Positions 1 to 64,000 of a stretch of 64,000 bases of DNA are shown piece after piece. The position numbers and the translations under genes are program-made. The notes below the pieces were generated by a model that saw nothing but the letters and a program-made list of their open reading frames with translations, was not told where the DNA came from and searched no databases. The stretch lies in the NCBI GenBank assembly GCA_025201375.1, contig JAIWZP010000019.1:310001-374000 (forward strand), read 5' to 3'. Origin of the DNA: Gongronella butleri (lineage: Eukaryota > Mucoromycota > Mucoromycetes > Mucorales > Cunninghamellaceae). Each line of letters starts with the position of its first letter. Within the stretch, counting starts at the first letter, position 1.

Positions 1-401
1 GACGACACGCTAGACCAATGGAAGAACTGGCACAAGTCGCAACGACGCGCTTAAATTGCATCTTTTTCAATAAAAAAAAAAGCACCCTCCATCATTCTCA
101 CGACAAACTCGACTGTGTCCACGTATGACCCAGGCTGTCGGTGGCGCAGCAATTGCCACATGGTCTGCACGTAACAAAAATAAATGTCTGTAGCGCGCTT
201 CACATACAAATGAATTGTAGCTCGCCAACAGAACACTGCAAGTGTCCCTAAACGCATTCTGATATGAAATAACGCGCTAAAAACTCTGTTGCAATCCAAC
301 AGCAGTGCAGGCAAATGGCGCCTAAGCAGCCAAATCGACACAATTCTTTCTTTTTTACATTTTTGGAGAAAAAATATGTCATAGCTGGTCTACAGAGGCC
401 C
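1..401. other. Left-edge intergenic DNA
   Basis: I see no gene here. The short reading frames have no splice-supported extension and no recognisable product. The stretch lies directly outside the large palindrome that starts at about 402. Confidence 0.5.
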
Positions 402-1992
402 TTGAGAGCTGCTTTTGTGTGCAAGGGCAGGGTCCATCAGTGATATTAATTTAAAGGCACATTGCATTGTGCGTACGCGGTCAAATCACACTTTGTAAAA
501 ATGTCACTTTTGTGAATGCCATTTTAGCGGGGGCTTTTTGAAAACCAGTGAAAGAGTGGCAAGTCCATGTGCACCGGCGTCACAGCACCTGAATGCATCT
601 TGTTTTGTCTCGGAGATGCGTCTCAGTCGCGCATCATCGTCTATTAACGTGATTTACACTAAAAGTTGTGTTATTTCGACATTTGCACGATTTGATCGGC
701 CTGAAATTTTGTCAGTCCCACGGGACCGAGGTGCGATTCAACTTTGCTTATAGGATCAAGCTGATCCGGTGCATCAAAATCAAGATGGTTCAAGAAAAGT
801 AAAATGATTTTAGCATTTTGCATTTTGTGAGTCATTTGCATTAATTAAGCCCACAGAAAGCATATGCTTTGCAAAGTCCACGTCGCTGTCTACAAATTGG
901 GTGCTTTCAGCAAAGCGTTACAATGGCGTAAAACATTTTTGTATCAGAGGAAAAAAATAAAGCAACAATTAAGCGTATTTTCGTGAGATGTCACATAACC
1001 AAATCTCTCGAAACCGCGAGCAATAGATAGAGCACGTTGTCGCGCACCGTTTTGCATTATTGTGCCAAGCGCTAGATGGTCTAGGGAAAAAAGGGTGCGA
1101 GAAGTAAGGCCGTATTTTTTAAGTTCATACAATTTGACGCGCTTTTCTTTAAGGCAATATTGTCGGCAATTCACAGCACGTGTGAAGCACGAGAGCAGCA
1201 GCAAATTTGTAGCTTGCGCCAATATCGTAGACGAAAAATAAGTGATCGAAAACATGATTTTACGAAAAAGAAGACGGCGCTTCCTATTTTACTTTTTTTC
1301 TAGGCACCGTAGCACTTGGCTCGATAATGAAAAATGGTGCGCAACAACATGATCCATGAATTGGTCTAGGTTTCGAGAGATTCGAATAGAAACAATTTAA
1401 TAAAAACACACTTTCATTGCTGTTTTATCTGTTGGGTTAGGGTAACTTTTCTTTTACGGCTTTGCACCACTTGGTTGAAAGCACCAAATTTGTAGGTAGT
1501 GATGCGTTCCACACACGACACCTGGTTTCACATGGATCCAGTGATGCAAATGGCGCGCAAGCGGCACAAAACTGGAATAAATTTGCTTTTCTTGAACCAT
1601 CTTGATTTTGATGCACCGGATCAGCTTGATCCTATAAGCAAAGTTGAATCGCACCTCGGTCCCGTGGGACTGACAAAATTTCAGGCCGATCAAATCGTGC
1701 AAATGTCGAAATAACACAACTTTTAGTGTAAATCACGTTAATAGACGATGATGCGCGACTGAGACGCATCTCCGAGACAAAACAAGATGCATTCAGGTGC
1801 TGTGACGCCGGTGCACATGGACTTGCCACTCTTTCACTGGTTTTCAAAAAGCCCCCGCTAAAATGGCATTCACAAAAGTGACATTTTTACAAAGTGTGAT
1901 TTGACCGCGTTCGCACAAGCCGATGTGCCCTCAATTTACACCGTACATGGATCCCAGCCTTGCGCATCCTTGTGCAAAAAAGCAGCTCTCAA
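402..1992. repeat. 1.6 kb imperfect palindrome
   Basis: The left half is the inverted complement of the right half. The best-preserved arms are 467-799 and 1586-1918, both 333 nt with no length difference; a 71-codon frame reads identically in each (538-753 plus, 1632-1847 minus). Homology continues outward with more mismatches to about 402 and 1992, and inward: 999-1075 matches 1302-1383, and a stretch near 893-930 matches about 1460-1490. The whole block is therefore one palindrome centred near 1192 rather than two repeats around an unrelated spacer. I see no clear target-site duplication and no transposase. A fold-back or MITE-like element, or an old inverted duplication, are both possible. 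Confidence 0.85.
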
Positions 1993-2169
1993 TCTCCACT
2001 TTACACTTGTTTGGTTCTACAATATCCGTATTTTAAGCAAATGTCACGTTTATGCTGCTTCAATATGTACAACAGTGTGAAAAAATAGTGAGTAGAAGAG
2101 CGAGGGGGAGATAGAAGTAAGGGAGATCAAAGGAAGATGGAGAAAGAGGGGTGCAAATGAATAAAACAT

Positions 2170-3209
2170 TCACCGCTCTTCGTCGTTTTCATTGTCGCCT
2201 TCTTCATACGCACTATCCAGTTGGTAAAACGCATCGTCTTCGTCCACATAGTCGGAGTCATCGTCGTCGTCATCATCGTCATCATCGTCGTCGTCGTCAG
2301 TCGAGTCCTCGGTGGGGCGCGCGCCCAATTGAAGGCGGCCAAGCGTATTGCTAAAATGACAAAAAAATGGTCAGGCCATCACGACACGGGTTCATTTGGT
2401 ATAGCCATCCATTTTACCTGAGATCATTGGCATCGGGTGGGGATATCTTGATGTGCTGCATCTGTTTCCTTAGGGCCGTTTCCTGCAAAGAAAAATAAAA
2501 AAATGAATTTTCACCTATGCGACGCGACATGACGCGCTCCACGGCACTCGTCTCAACCCTTACGTTTTCTTGCTTGACCAATTGCTCTTGCAGAAGCATG
2601 GATTCACTAAGACTGATCATCTTGGACTTTGCCTGGATGAAAAAAAAAAAAAAAAAAACACAAGGAAATGAGATCGTCGGCCCCCGGTGCTGCGGCGTTT
2701 TTTCGATTTTTGCCCTTACGTGGACATGCGAATTTGCGCTGGAGCCTGCCTGCAGCAACATGTGCATTTCGTTGGCCGAGGCAGTATTTTCATCAATGGA
2801 TCGCTGGCGCATATCGCGCCTGCTGCTATTCAAGGAGAGTGCCGAGACTTCTTCCGTGACCTTGTCGGTGTCCCCTGGCTTGAACGGCGGCTTGAGCAAT
2901 GCATCGATTTCCGCGAGTTTCTCCTGGAGCCGGGAGCCCTTGTCTGGTAGCGTCGACACTACGGCACTAATTTTTTTCAAGAAAAAAAATGAGGTGAGCT
3001 TTCTTTTTTATTCCATCTCGTGCGTTATGAACGCCTTTTTGTCCCGGCACTTGCGTGTTGTCGAGCATCTTGGCGGTGCGTTCTCGCAGATCCAGCAGCT
3101 GCGGCTTGGTCAGTTGGTCGAGTGGCGCCTTGTACGAAGACGACAGGCCGTCGCGCAGGCGGCTGGCGTTTCGCTGTGAGGTGCTAAGGCGTCGAGTGGG
3201 CGGGTTCAT
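2170..3209 (-). CDS. POLR2M/Gdown1-like RNA polymerase II regulator
   Basis: Five exons: 3209-3055, 2966-2720, 2632-2564, 2482-2418 and 2350-2170, giving 238 aa. Intron 1 has a GC donor (GCAAGT) and an AG acceptor, and phase closes only with that donor; the other introns are GT-AG. The N-terminal third has a short helix, then an LPDKG motif (about residues 57-61), like the N-terminus of Gdown1/POLR2M. A helix around SLSESMLLQEQ and an acidic Asp/Glu-rich C-terminus also match the order of elements in that family. Gdown1 binds RNA polymerase II and competes with TFIIF and other elongation factors; that role here is inferred from family resemblance. The protein is shorter than its animal counterparts. 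An unrelated coiled-coil protein with an acidic tail remains possible. Confidence 0.6.
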
Positions 3210-3650
3210 AAAGAGCTTGTGTTGTGTGGTAAGTGTGCACAGTGTTGAAGTGTTTTATGTGTGTCTGTGTGTGTTCAAAACGGGGGTATGTGACAAAAAT
3301 GGTGCGTTCGGTGTGTCGATGTTGAAATTTGCAAACCAAAAGCAGCGACTCCGCACGCTTGCCCGCGGAAACAACAAGACCAATCACGCGCTGCATGGCA
3401 AGGGAAAAAGTGAACAAATGACGCGGGCGATCTTTCCTAATGTCATTGGCGCAGCAAAAGCTTTCAAAGCCAACTTTTTGTTTTATATTGAGCCTTTTTG
3501 TTGTTAGGAGTGCCCATTTTTTTTATTACGCCTTGTTATTGTGCCCCCCTTGGGCACACGAATGAGGCCGTGCTCTGCTCACTTCAAAGGTGAGAATGCA
3601 AAAAGTGCACCCAATATAAAACTGGGGTGCCATGTTTTTTTATTTTTTTA
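3210..3650. other. Spacer between SAC3 end and POLR2M-like start
   Basis: Both neighbours are on the minus strand, so this holds the SAC3 3' region and the promoter of the downstream gene. I see GT-rich and T-rich tracts but no gene. Confidence 0.5.
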
Positions 3651-6600
3651 TCACTGGATATACAAGGCGCGAAGTCGTCTGTCCATTTCGTTGATGGATT
3701 GCGTAATGGCACACGCAAGCATGTCAGACAGGTCTAAAAAGCAAAAGGTTGTGAGCATGGGGGCTGCTATTTTTTCCCCCTATTTCTTTACCTTGTGTTG
3801 GTGTTTGCTCGCTAATGATTCGTTTCTGTGATGCTTCCGTAAGCCATTTGATGCTTGCGTTTGCGAGGTTGAATGGATGGCTGACGGCGAGGTGTGGGAG
3901 AACAAACGGAGCCCAATTGACGGGCATTTCGCGCAAAAAGGCGTTGAACGCGTCGATGCGTGCGTTGGCCATGGCGGCGGCCTGATGTGGTGGTGTGCTC
4001 GCGGGGACAAAGAACGTGGAGCGCTCGATTTCGCCGACGGCGGCGCGGAATTGCGCACGCGCGTCGTGCACGGCGAGGGACGGCTGGTTCATCTCGATGT
4101 GCATGGCAAGCCACTCGATGGATTTGTGCATTTGCTCGTTAATCGTGTGCGGATCCATCACAAGGATCTTGAAATCCGCCACAGCGCCCAAGCTGGGCAA
4201 GTCAAGGCGCGCATGGAGCTAAAAAGACAAAAAAAAAAATGAATGGGGTGAGACTCATTGCAGAAATGGGTCATTTTCAACGCTTTTTTTTACTTCTCGC
4301 TCCCGCTTTACCTCGGCGACATCATGCTCCCATTGCTTGCTGGGCCAGTAGGTGATCAGCAGCGGGACACGGAGATGCGGATTGCGATGCGTCAGGGATT
4401 GGAAAAACTGATGGAGTCGCGTCTTTTCGGACGCCCACTGAGTGCTGGGATTGTCCTTTAGCGAGAAAATGACCGCACCAAGATCGTCGACGTCCTGGAG
4501 TGAAAAAGATTGTGTGAGGCGTGTACTTAAAAGACAGTCAATTTTGGTTTTTTACCCTGCCGTGCATGTTGTCTGTGTTTGTCAGTGCGCGCAACGTGAT
4601 GCGGCAATCTTTATAGACCGTGGTGCGCAGATGGGTGTCGCCATGCAAGCCAAACTTGACACGGAACCAGCGTGTGGACATGTCATTGTGATTGGCGACA
4701 TTGATCCAGAGTTGGCATCCGCGGGCATTGTTGCTGCGCAAGCGTGCCAGCTTGCTGGCTGCGTACATGTGCATGATGTCGCTGTATGGTGCAAAGTCCC
4801 AAATCTCATTAGCAGGCACGTTGTCCTCCTGAGAATGAAAAATAAATAAATAAAAAAAATGAATAAAATTCGCCTTTTTTTGTTGGTCCTACGACTTTTT
4901 TTTTTTACCTTTTTGTTTGCGATGGCTAGCTTGTGGGTATAGATGGCCTCTGCGGCGCGTTCCTTGCATGCATTGTTATCGAGGGGCTGTGGGCCGATGG
5001 GGACAAAGATGGCGTCGTCTGAATAAATGGCGTTTGTAAAGCGCGCGTGGTGTCTTTTAGCGTCCTCATTTGCGTGTCGCTGTGCGACTGCGGCGCGTGC
5101 GCGGTCGACCCAGGGTTTGGTGAGGCGGCGCAGCACGGCGTACTGGCGCGCCACATCGTGGACGACATTTGCGGTTGTTTCGCGAAGCACGTCGCGCGCC
5201 AGGGTGTCTAGGGCGCGCGCACACACGTGAGCCATCCACTCGGCGTGCCGTTGGGCCTTGAGTCGTGCGCGATTGGCCATGGCCTCGCCGCGCAGGCGTG
5301 CAAGTTCCTGATCGCGCTTTGTCGCGTCATCGGCTGCTTCTTGTGCACGCGGTGCCGCCGCCATGGGCAATGCTGGTGGCGTTGTCGTCGTGGGCGCGCC
5401 AAACAGCGAGGTTAAGGATGACGTGGTCGATGCCAATGGCTGCGGTGCCGGTTGTTGTTGCTGTATTTGCTGCTGCTGTTGCTTCAATTGCTCCTTTTGT
5501 GCGATTTTCCGGCGGAACGCCTCGATTTCCGACTCGAGCTTCTGCAGCTCCCTTGCACCCTCGACATGCGCTTGCCACGCGTCGATATTTTCCATATCTT
5601 GGTCATCGTCGTCCACGGGCGCCTGCACACTAGCACCTGCTGCTGGTAGCATTTGCGATGGCGGCACAAACGGCGCCGCATGTGCACTCAGTCGTGATGC
5701 AATGGACACGGCCGGCGACGGCATGGCCGGACTCACCATGGGCGCCATATCGGGTGGGGGCTCATCGACAATCGCTTGCAATGACAATCCGCCCTTTTTG
5801 CTCTCTACCAGGTTGCTGCGTCGCGGCTTGGGATTCGACAATGGCTCTGTAAGTAGAAGAAATACAAAGAATAGAAAAGAAAAATAAACGGAATGTCGTT
5901 CTCTGTATTTTTTTTTTTTTTTTTGGTTTTGATTTTTACCAACAAAAAAGACCTGCTTTGTGCGTGGATGCTTTTTATGGAATTGGATGACGGGTGATTG
6001 GCCATTGAACGTGACTTGCAGGCCATAGAGACGAGCTTCCGTGATCAGATCGTCCTGTGAGTCGTATTGCAAGAGTGCGGCGACATCTGCGACGGTGACG
6101 TCATTGGGCGAGTGGTAGGCGACGTTCATGGCCTTTAGGGCGCCCTTGCGGATGTCTGGAAAATGGGTTTCCAGCAGGCATGCCATGAGGAACGGTGTGT
6201 CTTGTGCGGCAACCAGCTTGAAAAAGGGCGCGTACATATTTTGGCTGCCCTGGACGTTGGCGGGCTTGTTGCGGCGCGATGGTGTTTCCTTGATTTCGTT
6301 GTTGCGCTGCATCATGCCGCGGAATTTGCGTGCACGCTCGAGCATCGGATGGCGAAAGACGTGTGGCGGCAACGATTGCATTTGTCGAGCAACGTCCGGG
6401 TCGCGCGGGTGGCACAGCAAATAATAGGCGCGGAATTCGGGTTCGTTGGGCATCTCGACTTTTTCCTCTTGCCTCAGATCATCGTAAAACTCGGTCAGAC
6501 TGAGCAGCACCTTGCGCAATTGCTCCATTTCCTGCTGGATGCTGAACCGCTCTTCATCGAGCCCCGACAGCTCGTGCAGCGACAAGATGTGGAATCGCGC

Positions 6601-8553
6601 GACGCGCTCGTGGATCTCAACCGCAGACACGTCCCGGATATTCTGCAGCGTAAAGTCTTGGCGGATCGACCGCGTGCGATCGCGGATAAACGCGTGGCAA
6701 CGCTCAAGCGCGTGGTTTGGCAAGATCTCGTTCATCAGATAGTCGAGCGTCATCAACAGCACGTCCGGCGGACGCACATCGCTGGGCAGAGGTTGCTCAA
6801 TGCCTGCTGCTGACCGCCTGTATCGCTTGACCGCCTTGTTCGGGTCCACTTGGCCGTCGTCGTTCTAAAAAAAAAAAAAAAAATGAAAAAATAAGTCACC
6901 CCCTTTTTTTTCCTTTTTCTTTTTTTTTTTTTTTTTTCTTCTTCATCTGCTTTACTGTTTCGAGCACATCCAGGCCATTCTGCAATTCACGCTCGACCAT
7001 TTCAAACTCGGGACACATGGAGGTGCATGTGCCACGGAAATCAATGGCTTCTGCGAGGCTTGTTGGAGCATCCGGGTCGGGCATTAACTTTTGTTCAATG
7101 GCTTGCCGACGCTCTTCCACGCGCTGTTGCTTCATCTAAAATTTTGCCAATGACATTACAAAAATGCATCAAACTTTGGTCATTTTTTCGTTGCTTTGTT
7201 TTTCCGTACTTGTTCATAGAGATTGGTATGATTTGTGGCGCCGAACCTTGCGGCACGATCGGCATTGGTCATGGGGCGACGCGGCTGTCGTTGCTGAGCG
7301 CCTGGACTGCTGGTATCTTGAGCGGCAGGGCCTGGCGACGCGGCGGCCGGCGAGCCACGCAATGGGGAGGACGCAGCGGGGCGCGAGGTGGATTTGAAGG
7401 CGCCGAGCATGGTGTTGCTATTGTTGTTTGTCGTGATGGCGGGGGAAAAGGGCGCAGGGGATGCTTTCAACGGTTTTGGCCGGGCATTAAATGCATTTGG
7501 CGCTTGTGTGGGCGGGCGTGCCGGTGACAATGCGGTTGCAGGAGCCGCCGCCGCCGCAGGCATTGGCGCAGAGGAAGGAGCTGGAGCAGGTAGAGTAGGT
7601 CGACCAAAGGCATTGGTACTGGCAAAAGGCGAGTTTGGCTGTTTTTGCTGCGATGCGGGCGTGGATGGAAAGGCGAATGCGTTGGAGGCAAAGGGCGATG
7701 ATTGCTGCGTGTTGCTGGCATGGAAAGCAAAGGCGGATGTGTCTGTAGAAGGCGCGTTGGCAGCAAATCCGGGTGCATCGTGTACATTTCCTTTCCGTGG
7801 TGCCCCCGGCAACGCAAATGCGCTTTGTTCTTGTGCGTGTGCCGGCCGAGGCGGACGCTGTCTTTGCTGTCGCTGAGGACGCGGCGGCCGGAAGGCGGTG
7901 GAGCCAGAGAACGCGTCCGGGGCGCCAAAAGGGCTCGTTCCAGCTTGCGCATTGGCATGACCACGCGTATTTGCCTGTGTCGTTGCTTGCCAAGGGCGCG
8001 GTGGACGTTGTTGGTGGTGATGAGGGGTATGCGCACCGCCCGCAGCCTCGGCAATGGCGGCGTCAAAAGCGCTCATCGCCTGATTCGCGTGATTTGGTGT
8101 ATTTCCGTGGCTAGCGAGATTTTGTCCTTGTTGCTGGTGGCTACGCGGCGTGTTGCGAGGTGGACGCGGGCGCGGCGGGCGGAACCCAGACGACGACGGG
8201 CTGTTGTTCTGAATCGAGGCAAAAGGCGACGATCCAGCACCTGCCGCGTTGAATGGCGACCCGCCCCACGCTTGCTGTTGCTGCTGTTGCGGCTTTTGTA
8301 GCGGAGGTCGTCCCTGTTGTTGTTGGTGAAAAGGCCGCTGCTGCTGCTGCTGGCCAAAGCGCGTGTGTTGCTTCTTGTGCTGAGGCCCGGAAGGCGCGCT
8401 GAGAGCTGCATCGAGGTCAAAACCGGCCTGGCCAGACAAAGGCATGTGACGCTTGGAAGGCGTAAAGGACGAAGGCGCATCTTCTTCCATGGCTTCCGTC
8501 GACGCTTGCCGAGGACCTCCGTGGAACGCAGGAAACGGTCGCTGGCTGAACAT
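3651..8553 (-). CDS. SAC3: SAC3/GANP mRNA-export scaffold
   Basis: Eight exons: 8553-7210, 7135-6956, 6864-5940, 5846-4909, 4828-4556, 4494-4312, 4218-3792 and 3733-3651, giving 1450 aa. Residues 1-448 are Gln/Pro/Phe-rich with repeated SPFA/SPFG and FG-type motifs, resembling a nucleoporin-like region. Near 483-493 comes the SAC3 signature GTCTSMCPEFE, followed by AVKRYRRSAAG and the helical SAC3/PCI domain to about residue 820. A Gln-rich coiled coil follows, then a helical segment where Cdc31/Sus1-type partners bind in the family. SAC3 is the scaffold of TREX-2, which couples transcribed genes to nuclear pores and exports mRNA. The start at 8553 is the first in-frame ATG. The long FG-like N-terminus is closer to animal GANP than to budding-yeast Sac3. 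Confidence 0.93.
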
Positions 8554-9022
8554 GGCCGACAAAAAGACAAAAAAAGAAAGAAAGAAAGAAACTGAAAAAA
8601 AGAGAGAGAGAGAGAAACGAGCAGTGCAGTTTTTATGAGTCCCACTTTGATCACGTCTGTCTTTTTTTCAAACCCAGCCCGCTTGCCCCTCTTTTCTCTA
8701 AAAAAAATCTATTGGATCGAAGTCTTTTGTCGATCTTTGGGGCCACTCTTTTTCCATCACTTTCAATTCCAACGTTGTGTTGTCATGGCAACGCCAATTC
8801 ATGTCATGTGGTTGGTGAAAATGCGAAAACCCGCGTTTTTTTTACGGTGGATGCAAAAGCAAAAAAAGCAGCACAGGCGCGTGCCCAATTTGGGGATGAG
8901 GGTCGGACTTGTCCGGGCGCCGTGACGCTCATGAATTGGCCCCCACCCACTTGTTGTGATCACCCTCTTTTTTCTCTCTTTTTCTCTGTTTCCTTACCTC
9001 TTTTCTTCATTTGCCCCATACG
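8554..9022. promoter_or_regulatory. Divergent SAC3 / NDUFS6 promoter
   Basis: 469 bp separate two start codons pointing outward, so both promoters must lie here. A GA-rich tract at 8575-8615 sits just upstream of SAC3 and a T/C-rich tract at 8966-9010 just upstream of the complex I gene. I see no clear TATA box. Confidence 0.6.
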
Positions 9023-9692
9023 ATGCTTCTTCAAACCGCCGTGCGAAGCCGCGCTTGCTTGCGTTCGACGCTTATCAAGACAGCCTCTTACTCTGCTCTG
9101 CGGCTACAGCCCACGGCCAAGCCCATTGCCGAGGGTCTCGAGCAGGCTGCTGGCCGTGAGGCGACGTGGGCACCCGATCAGCGCCCCAAGAGCGACGCCA
9201 TGACCGGCCCTCGCTTTGAACAAATGGACTTGGCCACCCAGGTAAAGAAAATCGAACGGGAAACGTGGCCATGACGCGGTCAATGGCGCTTAATGCTGAT
9301 TTTTTTCATTTTTTCTCACTTTTTTTTTTGCAAAATGTCCTTAGCCCAACCCCATGGCCGCCATCGATTTGATTGCCGAGGAGCCCATCCGTGTCGTTCA
9401 TCAACGCATTGTCTCTTGCGACGGCGGTAAGACGCGACTTTTTCGCCTTGAATACGTGCAAAATGGCTTATTTTCGTTCTTTTTGATGAATTTTTACTTA
9501 GGTGACGGTGCGCTTGGCCACCCCAAGGTGTACATCAACTTGGTAAGCAGCAACAGTACCAATTCTCAACGTCGATGACTCACACGCTATGGGCTCTTCT
9601 CTATTTTTTTTCGTGTTTTCTAGGACAAGCCTGGTGCGCACGCCTGCGGCTACTGTGGCATCCGATTCCAAAAGCCTGAAGAACACCATTAG
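9023..9692 (+). CDS. NADH dehydrogenase (complex I) zinc-binding subunit NDUFS6
   Basis: Four exons: 9023-9241, 9345-9426, 9502-9542 and 9624-9692, giving 136 aa. The N-terminus is rich in Arg, Ser and Ala without acids, as in a mitochondrial presequence. The C-terminal half carries the CHCC zinc-finger pattern: C of SCDGG, H of GHPKVYINL, then CGYC, ending IRFQKPEEHH. In the family this accessory subunit binds zinc in the peripheral arm of complex I and is needed for assembly of the N-module. Length is typical. Its presence indicates a fungus with a conventional respiratory complex I, unlike budding yeast. Confidence 0.93.
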
Positions 9693-9946
9693 ACGACTCT
9701 TTTCGATATTCCAGCTCCATCCCCTCCCCCTAGATCCGCGCCGCGCCAAGCCCTTGTTTCAATAAACACACCCTCTTTTTTCTTTTTTTAAAAAAAAGCT
9801 TTTTTTTTTTTCATTGAGATGCAATACAACACAAACTAATCTACGTGAAAATACATGAAAGAAAGAGAAAGAGAGTGGGGGAAATAAAAAAGAGGGGGGG
9901 GGAGGAGGGAATGCATATGATTTTTTTTCCTCTTTTTTAAAAATCT
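9693..9946. other. Convergent 3' spacer NDUFS6 / ARG5,6
   Basis: 254 bp between two converging genes. It holds an AATAAA at 9760-9765 downstream of NDUFS6, then A-, GA- and G-rich tracts. No gene. Confidence 0.6.
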
Positions 9947-12848
<2,902 letters not shown>

Positions 12849-13039
12849 AAGGGAAAAATAAAAAAAAGGGAGGAAGAAAGAGAGCGAAAAGAAAAAGAAA
12901 TTGACAAGTCGGGGGCCCCTACAAGAAAAAAAAAAAAGCAGCGCATTGCCATTTTTGGGAATATCGAGATCTTGGACGAGTTGCCTTTCGAGAGCAGGGC
13001 CATGGGCAAGCTGAGTTTGCATATATGACATGGAAACGA

Positions 13040-13046
13040 TGAGTCA
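13040..13046. promoter_or_regulatory. Gcn4/CPC1-type TGAGTCA site
   Basis: The 9-mer ATGAGTCAC contains the bZIP core TGAGTCA recognised by Gcn4-family general amino-acid-control factors. It lies 192 bp upstream of ARG5,6 and about 375 bp upstream of ARG1. A second perfect site, ATGACTCAT, occurs at 14121-14129 inside an ARG1 intron. A similar core in an NDUFS6 intron shows that chance matches occur. Confidence 0.6.
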
Positions 13047-13332
13047 CCTTGCATCCAATGGAATTTCAAGCAACGCTCAGTCTAGTTGCCTCGCACTGTC
13101 ATGACATTTGGACAGAAACAATCATGTGCCGAGCCATCGAAGAGGCGTAGTAATATGATGGAACGCGAAAATCACAAAGGGAAAGCGCGTGTGTCAAAGA
13201 GTTTTCAATGCCATGGCAAAAACAGAGACCATGGCCCCTGCGAATTGCTTTAAAACGATGCGGATCATATTGTTTTATCTCTGGAACGGAGATCCAAATG
13301 CATCCGAGATAATAGTGAACGAAAATCTGGGG

Positions 13333-13340
13333 TATAAAAG
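13333..13340 (+). promoter_or_regulatory. ARG1 TATA box
   Basis: TATAAAAG, in the context GGGGTATAAAAGGCG, 80 bp upstream of the ARG1 start and followed by a pyrimidine-rich initiator-like stretch. Confidence 0.7.
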
Positions 13341-13419
13341 GCGACTCCTTTTTTTTTCTTGTATTTTTTTTTTCTTTGTCTCTCTCTCTCTCTCTCGTAG
13401 AATATAATCAAAACAAACA

Positions 13420-14940
13420 ATGGCTGGTGAAAAAGGAAAGGTTCTTCTCGCTTACTCTGGTGGTCTTGACACATCGTGCATCTTGGTGTGGCTGATTGAA
13501 CAAGGCTATGAAGTCATGGCCTATATTGGCGACGTTGGCCAAGAAGAAGACTTTGAAGCTGCCCGTGAAAAGGCCCTCAAGATTGGCGCCTCCAAGGTGT
13601 TTGTCGAGGTAAACAAAAAAGAAAATGAGAAAGAAATGAAAAAAAAAAGCCATCCGTGCCAAAAAAAAAAAACAAGAGGCTTGGGCTCGCGTGTTGTGTG
13701 TAGCACCAATGCCTCCTTGTGTGTGCCACGCTCTGGATCACACGGGCATGGGGAGGGTTGTCAACTTTGTTCAATTTTTGGGGATATCAAGGCTCACCTT
13801 TTTTTTTTCTCAATTAACAGGACCTCAAGGAGGAATTCGTCAAGGAATTGATCTTCCCTGCCATCCAAGCCAATGCCATCTACGAGTCCGTCTACTTGTT
13901 GGGCACGTCGCTGGCTCGCCCCGTCATTGCCCGCAAGCAAATCGAGATTGCCGCTCGCGAGGGCTGTCAATTCGTGTCGCACGGCTGCACTGGCAAGGGC
14001 AATGACCAGGTCCGCTTCGAATTGGCCTACTATGCTCTCAACCCCGAGATCCAAGTCATTGCTCCCTGGCGCTTGCCTGGTAAGGAACCTTTAAAAAAAT
14101 AGAGTTGAGGGGTGAGCGGAATGACTCATTTTTTTTTTTTTCTTAAAAGAATTCTTTGAGCGCTTTGCCGGTCGCAAGGATTTGTTGGCCTATGCTGCCG
14201 AAAAGGGCGTGCCTGTTGTGCAGACGGCGTCCAAGCCCTGGTCGACCGACGAGAACTTGTTCCACATCTCGTACGAGGCCGGTATCCTCGAAGACCCCAA
14301 CGTCACGCCCCCTAGCGATATGTGGAAGCTGACGGTGGACCCTGAGCAGGCGCCCAACACGCCCGAGCGCATCACCATCTCGTTCGAGGCCGGTATCCCC
14401 GTCAAGGTGGTCAACCACAATGACGGCACCGAGGTCACCGAGCCCGTCGCCTTGTTCACCTACTTGAACACCTTGGCCCGCCGCAACGGCATTGGCCGCA
14501 TCGACATTGTCGAGTCGCGTTTCATCGGCGTCAAGTCGCGTGGCTGCTACGAGACCCCCGGCGGCACCATCTTGCGCAATGCCCACAAGGACCTCGAGGG
14601 TCTCACCCTCGACGGCCAGATGCGCGCCCTCCGCGACCAAAACATCACCGTCCCTTACTCGCGCTGCCTGTACAATGGTCTGTACTTCTCGCCCGAGTGC
14701 GAGTTCATCAACCAGTCCATCGCCTTCACCCAGCGCAACGTCACTGGCGACGTCAAGCTCAAGCTGTACAAGGGCAACACCATCATCGAGGGCCGTGTCG
14801 CCCGCGGCGACGGTGCCAAGCTCTACGACATGCAAGAGTCCTCCATGGACGAGCAGGGCGGCTACAACCCCCAGGACGCCGATGGCTTCATCAAGATCCA
14901 CTCCATCCGCCTCAAGAAGTTCACCCGCGCCAACCAATAA
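13420..14940 (+). CDS. ARG1: Argininosuccinate synthase
   Basis: Three exons: 13420-13608, 13821-14079 and 14150-14940, giving 412 aa, the usual length. It condenses citrulline and aspartate with ATP to argininosuccinate in the cytosol. The N-terminal ATP-pyrophosphatase P-loop AYSGGLDTS is at residues 11-19. Further family motifs are [15 protein letters not shown] and [10 protein letters not shown]. The last exon is strongly codon-biased toward C-ending codons, suggesting high expression, and produces a long antisense frame that is not a gene. Intron 2 contains a perfect ATGACTCAT. Confidence 0.98.
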
Positions 14941-15499
14941 GCATCCCCCTACCCTTTCATCCCGTTCATTCTCTCTCTCTCTCTCGCTGATAGATGTAAA
15001 TAATAAAAAAAGTATCGCTTGTTCATCCTGGAAAAGCAAAATAAGGAGACTCATGTTGTGTGCGCTTCCGAGTCAAATTTTCTTGTGTTCCTGCCTATCA
15101 AGACCACCGCGACGCCATAACACGAAGTGTTGCCAACAATGCACTCTTTGCATCCCTCAGTGTGATCTGGTGAGACGCCCCAAATTTTCTCGGCAATTCA
15201 CCGATTATAGTCTTGAAAATCGAGTTTTCAATCACGTCTCCTCCAATAGTCAACTTTGGGATCTCAAACTACTCTATTATCGTTGCTTTGAATCTCCATG
15301 CCGGACAACTAGCCCAATTGTGATGGCGACCAAGTCCCTGTAACGCCAGCAATGTTGAATAGGCGCATTTTAGCCTTGTGAATTGCCTTTTTAGGGATGA
15401 TTACTTGAACCGACGCGTATGAAACTTGCTGCATCTGCTCTAGACTGTTTGTTTCTTGCATACTGTGCAAAAAAATTGGGAGATCAATTACATAGATTC
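14941..15499. other. ARG1 3' region, no gene seen
   Basis: CT repeats at 14969-14988 and an AATAAA at 15000-15005 mark the likely ARG1 3' end. The remaining 500 bp shows no coding feature. Confidence 0.55.
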
Positions 15500-16450
15500 C
15501 GAGAATATTGCGATTTACGCAGGATTTGCCATTTGTTCATTGCTTGTCAATAAAATAGGCATGCTACAGAGCCACTTGCTCCTTGGAACAAAAGTACCAA
15601 GCTCTCTCGTTCGAATGACGCCATCCCCGAAGCGCTGCGACCACTGGATGGTGCGTGAGCCCCACATTTGAAAATCACGAATTTTCCAAGGGGTGCAGTC
15701 GGGGATTTGGAAACGGCAGTATTTAGGTCCCTCAATCACCACGCCATTCAACCACATGGTAAACGCGTCTCTGTAACCGGCAAAAATGCAATAAAAAAGG
15801 AGATTCATCAGCTGGCTGTGGAGAAAAATGCATTTTACTGTTTATTTTCGACACAGAGTGAACTTGATGAGGAATCGCCGCAGCGCCTTGAAACTTATAT
15901 CACTAGAAAGAGTGCGCAATGACGCGTACATGCGTATCCGTGATCGATGAAAAAAACGAGCTCCAGGCAGAAATAACGCGCGCAGACCGTTTGCGGGTCA
16001 ACTTTGACACGTGAAAAACCGCGCCAAACGTCGAGTTGAGCGCTCCTGCTCTTATCGATTCCATGCATCTGGATTGCCTCTTGCTGATGGATACGTCAGC
16101 GCGGCTCTACAACTGCGTTTTTCGTGTGCAATTTGCCGTTGAAATAAAATCTAAAATTGCGAATTGCTCGACATCCAGCAGTTGGATTGCCCTCTCTTTT
16201 GTCATTTCTGTGGGTTTCTCCATGCGACTGTTCTTGTGTGCAAGTTTGACGCAATTCTAAGGACCTTATTTTCAAACTTTTCGTTTCGGGGCTCGTCATG
16301 GCAAAATTTTGATTTGCGGGTGACGCGTTGCCATTGGTTTTTTGCATCTGCAAATTGCGCCCCACAGGGTTTCAAGCGTGCCTTTTCACGTCGGGACACG
16401 GCCAAATCAAGGTCAAATGGTTCCTGAAGGCTAGCTCGCCTAGAACACGA
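15500..16450 (+). repeat. Dispersed repeat, copy X
   Basis: Conceptual translations show that 15536-15800 matches 55550-55815 in inverted orientation and 16061-16260 matches 55075-55281, in the same order. The shared segments include the peptide-level string FVGFSMRLFLC (conservatively varied) and IRT-L-TF-PRSK on the other strand. Neither copy keeps an open frame across its length. It is a decayed repeat family of at least 0.75 kb, perhaps a dead element. The encoded product, if any, is not recognised. Confidence 0.75.
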
Positions 16451-16584
16451 CGCGATATCCCCAAACCAGAAGCACTTTTACCGCGTTTGGCTGCTGATTC
16501 ATTTGAGGTGACTCTCGCGTCGGTGTGCTCAGCTGTAGCCGCAGTGCGAGACCAAATGCTGGTGAATTTGCCCCTTTTACGCCT

Positions 16585-17085
16585 ATGAAACTAGCGTTTT
16601 CCTCAGAAACTTGCTCATTTAGCCCCAAATTAAACCAATTGATGGTAGACCCAATTCTTGCAACGTTGTTAATTTTGTTCGCGAATCGAATTACTTAGTC
16701 ACGAGAAATCTCGAGATTCGTGTTTGTTACCCAGAGCCAAAATAATGTTTTACGCGTTCCTCCCGATGAACAGTACTGTTTGGCTCCAAAGTTAGACCAG
16801 TGCATAGTCGACACAAGGCCCCAATGATTCCAAGTTTTTTTCGCGAATCGGATCACTCAGTCTTTGAAAAATCTCGAGATTGGACGTTTGCTAGTAAAAA
16901 CCAATGCCAAAATAATATTTTACGCGTTTCTCCCTATGAACCTGATTGCATGGCGCCAAATTTAGACTAATGGACTCCGGGCTCCAATGATCCCAAGTTT
17001 TTTTTTTTTTTTTTGGCAAATCAGAGCACTCAGTCTAGAGAAATCTCGATATTAGGCGTTTGTAGGGCCAAAATGATACCATTTG
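16585..17085. repeat. Diverged tandem array, unit about 165 bp
   Basis: Three successive units share, in order, GCCAAAATAAT, a TTTACGCGTT stretch, a CCAAA-TTAGAC stretch, CCAATGAT-CCAAG, a T-run, CGCGAATC, CACTCAGTC and GAAATCTCGA. GCCAAAAT anchors lie at 16735, 16906 and 17067, so the periods are 171 and 161 bp. The first unit is partial. No coding content. Confidence 0.8.
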
Positions 17086-17906
17086 AGCGATTTGGTTTTT
17101 ACAATTTACTGGTCGCCCGTCTCATTGCAGTAGCGATCATTTTAGTCACTTGCTCCGGCTCTCACGCGACAATTCACTTGTCCAGCCCTGCCCTTTTGCA
17201 GAATACGCCAAAAAAAAAAATGGAAAGAGTCGCGCGAAATCGCGTCAAATGTCGGCCGAAATGGTTGAAAAGTCAAGGGCGATGCTCATTGCGAGCACGC
17301 GTGATCAACAGGCAGGGTCCTTTTGCCACATTTTTCCTTTTAAAGTCATAAAGGTCAAGCGGATGACCTGGTAAATTGGCAAAAAGCAGGCTCGCGCAGC
17401 CCAAAAAAAAAAAAGAGAGAGAGAGAGAGAGAGAGCAAGACGCACGTCGACTGTTGCAGCATAGGGAGGGGTGGAATAAAAGGAGATAAACGCGCGAGGT
17501 TTGCATGCTTTAGATCACGATTTTTGCGTATTATGCTGCAGACCACAGAGAACAGGCTGTCGGTGACACTTTTTTTTTTTTTTTGGTGCCAAGCCAGGGC
17601 TCGCGTGCGGAGGGCTTTCTTAGTCCAATTGGCCAATAAAGCAAGGTCCGAGGGCCAATCCAAACAAACAAACAAACATCCAGGTGCCTGCACAGCATCA
17701 ACAAAAGAAACACGCAACCTTCCATCTTGGAAATAAAAAAAGGGGGAAAAGTGAGGGCAACGGGCTGCATTTCTTTTTTTTTTATTTGATGACGGGGCAC
17801 GCGTGCCAAAAATAGATTACAGCAATGCATAAATAAAGATAATGTGTACATAAACAAAAAAGAAAGAAAGAAAAGGATGCATAAAGGACAAACAAAAAGT
17901 ACAAGA
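17086..17906. other. Intergenic, no gene seen
   Basis: Contains a (GA)n tract near 17413-17433, T-runs and CAAA repeats near 17664-17680. It ends at the 3' side of the Kelch-type gene. No supported gene. Confidence 0.5.
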
Positions 17907-19832
17907 TTAAAAATGCTCAACAAAGCGGCTAGCCTTGTTTGAGCCTTCATACCAGCTTGTGCGTGGCGATTGAGATGATGAGGGCACGGTGTTGGTGGCA
18001 TGGATGTGTGTGGTTGAATTGGTCTCGGGGAGTTGATGAGTGGATGAGGACGCGTCGGTGCCTGGCGTGACGACGGCTCTTGTTTCTGTGGGTGATGAGT
18101 CGTCGCGCACCTCCTGCATGGATTCTAATGGCGGCGAAATGACCCATCGCGGCCTTTTTTTGGACGATTTCCTGCGGAAGATGCCAGAGAGCGCGCGTTG
18201 AAGTTGTGACGACCATGTGGTTGCATCCATGCCGCCGTCGGGTGTGGGCAAACCGCGTTCATCGTGATCATCATCGACTTGGTCGCTGGTGCGGTTCATC
18301 CGTTCTCGTGCGTCGTCAATGTCGCGCGGACGGGGCGCATCGTGTTGGTATTTTTGCCGCCGTCGATGCCGCCAGATCATGACCATGGCCATGCACACAA
18401 ATGCCGCGCCAAACACGCCCAAGAGCACGGCCAGAATAATCACCAGTGTGCGGCTGTAGCTAGAAAATGCAGACGACGCCGCGGATGACGCGGTCGCGGG
18501 CGACGACGGCGCGACATTGGGCGGATTGGTCATGGTCGTGACCCACGAAGGCGTCGCGAGGAATTGCTGTGTGTCGATACTCCAGAATTGAAAGGAAGTC
18601 GATGTGGAAGAAGACGATGGTGGGGGCACGGCGCGTTTTTTGTGGGTGGATGAAGCAGAAACGGGTGCACCGCCATAAAACAGGAGCCAACGATACAATG
18701 GCGTGACGGACCCGCCACTGACTGGCTGGAACGACGGTTGTTGCACGGTCCAAAGCCCGACGGTCGGTAGGTTTCCGTCTTTTGCGGGCTGAGTACTGAT
18801 ATTGAGCATGTAGAACGAAAATGACGAAGAACTCGAAAAATAGGATGAAGATGGGGCGGGATAGGTCCAAGAAGGAATGACGACGACGGTGTCATTGTCG
18901 GCACCTGCCTGGATCCATTGCGGTTGCACAGCATTGGTGATGGCAACGGACGATGTCATGTTTACGTTGAGCAATTCACCGAGCCATCGCTGTCGGCTGT
19001 TGTCAAAGCAAAAAATGGTGGTTTTCTGATGCTGGATGTCGACGGAAAAGAAGAGCGTGTAGCTAGAAAGCGCGACCAAGGCATTGCTGCCCTGATCCGG
19101 CTGCAATGGCACAAACCAAGCGTCCAAATTCAGGTTGACTGCCGTTTTTGATGGTGACACCGTTGTCCAAGCCCATTGCGTCTCGTCCGATGACGACGCA
19201 TCCAGCAACCACGTCGAAACCTTGCCAGAAGTCGTGTCGGCTGCTACAATGAGGAATTGATCGCTTGTCAGAGCGGCGGTGCCCACAATACGCGTCGTAT
19301 TGCTGCCCACGGGCGATTGGAGCGCGTTCCACGTGCCATTAACGAGTGCCAGGGTGGACACGGTCGTGGAAAAGACCGTAGCCACACCATAGGACGTGAC
19401 GAGGCACGCGGGCGCGTTCAATGCTGCATTGGATGCCGCATTGGATGCATTGGACGCGCCGCCAATCCAATTCGCGGCAGGCGCGTTTTGTAGATTGTCA
19501 TTGGGATTGAACATGAGGGACACGGACGCATTGGCGGCGCGGCCAGTCGCGACGTCGATGCCTTGCAAAATGTAAAGCGTATTGTTGAACGCGACCGCGC
19601 AATGGTTGACGCGTGGCAGACCGAGTGCACCGGGTGTGGGCGTCGCGTCGGCGTTGCTCAGGGCAGCACGTACAATGCCCAATGGATTGGACCACACGGG
19701 CAATGCCGTCGAGCCCGATGGTAGCCAAGCACTAAGAACAATCGCCATCCACACAGCCTTGTGCCACAAACATCGCCGCTCCTGGGTCTTGACACGTTTC
19801 ATCTCCGGCGCCTTGCTGCTGAAAGGGCGCAT
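17907..19832 (-). CDS. Kelch-type single-pass membrane protein
   Basis: One uninterrupted exon of 641 aa, starting at the ATG at 19832. A hydrophobic segment at about residues 28-45 looks like a signal peptide. The roughly 400-residue luminal/extracellular part has Kelch/galactose-oxidase-like features (GLPRVNHCAVAFNNTLYILQG) and Ser/Thr/Asn-rich blocks. A clear membrane span (TLVIILAVLLGVFGAAFVCM) is followed by the basic stop-transfer sequence WRHRRRQK. A polar Ser/Thr/Arg-rich cytoplasmic tail of about 140 residues ends the protein. Type I topology is likely. The family is common in early-diverging fungi without a settled function; a surface or sensor role would be a guess. Confidence 0.8.
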   Translation of the reverse strand: MRPFSSKAPEMKRVKTQERRCLWHKAVWMAIVLSAWLPSGSTALPVWSNPLGIVRAALSNADATPTPGALGLPRVNHCAVAFNNTLYILQGIDVATGRAANASVSLMFNPNDNLQNAPAANWIGGASNASNAASNAALNAPACLVTSYGVATVFSTTVSTLALVNGTWNALQSPVGSNTTRIVGTAALTSDQFLIVAADTTSGKVSTWLLDASSSDETQWAWTTVSPSKTAVNLNLDAWFVPLQPDQGSNALVALSSYTLFFSVDIQHQKTTIFCFDNSRQRWLGELLNVNMTSSVAITNAVQPQWIQAGADNDTVVVIPSWTYPAPSSSYFSSSSSFSFYMLNISTQPAKDGNLPTVGLWTVQQPSFQPVSGGSVTPLYRWLLFYGGAPVSASSTHKKRAVPPPSSSSTSTSFQFWSIDTQQFLATPSWVTTMTNPPNVAPSSPATASSAASSAFSSYSRTLVIILAVLLGVFGAAFVCMAMVMIWRHRRRQKYQHDAPRPRDIDDARERMNRTSDQVDDDHDERGLPTPDGGMDATTWSSQLQRALSGIFRRKSSKKRPRWVISPPLESMQEVRDDSSPTETRAVVTPGTDASSSTHQLPETNSTTHIHATNTVPSSSQSPRTSWYEGSNKASRFVEHF

Positions 19833-20288
19833 GGCTCATAATCTCGTAAAAAAAAAAAAAAAAAGAAAAAAAAAGGAGTAAAGGGAGACACACGCAGGGC
19901 CAAAAGGCAAAAAAGAAAAAGAAAAGAAAAAAGAGAGAAAGAGAAAGAGGGGAAAAGAAAGAAACGAGATGCATGGCATCGCCCTTGAATTTGCTTGGAG
20001 CAGCAGCCACATGATACGAAAAAGTGCTGTGGAAACACAAAAAAGCACAGCAAACCCAACTATTTTCTTTCCCCGTCACCAATGCACGTTCAAACAATGG
20101 AGGATCTTTATTTTTTTAACAAAAAAAACAATAAATACAGTGATTCCCCATTTTTTTTTCTAGCACGCGTGCAATGGAAAAGGGCGAAATAGGTCTAGAA
20201 GGACGACAAGTGAGGTAAAAAGGGTTAAGCGTGTCGGGTCATCGATGTGAAAAAGTTGTAGATGGAGCAAATGCAAGGTCGCAGAAAC
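19833..20288. other. Promoter of Kelch gene and 3' side of COX8
   Basis: 455 bp dominated by A-, GA- and T-rich tracts. Both neighbours are on the minus strand. No gene seen. Confidence 0.5.
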
Positions 20289-20752
20289 TTAGTTGGCAGC
20301 GGCCTTGTGGCTAGAATGAGCGAAAAAAAAAAAGTGTCAATGGCAAAAAAGTCTAAGCTTGAGCCTGCTTTGTAGCACACTTACAATTGCCACCAGCAAC
20401 CTAATTGAAGCAATAAAATCAAATAAAAAATCGAGATAAGCACCGTGATCACATTTCAGCCTCATCTAATTATATCTTTTTATTTTTTTGCTCTCTTACC
20501 AAGGAAAGGAGCGCCAAAGCCGGCACCGAGGTACAAGGTCATCTTGATAGCAAGAGCGGTGCGGTTCTTGGTCGAGAAGGGGATGTTCTACAGGGCAAAA
20601 CAAGGTGAGCCCAGCTGAAAAGGGACAAAAACACGGGCAAAATGGCGTTTTACCTGGCCGTTGGCGTTCTCAAAGTGGTACAAGTCAGAGCGCATGACTT
20701 GGCGGGCGGCCAAGCGCGAGCGGATAGCAGATCGAGCAACGGTGTTAAGCAT
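20289..20752 (-). CDS. COX8: Cytochrome c oxidase subunit 8 (COX7C family)
   Basis: Four exons: 20752-20654, 20587-20500, 20400-20385 and 20310-20289, giving 74 aa. Exon 3 is only 16 nt, yet its flanking AG and GT sites and the phases close exactly. The presequence is basic (RSAIRSRLAAR). The mature part starts near YHFENANGQ, continues NIPFSTKNR, then has one membrane helix (MTLYLGAGFGAPFLG) and ends HKAAAN. This order (IPF-N motif, one helix, short basic tail) is that of the COX7C/Cox8 subunit of the inner-membrane terminal oxidase. Skipping the small exon would change the frame after the helix. Confidence 0.85.
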
Positions 20753-22696
20753 GGCGAAAGAAAAAAGAGTGAGGTTAAAGGAGAGAGAGAGGAAAAACAA
20801 AAAAAACAAGTGACGGAAAATTTTTGAAGGCAGCTCTCTTGCCCGGGGTCTCCTGCACAACTCCGTCTCTCATCCAATTCAACCAATCATGGCACGGTGT
20901 TTGCTCCTGATCTTTTTCTTGCACGGCCACTATTGCCCATTCCATGGATTTTCGTGCATGAAAACAAGCAATGGTTTGCTTACCATGTACCATGAAGATC
21001 CCAATTGCCATGTGGATGACTTTTTTTGAAACCGAGACGATGGACTACCTGGGCTTAGCGCAAGGCTGGAGAAGAGAGAAATTTAAAAGCCTTCGTGACA
21101 CGCTGGCTACGCGCGCGCTGGACCCAACACCGGCCTGCGCCAAAACAAAGCCAATTTCGTCCCACATTTTTTCAAACACGGAGAGTTGCTAAGAATACCC
21201 AATGTCACGTATGCTAAAAAGTAAAAATAAAAAAAAGAGCAGAATCACGAAAAAGATGCTCACAAATCACGCGTTTCATTGGCCCGCTCGCGTCCTCATC
21301 TGACAACACGCGTGCCAGAGAGGTTTTACCCCAAATTCAGGTGCTGTTTAGGCGCACCCTGCGCCTCAATGGATGGTTAAAACACGCTAAATCGGTCGCG
21401 CAAGCGCCAATTTGCCTTTCAAATGCCAAAATGGGGATTTCGCGCCTCGTTTGACGTACTCATCTGATGGCACCCGTGCCATCCAGCCCTGGTTTAGGTC
21501 TGGGCAACCGTGCATCTCCCGGAAATCGCAGCGGTAATGCCGCGCACTGATCAATTGACGCGTAAAACGGCAAAAAAGGGGGAAAAAGGCAAGAAAAATC
21601 CTCAGCCATCTTCTCTAACAACGCGCTCTTCTTCAAACAGCGACGATGACCACAGCAGATTGCACCATCATAAACCAAAAGAATGTTTAGCGGCTTGATA
21701 GCTGGGTGAACGCCGAGCTTTTCCTGTCAAAGGCTCGACAAGCCAGAGTGTATAAGTAACGGCTCGTTGGGCTGATCCATCAAACTCATTCAGCCTTTAC
21801 TCAATTTTTTTTTTGTTACGTGCCGCTGGCTTGGCTGAAATGTGCCCACGCATGCTCATTTTTAAGCATTTGCTGTGGCAAAAGGCATTTGCGGGTGAAA
21901 AATTCGTGCAAACCCGGAGACGCCGCAGCCATTCACGCAGCTGTGGAGACTGGAGACGCGCTCTAGAGACAAGGAGACCGCCTAAAACAATCAAAGGCCG
22001 CAAATATCATGACAAAAAAAGAAAAATTAAAGACAACAAAAAAGCGCGTCGATTTGCCTCCGTCCTACATGCCCAGCAAGGACAAAACGTGGTTCTCGCG
22101 TGGCGTGACGCTGGAGACGGGCGAGACCGCGCTTTGGCGCGTGCAATACCGGCTTTGAGGCAAAAAAAAAAAAAAAAAAAAAGAAAAAAGAGTGCTGGCA
22201 CAATGATTTTAAAGCAATTGCGCGCCGTAATGCATCGGCACAGCAACAAGAAACGCGTCAAGGCGTGTCACAGCATGCAGGCAAGGTTCATCCAGTGTGA
22301 CCGTGCGAAAAAATGCCGCATTGTGGCCAGCAAAATCTCCAAAATCATGGGGATACGTTTTTAGATGACGACGGGGCACTTTTTTTGCGTGGGTCTGGGG
22401 AAACGCTTTGTCTCTTAAAGCATGAAGTAGATCAATGGCTCAAGCACAGTGCAGATGCGGCCAGTTGCCGGAGCACCCCGATGCAATGGATGGGTCATCG
22501 CAGCAAAAACGATGTCAGGGTAAACCTAAACGCATTTGCAACGGCAAAAGATGGGCCCATCTTTGCGCACGCTCCAAATATGGAAAATCAATTTGATTGA
22601 TGGGATCGTTGACACATTTTATATAGGGGGTTCTCCGCTTTTTTAAGTCTTTTTTTTCTTTTTTCACTCTTTACACACACACACCCCATAGAAAAA
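20753..22696. other. 1.9 kb intergenic, no gene seen
   Basis: Frames here are short, A-rich and lack family features. A TTTATATAG at 22618-22626 lies about 75 bp upstream of LYS9 and may be its TATA element. A stretch near 21290-21480 contains two related ATCTGA-CA-C-CGTGCCA segments, possibly a small degenerate duplication. Confidence 0.5.
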
Positions 22697-24401
22697 ATGG
22701 CTGAAAAGTAAGACCACGACGCGCGCAGCAACCAGGAGACTCAACCCACTAAATAGGAAGATCCTCTTGCTCGGTTCCGGCTTTGTTGCCGCCCCCGCCG
22801 TCGAATATATTATCCGTCGTCCTGAAAACAAGGTGACTATTGGTAAGTTTCGCTCGTTTTCTTGCACAAAGGCTTCGTGCTGTATCGCGCTCATACACAC
22901 TCCTCTGCCTGTCTTGCAGCTAGCCGCCGTCTGGAAAATGCCCAATCTTTGGCCGCAAAGTACCCCGGCACTATCCCTGTCGCCTTTGATATCAACAACG
23001 AGCAAGCTATCGAGGACTTGGTCGCCCAACACGACCTCGTTATCAGGTAAAAATTGGTTGTCCGTGTAGAAATCATTGTCAATACGAGGCATTGGGCGGC
23101 GTGTCCTAATCACTTTTTTATTTTTTAGCTTGATTCCTTATATTTACCACGCTCAGGTGATCAAGGCCGCCGTCAAGCACAAGAAGAACGTCGTCACCAC
23201 GTCCTACGTGTCGCCCGCCATGATGGAATACGACCAAGCGTGAGTTTTAGGGAAAAAAAAATGAGGAAAAATGGCCTCTTGACGCGTTTTTTTTCCTCTA
23301 GTGCCAAGGATGCAGGCATCACTGTCATGAACGAAATTGGTTTGGATCCCGGCATTGATCACTTGTACGCCGTGCGCACCATTGAGGAGGTCCACGCGAA
23401 GGGTGGCAAGGTATGAAAACGAGAAAAAAAAAAAAGGAAAAAAGACGCGCAATGGGGTTGCTGACGCGTCCTTTTTTTTTGTGTGTGCTTAGATGCTGGA
23501 ATTCATCTCGTTCTGCGGTGGTCTGCCTGCGCCCGAGGACTCGAACAATCCGTTTGGTTACAAGTTCTCGTGGTCTGCGCGTGGTGTGCTTCTTGCTTTG
23601 AACAACACGGCCAAGTATCTTGAGAATGGCAAGGTTGTCGAGGTTGCTGGCACTGATTTGATGGACTCTGCACGCAAGCTTGCTTCCGGCTATCCCGGTT
23701 TCTCGTTTGTTGGCTATGGCAACCGCGACTCGACTCCCTACGACAAGCGCTACAACATCCCCGAGGCCACCACGATTATCCGCGGCACGCTCCGCTACGA
23801 TGGTTTCTGCCAATTCGCCAAGGCGCTCTTCTACTTGGGCTTCTTGTCGCAAGAGCCCCATGCGCACTTGGCGGCCGATGCGCCCGAGATCACCTGGAGC
23901 GAGGTGGCGGCCAAGGCCTCCGGCGCTGCCAGCACCAAGTACGAGGACCTGCGCGACGCCATCATTGCCAAGGCGCACCTGGCCAACGACCCCAACCAGA
24001 CCGCCATCTTGGACGGCATGCGCTGGATCGGCTTCTTCAGCGACAACAAGGTCACCCGCGGCGGCAATTTGCTCGACACCCTTTGCGCCACCCTTGAGGA
24101 GAAGATGCAGTACGAGGAGGGCGAGCGCGACATGATCTTCTTGCAGCACCGCTTCGAGATCGAGTGGGCCAATGGCGAAAAGGAGACCCGCACCTCCACC
24201 CTCATCGAATTCGCCGACCCCAACGGCTTCCAGGCCATGGCAAAGACCGTCGGCGTCCCTTGCGGTATCGCCACCCAATTGATCCTCGACGGCAAGCTCA
24301 ACAAGACCGGTGTCCTCGCTCCCATGTCCTCCGACATCAACGACCCCATCATTGAGCTTCTCGAGAAGGAAGGCATCGGCATGGTCGAAAAGATCTTGTA
24401 A
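22697..24401 (+). CDS. LYS9: Saccharopine dehydrogenase (glutamate-forming)
   Basis: Six exons: 22697-22707, 22757-22842, 22920-23046, 23129-23239, 23302-23410 and 23493-24401, giving 450 aa, close to the yeast enzyme. Exon 1 carries only 11 coding nt. It forms saccharopine from aminoadipate semialdehyde and glutamate, the penultimate step of the fungal alpha-aminoadipate lysine pathway. The Rossmann motif LLLGSGFVAAP starts at residue 7. Later family motifs are TTSYVSPAM, MNEIGLDPGIDHL and RGTLRYDGF. Introns cluster in the first quarter; the last two thirds are one exon. The enzyme is cytosolic in the family. Confidence 0.97.
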
Positions 24402-24711
24402 AAAAAAATGAACCTATCCAACTGTCCCAATTCTCACAATTGCAAAAAATAAAAATGGCAAACGTTCCTCCATCACACACATCAAGAAGAGAAAAAGTGA
24501 GAAAAAGTGGAAAATGTGAAGAAAAAAAAACGCGATTTGAAAGTCCACTGCCAGCCATTGGCCGGCTCAGGTGCTCCATATGCAATATTTTTTTTGTCGT
24601 TGGCTGCTGCGGCGCCTGGATTTGAGTGGAGTTTTTCATCGGCGCGTGTTGTTTTCGCTTTTCTTTCCCCCTTCGTCTCCCTTTTTTTTTTTCTTTATTG
24701 AACTTCCAAGG
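24402..24711. other. LYS9 3' region and start of duplicated block
   Basis: LYS9 3' sequence, followed from about 24580 by DNA shared with the other small HNH units (CGGCGCC-GATTTGA and a T/C-rich leader). No additional gene. Confidence 0.5.
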
Positions 24712-25117
24712 ATGCAGCGTCCGCACCAAGAAATCAAGGTATGAAAAAAAGAGCGGCATCCACGGCAATTCAATCGACATTGCATTACTTGTAGATCCCC
24801 CAAGGTTCATCGGTCATGCTCGCTATCGTTGGATGGCCAAAACTCGCAGAGAAAATCCACTTTATCAACAAAATCCGATTTGCTCGACAGCGGTCTAGTC
24901 AACTGTTATGAATTTGGAGTTTGAAATGAAGGACGGCATAAAGGAGCACGTTCCCGTCAAGGATATCGTGTGGCAATCCTTTGTGGGCCACATCCTGGAT
25001 GACCAAGATGTCGTCCACAAAGACGGCAACCCGGCAAACAACGCGTTCGTCAATTTGGAATTGGCGCCGCTGCCGCCAATCCTGATGGTTGAATCCTCGG
25101 CACTGGGTTCTGACTAG
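24712..25117 (+). pseudogene. Small HNH_3-like gene, interrupted copy
   Basis: Exon 1 is 24712-24738 (MQRPHQEIK) and a GT-AG intron leads to 24795. The downstream frame starts IPQGSSVMLA as in its sister at 34277, but then runs through 80-90 bp of unrelated sequence to a stop at 24909. Homology resumes at 24908 (MNLEFEMKDG) and continues to 25117, with the HNH_3 motif HKDGNPANNAFVNLEL. Removing 24813-24898 as a GT-AG intron would rejoin the frame, but that donor (GTCATG) is poor. Either it is an insertion-broken copy, a gene with a young intron, or a 69-aa protein starting at 24908. Confidence 0.6.
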
Positions 25118-25582
25118 TTTTTTTTTTTTCTTTCTCTTTTTCCTTTATCCCTCCACTAGTAGCCTCCCATCCCTTCCCTTCCATGTTTTTCATGCACCTG
25201 CTTTTTTTTTCTTTTCTTTCCACGAGCCGTATTCATCCACGGGTTTTTTCCCATCCCTTGTTCTTTCTTTAGTGCGCGTTTCTTTCTTTTACTTTGCTGG
25301 AGGCTCTTTCTTCCCACACACACACTGATGAATTGGAAATAATAATAAAAAAAACAAAAAGGGCCATCCTCTTCTGCCCTCGTCTCTCTTTTTTTCTCAT
25401 CACTCGCTCACACACAAAAAATCAAGATGGAGGGATCCTCACGAATTGAACTCCGCATCATGCAAAACGAGACAATCGACCTTTTTTTTTTAAAAAAAAT
25501 TGGGCTGCGCATCATTTTCTCGCTTCTCTTTCTCTTTTTTACACTCATTTTCATCCGTCTCCCCTTGTGCCACCCGCTTGCA

Positions 25583-25899
25583 ATGCTGCGTAAGGACGAA
25601 AAAAAGGTACAAAAAGCAAAAACAAACGATTAAAAACAAAAGTGGGCCATTAACAGCGTGTGTTTTTTCAGCGGTGCCTCCAGGGCTTTCAGCTTGTTCC
25701 CCAGTACGTTCTAAATGGCCATTCCGTGGTCGATCTTGTGGGGGAAAATGGACATGTGCTGACCAACTGCGTGAAAGTCGCCATGTGGAAGGCCTTCCAT
25801 GGCCCAATTCCACCCGGCTTCCGAGTCGCCCATCGAGATGGCAACATCACCAACAATTCTTTGACCAACCTCCAATTGATGCCGGGTTCTGACGACTAA
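25583..25899 (+). CDS. Small HNH_3-type protein, second kind (copy 1)
   Basis: Two exons, 25583-25606 (MLRKDEKK) and 25672-25899, giving 83 aa. The core reads W-AFHGPIPPGFRVAHRDGN, then NNSLTNLQL, the HNH_3 layout of phage and intron-encoded homing endonucleases: a conserved G-P-IP-G loop, catalytic-type H in HRDGN, N-N and NL. There is little outside that one domain, so it could be a bare nuclease fold, a DNA-binding remnant or an inhibitor-like fragment. A near-identical copy at 35042 keeps the intron, frame and stop. Neighbours are other HNH genes. Confidence 0.7.
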
Positions 25900-26364
25900 T
25901 CTCTGTTTTCTTTGTTTTCTCGTTTTTTTTTTTTTTTTTTACCACTTTGGCCCATTTTACCGGCATCAAAGTGCTCCCTTTCTTCTCTACCTGCAAAAAT
26001 TGCGCGTCTTCCTTCTTTATATCACTTTATCTTTACCTTCCACCCACTCATCTGCAAGTTTTATCCGGTCCGTGATCATTTTCTATCTATTCTCTTTCTT
26101 TTTCGGAATCTCGCGCCCATTTTACTGATGAAAATTCAACAATAAAAAGTACGGCCATTCTCTCCTGCCGTCGTCCCAATGCAATTGCTCTTGTTTCGCG
26201 GCAAACATGTCAGACTGGTGAACACGCTGCCATGAACATGCCCTGCTCAAATCAGATTTGCTGATTTTCGTGCGACACTTGTGCGCAGAATGGGAGGACA
26301 AAACGGACAATGTCCGACTTGATCAAGAGAGAAATGGCGCATGGTCAATGTGATTGCTAGCGCG

Positions 26365-26407
<43 letters not shown>

Positions 26408-27215
26408 AAAAGAAAAAGAAAAAAAGAAAAAGAGAAAGAGAAAAAAAAGAAAATCGAGTTTCAGCTGTTGTATTTGCCGTCCTCAGAGCATAAGCGATCA
26501 AGTCGTTTAGATTCGCAATGGCGCGTACCTGGTATTTTACCAGTGTTGTAAAAATAGGCAATTGCCCCCACACGTCGTTCCGACGCTCCTTCCCAATCTG
26601 GGGTATGATTCCCCCTCTCGCTCACCTTTATCATCCTTTATGCTCTCACATCGAATTGTCCGCGCTCAATGCGTGATGCATCCATCAATGCCCTTGATAC
26701 AAATAATCCAGACATGCAGAGTCGTGGCTTGGTTATGACCAGCCACGAGCTCGGGCCAAGCAGGGCAAAAATAAAAATTAAAAAGAGCCGCGCCGCAGGC
26801 GCTAGTTTCACCGGCTCAACGGCCATGCTCTGATCAGCCCCATGTATACGGCCCGCGCGGGCCGTTTTTAGATGAATATGATGCGATTTTTATTTTTTTT
26901 AAGAGTGTACACTGCTGGAGAGGTCAGTGTAAGAGAAATTAGCTTTGTTTGTAGCGTGCAAGGAAGAAAAAAGTGCACAGCTAAAATACCCAAAGGGGAG
27001 GAAGGAAAATCAAATGGAAAAAGCGCAATCAGGAAAAAAAAGGCATCCCTACAGCGGGAAATGGGGGAAAATCAAAGGGGAAAAGGGTAAGAGTAAAAAA
27101 TCAATGCTGCAAGGGTCAGGGAGAGGGAGAATCAAACGGGAAAAAAAAAGACAGGGACGAGACAATCAAGTGGAAAAATAAGAGATGCAGGGAAAAAGGA
27201 TGCAAAGACAGGTGC
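25900..27215. other. Spacer between units A and B
   Basis: No gene. 26110-26366 is shared with 35570-35815. A 39-nt A-run at 26367-26405 continues into A/G repeats to about 26450. From 26856 the block shared with 30906 begins; 26990-27200 repeats short AATCAA-GGAAAA motifs and forms the 3' flank of the large HNH gene. Confidence 0.65.
26367..26450. repeat. Poly-A and A/G low-complexity tract
   Basis: 39 consecutive A followed by AAAAAG-type repeats. The same tract, shorter, follows the matching sequence at 35812. Confidence 0.9.
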
Positions 27216-29376
27216 CTACATCTCCATGTTCTCGAGAATGACGGTTTTGCGCTTCTTACCGCGCCAAGTCACGTTGTGGCGCTCATTCAAGCGCTTTTTG
27301 TCTTTACCACCAGCAAGGCGTGTGATGCCGACAGCTGCGCATGCCAATTTACTGCTGCCATATATGCGCTCCTCCTTTGTGGCTGGGTCGAACACTTTGG
27401 TATTTTCGCCCGGAATGAGATCGGCCAAATCACCGCTGTATAATTGCTCGCCCTGGAAAAAAAAGAGAAAAAAAAAAGAAAATGAGCTGCATACTTTCGT
27501 CGCGCGCCATTGAATTACATTTTCATCCAGAGCCAGCGCAAGCAGGACGTCTCGATGGGTGCCGAGCCATTTCCTCTTCCACATCACCCGGTAGTTCTTG
27601 CCGTCGATAAATTGGAAGCGTGCTTTGAGGCCCAAGGCGTCTTGTGCGAGCGAGTAGGCCGGGTACACGACACGCTCCTCGGTCGTGGGATCCACAATGG
27701 CGATCTTTTTGCCTCGGCCAAGAATGTTATTGCCACGAGGGCTTGTCCAGCGTAAATTGCTCACGGCATTGTTGGTCTTGTTTGAGTCAGCGTGGTCGAT
27801 ATAATGCGCTTTGTTCATGATGTCATAGTGCGGCGCGCGTGGCGATGCGCGCTGGCTGACCGTGCCCACAGCCTCGTCGCTGTCGCTCGTCATGATCTCC
27901 TCATTGTCGACACTTTCCACAATCGCCAAATCCTCCAGATCGACAATGATGACTTCCTCCAAAAGCTGCTCGTCCTCGTCGTCTTGCGCCGCCACAGAGG
28001 CCATACGGGCGCGGAAATGCTCGGATTTGATGTATTCGTCCGTGCTCATCGTCTCGCCAGAATCCAAAATCACGGGCAAATCGAAAAGCATCGCCATGAG
28101 CTTGTGGTGACGAATGCGGATTTTCTTGCCAGCAGCGGTGAGTAGATCCAGGCACAAATAATTGGCGTGAAAATTCCAGTAGCGCAGCACAGGTTCCTTG
28201 GATTTCTTGTAGCGGACCGTGCCTGACAGGCTGCCTTCAACGTCCCAAAGATCGTGTGGTGGGATGAGGTCGCCAAGTGTCCGCCACGATGTTGGCGCCA
28301 TGTCCAGAACGCTGGCTGGGAATCGAGGCACTGGAGGAAGGGCGTCTCGCGGTGGTGCGTCGGGATGCCGCTTTTTGGCTCTGTTTTCGGCACGCGACAG
28401 GAGCTGCAGGTTGACGACCCGATTGTCAGACGGAATGGAATTCTTGTGATCGACTTCCATCTTGTCGTCGATAGGGCCCCGCCATATCGTCCACATGAGA
28501 CGCTGCATCTTCCACGGACGAGTCACCGTTTTCTTGACGCCCGTCAACGGGTCCACCACGATTTCCCGGAGATTCATATGCTGATATTGCAAAACAGGAT
28601 TGTCGGATGTGTCGCGCTCTGAGGTGGGCTTCATGCGATCCATGGTAAGAATCGAGTACATTTCACCGATTTTGGAGCTGATGTAGTATGGCGGCATGTT
28701 GTCGATTTCCGGGATCTTGTATTCGATCTCAGGGTGCTTGGTCTGAAAAAGAAGAAAAACGAGAAAAAAAGATGAGATGAGCGTCAAATGGATGGAGAGA
28801 GACAGAGCAGAGCGGGGGATGGGTTGCTACTTACCGAAAGATACTTGAAAAAGAGGCGCTGCAGGACCTTGGGGGAAACAACAAGCAAATTGTCCACAGC
28901 GACGTTGCCCGGGTTGGAGTCTTTGAAAACGATGATGTCGTCCTCCTCCATTGCTAGGAACGTGCTTGCAAAGGCGATGTGCGCACCCACTGACAAGGTG
29001 CGTTGCTGATTTGCATCGACAGACTGCTCCAGGTCGATCGAAGCAAAAGTGACGGCGCCGTCCGCGTCCTTTTTGTAATGAAGCCTGCGTGCATTCCAGG
29101 TGCCATCCAAGTTAGAGTAGCGCAGTACGCGACCCGATGCGTGCAGCTGCACTTGGAACAGGTCGATGTAGGTTTGTGGATACGTGCACACCGTCATAGG
29201 CGCTATAAAAACAAAAGAAAAAGAAGAGAAAGGCCTTGTTTAGTCGTTTGAGACGCGCGAGTGTAGACCTCTCAATGTTTGAACTCACAACTCGCGTTTG
29301 GAGGGACGCTTGGGGATGGCATACCCTCCACAAGGGCAAGGCACAGCTTGTTCACCTCCGTTGGTGATAAAGGCAT
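27216..29376 (-). CDS. Large multi-HNH / NUMOD1-like protein, copy 1
   Basis: Four exons: 29376-29289, 29202-28835, 28742-27519 and 27452-27216, giving 638 aa. Three HNH_3-like cores are visible: residues 121-136 (VFKDSNPGNVAVDNLL, where Phe replaces the expected His), 249-264 (VDHKNSIPSDNRVVNL, preceded by WTIWRGPIDD) and 466-482 (YIDHADSNKTNNAVSNL, then RW). An acidic linker lies at 406-445. Two NUMOD1-like DNA-binding repeats follow: about 496-543 (IVDPTTEERVVYPAYSLAQDAL) and 577-626 (VFDPATKEERIYGSSKLACAAVG), each ending in a basic MWKRK/TWRGKKRK strand. This is the modular layout of intron-encoded HNH endonucleases, but here it is a free-standing nuclear gene with spliceosomal introns. 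Catalytic activity is not assured. Confidence 0.78.
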
Positions 29377-30188
29377 CTGAATAACGAGGTCTTTGGCGAT
29401 TCCGAGGTGAATGGAGAAGTGTAGACAAGGAAAAGAAGTAAAAAAAAAAAAAAAGAAAAAAAAAGAGGGACACGCGAAATGAAGCTCCGCGCTCATGCTT
29501 TAACGACGAGACGAGCTGAAAATCGAGTGTCCCGCAGCAATCCCCTTTTTTTTTGTCAAGTAGAATTGGGACTGTGCCATTTTCGCCACGTGCGATCCTC
29601 CCACCCCCCATTTTCACCCACACAATCACGGGCGCGCTTTTTCTTTTTCCTTTTTTTTTTTTTTCTTTCTTACTTTTTCTTTTTCCTTTTCCTTTTTCTT
29701 TGCGTGCGTTTTGTGCGTGCAGTCGAGCAATCCAGGTTTGTATCAATTAGACAATGAATGAATGCGAACCAAAGCGTCTTGGTAGCAAACACTTTACTGT
29801 ATTATATTGATTCACGTGGTGAAAGGCGCTTTGAAAAACAAAAAGCCAAAAAAAAAAAAAAAACGATATTGAGCAGCCATGAAGAGTCTCGCTTTGCTTT
29901 GACTCAAGGCAAAAAAAAAAAAAAAAAGAGACAGCAGATCGAATTCGTCATTTGCAGTAAAATTGGATAGGGGCAAATGTCCAAAATTGGGGCCAGGAAG
30001 TAAATGAGGCTCGACCACCCCTCATTTTATGAGCATTGGCCACATTTGGAGACTGCAGCGGCGCCCAGATTTGACTTGGGGGGGTGCGCGGCAATCATTG
30101 TTTCGCTTTTCTTTCTCCTTTTTTTTTATTTTTCAAAGAATCACACTTCCGCACATCCCCTTTGTGTCGTTCATTTGAAACACGAAAG
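29377..30188. other. Promoter region between divergent HNH genes, unit B
   Basis: Separates the minus-strand large gene from the plus-strand small gene. It contains A- and T-rich homopolymers (about 29440-29465 and 29640-29700) and a leader shared with 33431-34180. No gene. Confidence 0.6.
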
Positions 30189-30428
30189 ATGCAGCGTCCA
30201 TACCAGGAAATCAAGGTATGAAAAAAGAGCGGCATCAGCGGCAAGGCGGGCCAGTTGATCAATCTACTTTTGTTTTTATTTTAGGTCCCCCGTGGTTCCA
30301 CGGTGATGATCAAGCTTGTTGACACGATGGTGACCGTCAAGATTGGCACGGCAGACAGCGTCAAAATCAGCCTGGTGATCCATAAGGTGCTGTCGCGTTG
30401 CTTTAACCAGGCCGTGCACGACCTGTAA
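30189..30428 (+). pseudogene. Small HNH-family relic without HNH core
   Basis: Exon 1 30189-30215 (MQRPYQEIK) and exon 2 30285-30428 give 56 aa. It opens like its sisters (VPRGSTVM against IPQGSSVM) but then diverges and hits TAA at 30426. Reading on in the same frame reaches the family ending GGSD and TAG at 30477, so the TAA looks like a nonsense change. The G-P-IP-G loop and HKDGN motif are missing. It is probably a decayed copy; a short expressed protein cannot be excluded. Confidence 0.6.
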
Positions 30429-31264
30429 ACAGCCGTACGGAACGACTCGTTGGAATCGCCGTCTGGTGGCTCTGATTAGTTTTTTCTTGCGTTTTCTTGA
30501 ATCGCCTGCTTCCTTTTCACAATCAACACTGTTTTTTACCTCTCATTGCCTGTTGCAAACATCCATTTTTTCCATGCATAGGCACACTTTTCCCTTTATG
30601 TCCTCTTTTTACATTACTTTTTCGCGCGTCTCCTAGTCCCATTTTCTTTTCACGCGTCCAATTCATCCTTTTTTTCGGCGCGCATCTTTCCGCACGACGC
30701 CAATTACGAAATAAAAAAAAAAAAGAAGGGCCATTCTTCCCCTGCCCTCGTTCCCACATTGCTTCTTGGTCTTTGTGAGTGCGTGATGTGTACATGCGTG
30801 TGTCGAAAATGAGGCCAGGATTGCCTAATCGCAAATGGCTGCCCTTGCAGGTCTTTTCCGCGTTCATTAGGTTTCCAAAAGTATCTCCTCTTGCTCTCAT
30901 TTTCACGCGGGCCGTTTTAGATGAATATGATGCGATTTTTATTTTTTTTAAGAGTGTACACTGCTGGAGAGATCAGTGTAAGAGAAATTAGCTTGGTTTG
31001 TAGCGTGCAATGGAGGAAAAAAATGGCACAGCTAAAATATCCAAAGGGGAGGAAGGAAAATCAAATGGAAAAAGGGCAATCAAGAAAAAAAAAGCATCCC
31101 TACAGCGGGAAAAGAGGGAAAATCAAAGGGGAAAAGGGTAAGAGTAAAAAATCACCGCTGCAAGGGTCAAGGAGAGGGAGAATCAAACGGGAAAAAAAGA
31201 CAGGGAGGAGACAATCAAGTGGAAAAATAAGAGATGCAGGGAAAAAGGATGCAAAGACGGGTGC
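30429..31264. other. Spacer between units B and B'
   Basis: 3' flank of the relic small gene, a T/C-rich stretch with AATAAA near 30709, then, from 30906, the A/G-rich 3' flank of the second large HNH gene. No gene seen. Confidence 0.55.
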
Positions 31265-33430
31265 CTACATCTCCAAATTCTCGAGAACGACGGTTTTGCG
31301 CTTCTTACCGCGCCAAATCACGTTGTGGCGCTTATTCAAGCGCTTTTTGTCTTTACCACCACGAAGGCGTCTGATGCCAATAGCTGCGCATGCCAATTTG
31401 CTGTTGCCATATATGCGCTCCTCCTTTGTGGCTGGGTCGAACACTTTGGTATTTTCGCCCGGAATGAGATCGGCCAAATCACCGCTGTATAATTGCTCGC
31501 CCTGGAAAAAAGAGAGAAAGAAAAAAAAAGAGAAAATGAGCTGCATACTTTCGTCGCGCGCCATTGAATTACATTTTCATCCAGAGCCAGTGCAAGCAGG
31601 ACGTCTCGATGGGTGCCGAGCCATTTCCTCTTCCACATCACCCGGTAGTTCTTGCCGTCGACAAATTGGAAGCGTGCTTTGAGGCCCAAGGCGTCTTGTG
31701 CGAGCGAGTAGGCCGGGTACACGACACGCTCCTCGGTCGTGGGATCCACAATGGCGATCTTTTTGCCTCGTGCGAGAATGTTATTGCCACGAGGGCTTGT
31801 CCAGCGTAAATTGCTCACGGAATTGTTGGTCTTGTTGGAGTCAGCGTGGTCGATATAATGCGCTTTGTTCATGATGTCATAGTGCGGCGCGCGTGGCGAT
31901 GCGCGCTGGCTGACCGTGCCCACAGCCTCGTCGCTGTCGCTTATCATGATCTCCTCATCGTCGACACTTTCCACAAGCGCCAAATCCTCCAGATCGACAA
32001 TGATGACTTCCTCCAAAAGCTGCTCGTCCTCGTCGTCTTGCGCCGCCACAGAGGCCATACGGGCGCGGAAATGCTCGGATTTGATGTATTCGTCCGTGCT
32101 CATCGTCTCGCCAGAATCCAAAATCACGGGCAAATCGAAAAGCATCGCCATGAGCTTGTGGTGACGAATGCGGATTTTCTTGCCAGCAGCGGTGAGTAGA
32201 TCCAGGCACAAATAATTGGCGTGAAAATTCCAGTAGCGCAGCACAGGTTCCTTGGATTTCTTGTAGCGGACCGTGCCTGACAGGCTGCCTTCAACGTCCC
32301 AAAGATCGTGTGGTGGGATGAGGTCGCCAAGTGTCCGCCACGATGTTGGCGCCATGTCCAGAACGCTGGCTGGGAATCGAGGCACTGGAGGAAGGGCGTC
32401 TCGCGGTGGTGCGTCGGGATGCCGCTTTTTGGCTTTGTTTTCGGCACGCGACAGGAGCTGCAGGTTGACGACCCGATTGTCAGACGGAATGGAATTCTTG
32501 TGATCGACTTCCATCTTGTCGTCGATAGGGCCCCGCCATATCGTCCACATGAGACGCTGCACCTTCCACGGACGAGTCACCGTTTTCTTGACGCCCGTCA
32601 ACGGGTCCACCACAATTTCCCGGAGATTCATATGCTGATATTGCAAAACAGGATTGTCGGATGTGTCGCGCTCTGAGGTGGGCTTCATGCGATCCATGGT
32701 AAGAATCGAGTACATTTCACCGATTTTGGAGCTGATGTAGAGCGGCGGCATCGTGTCGATTTCCGGGATCTTGTATTCGATCTCAGGGTGCTTGGTCTGA
32801 AAAAGAAGAAAAACGAGAAAAAAAGATGAGATGAGCGTCAAATGGATGGAGAGAGACAGAGTAGAGCGGGGGATGGGTTGCTACTTACCGAAAGATACTT
32901 GAAAAAGAGGCGCTGCAGGACCTTGGGGGAAACAACAAGCAAATTGTCCACAGCGACGTTGCCCGGGTTGGAGTCTTTGAAAACGATGATGTCGTCCTCC
33001 TCCATTGCTAGGAACGTGCTTGCAAAGGCGATGTGCGCGCCCACTGACAAGGTGCGTTGCTGATTTGCATCGACAGACTGGTCTAGCTTAATCGCAGCAA
33101 AAGTGACGGCGCCGTCCGCGCCCTTTTTGTAATCTAACTTGCGTGTAGTCCAGGTGCCGTCCAAGTCAGAGTAGCGCAGTACGCGACCCGATGCGTGCAG
33201 CTGCACTTGGAACAGGTCAATGTAGGTTTGTGGATACGTGCACACCGTCATAGGCGCTATAAAAACAAAAGAAAAAGAAGAGAAAGGCCTTGTTTAGTCG
33301 TTTGAGACGCGCGAGTGTAGACCTCTCAATGTTTGAACTCACAACTCGCGTTTGGAGGGACGCTTGGGGATGGCATACCCTCCACAAGGGCAAGGCGCAG
33401 CTTGTTCACCTCTGTTGGTGATAAAGGCAT
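31265..33430 (-). CDS. Large multi-HNH / NUMOD1-like protein, copy 2
   Basis: Four exons: 33430-33343, 33256-32889, 32796-31573 and 31501-31265, giving 638 aa with the same splice sites as copy 1. All three HNH-like cores and both NUMOD1-like repeats are kept, and no frameshift or stop separates the copies. About 27 residues differ by eye. Nine fall within residues 60-90; that stretch apart, the 122 residues of exon 2 are unchanged. Another seven lie in the last 78 residues. The open frame over 1.9 kb of coding sequence argues for recent duplication, constraint, or both. Confidence 0.78.
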
Positions 33431-34180
33431 CTGAATAACGAGGTCTTTGGCGATTCCGAGGTGAATGGAGAAGTGTAGACAAGGAAAAGAAGTAAAAAAA
33501 AAAAAAAAGAAAAAAAAAAGAGGGACACGCGAAATGAAGCTCCGCGCTCATGCTTTAACGACGAGACGAGCTGAAAATCGAGTGTCCCGCAGCAATCCCC
33601 CTTTTTATTTTGTCAAGTAGAATTGGGACTGTGCCATTTTCGCCAAGTGCGATCTTCCCACCCCCCATTTTCACCCACACAATCACGGGCGCGCTTTTTT
33701 TTCTTTTTTTTTTTCTTTTTTTTTCTTTTTCTTTTCCTTTTCCTTTTTCTTTGCGTGCGTTTTGTGCGTGCGGTTGAGCAATACAGGTTTGCATCAATTA
33801 GGCAATGAACGAATGCGAATCAAGGCGTCTTGGCAGCATACACTTTTACTGTATTGATTCACGTGGTGAAAGGCCCTTGGAAAAACAAAAAGCCAAAAAA
33901 AAAAAAAAAAAAGAGCAGATCGAATCCGTCATTTGCAATAAAATTGGATAGGAGCAAAGGTCCACTTCTTTTTTCCTTCCAAAATTGGGGCCAGGAAGTA
34001 AATGAGGCTCGACCACCAGTCATTTTATGAGCATTGGCCACATTTGGAGACGCAGCGGCGCCCAGATTTGACTTGGGGGGGGGAAGGTGGCAATCATTGT
34101 TTCGCTTTTCTTTCTTCTTTTTTTTCAAAGAATCACGCTTCACCAAATCCTCTTTGTGTCCTCCATTTAAATCAGTGAAG
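33431..34180. other. Promoter region between divergent HNH genes, unit B'
   Basis: Counterpart of 29377-30188, with a GAAAAAG/TTTTTC homopolymer-rich sequence and the shared GGGGCCAGGAAGTAAATGAG leader. No gene. Confidence 0.6.
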
Positions 34181-34528
34181 ATACAACGTCCGCACCAAGA
34201 AGTCAAGGTATGAAAAAAAGAACGGCATCCACGGCAAGCTGGCCAGTTATTCAATCGACATTGCATTAACTTGTAGATCCCCCAAGGTTCATCGGTCATG
34301 CTGGCCAACAATCCTGTTGTCAAAGCCGAGCTTGAAATGAACGACGGCACAAAGGAGCACGTTCCCGTCAAGGATCTCGTGTGGCACACCTTTGTGGGTC
34401 CCATCCCGGACGGCCAACACGTCGTCCATAAGGACGGCAACCCGGCAAACAACGCGCTCGTCAATTTGGAATTGGCGACGCTGCCGCCGAACCTGAAGGT
34501 TGAAAATCCGGCACCGGCTTCTGACTAG
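34181..34528 (+). CDS. Small HNH_3-type protein, first kind; original start lost
   Basis: The exon pattern of the family is present: 34181-34207, a GT-AG intron, then 34277-34528. The initiator reads ATA instead of ATG, so the 92-aa form cannot start there. The first ATG in frame is at 34298 and gives 76 aa. That protein keeps the full core: VWHTFVGPIPDGQHVV, then HKDGNPANN and LVNLEL. It is the best-preserved member of this kind in the window. Confidence 0.6.
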
Positions 34529-35041
34529 TTTTTTTTTTCTTTTCTCTTTTTCCTTTACCCCTCCACTTGTAGTCTCCCACCACTTCCATTCCATGTTTTT
34601 CATGCACGCGCTGTTTTTTTCTTTTCTATTCACGCGTCTTTTCCCATCCACGCGTCTTTCCCATCCCTTGTTCTTTCTTTAGTGCGCGTTGTCTTTCATT
34701 TACTTTGCTGGCGGCTCCTTGTTCCCACACACACACGGATGAATTGGAAATAATAATAAAAAAATAAAAAAAATAAAAAAGGGCCATCCTCTCCTGCTCT
34801 CACCTCTTTTTTTCTCATCACTCGCTCACAAAAAAAAAAAAAAAAAATCAAGATGGAGGGATCCGCTTCACGAATTGAACTCCGCATCATGCAGAACGCA
34901 AGAAAAGCGACCTTTTTTTTGATAATTGGGCTGCGGCGTTGGGATTTGAAAAAAAAGTACCATTGGCGCGTCATTTTCTCGCTTCTCTTTCTCTTTTTTA
35001 CATTCTTTTACATCCATCTCCCCTTGTGCCACCCGCTTGCA

Positions 35042-35362
35042 ATGCCGCGTAAGAACGAAAAAAAGGTACGTACAAAAAGTAAAAACAAAAGATTAAAGCA
35101 AAAAGTGGACCATTAACAGCGTGTGTTTTTTCAGCGGTGCCTCCAGGGCTTTCAGGTTGTTCCCCAGTACGTTCTGAATGGCCATTCCGTGATCAATCTT
35201 GTGGGTAAACATGGACATGTGCTGACCATTCGCGTGAAAGACGCCATGTGGAAGACCGTCCGTGGCCCAATTCCACCCGGCTTCCGCGTCGCCCATCGAG
35301 ATGGCGACATCACCAACAATTCCTTGACCAGTCTCCAATTGCTGCCGGGTTCTGACGATTAG
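35042..35362 (+). CDS. Small HNH_3-type protein, second kind (copy 2)
   Basis: Two exons, 35042-35065 (MPRKNEKK) and 35135-35362, giving 83 aa. Identical architecture to the copy at 25583 with scattered substitutions. The HNH_3 core WKTVRGPIPPGFRVAHRDGD, then NNSLTSLQL, is retained, except that Asn-Leu of the final NL pair has become Ser-Leu and N of HRDGN is D. Confidence 0.7.
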
Positions 35363-36237
35363 TCCCTGTTTGCCTTGGTTTCTCGTTTTTTTTAGCACTT
35401 TTCCCATTTACCATCATTGATGCGTCCCCCATTCCTCTCCACCTGCACAAAACGCGCGTCTTCCATCTTTGTATCACTTGATCTTGACTTCCATTCCACT
35501 CTTATGCGCGCTTTATCTTGTCCGTGATCATGTTCTATCTTTTTTCTTTCTTTTTCGGAATCACGCATCCATTTTACTGATGAAAATTCAACAATAAAAA
35601 TTACGGCTATTCTCTCCTGCCGTCTTCCCAACTCAATTGCGCTTGTTTCGCGGCAAAAGTGTTCGTGGAGACGCTGCTATGAACATGCCCTGGTCAAATC
35701 AGATTTGCTGATTTTTGTGTGACACTTGTGCGCAGAATGGGAGGACAAAACGGACAATGTCCGACTTGATCAAAGAAAAATGGCGCGTGGTCAATGTGAT
35801 TGCCAGCGCGCCAAAAAAAAAAAAAAAAAAAAAAAGAAAAAAGAAAAAAAGAAAAAAAGAAAAAAAGAAAAAGATAAGAAAAATCGAGCTTTAGCCCCTT
35901 TCAAGAGGCACATCACGCAACGACGCGTCGTCAAAAGTGCAAATAAAAGGATTGAACTGCGCATGGCCCAAAGAATTCAAAAAAAAAGGGTGCACGTTTA
36001 AGTGCCGCTGGAAAAGTATGATTTCATCTGTTCACGGCCCGTGGGCCATGCACTGGCGGCTGCTGATGCTAAATTTGATCGGCAAAAGGTTGGACCGGCG
36101 GTTTCCCCTTGCTTGCCCGGCCAATGAGCCTGAAAAAAAAAGTTTTTCTTTGCTTTCCCGCCCTTGTTTTTCTTTTCTCTTTTTCCCTCTCGTTTTCAAT
36201 CTTTTGCCCACCCCCACCCTCTTTTAAAACTTGAACC
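35363..36237. other. Trailer of unit A' and IDH2 promoter
   Basis: Shared trailer to about 35815, an A/G-rich low-complexity tract to 35880, then unique DNA. The last 100 bp before IDH2 are strongly pyrimidine-rich. No gene seen. Confidence 0.55.
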
Positions 36238-37957
<1,720 letters not shown>

Positions 37958-38161
37958 ATTCGATTTCCTTGTATCCTAAAAACCCATGTAGCACCTTTTT
38001 TACCATTCATTTCTCATCCTGTCACGTCTGCACCATCTACCCCCCACTCTCTTTCACAAAAGTGCCTCCCACGCTTGACGTATGCCGCCACAGACATCCT
38101 CAATCACCTATTAAGCAATAAAACGAAAGATTTTTTACTAGACAATTGCGTATAACAGGAG

Positions 38162-38574
38162 AAAAAGTGAATTTTATTCTTTTTGTCTTCGGATTTTTCT
38201 TTTTGCCGTCCTTGTTTAAGAAGCTGCGCCAGCAGCTGACATGCTGGCCACGCGTATCTTCACATTGTTAATGCTCCTCTTGCTAAAAGAAAAATGGGCA
38301 AGTGGATTTTATGCTTATTCTTTCATTTTTTTTTCTTTGCCGTCTTTTAAGAAGCTGGGCCAGCTGCTGACGCGTTGATCACGCGTATCTTCCCATTGCT
38401 CTTGTTCCCTCTTGCTAAAAGAAATAGACAAAGCGTAAAAAAGGGGGAAAACGTAGATTTTATTCTTTTGTCTTTGGTCATTTATTTTTGCCATCTTTGT
38501 TTAAGACGCTGCGCCAGCTTGCAGAGGCGATGATCGCGCGTATCTTCCCATTGTCCTTGATTCTCTTGCTAAAA
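38162..38574 (-). repeat. Three decayed tandem copies of the DNAJC8 3' end
   Basis: Blocks at about 38162-38290, 38309-38420 and 38452-38574 each resemble the real DNAJC8 end at 38615-38735 (minus-strand peptide QWEDTRDQRVSSWRSFLNKDG). TTTAAG-AAGCTG-type anchors lie near 38216, 38346, 38501 and 38665. Each has frame-changing indels or a stop. On the minus strand every block begins TTTTAG/CAAGAG, a candidate 3' splice site that the real gene lacks. Confidence 0.8.
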
Positions 38575-38623
38575 GAATGATTTTTGAATAGACCAATTCG
38601 TAATAATGGGGAAAAAGTGGATT

Positions 38624-39301
38624 TTATTCTTTTGTCTTTCGTTTTTTCTTTTTGCCGTCTTTGTTTAAGAAGCTGCGCCAGCTGCTGACGCGCTGATCAC
38701 GCGTATCTTCCCATTGCTTTTGCTCCTCTTGCTTGCGCTTGCGTTCTGTGATGGCCTCTTCCTTTTGCCGCGCCTCCTCGCCCTCCTTTTCGAGCTCGCG
38801 CTTCATCAGTCGTCGTCGCTTCAGCTCGTTTTCGACGAGCAAGTTCTTGAGGCGCTTCTGGATGGCCAATTGGCCCTGTTTTGTGGCGACGTAGGGGAAT
38901 TTCGCAGGATCGACGGTGTCAATCATCGTTTCGTCGTCGAATCGCACGGCAGTCACTTCCAATTTGTCGCCCTTTTCCTTGACAAGCTCGGCCTTGGCCT
39001 CCAGCACCAGCTCCATGAGAAACAGGACACGGCCCTTGTCATTGAGCTCGGATTCCGCCTTTTTGAGCCGCTGGAACGCATCCTGCGCGTCCTTGTGCTG
39101 CACCTTATCCGGATGGATCTTGAGCGACTTTTTTCGATAAGCGATCTTCAGCTCCTTGGCTTTGGGCACCTCGTAAGGCACCTCGAGGATCCCAAACGGA
39201 TCTAGCTTGAAGGCTTTCATGATGCGCTCAATTTCCATATGTTTCTCGGACTCGGACACGTACCGCGTGAGGTCAAGGTCGTCTAAATCTTTGTCCGCCA
39301 T
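38624..39301 (-). CDS. DNAJC8-type J-domain protein (spliceosome-associated)
   Basis: Single exon, 225 aa, starting at the ATG at 39301. The J domain (about residues 25-90) contains DPFGILEVPYE and the HPD motif in KIHPDKVQH. A long charged helix follows (RLKNLLVENELKRRRLMKREL) and a Lys-rich tail ends the protein. The order and the phrase SSWRSF match DNAJC8/Spf31, a Hsp70 cochaperone that co-purifies with spliceosomes. The absence of introns contrasts with most neighbours and could reflect an intron loss or a retro-copied origin. Divergent from the esterase gene. Confidence 0.9.
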   Translation of the reverse strand: MADKDLDDLDLTRYVSESEKHMEIERIMKAFKLDPFGILEVPYEVPKAKELKIAYRKKSLKIHPDKVQHKDAQDAFQRLKKAESELNDKGRVLFLMELVLEAKAELVKEKGDKLEVTAVRFDDETMIDTVDPAKFPYVATKQGQLAIQKRLKNLLVENELKRRRLMKRELEKEGEEARQKEEAITERKRKQEEQKQWEDTRDQRVSSWRSFLNKDGKKKKRKTKE

Positions 39302-40236
39302 AGTGACCTTGTGGTATGATATGTACAAAGGGGAGTGGGGGAAGCGGTGGGGAGCAACGACGGGTAAACAGTGACAAAACAAGGGAAAAAAATTAAAAGT
39401 GCACACTCGAACGACAAGTTTGTCATCTGTCTCGAGTCGGGCTCTGAAATCCAGGCCATTATCATACACGTCGTCTGACTGCACATTGACCGTGTTACAA
39501 GCAAATCGAGGAATGCATATGCATAAAACCTTGAAAATGGGGTATTTTGTGTAATGCCTCGTTTCATTTTGTACAAAAACTTCCTTAAATCAGGGATTAA
39601 GTAAGCCATTTCCATTTTAGAATCGAATAAAAAGCTCAGAGCGCGGCAGAAAGGTGAATTGGCGCCCATTGACACTGTGTGGCTCTGATTTTTGTAGTTG
39701 AATGGTTATGTTGGCGCCATGGACGCGTTGTGCTCCTCTTTTATTTTAGTTGTTAGGTGCACTTGAACATTTGCTGGCTTGCCACAAATGCGTGTTGCTC
39801 TGGATCTCCGGAGATTTGAAGTTTCTCCCATTGGTCTGCTTTTTTTTTTTTTTTTTTTTTTTTTTTTGTTGAGTTTTACAAGGTACAAAAAGTGTGCGCC
39901 TGCAGCAATTTGTTTTTAAAGTTACCCCGCATTCCAGATTCAGGCATGTTTTGCTAATGTGCAACAACAATTACTGTGATTTCCCACTCGATCGAGATTT
40001 TACCCCACGGTAAAACCATCAGCCAAGACAACACAACAGGCACAATGAGATCAAAGCGCAGAAATGAAATGATGACAGAATTTCCCATACTCTTTATGTT
40101 GTCATGAGAAAGAAACGCGGTAAAACAAAAAGGCAGAAGCAGCATGAACAAAGGCAGAAAGACATAAAAAGGATCGTTTTCATTTGAAACATGACCCCAC
40201 AATTAATCTGATCTGCACTGTGAATCAAGAATTAAC
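39302..40236. other. DNAJC8 / esterase divergent intergenic region
   Basis: 935 bp with a 27-nt T-run at 39841-39867. The divergent promoters must lie here, but I see no clear TATA box. No gene. Confidence 0.55.
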
Positions 40237-41606
40237 ATGAAAGCCATCTTTGTCCTGCTCCTTGGCGTGCTGTGCACGTCTGCATCGCCATTGCCCTTGG
40301 CAAAACGCCAATCCACGGCCACATCTCATCCCACCGCGGCACCTGGTGCTTGGGATACGTTCTCTGTGAGTGGTTCGGCCGTCAAATACAAGGTGTACAC
40401 GCCATCCAAGTATAGCGCGTCGCAATCGGTTCCATTGAGTAAGCATTATCCGCAAAAACATCATCAAAAATTCGAAATTATTGTGCCAATTCTTACTTTT
40501 TTTCATTTCTCTTAGTTATGATGTTGCACGGATGCACACAAGACATGAACGTTTTCTCGGATTCCACACAATATGCTGGCCTGGCCGAGGCGCAAAACTT
40601 TATTGTGGTGTTCCCTTCTCAAGATCCAAATGCTTCGAACAAGTGCTGGAAGTGGTATGACTCGGGGTCGCAGCAGCGCGGCGGCGGCGACGCGGCCATC
40701 TTGGCGGGCATTGTGGACAGCATCAAGTCCAATGGCAAGTGGGCCATTGACAGCTCGCGAACGTATGTTGGCGGTCTCTCTGCTGGTGCTGCAATGGCCG
40801 TGATTATGGGCAACACTTATCCCGATTACTTTGCGGCCATTTGCTCGGGTTCCGGGCTCGAGTATGGCGCGGCCCATGATTTGACGTCTGGTTCCTTGGC
40901 CACGTCGCAAGGCGGCCCTAGCCCGAGCACGGCCGGCCAGGCTGCATTCCAGGCTGAGGGCAGCCACGCTCGCAGCGTGCCGGCGCTCGTCTTCCAAGGC
41001 ACAAGCGACTACACGGTCAATCAGCTCAATGGCGACCAAATCGTCCAGCAATATCTCACGACCAACAAACTCGCGGCACCAAACTCGGGCCTCAACACCC
41101 AATTCGGCGGCTCGGGCACGTCCATCACTGGCTCATCGACGACCGCCGATGGATCCGTCTCTGGTGGCTACACGTACAAGATTTTCGGATGGAACGACAA
41201 CTCTGGCGTCAATGTCCAATATTACAAGATCAATTCAATGGTACAGCAAAATGCAAAAAAAAAAACATTTTTTTTATTCTTTTTAATTTTTTTTTTTTTT
41301 GCTGATTCCATTTTTCAGGGCCATGCTTGGTCTGGTGGCTTCCAAACAGGCAGCGCCACGTACGTTGACCCCAAGGGCCCGGATGCCTCATTGATCAGCT
41401 ACAATTTCTTTATGCAATACACCACGTCTGGAACCACTGGAGGCAATGGTGGCTCTTCTTCTTCATCGTCCACCACCACCACCAAGGCATCGACCACCAC
41501 CACCACTACCAGCAGCGGTGGTCTACCTACTTATTCTTGGCCCACGGGTCTCCCGACCTACTCCCTCCCCACCTTTTCGTTGCCGGGGATGCCCACCCTT
41601 GCTTAG
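40237..41606 (+). CDS. Secreted PHB-depolymerase-family esterase
   Basis: Three exons: 40237-40438, 40516-41240 and 41319-41606, giving 404 aa. A signal peptide spans residues 1 to about 17, followed by a KR site at about 23-24. The alpha/beta-hydrolase core starts KYKVYTPSKY, with the oxyanion loop MLHGCTQD. The nucleophile is Ser156 in GGLSAG. The likely acid lies in GTSDYTVN and the His in GHAWSGG. This is the Esterase_phd/CE1-like family, whose fungal members release acetyl or feruloyl groups from plant cell-wall xylan. A Ser/Thr-rich linker leads to a short Leu-Pro-Thr-Tyr repeat tail rather than a carbohydrate-binding module. Extracellular plant-litter degradation is the likely setting. 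Confidence 0.88.
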
Positions 41607-44600
41607 CTGGTCCTAAAACCATCCCAATAGACGTTGAACGTCTTGTGAAATTCGTTTGAAGAGTTTTTTATTGGAAAAATCCTTTTTCTCTTCGCTTTTT
41701 AATTAAAATATACGCGATGCTTCCTCTACTACATACGTACCGATATTTTATTTTTTTGTAATGTTGTACAGTATGATACAGTATGATACTGTAACGGCAT
41801 CATCATACAGTACTACTGTATGTTGTTGTTGCAGAGATGCAGACTTGTTGAAAGCGCCGCCGAGCGAGGTTCTTCCTTGCTTGCTAGTTGATGCTGGCTG
41901 CCGTTGTCGAAAAAAATTGAGTTTGAGCATGATGATGGAAATGGTGGTGGTGGTGATGGATCATAAAAAAATATCAACAACAACATTCTTCTTCATCATC
42001 AAACATTCGATTGAATTTTCCAAGCATGCAAAGAGCAAAGCTCGTTCATCGGTCGTGAAAACGATGATTGGATGGAATATGATATCATCATAATAATACA
42101 GTATTACAGTATGATACTGTAAGTGATGTTGTCCGAGCATCATGCTGCCATGCCTTTTTTTTTTTTACTGTAAATGGTGCAAGAAAGTTGAGAAATGGGT
42201 ATGATAGAGGAGAAAAAGTCAAAAAAAGGGGAAAACAAGAAAATACCGGTACTTTGAGAATCGAATACAGTTTACGTACTGTACAGTATTAGGAAATGAA
42301 GAAAAGATTCTCTACTGTATTTAAAAGAAATGAATAAAACTAGGGTTTCAATACAGTAGCAAGGTGTCGATTGATGATGATGTATGTCTAAAAGTATGGC
42401 TGTCAAGCATGCATGTCTTTTCCGAGGCAAATGTACAGTATAAAATGAGCCGCGCTCAATTAGCAATTGATGAGCTTTACTCCGGATATTGTTACAAGCA
42501 GGGATGCGCTGTCCATGCCAATTGTAGACCCATGGACGCGTCTGAGGCATGCATGAATGGACAAGTACCGGTAGGACTCTATTGGCAAGCCGACAGAAAA
42601 GAAAGTTTTTTTTTTACATTATTTACAGTATCATACATATGAATGATGCTACTACAGTACTACTGAACTGTACAAGCAAGCAACAAGACCCGCCCGTGCA
42701 CAAAAAAATGTGCAAAAAATGAAAAATAAAAAATAAAAAAAATGTTCATGTACTACAGTATTCAAAATTGCTATTTTGGGAAGGAGTCAAACATGAATTG
42801 GTGAAAAAATACGTAACTTAAACTAAAGCGGGCACTTTTTTCAGTCGATCGCCGTCCATGCGTTACTCTTTGGTCTTTGCTTGGTCATTTTTCTTAACTT
42901 GAAGCGACCTGCCATTTTGTCTGCCAATCACAAATTGTCGGAGATACCTGTTTGGATGCATTGATCGCTCGGAGTTCGAAATTTCCCAAATTTGGTATTT
43001 TCTGAGGTTGAAATGTGTGACCCCTGAGTGACCCCTGAATTTTTTAAAAGTTGTCGTAGCTCTTTGGGGGTTTAAGTTTTTTGTGGCAAATTTTGCGCTG
43101 AATGCGAGGCAGCTTTTTTTGAGCGGGCTCGACCAAGCAGATTACTAGATGAATGCAAAATAGTGCAAATCCAAGGTTTTTGGCATTTTCGAGTTCCAAA
43201 AAAATCGGGCGGGGTCGACTTTCGCAGTGGGCCGTAGTGTAAGTCGTAACGCATTTTCATTGGCGGGCAAGTAAACTGTAAAAAAAATTCTGGAGGCACA
43301 GCGAGCCGCGAAAATGGAGAAAATCCGTCGTCCAAGAGCCAACTAGTTTTGTTCATGCATTGTTGTGCGCCGCTGAAGCAGCAAAGGTGAAATATGATAC
43401 AGTGGTGCACGTCGTCGATTGCTCATACGTACAGTATTGTACAGTACTGTACAGTAGGCGGTTCGGAGCGATTTATTACTGTACCGTACCCTAACAAAAA
43501 AGTTGTCGCAAAGTCAATTTTTCTGCAGTGCCATCTGAAAAATTTATCACTTTAATCTCATCTGTATTGATCAATAATGGCTCGAATGACATGAAACTTT
43601 GTACAAACGATGATTAGGAGGTATAAAAAAGACTGTGAAATTATAAAATGAATACAGCGAGCGGGTTTTGAAATAGAGCAAAAAAGGGGAACCTGACGCG
43701 TCACGCGACGCGACGCGTACCCAAGCTTATACAATGGCCTGTGGAGACGAATTGACATTATGAATCAATATCTCCAAATTTTTCTGAGACAATCGTGGAA
43801 GTGTCTGATTATTTCTGCCAATTCATTTTAGGGCATACGTGTCATGCCAGAGCACAGCGTGTCAATTGGTCACTGTGACGCGTCGGGACGCGCCATTTGC
43901 CGCGATTTCCTTAATGTGATCGTGATGCCCTGCCTGGTTGATATAATCACAGCTACTCAATAGTATCCACTCTTTGGCTTTCAAATTAAATGCTTATCAT
44001 AGTTTCAAGTCAACAAAGAGACTAAAATTGTTTGCTAGAGATAAAATCATTTTTCCATACGTTTTTGGCGCTTGGCGCGTCACAGTGACAATTTGACCAA
44101 TTGACACGCTGTGCTCTGGCATGACACGTATGCCCTAAAATGAATTGGCAGAAATAATCAGACACTTCCACGATTGTCTCAGAAAAATTTGGAGATATTG
44201 ATTCATAATGTCAATTCGTCTCCACAGGCCATTGTATAAGCTTGGGTACGCGTCGCGTCGCGTGACGCGTCAGGTTCCCCTTTTTTGCTCTATTTCAAAA
44301 CCCGCTCGCTGTATTCATTTTATAATTTCACAGTCTTTTTTATACCTCCTAATCATCGTTTGTACAAAGTTTCATGTCATTCGAGCCATTATTGATCAAT
44401 ACAGATGAGATTAAAGTGATAAATTTTTCAGATGGCACTGCAGAAAAATTGACTTTGCGACAACTTTTTTGTTAGGGTACGGTACAGTACGAAGCTTGAT
44501 CAAGTGGATTGACTACCGGCATGTCGAGAAAAATCGAAGTCCGCTGCATTTCACAATTGTGCAAGTAAAATTCGGTTCAAGGGAAACGTAGTAATACAGT

Positions 44601-44961
44601 AAATGCGCATTCAGCTTGTGAGCAATTATTTGTATACTGTAGTAGTATCATATGATTACGTAATACATACTGTATTACTGTATTTCGGTCGCTATTATGC
44701 TGTAACCGCTCTCAGTCACCAATTGCACTGGGTACATGAAGATCAGCATAAAAAAGTGGCACAAAAATGTTGCATTGCACTGTATTGCTTCTTTGAGACT
44801 TTGACTGCGCGCGGTGCACGCGCCGCATGTGCATGATATGCGGAGTCAAAATCCAAAAGTCAAAGAGGGCGTTCGTAACCCGCAATTTGTATCGCTTTCT
44901 TTGCTGAATTTTTCTCTCTCTCTTTTATTTTTTTTTCTTTTTACTTTTTGTGCTGCTGGCC
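41607..44961. other. Gene-free region rich in TACAGTA/TACTGTA
   Basis: About 3.3 kb with no supported gene. From 41766 to about 44700 the heptamers TACAGTA and TACTGTA, often fused as TACTGTACAGTA or with GATAC spacers, occur roughly thirty times on the strand shown. Elsewhere in the window they are rare. The second palindrome (43477-44489) lies inside. Confidence 0.75.
43477..44489. repeat. 1.0 kb palindrome with near-identical arms
   Basis: Left arm 43477-43882 and right arm 44076-44489 are inverted complements. The right arm has 8 extra bases near its inner end. A 66-codon frame reads identically in both. The 190 bp centre also shows weak inverted similarity (CTCTTTG against CAAAGAG). The ends are TACTGTACCGTACC and its complement, matching the heptamer that fills the region. 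A GC-rich GACGCGTC-type stretch lies within each arm. No transposase and no clear target-site duplication. Confidence 0.88.
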
Positions 44962-46450
44962 ATGGTAAGTGGATGAAGGCATAAATAAGCGCATAGGCAA
45001 GAGTCTCATGCTTTGTTTCTAGTCTGTTCTTTTGGAAACGTCGCTGGGGGACATTGTGATTGATCTGTACACAAAGGAGTGTCCCAAGACGTCGCTCAAT
45101 TTTTTGAAACTGTGCAAGGTCAAGTATTACAATTATGCGCCGTTTCACAATGTGCAGCGCGGGTTCATGGCGCAAACGGGCGATCCCACGGGCAAAGGCG
45201 ACGGCGGCAGCTCGATCTTCGGCTTGTTGCCGGGCGGTGGAGACAAGGCGCGCTACTTTCCCGCGGAGATCCAGCCCCATCTCAAGCACGATCGGCGCGG
45301 CACGGTGTCCATGGCCGTGTCGGGCGCGCAGGGCAGCAGCGACGCGATTGAGACGGGCGCGGGCGTCAGCGGGTCGCAATTCTTTATTACTTTGGGCGAC
45401 GACCTGGACTATTTGGACGGCAAATACACGGTGTTTGGGCGCGTCGAGGAAGGATTCGACGTGTTGGACAAATTGAGCGAGGCATATTGCGACGCGCAGG
45501 GGCGCCCGTACCGCGACATCCGCATTCGGCACACGATTGTGCTGGACGACCCATTTGACGACCCCGAGGGCCTGCAGGTGCCGGACCAATCGCCCTTGCC
45601 CACAAAGGAACAGCTCGAATCCATGCGCATTGGCGAGGATGAGGAAATCGAGGAGGAAGGCGACCCTGAGGAGCTCGAGCGCCGCAAACGCGCACGCGAG
45701 GCAAAGGCACAAGCACTCACACTCGAAATGGTGGGCGACCTGCCCTTTGCCGAGGTCAAGCCGCCCGAGAACGTGCTCTTTGTTTGCAAACTCAACCCGG
45801 TGACCCGTGACGAGGACCTGGAAATGATCTTTAGCCGCTTTGGACGCATCCACAGCTGTGAAATCATCCGCGACAGACAAACAGGCGACTCGCTGTCCTA
45901 TGCCTTTATCGAATTTGACGAACGCGAGGCTGCAGAAGAGGTAAAAAAGTGACATGATCCGAGAGACACGCGTTTCTTAATCGATATTTTTTAAAAGGCG
46001 TATTTCAAAATGCAATCGGTGTTGATTGACGACCGGCGCATCCATGTGGACTTTTCCCAAAGTGTGTCCAAGCTGCACAAGGACTGGATTTCCAAGCGCA
46101 CGGGCGGTGCGCAAAACATGGGTGGATTCGACAGCCTGCAAAAGCGCACAAAGTATCGTGAGGGCGGCGAACGCCAGCGTGGCGACGATTACGAGCTTTT
46201 GCCCGAGGCTGACGAGCGACAACACGCGCCTCGTCATCAGCAGCGCGACCGCGAACGTGAACGTGACCGTGATCGTGAGCGCGACCGCGACCGTGGCCAG
46301 CGCCGCAAACGCAGCCGGAGTCCCCATTCTTCGCACAGGCGACGCCGCAGCAGATCACCAGCGCACCGCAGCTCAAGAGACAGCCATCGTAGCTCCAGGG
46401 ACAATCACCGCGATCGATCAGATCGACATGGCAGCAACAGCAGGCGCTGA
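44962..46450 (+). CDS. PPIL4-type cyclophilin with RRM
   Basis: Three exons: 44962-44964, 45023-45940 and 45998-46450, giving 457 aa. The first coding exon is just the ATG, immediately followed by GTAAGT. A cyclophilin domain spans residues 1 to about 165 ([41 protein letters not shown]). An acidic linker precedes an RRM at about 240-320, with RNP2 LFVCKL and RNP1 [11 protein letters not shown]-terminal Arg/Asp/Glu and RS-rich tail ends the protein. This order is PPIL4 (yeast-absent Cyp/RRM class), a nuclear spliceosome-associated prolyl isomerase. Confidence 0.93.
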
Positions 46451-46632
46451 TTTTAGATTTTTTTTTTCTCAATGAAAAGCATTCCCTTTCTTTTTTTTTT
46501 TTGTTATTGCTGACAAGCAATTGGATGGTTTTAATTCACGAAAAAAAAGAGGTGTGGAGCATTTATAGATACATTGGCGAGGAAAAAAGGGAGGGGGGAT
46601 ATGAAAGATGCAAGCAAGTGAGGGGAGTGAGT

Positions 46633-47664
46633 CTACAGAGTGGCCAAGGCGGTCTCGAGAATGTCGACGGCGCCCTTTTCAACATACACCTTGTCGTAGG
46701 AGAGCAGGTCCAAGACATTAGTCTCCTCGACATAGATGACCTCGCAGCGGGGCAGGTTGCGCGCAGCGAGCTGCAGGCTGTCGTTTTCTTCATTGATGAT
46801 CAGCAGCATGGTCTTGTCCTGCTGGTCGTGTGCCTGCTGTAGCAAGTCGCGCAGATCGCGCGTCTTGAACGAGTCGACGGCATTGAACGAGTCGACAATT
46901 GTCAATTGATCCTGCGCGTACTTTGTGCTGAGAGCGACACGCAGACCGAAATCCTGCACCTTGCGAGGCAGCTTGGTACCGAAATCGCGCGGCTGAGGAC
47001 CAAACGCAATACCACCTGTCAGAAAAAAAAACAAGAAAAAAAGAAAAAAGAAAATCAGCGACTCATGCAAGACGACAATTTGTTGCTTTTTTTGATTTTC
47101 TTCATGATCATCGTACCACCACGGAATTGAGGTGCTTTGCGGTCACCAACACGGGCCTTGCCACGGCCCTTTTGGGGCGCGGCCTTTTTGCCGGTGCCCG
47201 TCACCTCGCCGCGGGTCTTGGCCGAGCCGGTGCCCTGGCGCATATTGTCACGCTGCCACACAACGACACGGTGCAGGATATCTTTGCGCAAAGGAGCGCC
47301 AAACACGTTGGCGTCCAGATCAACAATGGAGAGCGGCTCGTTCGTCTTGAAGTCGCGCAAAAACGCTTGCAGAGACGTCGCAGTCGCTAGTAGGCGTCAG
47401 AAAAAAAGCGAAAAAGCAAAATAGCATGTGAGAAAGCGTGTCAAGAGAGTGTCTGCTACTCGGATAAAACAAACGTCGAGAGTCGCACTTACCTTGGGGA
47501 GCCGTCTGTGTCGAAACAGAGGCAAACGAACGCTGTGGCAACACCTATTAAAATAAGAAAAAAGGAAAAAAAAAGTATAAATAAGAGGTTGCAAAAATAT
47601 ACAGCAGCGTCCTTACCTTGGACACAAGGGGGCGTCTACTTGAGGACAAGGCAGAAGCAAACAT
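46633..47664 (-). CDS. Mitochondrial ribosomal protein uL4m
   Basis: Four exons: 47664-47617, 47544-47493, 47386-47117 and 47015-46633, giving 250 aa. A Ser/Arg-rich presequence occupies the first 30-40 residues. The L4 fold follows: VFGAPLRKDILHRVVVWQRDN, the rRNA-contacting basic loop with KTRGEV and GRGKARVGDRKAPQFRGG, GPQPRDF, then the Rossmann-like half ending near AVDILETAL. It is a component of the large mitoribosomal subunit lining the exit tunnel. Converges with PPIL4 over 180 bp. Confidence 0.95.
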
Positions 47665-47904
47665 AATGGAACGAAAAGGAAAACAAGGAAGAAAAAGAGA
47701 CAAGCAAACAGACTTGACAATCGCCATAAATGGAAGGGTCCCCCTTTTGACTTTTTCCCTGGCAGTCGAGCGGGGATGGCAAGCCAGGCCAAGCCACCGC
47801 CAGTTGTCGCGCAGCCTTGTGCCACCCCACCATTGTTAGATACCCCTTCTTTTGCATGAATTCTCTGATTTTTATTATAAAAAAAACTCGATAAAAGACT
47901 TTCA

Positions 47905-49268
47905 TTAGGGATCTTGCTTTTGCTTCTTGTCGCTATTGCCAGAAGAATCGTTGGCTTTTCGCTTGATCAATGTGGATAAGTCGTTGACGTTCGCGGCCGG
48001 TGCATTGGAGGACGTATCGCTGCTGCCGCCATTAAGCGCACTGCCAAAGAACGACTTTAACATCTCCTTGGCTTGTTTTTCTGTCTCCTGCTTGGTCTGC
48101 AGGTCCTCGATCTAATCAAAATAAAAGCGCATCAGCATCCCCCGTCGCAAACGAGCGAGAAAACGCGCTATTTCCGCACGGCACGCTTACCTTTTCCTTC
48201 ATTTCAGGTATCAATTCTTGGATTTCGGCAATCTCCTTCTTGTCGGCGTCGCTAAGTGCGGGCTTGCCCTTGCCCTTGCCTTCGTCGTCGGCGGTGCCCT
48301 GTTCCAGAGTGCTAATGCGCGCATTGAGCACGCGGATCACCTTGTCCATCTGTTCTAGAGCACCCGCAATGCCGTCGATTGACAATTCCAGTGCAAGCGC
48401 GAACCGGTAGTGCAATTCGGCCAATTCACGGTCATCAGCGGGCAATAGTGTGCACTTGATGTCGATCGCCTTTTTGAGATCTGGCACGGCTTCATCGAAT
48501 TTCTCTAAAATAAAATAAAAAATGGTCATTGGGGGGCTGCCATCACGCGTTTTTTTTTTTCCTTTTTCTTTTTTTAAATACCTGTTTCCATGGACACATC
48601 GCTCAATGCAAGCAAGACGTCGGCCAGCTTGAGTTTGGACGCGTCATCGTCACCCTTTTCGAAAATAAGGCGCGCAACGTCTAGGATTTGCCATGCAGAC
48701 TCAAAATCGTCCTGATCGTCGTCATCATCGTCGTCGCCGGCATCCTCAGCATCGTCGTCCGCGGCGGCAGCGGCGCCAAAGGTCGGCTGGTCATCGAAAT
48801 GGAAGCGAGGATTGCTTGGTTCGGCTAAAATAGATGCAAATTTGAGCGGATAATCGCCATGGCACGCCCCCTTTTTATGTTACCTTTAGTGGCGGTGGCT
48901 GCGACGGCAGGCTGGGCGGCCTGTTCTTGCTCCTTGATGGCATCGGCAGACTCCTGGGCCGAGTCGCCAAGCACAGTGTTGCGCTGGATGGCAAATTGCA
49001 AGAGTGCGCGGCCATACGCAAAGTAGGCGTCCCCACTGGCCGGGTCCAGATCGCCGTGCTTCTCGTCCCTATCCAAAAAATGACAAAAAGACGCGTTTGT
49101 CGCCAGGTTCGAGATGCGGCAGCACGCTTTTTGTGCTTTTGATCCTTACAGACGTTGACACGCCTCGCTCAACTTGGAAATACTGGCCTCAAAGTCGCCG
49201 GTGGCATAGTCTTGCTTGCCCTGCTCAATAAGCTGGTCAATGGAAAGAGTGGTTTCGTCGGTCGTCAT
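47905..49268 (-). CDS. NASP/Sim3-type histone chaperone (SHNi-TPR)
   Basis: Five exons: 49268-49150, 49068-48884, 48824-48582, 48504-48191 and 48111-47905, giving 355 aa. TPR helices begin near residue 10 (LIEQGKQDYATGDFEASI), continue GDAYFAYGRALLQFA, and are interrupted by an Asp/Glu-rich loop at about residues 115-140, the hallmark of the SHNi-TPR family. The later ELHYRFALALELS matches the conserved SHNi-TPR repeat. A coiled coil follows, and a bipartite-like NLS, KRKANDSSGNSDKKQK, ends the protein. The family binds H3-H4 and H1 and delivers histones to the nucleus. Confidence 0.92.
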
Positions 49269-49649
49269 AGTGTGAGCAAAGAAAACAGAAGAAAATAACG
49301 CAAAAGAACGAAGAAAACGAAAAACAGGGAGAAATCAAAACGGACACGACGCCCTTTTTTGCGCTTTGCCTCCTTCCCAAAAGAGGCAGGAGATATCCAT
49401 CGAGAATTGAGCACTGGCGGGAGCCGGGCAATTGCTGCCGCAATCTGCCAGCCTAGTGGTCCCCGCTCGATGATTGGATCCCACTCACGTTTCGGTAAGC
49501 AATGACAATCAAATCAGTCATCAGTCAGCATCGAATGCCAACAAAAAGGCAAAAAAAAGGCTGGTCCCCCCCACCTTTCTTTTTTTCTTCATATTTCTTT
49601 TACCTTCTTTTTCATACAACCTTTTTTTTTTTTTTTTACCCCCTCTATT
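49269..49649. promoter_or_regulatory. Divergent NASP / FMN1 promoter
   Basis: 381 bp between outward-facing starts. A long T/C-rich tract (49575-49645) directly precedes FMN1. No TATA box seen. Confidence 0.6.
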
Positions 49650-50386
49650 ATGCCTGCCCTTCTCAATAAGGACCGTCCTCTGCTCGTTGGCCCCGAGGTG
49701 CCCGAAACACCCTATCCCTTCACTATCCGTGGCACCGTCGTCAAAGGCTTTGGCCGCGGCTCCAAGGAGCTTGGTATCCCAACAGGTGAGTTTCTTTTAC
49801 ATTTTTTTTCCACGATGGATTGCCATGTCGCAGCCAACCCCAGGCTCACCTATTGATTTTTTTATAGCCAATTTGAACGAGGAGGCACTGGAGCAGCTGT
49901 ACACAGGATTGGATTTGGGCGTCTATTATGGCTGGGCGCAAGTGGGCCCTGTAAAGTCCACCGTATACCCCATGGTGATGAGCCTCGGCTGGAATCCTTA
50001 TTACAAGAATGAGAAGCGATCGGCAGTAAGATCTTTTGCGAAAAAAAGAAGCATTGGGGTCTCATTTTTTTGTTTTTCTTGCTTAAAGGAGGTGCATATT
50101 TTACACGAGTTTCCAGAGGATTTCTATGGCAGCGAGCTCAAAGTGATTGTCATGGGATACATCCGACCTGAGCAAAACTACCCATCGCTTGGTAAGCGTG
50201 AAAACAAAGAAAAAAAAACCGAGGGGTGGGAAAATATTGATTGAAAATATTGATTGACCTTTCTTGTTGTTGCCGCTTTTAGACGCCCTGATCACTGATA
50301 TCCGCACTGATATGGAAGTCGCCAGACAATCCTTGTCTCGAACTGCCTACAAGGAAGCTCAATTGCACTCTCTGTTCACCGTGTAG
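49650..50386 (+). CDS. FMN1: Riboflavin kinase
   Basis: Four exons: 49650-49785, 49868-50025, 50089-50191 and 50283-50386, giving 166 aa. It makes FMN from riboflavin and ATP. The N-terminus has [21 protein letters not shown], split by intron 1, with the Thr-Ala-Asn metal/ATP motif. Then come [23 protein letters not shown], the catalytic-region [12 protein letters not shown] and GYIRPEQNY. Length is typical of the monofunctional eukaryotic enzyme. Confidence 0.96.
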
Positions 50387-50779
50387 AAATAATAAAACAA
50401 GACGCACATAGACGAATAAATAGAGTTTTTTTGGTGTTACACATTTTTGCTGCAAGTGCCAACTCCATGCCACCCAGCTTCGCCTACTTTTGGAGTGAGG
50501 CTTTAGGCGAATGTTTGTGTGAAGTGTGTGACGGGAGAAAGGGTTAAGAGGACGGGCGGTCACCTCTTTAAAGGGGAGGCCCAGGCCCCTCGTCGTCGGT
50601 TTTTTTCCTTTTTTTTTCTCTCTTGTTTTTTTTTTTTCCTTTTTTTTTATTTTTTTTTCCTTTTTTTTTATTTTTTTCTCTCGCTTCCTTTTTGTCGCGT
50701 ATCTGCTTCTCTCTCTTTCTCTCCTCTCCCTCACTTTTTTTGCACTCGCACTACTCTTCACTCAATTCCGTGTATTTTG
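50387..50779. other. FMN1 3' region, pyrimidine-rich
   Basis: An AATAAA at 50389-50394 just after the stop and another at 50417-50422. Long T and CT runs at 50600-50740 follow. No gene. Confidence 0.55.
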
Positions 50780-52262
50780 CATTTTATTTTGGCTTTCCCT
50801 TAGAGCGTGCATCCCTTTTGGGCACGCGTTCTTGTTAGGGCCTTAGCAGCAGGCAAATGCGAGTCGAGGGCGCGTCATCGGACCCAAGGCGGCGGCCCCT
50901 GCGCGCCGACAAATGGCCAATTGGGCATGCCTTGGTGTCCCCCCCCCACCTTGATGGCAATGGCGCATTGGCGCCATGGACGCCCCTCGACTCTCTCTCG
51001 CCCGCGCCTCCCCTCGTCCAGGAGGAGTTGCTTTTGTGCTTGGCGCGCACACCGCCATGTCCTCTTTCTTCCTCCCCCCTCCTTTATTGCCTGCCCAATC
51101 GGAGCCAGTTGCCCGCCCGCCCCGTCACAATTGATCTGTTCCCCGCCCGGGGCGCCGCATCAATGGGGCTACCTGGCTCTCCCCTCTCACGTTACGCGCG
51201 CCCGGGGCCCGCCCAATTCTTGCGCGCCTTTTCGCGCTTTTTTTGCGCGACGTTGCGCGTTTTGGTGTGGTGCGATCGGATGGTCCTTTGTTTGCGTTGC
51301 GTGTGGCTCCTCCGCTTCCCTGGTGGTCGCGTCTTTTTTTTTTTTTGGCCTCGCTCGCTTTTGGTTGGTGGTGTTCGGCGCGTTTTTTTTTTTTTTTGCC
51401 CTTTTTTTTTTTTTTTTTGTCTGCGCTGGTCGGCCGCGCCCTCCCCCCGCCTGGCTGGCGGACTGCACGCACGATCACGATGAGGGTGTGCCATGGTACC
51501 CATCATGGCTCGCCGGGCGTTCGCCGCCTCGCGCCCCTTGTTTTTTTGGTGGGCGCGGGGTCACTGGCTTGGTTTGGCTTACGGGCCGCGTCGCTCGTCG
51601 CGTTTGTGGCTGTTGTTTTCCGCGTTCCTCTCGTCCCCTTTTTTGCTGGGCGTGTCGCTCTCTCCTCTTCTTTGTCCCTTTGCGCTCTCGCGCTCTGTTT
51701 TTTTCTCTCTGCGCCTCTTTTGCGCCCCCCTCTCCCTCCTTTGCAGTTCTTTGGGTCGTTGGTGCCTTGCTGCGCGTCTTTCTTGGGCGCGCACCCAGGG
51801 CGTGTGACTTCACACGATGGGCGTCGCCTGTGGTTCCCTTTTTTCGCCCCTTCTTTTCGCCCCGCCGCCCAGCTTGGGTCGGTGTGTTGACGCGGTTCAT
51901 TTCGCTGCGGGCGCGCCTTGGCGCCCGCTCGGGGCAACAGAATGGAATTGGCCCAATGGGACTTTGGGCCATGATACCCATCATGCGCCGTGGCGTCTGC
52001 TCCCCCCAGCCCCTTTTTCTGACCTCGCTCTGGCGTGTCTCTTTTTTTCCGTCGGCCGTCCCTCCCTCGCCTCCTCGTGTGGCGTGGCGTTGGGCGTGCC
52101 ACGGTGGGACACGCCAGTTGCGCGGGTCACAATTCGGGTTTTAATATCGCGCGCGCGCTCCGTGGCGTGGTGAGGCCGAGCTTAGTTTATTGTCATTTGC
52201 TCGGCCTCGCCCGCCTACCCAACCCCTCTTCCTCAAATTTAATAAAAATATTTGTCTTTTTT
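50780..52262 (+). other. Adenine-depleted, gene-free tract; candidate non-coding RNA
   Basis: The plus strand is almost devoid of A. 51281-51461 (181 nt) and 51582-51744 (163 nt) contain none. Because all stop codons and their complements need A or T in fixed places, long frames open on both strands (one of 445 codons, plus strand), but their composition is not protein-like. Two related segments, GCCATGGTACCCATCATGG near 51490 and GGCCATGATACCCATCATG near 51968, hint at internal duplication. AATAAA at 52241-52246 closes the tract, so a plus-strand transcript is possible; expression is not shown by sequence. Confidence 0.5.
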
Positions 52263-52574
52263 GCCAAAAAAAAAAAACGAGAAATTTCAACGCATGAGCC
52301 TACAATTAATCGAAATGGAGATGATTGAATGCCCATCTTGTTGCGTTCTGCTCATTTTCACGTCATTGCATAGGTTTGCCGCGGGAAGCGTCACGAGAGG
52401 CAAGGCAAAACCAGTATTGTTTCCAAAAAAAACAACGTCATTGTGCATGCAAATCCATCCTGCTCGCCCCGGAAGGTTACCCTAAAAAATATCCCGAAGC
52501 ATGTGTCCATCAACACCATTTTGATCGGCACCGTTGATCTCCAATGCAAAACACAAACAAAAAAAGCTAATCTA

Positions 52575-52614
<40 letters not shown>

Positions 52615-52826
52615 CGAAAGTCTTGAGAATTGTTGTGAGGGCGCGTCAAAGAGTAAGGTCGGCTGATTCTTCCTGATTTGGTCATGACCAAAAAAACGAG
52701 GCTTCCTTTTTTTTTTTTTTTGAGCACCGCGTTTTGTGTTTTTTGTTGTTGCCGATTTTCCCCCTTTTCCCTCTTTTTCCCCCCTGTTTTCCTCTTTTTT
52801 TTTCGTTTCTATTTTTTTCGGTCCTT
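52263..52826. other. Promoter side of first F-box gene
   Basis: Contains a 38-nt A-run at 52576-52613 and a T/C-rich leader directly before the gene. No gene seen. Confidence 0.55.
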
Positions 52827-54672
52827 ATGAAGAAACGCGCGGTGGAAAAGCCGACTGCTCAAGTTCTGTCGGTCAAGCGTCGCGCCACGGGTAGCGTGCA
52901 GCAGACGAGCCAGCCGGCCTGGTTTTACTATTTCAAGGACGGGCAAGAGGCGTTTCAAGCTGGCGACTTTCAAAAGGCGGCGGATCTCTTTACGCGCGCG
53001 CTGTGCGACGAGCCGACGCACGCAACGCTGCTGGACTGCCGTGCTGCGACGTATGAGAAGCTGAATCGGCTGGAGGACGCGTTTCTCGATGCCAAAACGA
53101 TGATCCAGAAGCAACCGACGAATGCCAAGGGGTATTTGCGCGGGGCCAAGCTGCTGGTCGATCATCCGCCATTGGCAGACATGTTCAAGGTGACGGCGCT
53201 GGCGGTGTGCCGCAAGGGGTGCAAACGCGTGCCACCCACGGATCCGCGGTACAAGCAGCTCGAAACGCGCAAACAAACCCTCGAAAGACACGCGGCCATG
53301 CGCAAAAACACACGCGACCCCATCACCCTGTTCCCCACCGAGGTCCTCGCGCAAATCTTCAATTACTTGCCATTCCATCGCAAACTCGCATGCATGCTCG
53401 TCAGCAAGAATTGGCGTGCCTTCCTCGTCGCTTGGCCAGCCATGTGGGCAAATCTCGACCTCATCACGGGCGCAACACGCAGAAACGCCAACCTAAAAAC
53501 CCTCCAACGATACCTATTGCATACAAACGGCCAACACGTCCGAAAAGTCTCATTCACAGGCAACGCCGACATTTTTTCCCTGCTGCGCCAGCACAATTGC
53601 ACGAAATTGACACAAATCAGTAAGCAACAAAGTGTGGAAAGGTGAAATTGGCGCGTATTATCCTAAATATTATTTTTTTTTTTTTTTTTGCCCAGATCTG
53701 CTCGATAGCACGCTTTCCCCCGATCAGTGGACGGACTCGTTCCCTGCGATTGGGTCTCATCTGACGCATTTGCAGCTCAACAGTCTGTTTTGCTCTGAAA
53801 ATTACTGCGACGTGGTTTCTCGCGTTCTGGACGCGTGTCCGCAGCTGACGCATCTGTTTTACACGTTTTCGATGCAGAGTCCGCGACGCGAGGACGAAAC
53901 CATACGCGGCGCGCCGCACGCACTGCAGCAATTGTATCTCACGGTATGTGACGGCCATTGCCATCTGCCGCCCAGCGCCTTGGAGAGTCTCGCAGCGCGA
54001 TGCCCCGATCTCACCCATTTGTACACATCTTTCCTCGACCATCATTTGCTTCTCAGCCTGTTCCCCAAGTTGCGTGTGCTCGATCTTCACCTGAAACAGG
54101 ACGTTTTAGCGCGCGACGACTGGTTTAACACGAAAATCATGGCTGCACCTACGACGGGTCTCGAGGAACTCGGCACCACGCAAGCCGCAAGCGAGGAAAA
54201 CATGCTGCGCTTCGTCGACCAGGATCTCATGCCTCATATCGCGTCGTTACACACGCTCAGGCTCGAATTGGTCGCGGTCGGCCGACCAACACGCCTTGAC
54301 ATGATGCCGCCGTCATCCATCCTACACACACTGGAGCTGCGCACCGTGGGCCATGATGAGCAGAGCCTGCTGCATCTCATCTCGCTCTACCCACGCCTCA
54401 CAAACGTCAAATTCACTCACATGTCTGAAGTAAACGACAATGTCGCGCACGCCCTCGCCGAATTGCCCAACCTGACGCATCTCGACCTGTCCATGACTTC
54501 CATCACAGGCGCAGGCCTGCGTCCATTTGTGGAAAAGCGTGCAGCCACCCTGGTGGCGCTTATTGCCAACGATTGTCGCCTCATCAGCCCCGACGCCGTC
54601 CAATTTGTGCGCGATCGCCTCGGCACGCGCTTCACTTGCACTCTCACTGATACTCGACGACGACGACGCTAG
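52827..54672 (+). CDS. TPR/F-box/LRR protein (Dia2/Pof3-like), copy 1
   Basis: Two exons, 52827-53619 and 53696-54672, giving 589 aa. TPR-like helices span about residues 30-135 (FYYFKDGQEAFQAGDFQKAADLFTRAL). An F-box follows at about 168-215 (ITLFPTEVLAQIFNYLPFHRKLACMLVSKNW). Leucine-rich repeats fill the rest (LTHLQLNSL, LPNLTHLDLSM). The TPR/F-box/LRR order is that of Dia2 in budding yeast and Pof3 in fission yeast, SCF substrate receptors for replication-fork and telomere maintenance. Substrate here is unknown. A paralogue with the same intron position lies 2 kb downstream. Confidence 0.85.
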
Positions 54673-56664
54673 AATTCTCAAATAAAAGACATCTCGTTTG
54701 ACAATGCAGAAAAAAAAACACATCAGAGAAAAAAGTGGAAACGCGTGAATTGAACATGGATGACAACACGACTGTGAGCAAAAATTGTCAAGCACAATGA
54801 ATCCGTCCATTGCATGCTTCGATCATCACCTGGTTCAAATTTAAAACCATTTGAAGCATTTTTTCAAAAAGATCTCTATAAAAAGTGGGATTTTATAACG
54901 ACCTCTATAGGCAACTTGCCAGTCACGTGCTGCAACGCGCGCGAAACGCGTCCGACGTGAAAGAGACAAGCGAGAACCCCAACTAAGATGCGATCAGCAC
55001 GTGTAAAAAGTCCTTGGACGACGCCACACACTCAACTCAAATTTTGGTCACGTCGAGCTCCCAAATCCAAAATTGAAAAATTGGGTCCTCCGAATGCGCG
55101 AAACTCACACACAAGAACAATCGCATCGAGAAACCAACAAAAATGGCAAAAAAGAGAGCAATCGATCTGTTGAATCTCGAGCAATCAGCGATTTTGGATT
55201 TTATTTCAACCGCTGATTGCACGGGAAAAATATATTCATCGAGCCTGGCCGACGCGTCCATCAGCAAGACATGACCCAAATGCATAAATTTAAATATGAC
55301 AGGCGCGTGTAACGCGAAGCTTGACGGTGTTTATCACGCGTCGAAAATTATTAGTGATAGCGAAACCGAGTCAAAAATGCCAAAACTCGCTTTTTTTCAG
55401 AGATCACCGACGTCTACGCATGCATCAAGTCGCTCTCTTTCTGATGAAATGACTTTCAATGCACTGCAGTCAATTTTCGTCGAGTTAACCTTGTAGTGAA
55501 AATTTACCCAAAATCACCATTTACGCGACAACCAGTCAAGAGAGCCTTGGTTTTTATTGCATTTCTATTGGTGAAGGAGGGCCATCTACCATATGGTTGA
55601 ATGGCGTGGCGGTCTGGCGACCTAAATTTGACCCTTTTCAAATCGTCGACTGTACCCCTTGGAAAATTCGCGGTTTTTGGAAAATGGGCATTGCGCGCCA
55701 TGGAGTGGCTGCAGTACCTCGGGGGTGGGCTCATTCGAACGAAACAGCTTGCTACATTCGATCCAAGGAGTAAATGACCTTGTACATGGCATGATTTCTG
55801 ACAAGCTATGGACAAACAACAAAAAAGCTCAAATCGCGAAAATTTCCATATTCACCTGGCCGATCTCCATTCGTTTTGGCCCACATACGACGAGAACCAG
55901 TGTAAACACATGTAGCATATATTGAGACACGTCAATGTAGGCAATGATCCCCAAGTATGGAACAATACTTTAAAAACAGCATTTATGAAGCACAACTGGC
56001 ATTGCAGTGACCCGTTCTGTGGCAAATTTGCTACCAGATCTTTTTCCATGGCCATTGGAAGCGACGCCAACGTACAATTGCATGGCTCAAAGGTTTACCA
56101 CAGGGAAAAACATCCAAAAAGTCAAAATTCAAAGAGGTTGTAGCCCGTGCGCGCCCACATTACGACGTAAAGCCATGTGAACAGAATCAAACAAATGCTT
56201 AACGCAAGTTTTACAAACTGGGTGTGAGAAATAATTAGTTGATGACGAGGACGAGCTTCAAAAAAGGAAAAATGCCGTTGGTGTGCATGTTTGCCAGCTT
56301 TTGATGGCCAAAAGAAGGTTCCTACTGATGACATGATTTTTTTTTTGATTGATGGAGGTACAAGTGTACAAGCACCGCCCGGTGCCTTTTTTAATTGCCA
56401 ATTGCCCCCCCCCCACCCCCGTGATGTCGCGCCAAATGTGACGGAGCCCTTTTTTTTTTGCAGGCACAACAAGCGCTTTCCCTGAATCATTTTGGCTGCG
56501 CATTTATAGGCAAAAGTGTTGATCCTGCGGGGATGCAAATGAAAAAGGAGGTGGGGCCAAAAAAGTGGAATGAACCCTTTTTATTCTTTCCCCATCTGAT
56601 TTTTTTTCCTCACCCCTTTTTTTTCTTTTTTTTTTTTCTTTTCTTTTCTTTCTTTCTTTCCTTG
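54673..56664. other. Spacer between F-box paralogues
   Basis: No supported gene. It contains repeat copy Y (55050-55830). 55850-56250 has two overlapping minus-strand frames with a hydrophobic stretch that I cannot assign. The last 60 bp before the next gene are T/C-rich. Confidence 0.5.
55050..55830 (-). repeat. Dispersed repeat, copy Y
   Basis: Inverted relative to copy X at 15.5-16.45 kb, with the same segment order. Peptide-level similarity remains (KWALRAMEW against WGSRTIQW context, then IRT-L-TF-PRSK), but stops interrupt all frames. Confidence 0.75.
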
Positions 56665-58542
56665 ATGACGAAGCGACGCACGAACAATACTGGGGACCCA
56701 GGGTCGTCGAAGCGTGCTCGTCCGCTTTATTGGGTGTATCACCTTCTGGACGGTCTGCGTGCGCACCGCGAGCTAGAGCACGATGAGGCGGTGGAGCTGT
56801 ATACACAGGCGTTGTACCTGGAGCCGGATAATCCGATGATTTTAGACTGTCGTGCGTCTGCGTACAAGGCGATGCAGCGCTGGGAAGATGCGTACAAGGA
56901 TGTTGATTTGATGATTCAAAAGCATCCCGACATGTCGCTTGGCTACCTTTCGATGGGGCGGCTCTTGGAGAACCGGCCGACGTTGGCAAGAGAGAAGCAG
57001 GTGTTTCCCCTGGACGTGTATCGGCAAGGTTGCCGCCAAGTGCCGCCAGCCGACCCACGGTACGAACAACTCGTCTTTTTCCGCGATTCGCTAGCATCCA
57101 AGCGCGATCCCATTTTCACGTTACCCCTCGACGTCCTCGACAACATCTTTGGCCTCATCCCCTTCCACCTGCGCATCGATTGTGTCCGCGTCAGTCGCTC
57201 GTGGGCCGCCTTTCTTCGCTCATGGCATGGCATGTGGGCAGATCTTGATTTTGTCACTGGTGCCAATGAAAGTTGCCATAATTGCACCGTCTCGTCGCTC
57301 GAGGCTTATCTACAATACGCAAAAGGCAGACATGTCCGCCGCTTTGCATGGAGCTCACGACGCGGCACCATGGAATGGGCACTCCTCGAATTGAAAAAGC
57401 ATCAATGCCAGAATCTCGACCAGCTTTGTAAGAATTGTCTTTGAAGAAAAGAAAAAGAAAAAAAAAACAAGAAAAAAAAGAGGGGAAACTGACCGCGATT
57501 TTCTTGTGAATTAGGGCTTTACGACTATGTTCTTCCGCGCAACTCGTTGACGCCGATTCTCGGGTCGATTGGGGGGAATTTGACGCAATTGCTGATTTCC
57601 GAGTGCCCTCGTCCAACGGGCAGCATGGTCGTGCACGACATCCTTAGTGCGTGTCCGCGTTTGACGCGTCTTTATTGCTCATGGACGCGTTTGAGCGCGC
57701 TGGATTGCCTACCTGCGGGTCCTGAACATGGATTGGAGCGTCTGCACCTGGTGATCGACTCGTCGTGCTGCCAATTCCTCGCGTCGCTGGCGGCTCGATG
57801 CCCGCACCTCACACATTTGTACATGAAGGATGATTTGCGCAAAGACGACATGATGGACCGCCTCGGTCGGTCCTGGTTCCCGAAATTGCGTGTCTTGTAC
57901 CAAGCCGGCGGCGGCGGCACGCTGCCTGTGCGCGACGACGTTGCGGCCGACACATTGCTCCCTCCAAGGCCGCGGGAAATTCGTGAAAATGGCGAAAATG
58001 TCGAAAAAGACACGGGGTTGCAAGAATTGTCGGTGTTTGCGCGGTATTTCTATGATGATGACGCGATGGCGCGGCTGATCAACCAGTTGCTGCGGCCCAA
58101 CATCCACACGCTGAGTATTTTATGGCTGCCACTCATCCAATTTGGCCGTCAATGGGTGCAATTGCTCCCTGCATCTACTCAACTGACGCGCCTCCATCTG
58201 CCCACCTGTGATAGCCTCAGTGAGCAGGATTATTTGCACATTTTGTCCCTGTACCCGCGCCTCGAGTGCCTCATGCTTGCTGGCAAGCCAAATGTCACCG
58301 ACAGGGTCCTGTACGCCGTCGCCGACCTCCCATACCTGCGCGAACTCGACATTTCACACAATGCAAGCATCACCGACCTCGGCGTCATCCGCCTCATCGA
58401 AAAACGCGAAACAACACTGACCAAGCTCGTCATGTTTGAATGCACCGCCCTGCAGCCCCAATGTATCCAATTGGCCCGTGCAAGACTCGGCAACCGCTTC
58501 ATCTGCATCTCGTCGCGCTACCGCTCGTATCGCCCCTATTAG
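56665..58542 (+). CDS. TPR/F-box/LRR protein (Dia2/Pof3-like), copy 2
   Basis: Two exons, 56665-57427 and 57515-58542, giving 596 aa. Same plan as copy 1: TPR-like helices at about 22-125 (DEAVELYTQALYLEPDNP), an F-box at about 150-200 (IFTLPLDVLDNIFGLIPFHLRIDCVRVSRSW), and LRRs to the end (LPYLRELDISHNASITDLGV). The single phase-1 intron falls at the equivalent place. The two proteins are clearly homologous but strongly diverged, so the duplication is old and both have been kept. Confidence 0.85.
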
Positions 58543-58606
58543 CCACTTTTTTTTTTTCTTCCTCTTCTCATTTCTATGCATCGCTACAGTAGACCAATGT
58601 TTTTGT

Positions 58607-58637
<31 letters not shown>

Positions 58638-59235
58638 GTTGGAGACGAGCGCTTGCGCCGTCCCATCTGATGATACCGCCCGTAATAAATCTTGGCAATT
58701 GGGACCGCCTTACACTCGCCACACCTATTTTTTTTTTTTTTTTCGTGGAAATCGGGCCAGCTTTTTTCTTTTTTTTTTTTCCGCCCTATGTGCCATGGAC
58801 CTCGGCCAACATACAAAGTGATAGCTCAAAGAAAGGCTCGAGAGCCGCCTGAACGCTCTCTCGGCCATGAAATGATTTTAAAAAGCAAAAAAATCGCGCA
58901 TTTTCAATCTTTTTATGTGATTTAACTTCGCCACAGGGCATTAGGATGCCACACAAGGCGCAGCAGATGCCTGGCTCCTTGCTCTCGAAAACGCTAGAAC
59001 GCGGCAAAAAAAAAAATGCGCGTCTTTTTCTCTTTTGGTCAGTTAAATTTACTGGATATTGGGTGAAAAAAAGAAAGGGGTGGGTGTGGTCTCTACAGAA
59101 AATAACGGCTACAAAAGTAATTGGGGGATATGGGGAGTGGAGGGAGGGAGAGGGGAAAAGAGGAACATATGCGACGTGTGAAAAAGAGGGGAAAAAAACA
59201 ATAAAAGACGCGACAGTATAGGTGGAGGACAAAAT
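58543..59235. other. Convergent spacer to ARL1
   Basis: 693 bp of mostly T-rich then A/G-rich sequence, including T-runs at 58611-58637 and 58730-58743 and a GGGAG-rich stretch at 59126-59165. No gene seen. Confidence 0.55.
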
Positions 59236-60320
<1,085 letters not shown>

Positions 60321-60485
60321 GCTTTTAAGCAACAAAGATGAGAAGTGAAAAAGAGAAAAAGAGAAAAAAAAATCCAAGAGTTGCTTTTTTGAGTGTCCGT
60401 TCCTCTTTTTCGTTTGTCTCTCTTTGTTTTCCACGCCCTCGCTCTCTCTCTCTTTTTTTTTTTTTTTGCTTTTCCCCCCTCACTT
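60321..60485. promoter_or_regulatory. Compact divergent ARL1 / VPS35 promoter
   Basis: Only 165 bp separate the two starts, including both 5' leaders. It consists of a GA-rich half next to ARL1 and a CT/T-rich half next to VPS35. Confidence 0.7.
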
Positions 60486-63400
60486 ATGACATCCTCCCAG
60501 GCTGGAAGCTCGCCTGCCACCGACCAACGCCTTCTCTTAGATGACGCGCTGCATGCCGTCACGCTGCACACACGCTATATGCGCGGCGCTATTGTAAAAC
60601 AAAAGCGTTTCGCTCTTTTCGCGCTATTTTCGCTAAAAACTCACGTTTTGTCCCCTTACAGAACCACAACAAGCTCATGGACGTCCTCAAGCACGCTGGC
60701 TTGGTGCTCACTGAGCTGCGCACCTCGGTGCTCTCGCCCAAATCTTACTATGAATTATGCAAGTCGCCCAAAAACGCGACGCGTCGCGTTTATCGCGGTA
60801 AAAAAAAGTCGCTTATCTTTTTTTTTTTTCTTGGGCTAGATATGGCGACGTTCGACTCGCTGCAACATCTGACGGTGTATTTCATTGACGTGCATCAGAG
60901 CGAGCAGGAACATTTGGCCGAAATTTATCAAACAGTGCAATTTGCGGGAAATGTGATTCCTCGATTGTATCTGATGATCACTGTAGGTGCTGCATTCATG
61001 AAACAAGTCGACGCGCCCGTCCCGGACATTCTCGAAGACATGATTGAAATGGCACGCGCCGTCCAGCACCCGATGCGCGGCCTCTTTCTCCGTTATTACC
61101 TTGCTGCCATGACAAAGGATGATTTGCCCATTGGATTGGATGCATCGTAAGCGGCGTGCAATGCAAAAAAGACATGCCGTCCGTTGACTTTTTTTTTTTT
61201 GTCATGCAAGATCGCGCGACAGCATCTACACGTCAATTCGCTTCACGTTGACCAATTTTGTCGAAATGAACAAGTTGTGGATCCGTCTGCAGCACCACGG
61301 CCACTCGCGCGACCGCGACAAACGCCAGCAAGAGCGCACCGAGCTGCGCATCCTCATTGGCACCAACATTGAGCGTCTTAGTCAGTTGAGCTCCTTGGAT
61401 CTGCACGTGTATCAAAAGGTAAAAAAATAGAAAAAATGAGTAGAAAAACGCGCATTGACAAGCATTCTTTGTTTTTTTTTTTTTTGATTGCTATAGGCGG
61501 TGCTTCCCGATTTGATGGAAGAAATCATCAATTGCCATGATGTCATGGCGCAAGAATACCTAATGGACGTGATTATTCAAGCTTTTCCCGACGAATTCCA
61601 CTTGCACACGCTCGATCGGTTCTTTGCCACGACGGCCAAGCTGCATCCCAAGACAAACATCAAGCAGATCATCCTTGCACTCATTGATCGGCTCGCCGCT
61701 TATGCACAACGTCAAGTTGAATTAGAAGAGGAGGGCGCCGACGACCACACATCAAGCGCGCAGCAGCCGGCGTCATTGGCGACCGCGTCTGCAGCTGCCG
61801 CGGTCACCGCCACAACCGCCACGCCCAAGCAAAAGCAGCGCGACATGGCCAAATCGGGCACTGACACGAAAAAGGGGGTGCCTGACCAAGAAAACAAAGA
61901 TGCCAAGGACAATGCCAAGGAGAACCACGACATGGAAGATTCTGAAAAGGACAACAATGACGAGGCCAAGGACGACAATGTCGAGGAGCAATGTGAAGCC
62001 ACTGAAATCAGCGACCACGACGCCAATGACGATGCAAAGACGGTCCACGGCATCCCCGCCAACGTGGCCTTGTTTGACCTCTTTTGGCGTGAAATCACGC
62101 AGCTTGTCCAGGTAAAAAAAAAAAAAAACCATCAGAAAAAAAAAGGATTGGACCCTGGATTTTGGGTGTTGAATTTCAACCTTTTCCCGCTTTTTTTTTT
62201 CTTAATTTACGCTGCTAGGCACGACCCGACCTGCCGATCCAGGACATTGTGGAGCTGCTTGTGTCTCTGACGCAGCTGTGTGTGACGTGCTACCCAGAGC
62301 GGCTGTCGTACATTGACGAGATTTTCGCGTTTTGCGCGACGCAATGCGATCGGTTTGCCAACACCAAGGATCTGCTGGACAAAAAGACGCAGCAGGACCT
62401 GCGCAGGCTGCTTGCGCTGCCCATGGAGCAGTATGCGTCCATTCTGACGTTCCTCAATCTCGAGAAATACGTGCCGCTCCTGGAACGCCAGACGTTTACG
62501 CTGCGCCACCAGCTTGCCATTGCATTGACGTCCGCCAGCATTGCACAGGCCGCGTGTTTTGCCACGCCCGTCCAGGTCAATGCGCTGCTCGACCGATGCC
62601 AGGTCCTGCTGCACGCGCAGATTGACAGTCCCACCACCGATGCCATAGACACACAGGCCGATCTCCGCGCCATGGCCAAACTCATTCCTTTATTTTATTC
62701 CACCGACAATGATACCCACTTTTTGGTAAAACCGATGCCCAGTGATGCAATGAAACGCGGTCAATTCACCCCCCCATCTCTTGGCATTGTTCAATTTTTA
62801 GCTGCTTTCCACGACAAAGCGTCATCTTGGCACCGATGGCGATCGTATTCGCCATACCTATCCATCTTTAATTTTTGCCGCGCTCAAACTCACACGTCGA
62901 TACCAAAAAGTCGCACTCAAGGTATGTAAAACAAAAAAAAAAAAAACGCGAAAATTCTCGATTGACCGCGTTTTTTTTATAGGATGCTAGCTGGGAAAAG
63001 AAGATCACGACGCTGTACCGGTTTGTGCACCAGTGCATCCAGGTGCTGTTTGAGTCATGCCATCAAGTGACGATGCAATGCCTCCAATTGCACGTCCTTG
63101 CGGGTTTGAGCGCCAACGACGCTGGATTTGAGGAATTGGCGTTTGATTTCTTCGTGCAGGCGCTTGACGTGTACCAAGAAGCGGTGTCCAACTCGCAGGA
63201 CCAATACCAGGCGCTGCTGACCATCATGGGTGCTCTCCATCAGAGCAATAACGTCAGCAAGGAAAATTACGAGTGGCTCATTACAAAGACCACCTTGCTC
63301 GGCTCCAAGCTGCTGAAAAAGCCCGACCAGTGCCGCGCCGTGTTGCTTGCTAGCCGCCTCTGGTTTAATGTTCGGCGTGCACATCAATGGCGGCGCCGTC

Positions 63401-64000
63401 GTGGCCAAAAAGACGTGGTTGTCCAGCAAGACGCGTCCATCGAGGAGGACAAGGACGAGACCAAGGATGAGACCAAGGACGAGACCAAGGACGAATCGTA
63501 CGCGCCAGACGGCGACGACGACAAGGACGACGAAAATGACGCGACGACGGCCGCCATGGCGTCTCTGTTCCCGCAGCGCGCACGCGAATGCCTCGAGCGC
63601 GCCTATCGCATCGCCACCAGCAGCATGAACATCCTCACCGGCTTGGAATTGTACCTGGAGATCCTGGGCCTTGCATTGTACTATTACGATCAAGACAAAG
63701 ACGTCGTAAGCCATAAAAAAAAAAGGGAGAAAAACGCGTAAATGTGCTGATTTTTGTCGTGTTTTTTTCTTTTTCTTTTTGCTCTAGGTGTCTTTTGCAT
63801 TCATCAATGATCTGATTAAGCAGACCCACACATCCTTGGCCAGCATCGACCTGGATGATTATTACCCATCGACGTCCAATGCGTCGTCGTTGCTGCCGTA
63901 TCCCGTAGACGCGTCCGTCCAAATCATCCAGCGCACGCTGCAGCACCAATTCAAGCTCATCCTCGCCGACATCCAGCAGCTAAAGGAGGCACATGCAAAA
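60486..64000 (+). CDS. VPS35: Retromer core subunit VPS35 (3' end beyond window)
   Basis: Nine exons visible: 60486-60593, 60662-60758, 60840-61146, 61211-61418, 61497-62111, 62219-62725, 62802-62921, 62983-63705 and 63788 onward, giving 966 codons so far. Intron 2 is GC-AG (GCAAGT donor); only that choice restores SPKSYYELYMA. Conserved motifs are the VPS26-contacting PRLYL in NVIPRLYLMITVG and QHPMRGLFLRYYL, and the C-terminal solenoid FAALKLTRRY. Compared with the usual VPS35 there are two acidic low-complexity insertions: about residues 330-430, and a KDET repeat at about 820-850. The protein sorts cargo from endosomes to the Golgi. Confidence 0.95.

Follow-up and report, generated by a model that had tools for sequence, protein, structure and literature searches.

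The locus analysed here raises the question of what a cluster of HNH-type genes between two host metabolic genes of Gongronella butleri represents, and whether its members are nucleases kept by the host, mobile genes or their remains. The window is the whole stretch of 64,000 nucleotides, and the two flanking genes were identified in a viral-hallmark check in which chosen ORFs of the region were scanned. We give roughly even odds (about 0.5) to the reading that the large genes belong to an old, host-kept nuclear family of I-HmuI-type HNH (His-Me finger) nucleases that undergoes local duplication. The features are as follows.

23493..24401, plus strand: left neighbour, saccharopine dehydrogenase C-terminal exon (PF16653, 8.7e-83)
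24700..26450 (limits approximate), unstranded: partial unit with A1 (+) and B1 (+), without L
24712..25117, plus strand: small gene A1, one HNH_3 (30.4 bits)
25583..25899, plus strand: small gene B1, exons 25583-25606 and 25672-25899, 83 aa, one HNH_3
26463..26848, unstranded: dispersed repeat, about 385 bp long, separating two units, 81-93% identity, more than 20 genome places
26866..30480 (limits approximate), unstranded: partial unit with L1 (-) and A0 (+), without B
27216..29376, minus strand: large gene L1, exons 29376-29325, 29202-28835, 28742-27519 and 27452-27216 (spliced after the deposited model of L2), 626 aa, HNH_3 repeats R1, R2 and R3
30189..30479, plus strand: small gene A0, lacking the HNH core when the three A copies are aligned
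30915..35883 (limits approximate), unstranded: most complete duplication unit, with L2 (-), A2 (+) and B2 (+)
31265..33430, minus strand: large gene L2, deposited as P0001, BC940DRAFT_353852, exons 33430-33379, 33256-32889, 32796-31573 and 31501-31265
34181..34528, plus strand: small gene A2, HNH_3 retained
35042..35362, plus strand: small gene B2, exons 35042-35065 and 35135-35362, 83 aa, deposited as P0002, BC940DRAFT_300163
36825..37499, plus strand: right neighbour, isocitrate/isopropylmalate dehydrogenase exon (PF00180, 6.5e-41)

The two large intact minus-strand genes of the preliminary description are confirmed at 29376-27216 and 33430-31265, and its predicted spliceosomal introns are supported by the deposited models, P0001 and P0002 being exactly the spliced translations of L2 and B2. 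The length of 638 aa first given for the large protein is corrected to the 626 aa of the deposited protein, owing to an extra 52-nt first exon and a different donor for the last intron. In the profile search L2 matched HNH_3 with 84.3 bits (cut-off 24.8; E 4e-24) in three stretches, each within the loose limit of E<=5. The exon-2 frame of L1 gave two stretches (70.5 bits, E 9e-20), and its repeat-1 exon alone a weak match under the cut-off (15.9 bits, E 0.01). E-values of 9e-20 to 4e-24 are beyond chance. The proposed NUMOD1 repeats were not recovered, with PF07453 matching none of nine C-terminal pieces at E<=10 and nothing genome-wide at E<=1; for a NUMOD1-type tail there is a 0.3-bit alignment to I-HmuI 132-149. 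Pfam made no NUMOD4 call on L2, although the predicted model fits I-HmuI from residue 1, and the one NUMOD4 match in the genome, weak and below cut-off, lies at a further multi-HNH-like ORF on C35.

Ungapped repeats fall at offsets of about 4,000-4,050 (26866-30226 versus 30915-34218) and about 9,411-9,463 (24903-26326 versus 34314-35773), and resolve the cluster into three incomplete copies of a single unit, [A1 B1], [L1 A0] and [L2 A2 B2]. Amplification by duplication is thus upheld, with this layout replacing the A-B-B'-A' order suggested earlier.

The nearest solved relative of the large proteins is I-HmuI, the HNH homing nickase of phage SPO1 (PDB 1u3e), with which they have the HNH_3 core in common. 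The residues D74, H75, N87 and N96 of I-HmuI recur in the last two repeats of the large proteins, and across the family, which has copies at many unlinked loci, the tetrad is complete in 10 of 12 such repeats. H75 of I-HmuI acts as the general base. D74, H75 and N96 are kept in repeats 2 and 3 of L1, L2, C42, C37 and C78 and in the last two repeats of C24, D74 is missing from both last repeats of C56, and this catalytic set is absent from the earlier repeats. The predicted fold of repeat 2 matches I-HmuI over residues 1-105, including the beta-beta-alpha metal fold in the model; pLDDT is low for repeats 1 and 3 and for the tail. The phage HNH endonuclease families that repeat 2 matches best by profile are PHROG 959, 59 and 99 (1e-20 to 7e-17). 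In contrast to these families, where each fetched viral ORF matches by one stretch and coverage of the query stays below 80% in every phage record, and to I-HmuI-like phage enzymes generally, the large proteins chain three or more modules, the first of them catalytically worn. They also differ from I-HmuI in being encoded by nuclear genes with spliceosomal introns and no detected group I intron, and in that no NUMOD1 tail is recognised by profile.

Phage HNH nickases of the I-HmuI type are best known as mobile genes, and the kinship with a homing nickase, the copies at many unlinked loci and the apparently decayed copies beside intact ones, reminiscent of a cycle of gain and loss, are what a free-standing selfish homing nuclease would leave. 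Such an enzyme would cut alleles or sites lacking it and be copied in by repair, its spliceosomal introns having been gained after entry. We regard this as possible but rather doubtful, since the C22 cluster was amplified by tandem duplication with shared flanks and not by insertion into a like target, and far-diverged paralogues have intron positions in common. No self-splicing RNA was found either, as no Rfam family reached its gathering threshold in the window and the cluster searched at E<=0.5 gave a single chance-level microRNA match. These searches bear out the description of the genes as nuclear, free-standing and outside a group I intron. By the Rfam result for self-splicing RNA, the large proteins are not filed as homing endonucleases of the I-HmuI type, which are encoded in a self-splicing intron or intein. 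An all-against-all comparison of frames (at least 50 aa long) from nine fetched loci of 8.0-9.9 kb and from window positions 20000-41000 showed nothing in common but HNH exons and short fragments, a further point against homing.

The same comparison bears on whether the genes ride on, or belong to, a bigger element with a recombinase of another kind, either an endogenous virus or a transposon; the transposon case had been named in the preliminary description as a potential refutation. Transposon-type genes were found near three family loci among ten chosen ORFs scanned (a Crypton-like protein beside C24, a Cas12f1-like TNB ORF beside C23 and a DDE_3 transposase beside C37), and dispersed repeats lie inside the C22 cluster. 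However, these neighbours differ from one another, no transposase and no other non-HNH protein is common to the fetched loci apart from the short fragments, and host metabolic genes flank the cluster, making this reading highly improbable.

Selection on the family is uneven. C78 shows dN/dS of 0.10-0.21 (NG86), whereas the L1/L2 pair, at 0.56 (NG86) or 0.82 (YN00) and by parts at 0.53, 0.64, 1.95 (very few changes) and 0.49, is under weak constraint. There are no coding indels between L1 and L2. Homopolymer slippage accounts for part of the indel contrast. The weak constraint, seen also between B1 and B2 (0.69, NG86), could instead point to relics of an old invasion by a phage-like HNH gene of viral, polinton-like or bacterial origin that are eroding and whose surviving frames persist by chance. 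Consistent with this, all three A copies are altered, the repeat-1 exon of C78 contains a one-base slip in a T run that gives two frames, and C23, C24:323k, C28 and the second C37 copy each have a stop within the stretch that matched, introns perhaps holding some of these stops. The stops at the last three loci indicate that part of the family may be decaying, and C56 has less host-like codons (r 0.53). Erosion throughout is nevertheless unlikely, given that 10 of the 12 repeats in the last two positions keep the whole tetrad, the low ratios at C78 and the lack of a coding indel between L1 and L2.

The five small plus-strand genes, two intact (B1 and B2) and three altered (the A copies), were correctly recognised at the outset. 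B1, B2 and A2 match HNH_3 with 44.7, 30.0 and 44.2 bits, respectively (cut-off 24.8). The first-exon ATG of A2 reads ATA, with an in-frame ATG present in exon 2, and A0 has an early stop at about 30426 by direct reading of the sequence. A1 is interrupted at about 24825-24902 by a dispersed-repeat fragment. A 71-nt GT...AG stretch there was considered as an introner, but other copies of the repeat are similar past both of its ends, and plain insertion of a repeat fragment is just as likely. None of the four tabulated small proteins keeps D74, and codon usage in the B genes is less host-like (r 0.42). Large and small genes had been proposed to function as a set, which could be a nuclease with an inhibitor or partner, duplicated together. 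This pairing was found at no other family locus, as small-type queries match only the C22 cluster apart from one weak hit (E 0.006), which falls on the exon for repeat 2 in the large gene of C56. With all three A copies damaged, and so three of the five small genes, D74 absent from the small proteins tabulated, unit 1 without L and unit 2 without B, a nuclease-plus-partner unit is quite unlikely; local duplication in a nuclease family kept by the host is the better explanation.

Protein searches found no relative outside the G. butleri genome. Of 7,999 candidates scored with the L1 exon-2 frame, one matched, and it was the deposited L2; the four-sequence family alignment gave one match among 7,997, and the small proteins one among three, the deposited B2. 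The C42, C37 and C56 proteins, themselves rows of the alignment query, did not come back and are perhaps undeposited, so the absence of fungal relatives says little. In viral contigs 32 loci matched, their ORFs each by one stretch, and a second query gave no match; 106 phage records contained a match. Two prokaryote loci matched P0001 residues 300-350 and 300-335, ahead of the repeat 3 core. Among the titles and abstract openings listed in the literature searches, none named a multi-HNH fungal nuclear family.

Two described systems offer partial parallels. Polinton-like viruses are reported to carry HNH_3 genes, including one NUMOD4-HNH_3-AP2 fusion with an I-HmuI match (PMC12220804). Both cases place HNH_3 in eukaryotic DNA elements, but the polinton-like units, as reported, mostly occur in viral elements as fusions with helicase or other domains, whereas in G. 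butleri HNH units are repeated in a dispersed gene family between host genes. Ustilago maydis is reported to have a nuclear homing endonuclease remnant of mitochondrial origin, a single telomeric GIY-YIG copy with a mutated active site (PMC7593156). Both are homing-type nuclease genes in fungal nuclear chromosomes; the G. butleri family is multi-locus, HNH-type, has its own introns and conserves its catalytic residues.

Under the favoured host-kept reading, each large protein would consist of at least three phage-type modules, each an N-terminal part like I-HmuI 1-70 plus HNH_3. Judging from their residues, the N-terminal module or modules would most likely only bind DNA, and the last two, with full D74/H75/N87/N96, should each nick one strand. 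At a long asymmetric site, a single chain might then nick twice or leave a staggered double-strand cut. Purifying selection would keep the family as host genes while local segmental duplication expands and shrinks it, the C22 cluster being one array of duplicated members. The small single-HNH genes would be local offshoots, probably catalytically dead and decaying, their products DNA-binding competitors at most. The data themselves establish the homology, the residue pattern, the predicted repeat 2 fold, the common intron positions, the duplication and the selection at C78; cleavage of DNA, a pair of active sites per chain and a role for the host are inferences from them. We suggest, tentatively and with less conviction, that a phage nicking module was domesticated, giving a nuclease in which a single chain carries two live active sites together with at least one dead DNA-binding module. 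The resulting nuclear family, spread over several loci, would serve the host, for example by cutting DNA that is invading or mobile or in programmed rearrangement. Two active sites predict that H239 and H457 of P0001 each govern one nick. If the family is host-kept, its fused modules would illustrate a route from a nicking enzyme to one that cuts twice and recognises a long, asymmetric site; the family would then be a candidate for genome defence or rearrangement in fungi and a possible source of compact single-chain cutters.

The cluster lies in a genome of 33.0 Mb in 110 contigs (denoted C plus a number, with the window at C22:310001-374000), and its main features, in window positions, are as follows.

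end 24401: left neighbour, saccharopine dehydrogenase exon of a host metabolic gene
24825-24904: dispersed-repeat fragment within the small gene A1, matched at 17 other genome places
26463-26848: second dispersed repeat, about 385 bp, between units, with >20 matched places at 81-93% identity
29376-27216, minus strand: L1, large triple-HNH_3 gene
33430-31265, minus strand: L2, large triple-HNH_3 gene
start 36825: right neighbour, isocitrate/isopropylmalate dehydrogenase exon of a host metabolic gene

The spliced translation of L2 is identical letter for letter to a deposited 626-aa protein (BC940DRAFT_353852) from the mucoralean mould Gongronella butleri, and that of the small gene B2 to BC940DRAFT_300163, so that these two gene models, spliceosomal introns included, have a source other than the preliminary description, which had assigned such introns to the cluster genes. 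The large protein had been given there as 638 aa; the deposited version has an additional first exon and another last donor. The HNH_3 profile (PF13392) matches both L1 and L2, and the full L2 protein scores 84.3 bits (E 4.2e-24) in three stretches, with E up to 5 admitted for each, in keeping with three proposed cores, of which repeat 1 is weak, the L1 repeat-1 exon alone scoring 15.9 bits (E 0.01), under the cut-off. The A2, B1, and B2 proteins exceed the curated HNH_3 cut-off, and A1 was also called in the genome scan; the large proteins are members of the HNH_3/His-Me nucleases. The NUMOD1 repeats proposed for the large proteins were not recovered by profile search, with 0/9 C-terminal pieces and nothing genome-wide matching.

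Ungapped repeats in the cluster fall into two offset classes, about 4,000-4,050 and about 9,411-9,463, which read together indicate one ancestral unit, large(-) A(+) B(+), present as three partial copies (A1 B1; L1 A0; L2 A2 B2) in place of the A-B-B'-A' arrangement first described. The five small genes are, as described, two intact (B1 and B2) and three altered: A1 is broken up by the dispersed-repeat fragment, A0 has an early stop and no HNH core, and A2 has ATA where the first ATG is expected. Within A1, 71 nt (24828-24898) start with GT, end with AG, and match the net insert; this stretch could be taken for a new intron, but similarity among other repeat copies extends beyond both ends, which makes simple insertion of repeat material equally likely. 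At C78, C71, C40, and C39 the 26463-26848 repeat and the A1-type repeat are no more than about 1 kb apart, and the two may therefore be parts of one element.

The HNH_3 scan gave at least 23 exon matches on at least 8 contigs, and protein searches added loci at C24:323k, C28, a second C37 copy, and another C78 copy, all family counts being lower bounds; a separate search of deposited proteins did not recover the other family members of this genome. Multi-HNH proteins are readable at six loci (C22 with L1 and L2, C42, C37, C78, C56, and C24), the C24 protein having five HNH repeats. A T run in the repeat-1 exon of the first C78 gene contains a one-base slip, with two frames seen. The C78 locus (C78:239000-248900), where several family copies or pieces lie in both orientations, is a second array resembling the window cluster. 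A weak NUMOD4 match, below cut-off, led to a 331-aa frame on C35 (L086:2970-3965) with two worn HNH-like units, as judged by eye, and HNH_3 not over its cut-off, which we call a further branch of the family. The residue count, a tally over the last two repeats, leaves out loci with unclear repeat order or near-duplicate copies, namely L2 (equal to L1 at those residues), the second C23 unit, the second and third C78 copies, C24:323k, C28, the second C37 copy, C35, C89, and C23; one unit each from C89 and C23 was tabulated, with the I-HmuI tetrad (D74/H75/N87/N96) complete in each. Small-type queries against the genome found small genes at C22 only; no other family locus showed the suggested large-plus-small pairing.

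At the sequence level, a phase-0 intron directly follows repeat 1 in 5/5 loci examined (L1/L2, C42, C37, C78, and C56) and another precedes the last C-terminal repeat in 4/4 (L1/L2, C42, C37, and C78), C24, C23, and C89 lying outside this comparison. Identity to L2 is 28% for C42, 28% for C37, and 23% for C56, and the simplest reading of shared positions at such identities is that the introns would predate the family's divergence and that the family spread by DNA duplication within the nuclear genome. Codon use correlates with three pooled host genes at r 0.89 for L1 and 0.87 for L2, from 0.80 (C24) down to 0.53 (C56) for other members, and at 0.42 for B1+B2; the host genes' own r of 0.79-0.93 is inflated by their inclusion in the pool.

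No self-splicing RNA was found in the window or cluster. Since the large genes were not found to reside in such an intron, we do not label them homing endonucleases. We consider it unlikely that they encode a selfish homing nuclease. Comparing frames of >=50 aa from nine fetched loci and window positions 20000-41000, the loci have in common HNH exons, opposite-strand frames across them, and a few short fragments. Short non-HNH frames at three loci (L030:3584-4069, L032:6398-7297, and L026:8226-8423; about 36-49% identity) are possibly another dispersed repeat. A domain scan of ten chosen neighbouring ORFs gave an NDC10_II + GCR1_C protein near the five-HNH gene on C24 (L026:5834-7567), which we take to be Crypton-type, and an ORF with a Cas12f1-like TNB domain (PF07282, 9e-12) near a C23 member (L029:8583-9311), Fanzor/TnpB-like by domain name; a DDE_3 transposase lies near a single member on C37. 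Among the ten ORFs scanned, these each lie near a single member and are not a shared engine.

Constraint on L1 and L2 is weak (dN 0.023, dS 0.041, NG86); by parts of the gene, the NG86 dN/dS is 0.53, 0.64, 1.95 (on a very small number of changes), and 0.49. Between them there are 0 indels in 1,878 coding sites versus 12 in 1,397 non-coding sites, and 2.7% versus 5.5% mismatches, a contrast that T and A homopolymers outside the coding sequence inflate. B1 and B2 differ by dN 0.089 and dS 0.130, and A1 and A2 by 0.181 and 0.242. For the repeat-2 exon of the three C78 copies dN/dS is 0.11, 0.21, and 0.10 (NG86) or 0.15, 0.40, and 0.22 (YN00); between C37 and C78 (dN 0.27 and 0.42) silent sites are saturated and thus gave no ratio. 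Set against L1/L2 and B1/B2, the C78 ratios show that other parts of the family have been held as protein and that constraint on the window cluster is weaker or more recent. That the genes are relics is quite improbable. The reading we prefer, at a probability of about 0.5, is a host-resident two-site nuclease, and we infer that the large protein would work like a doubled nickase of the I-HmuI type, the phage HNH homing enzyme.
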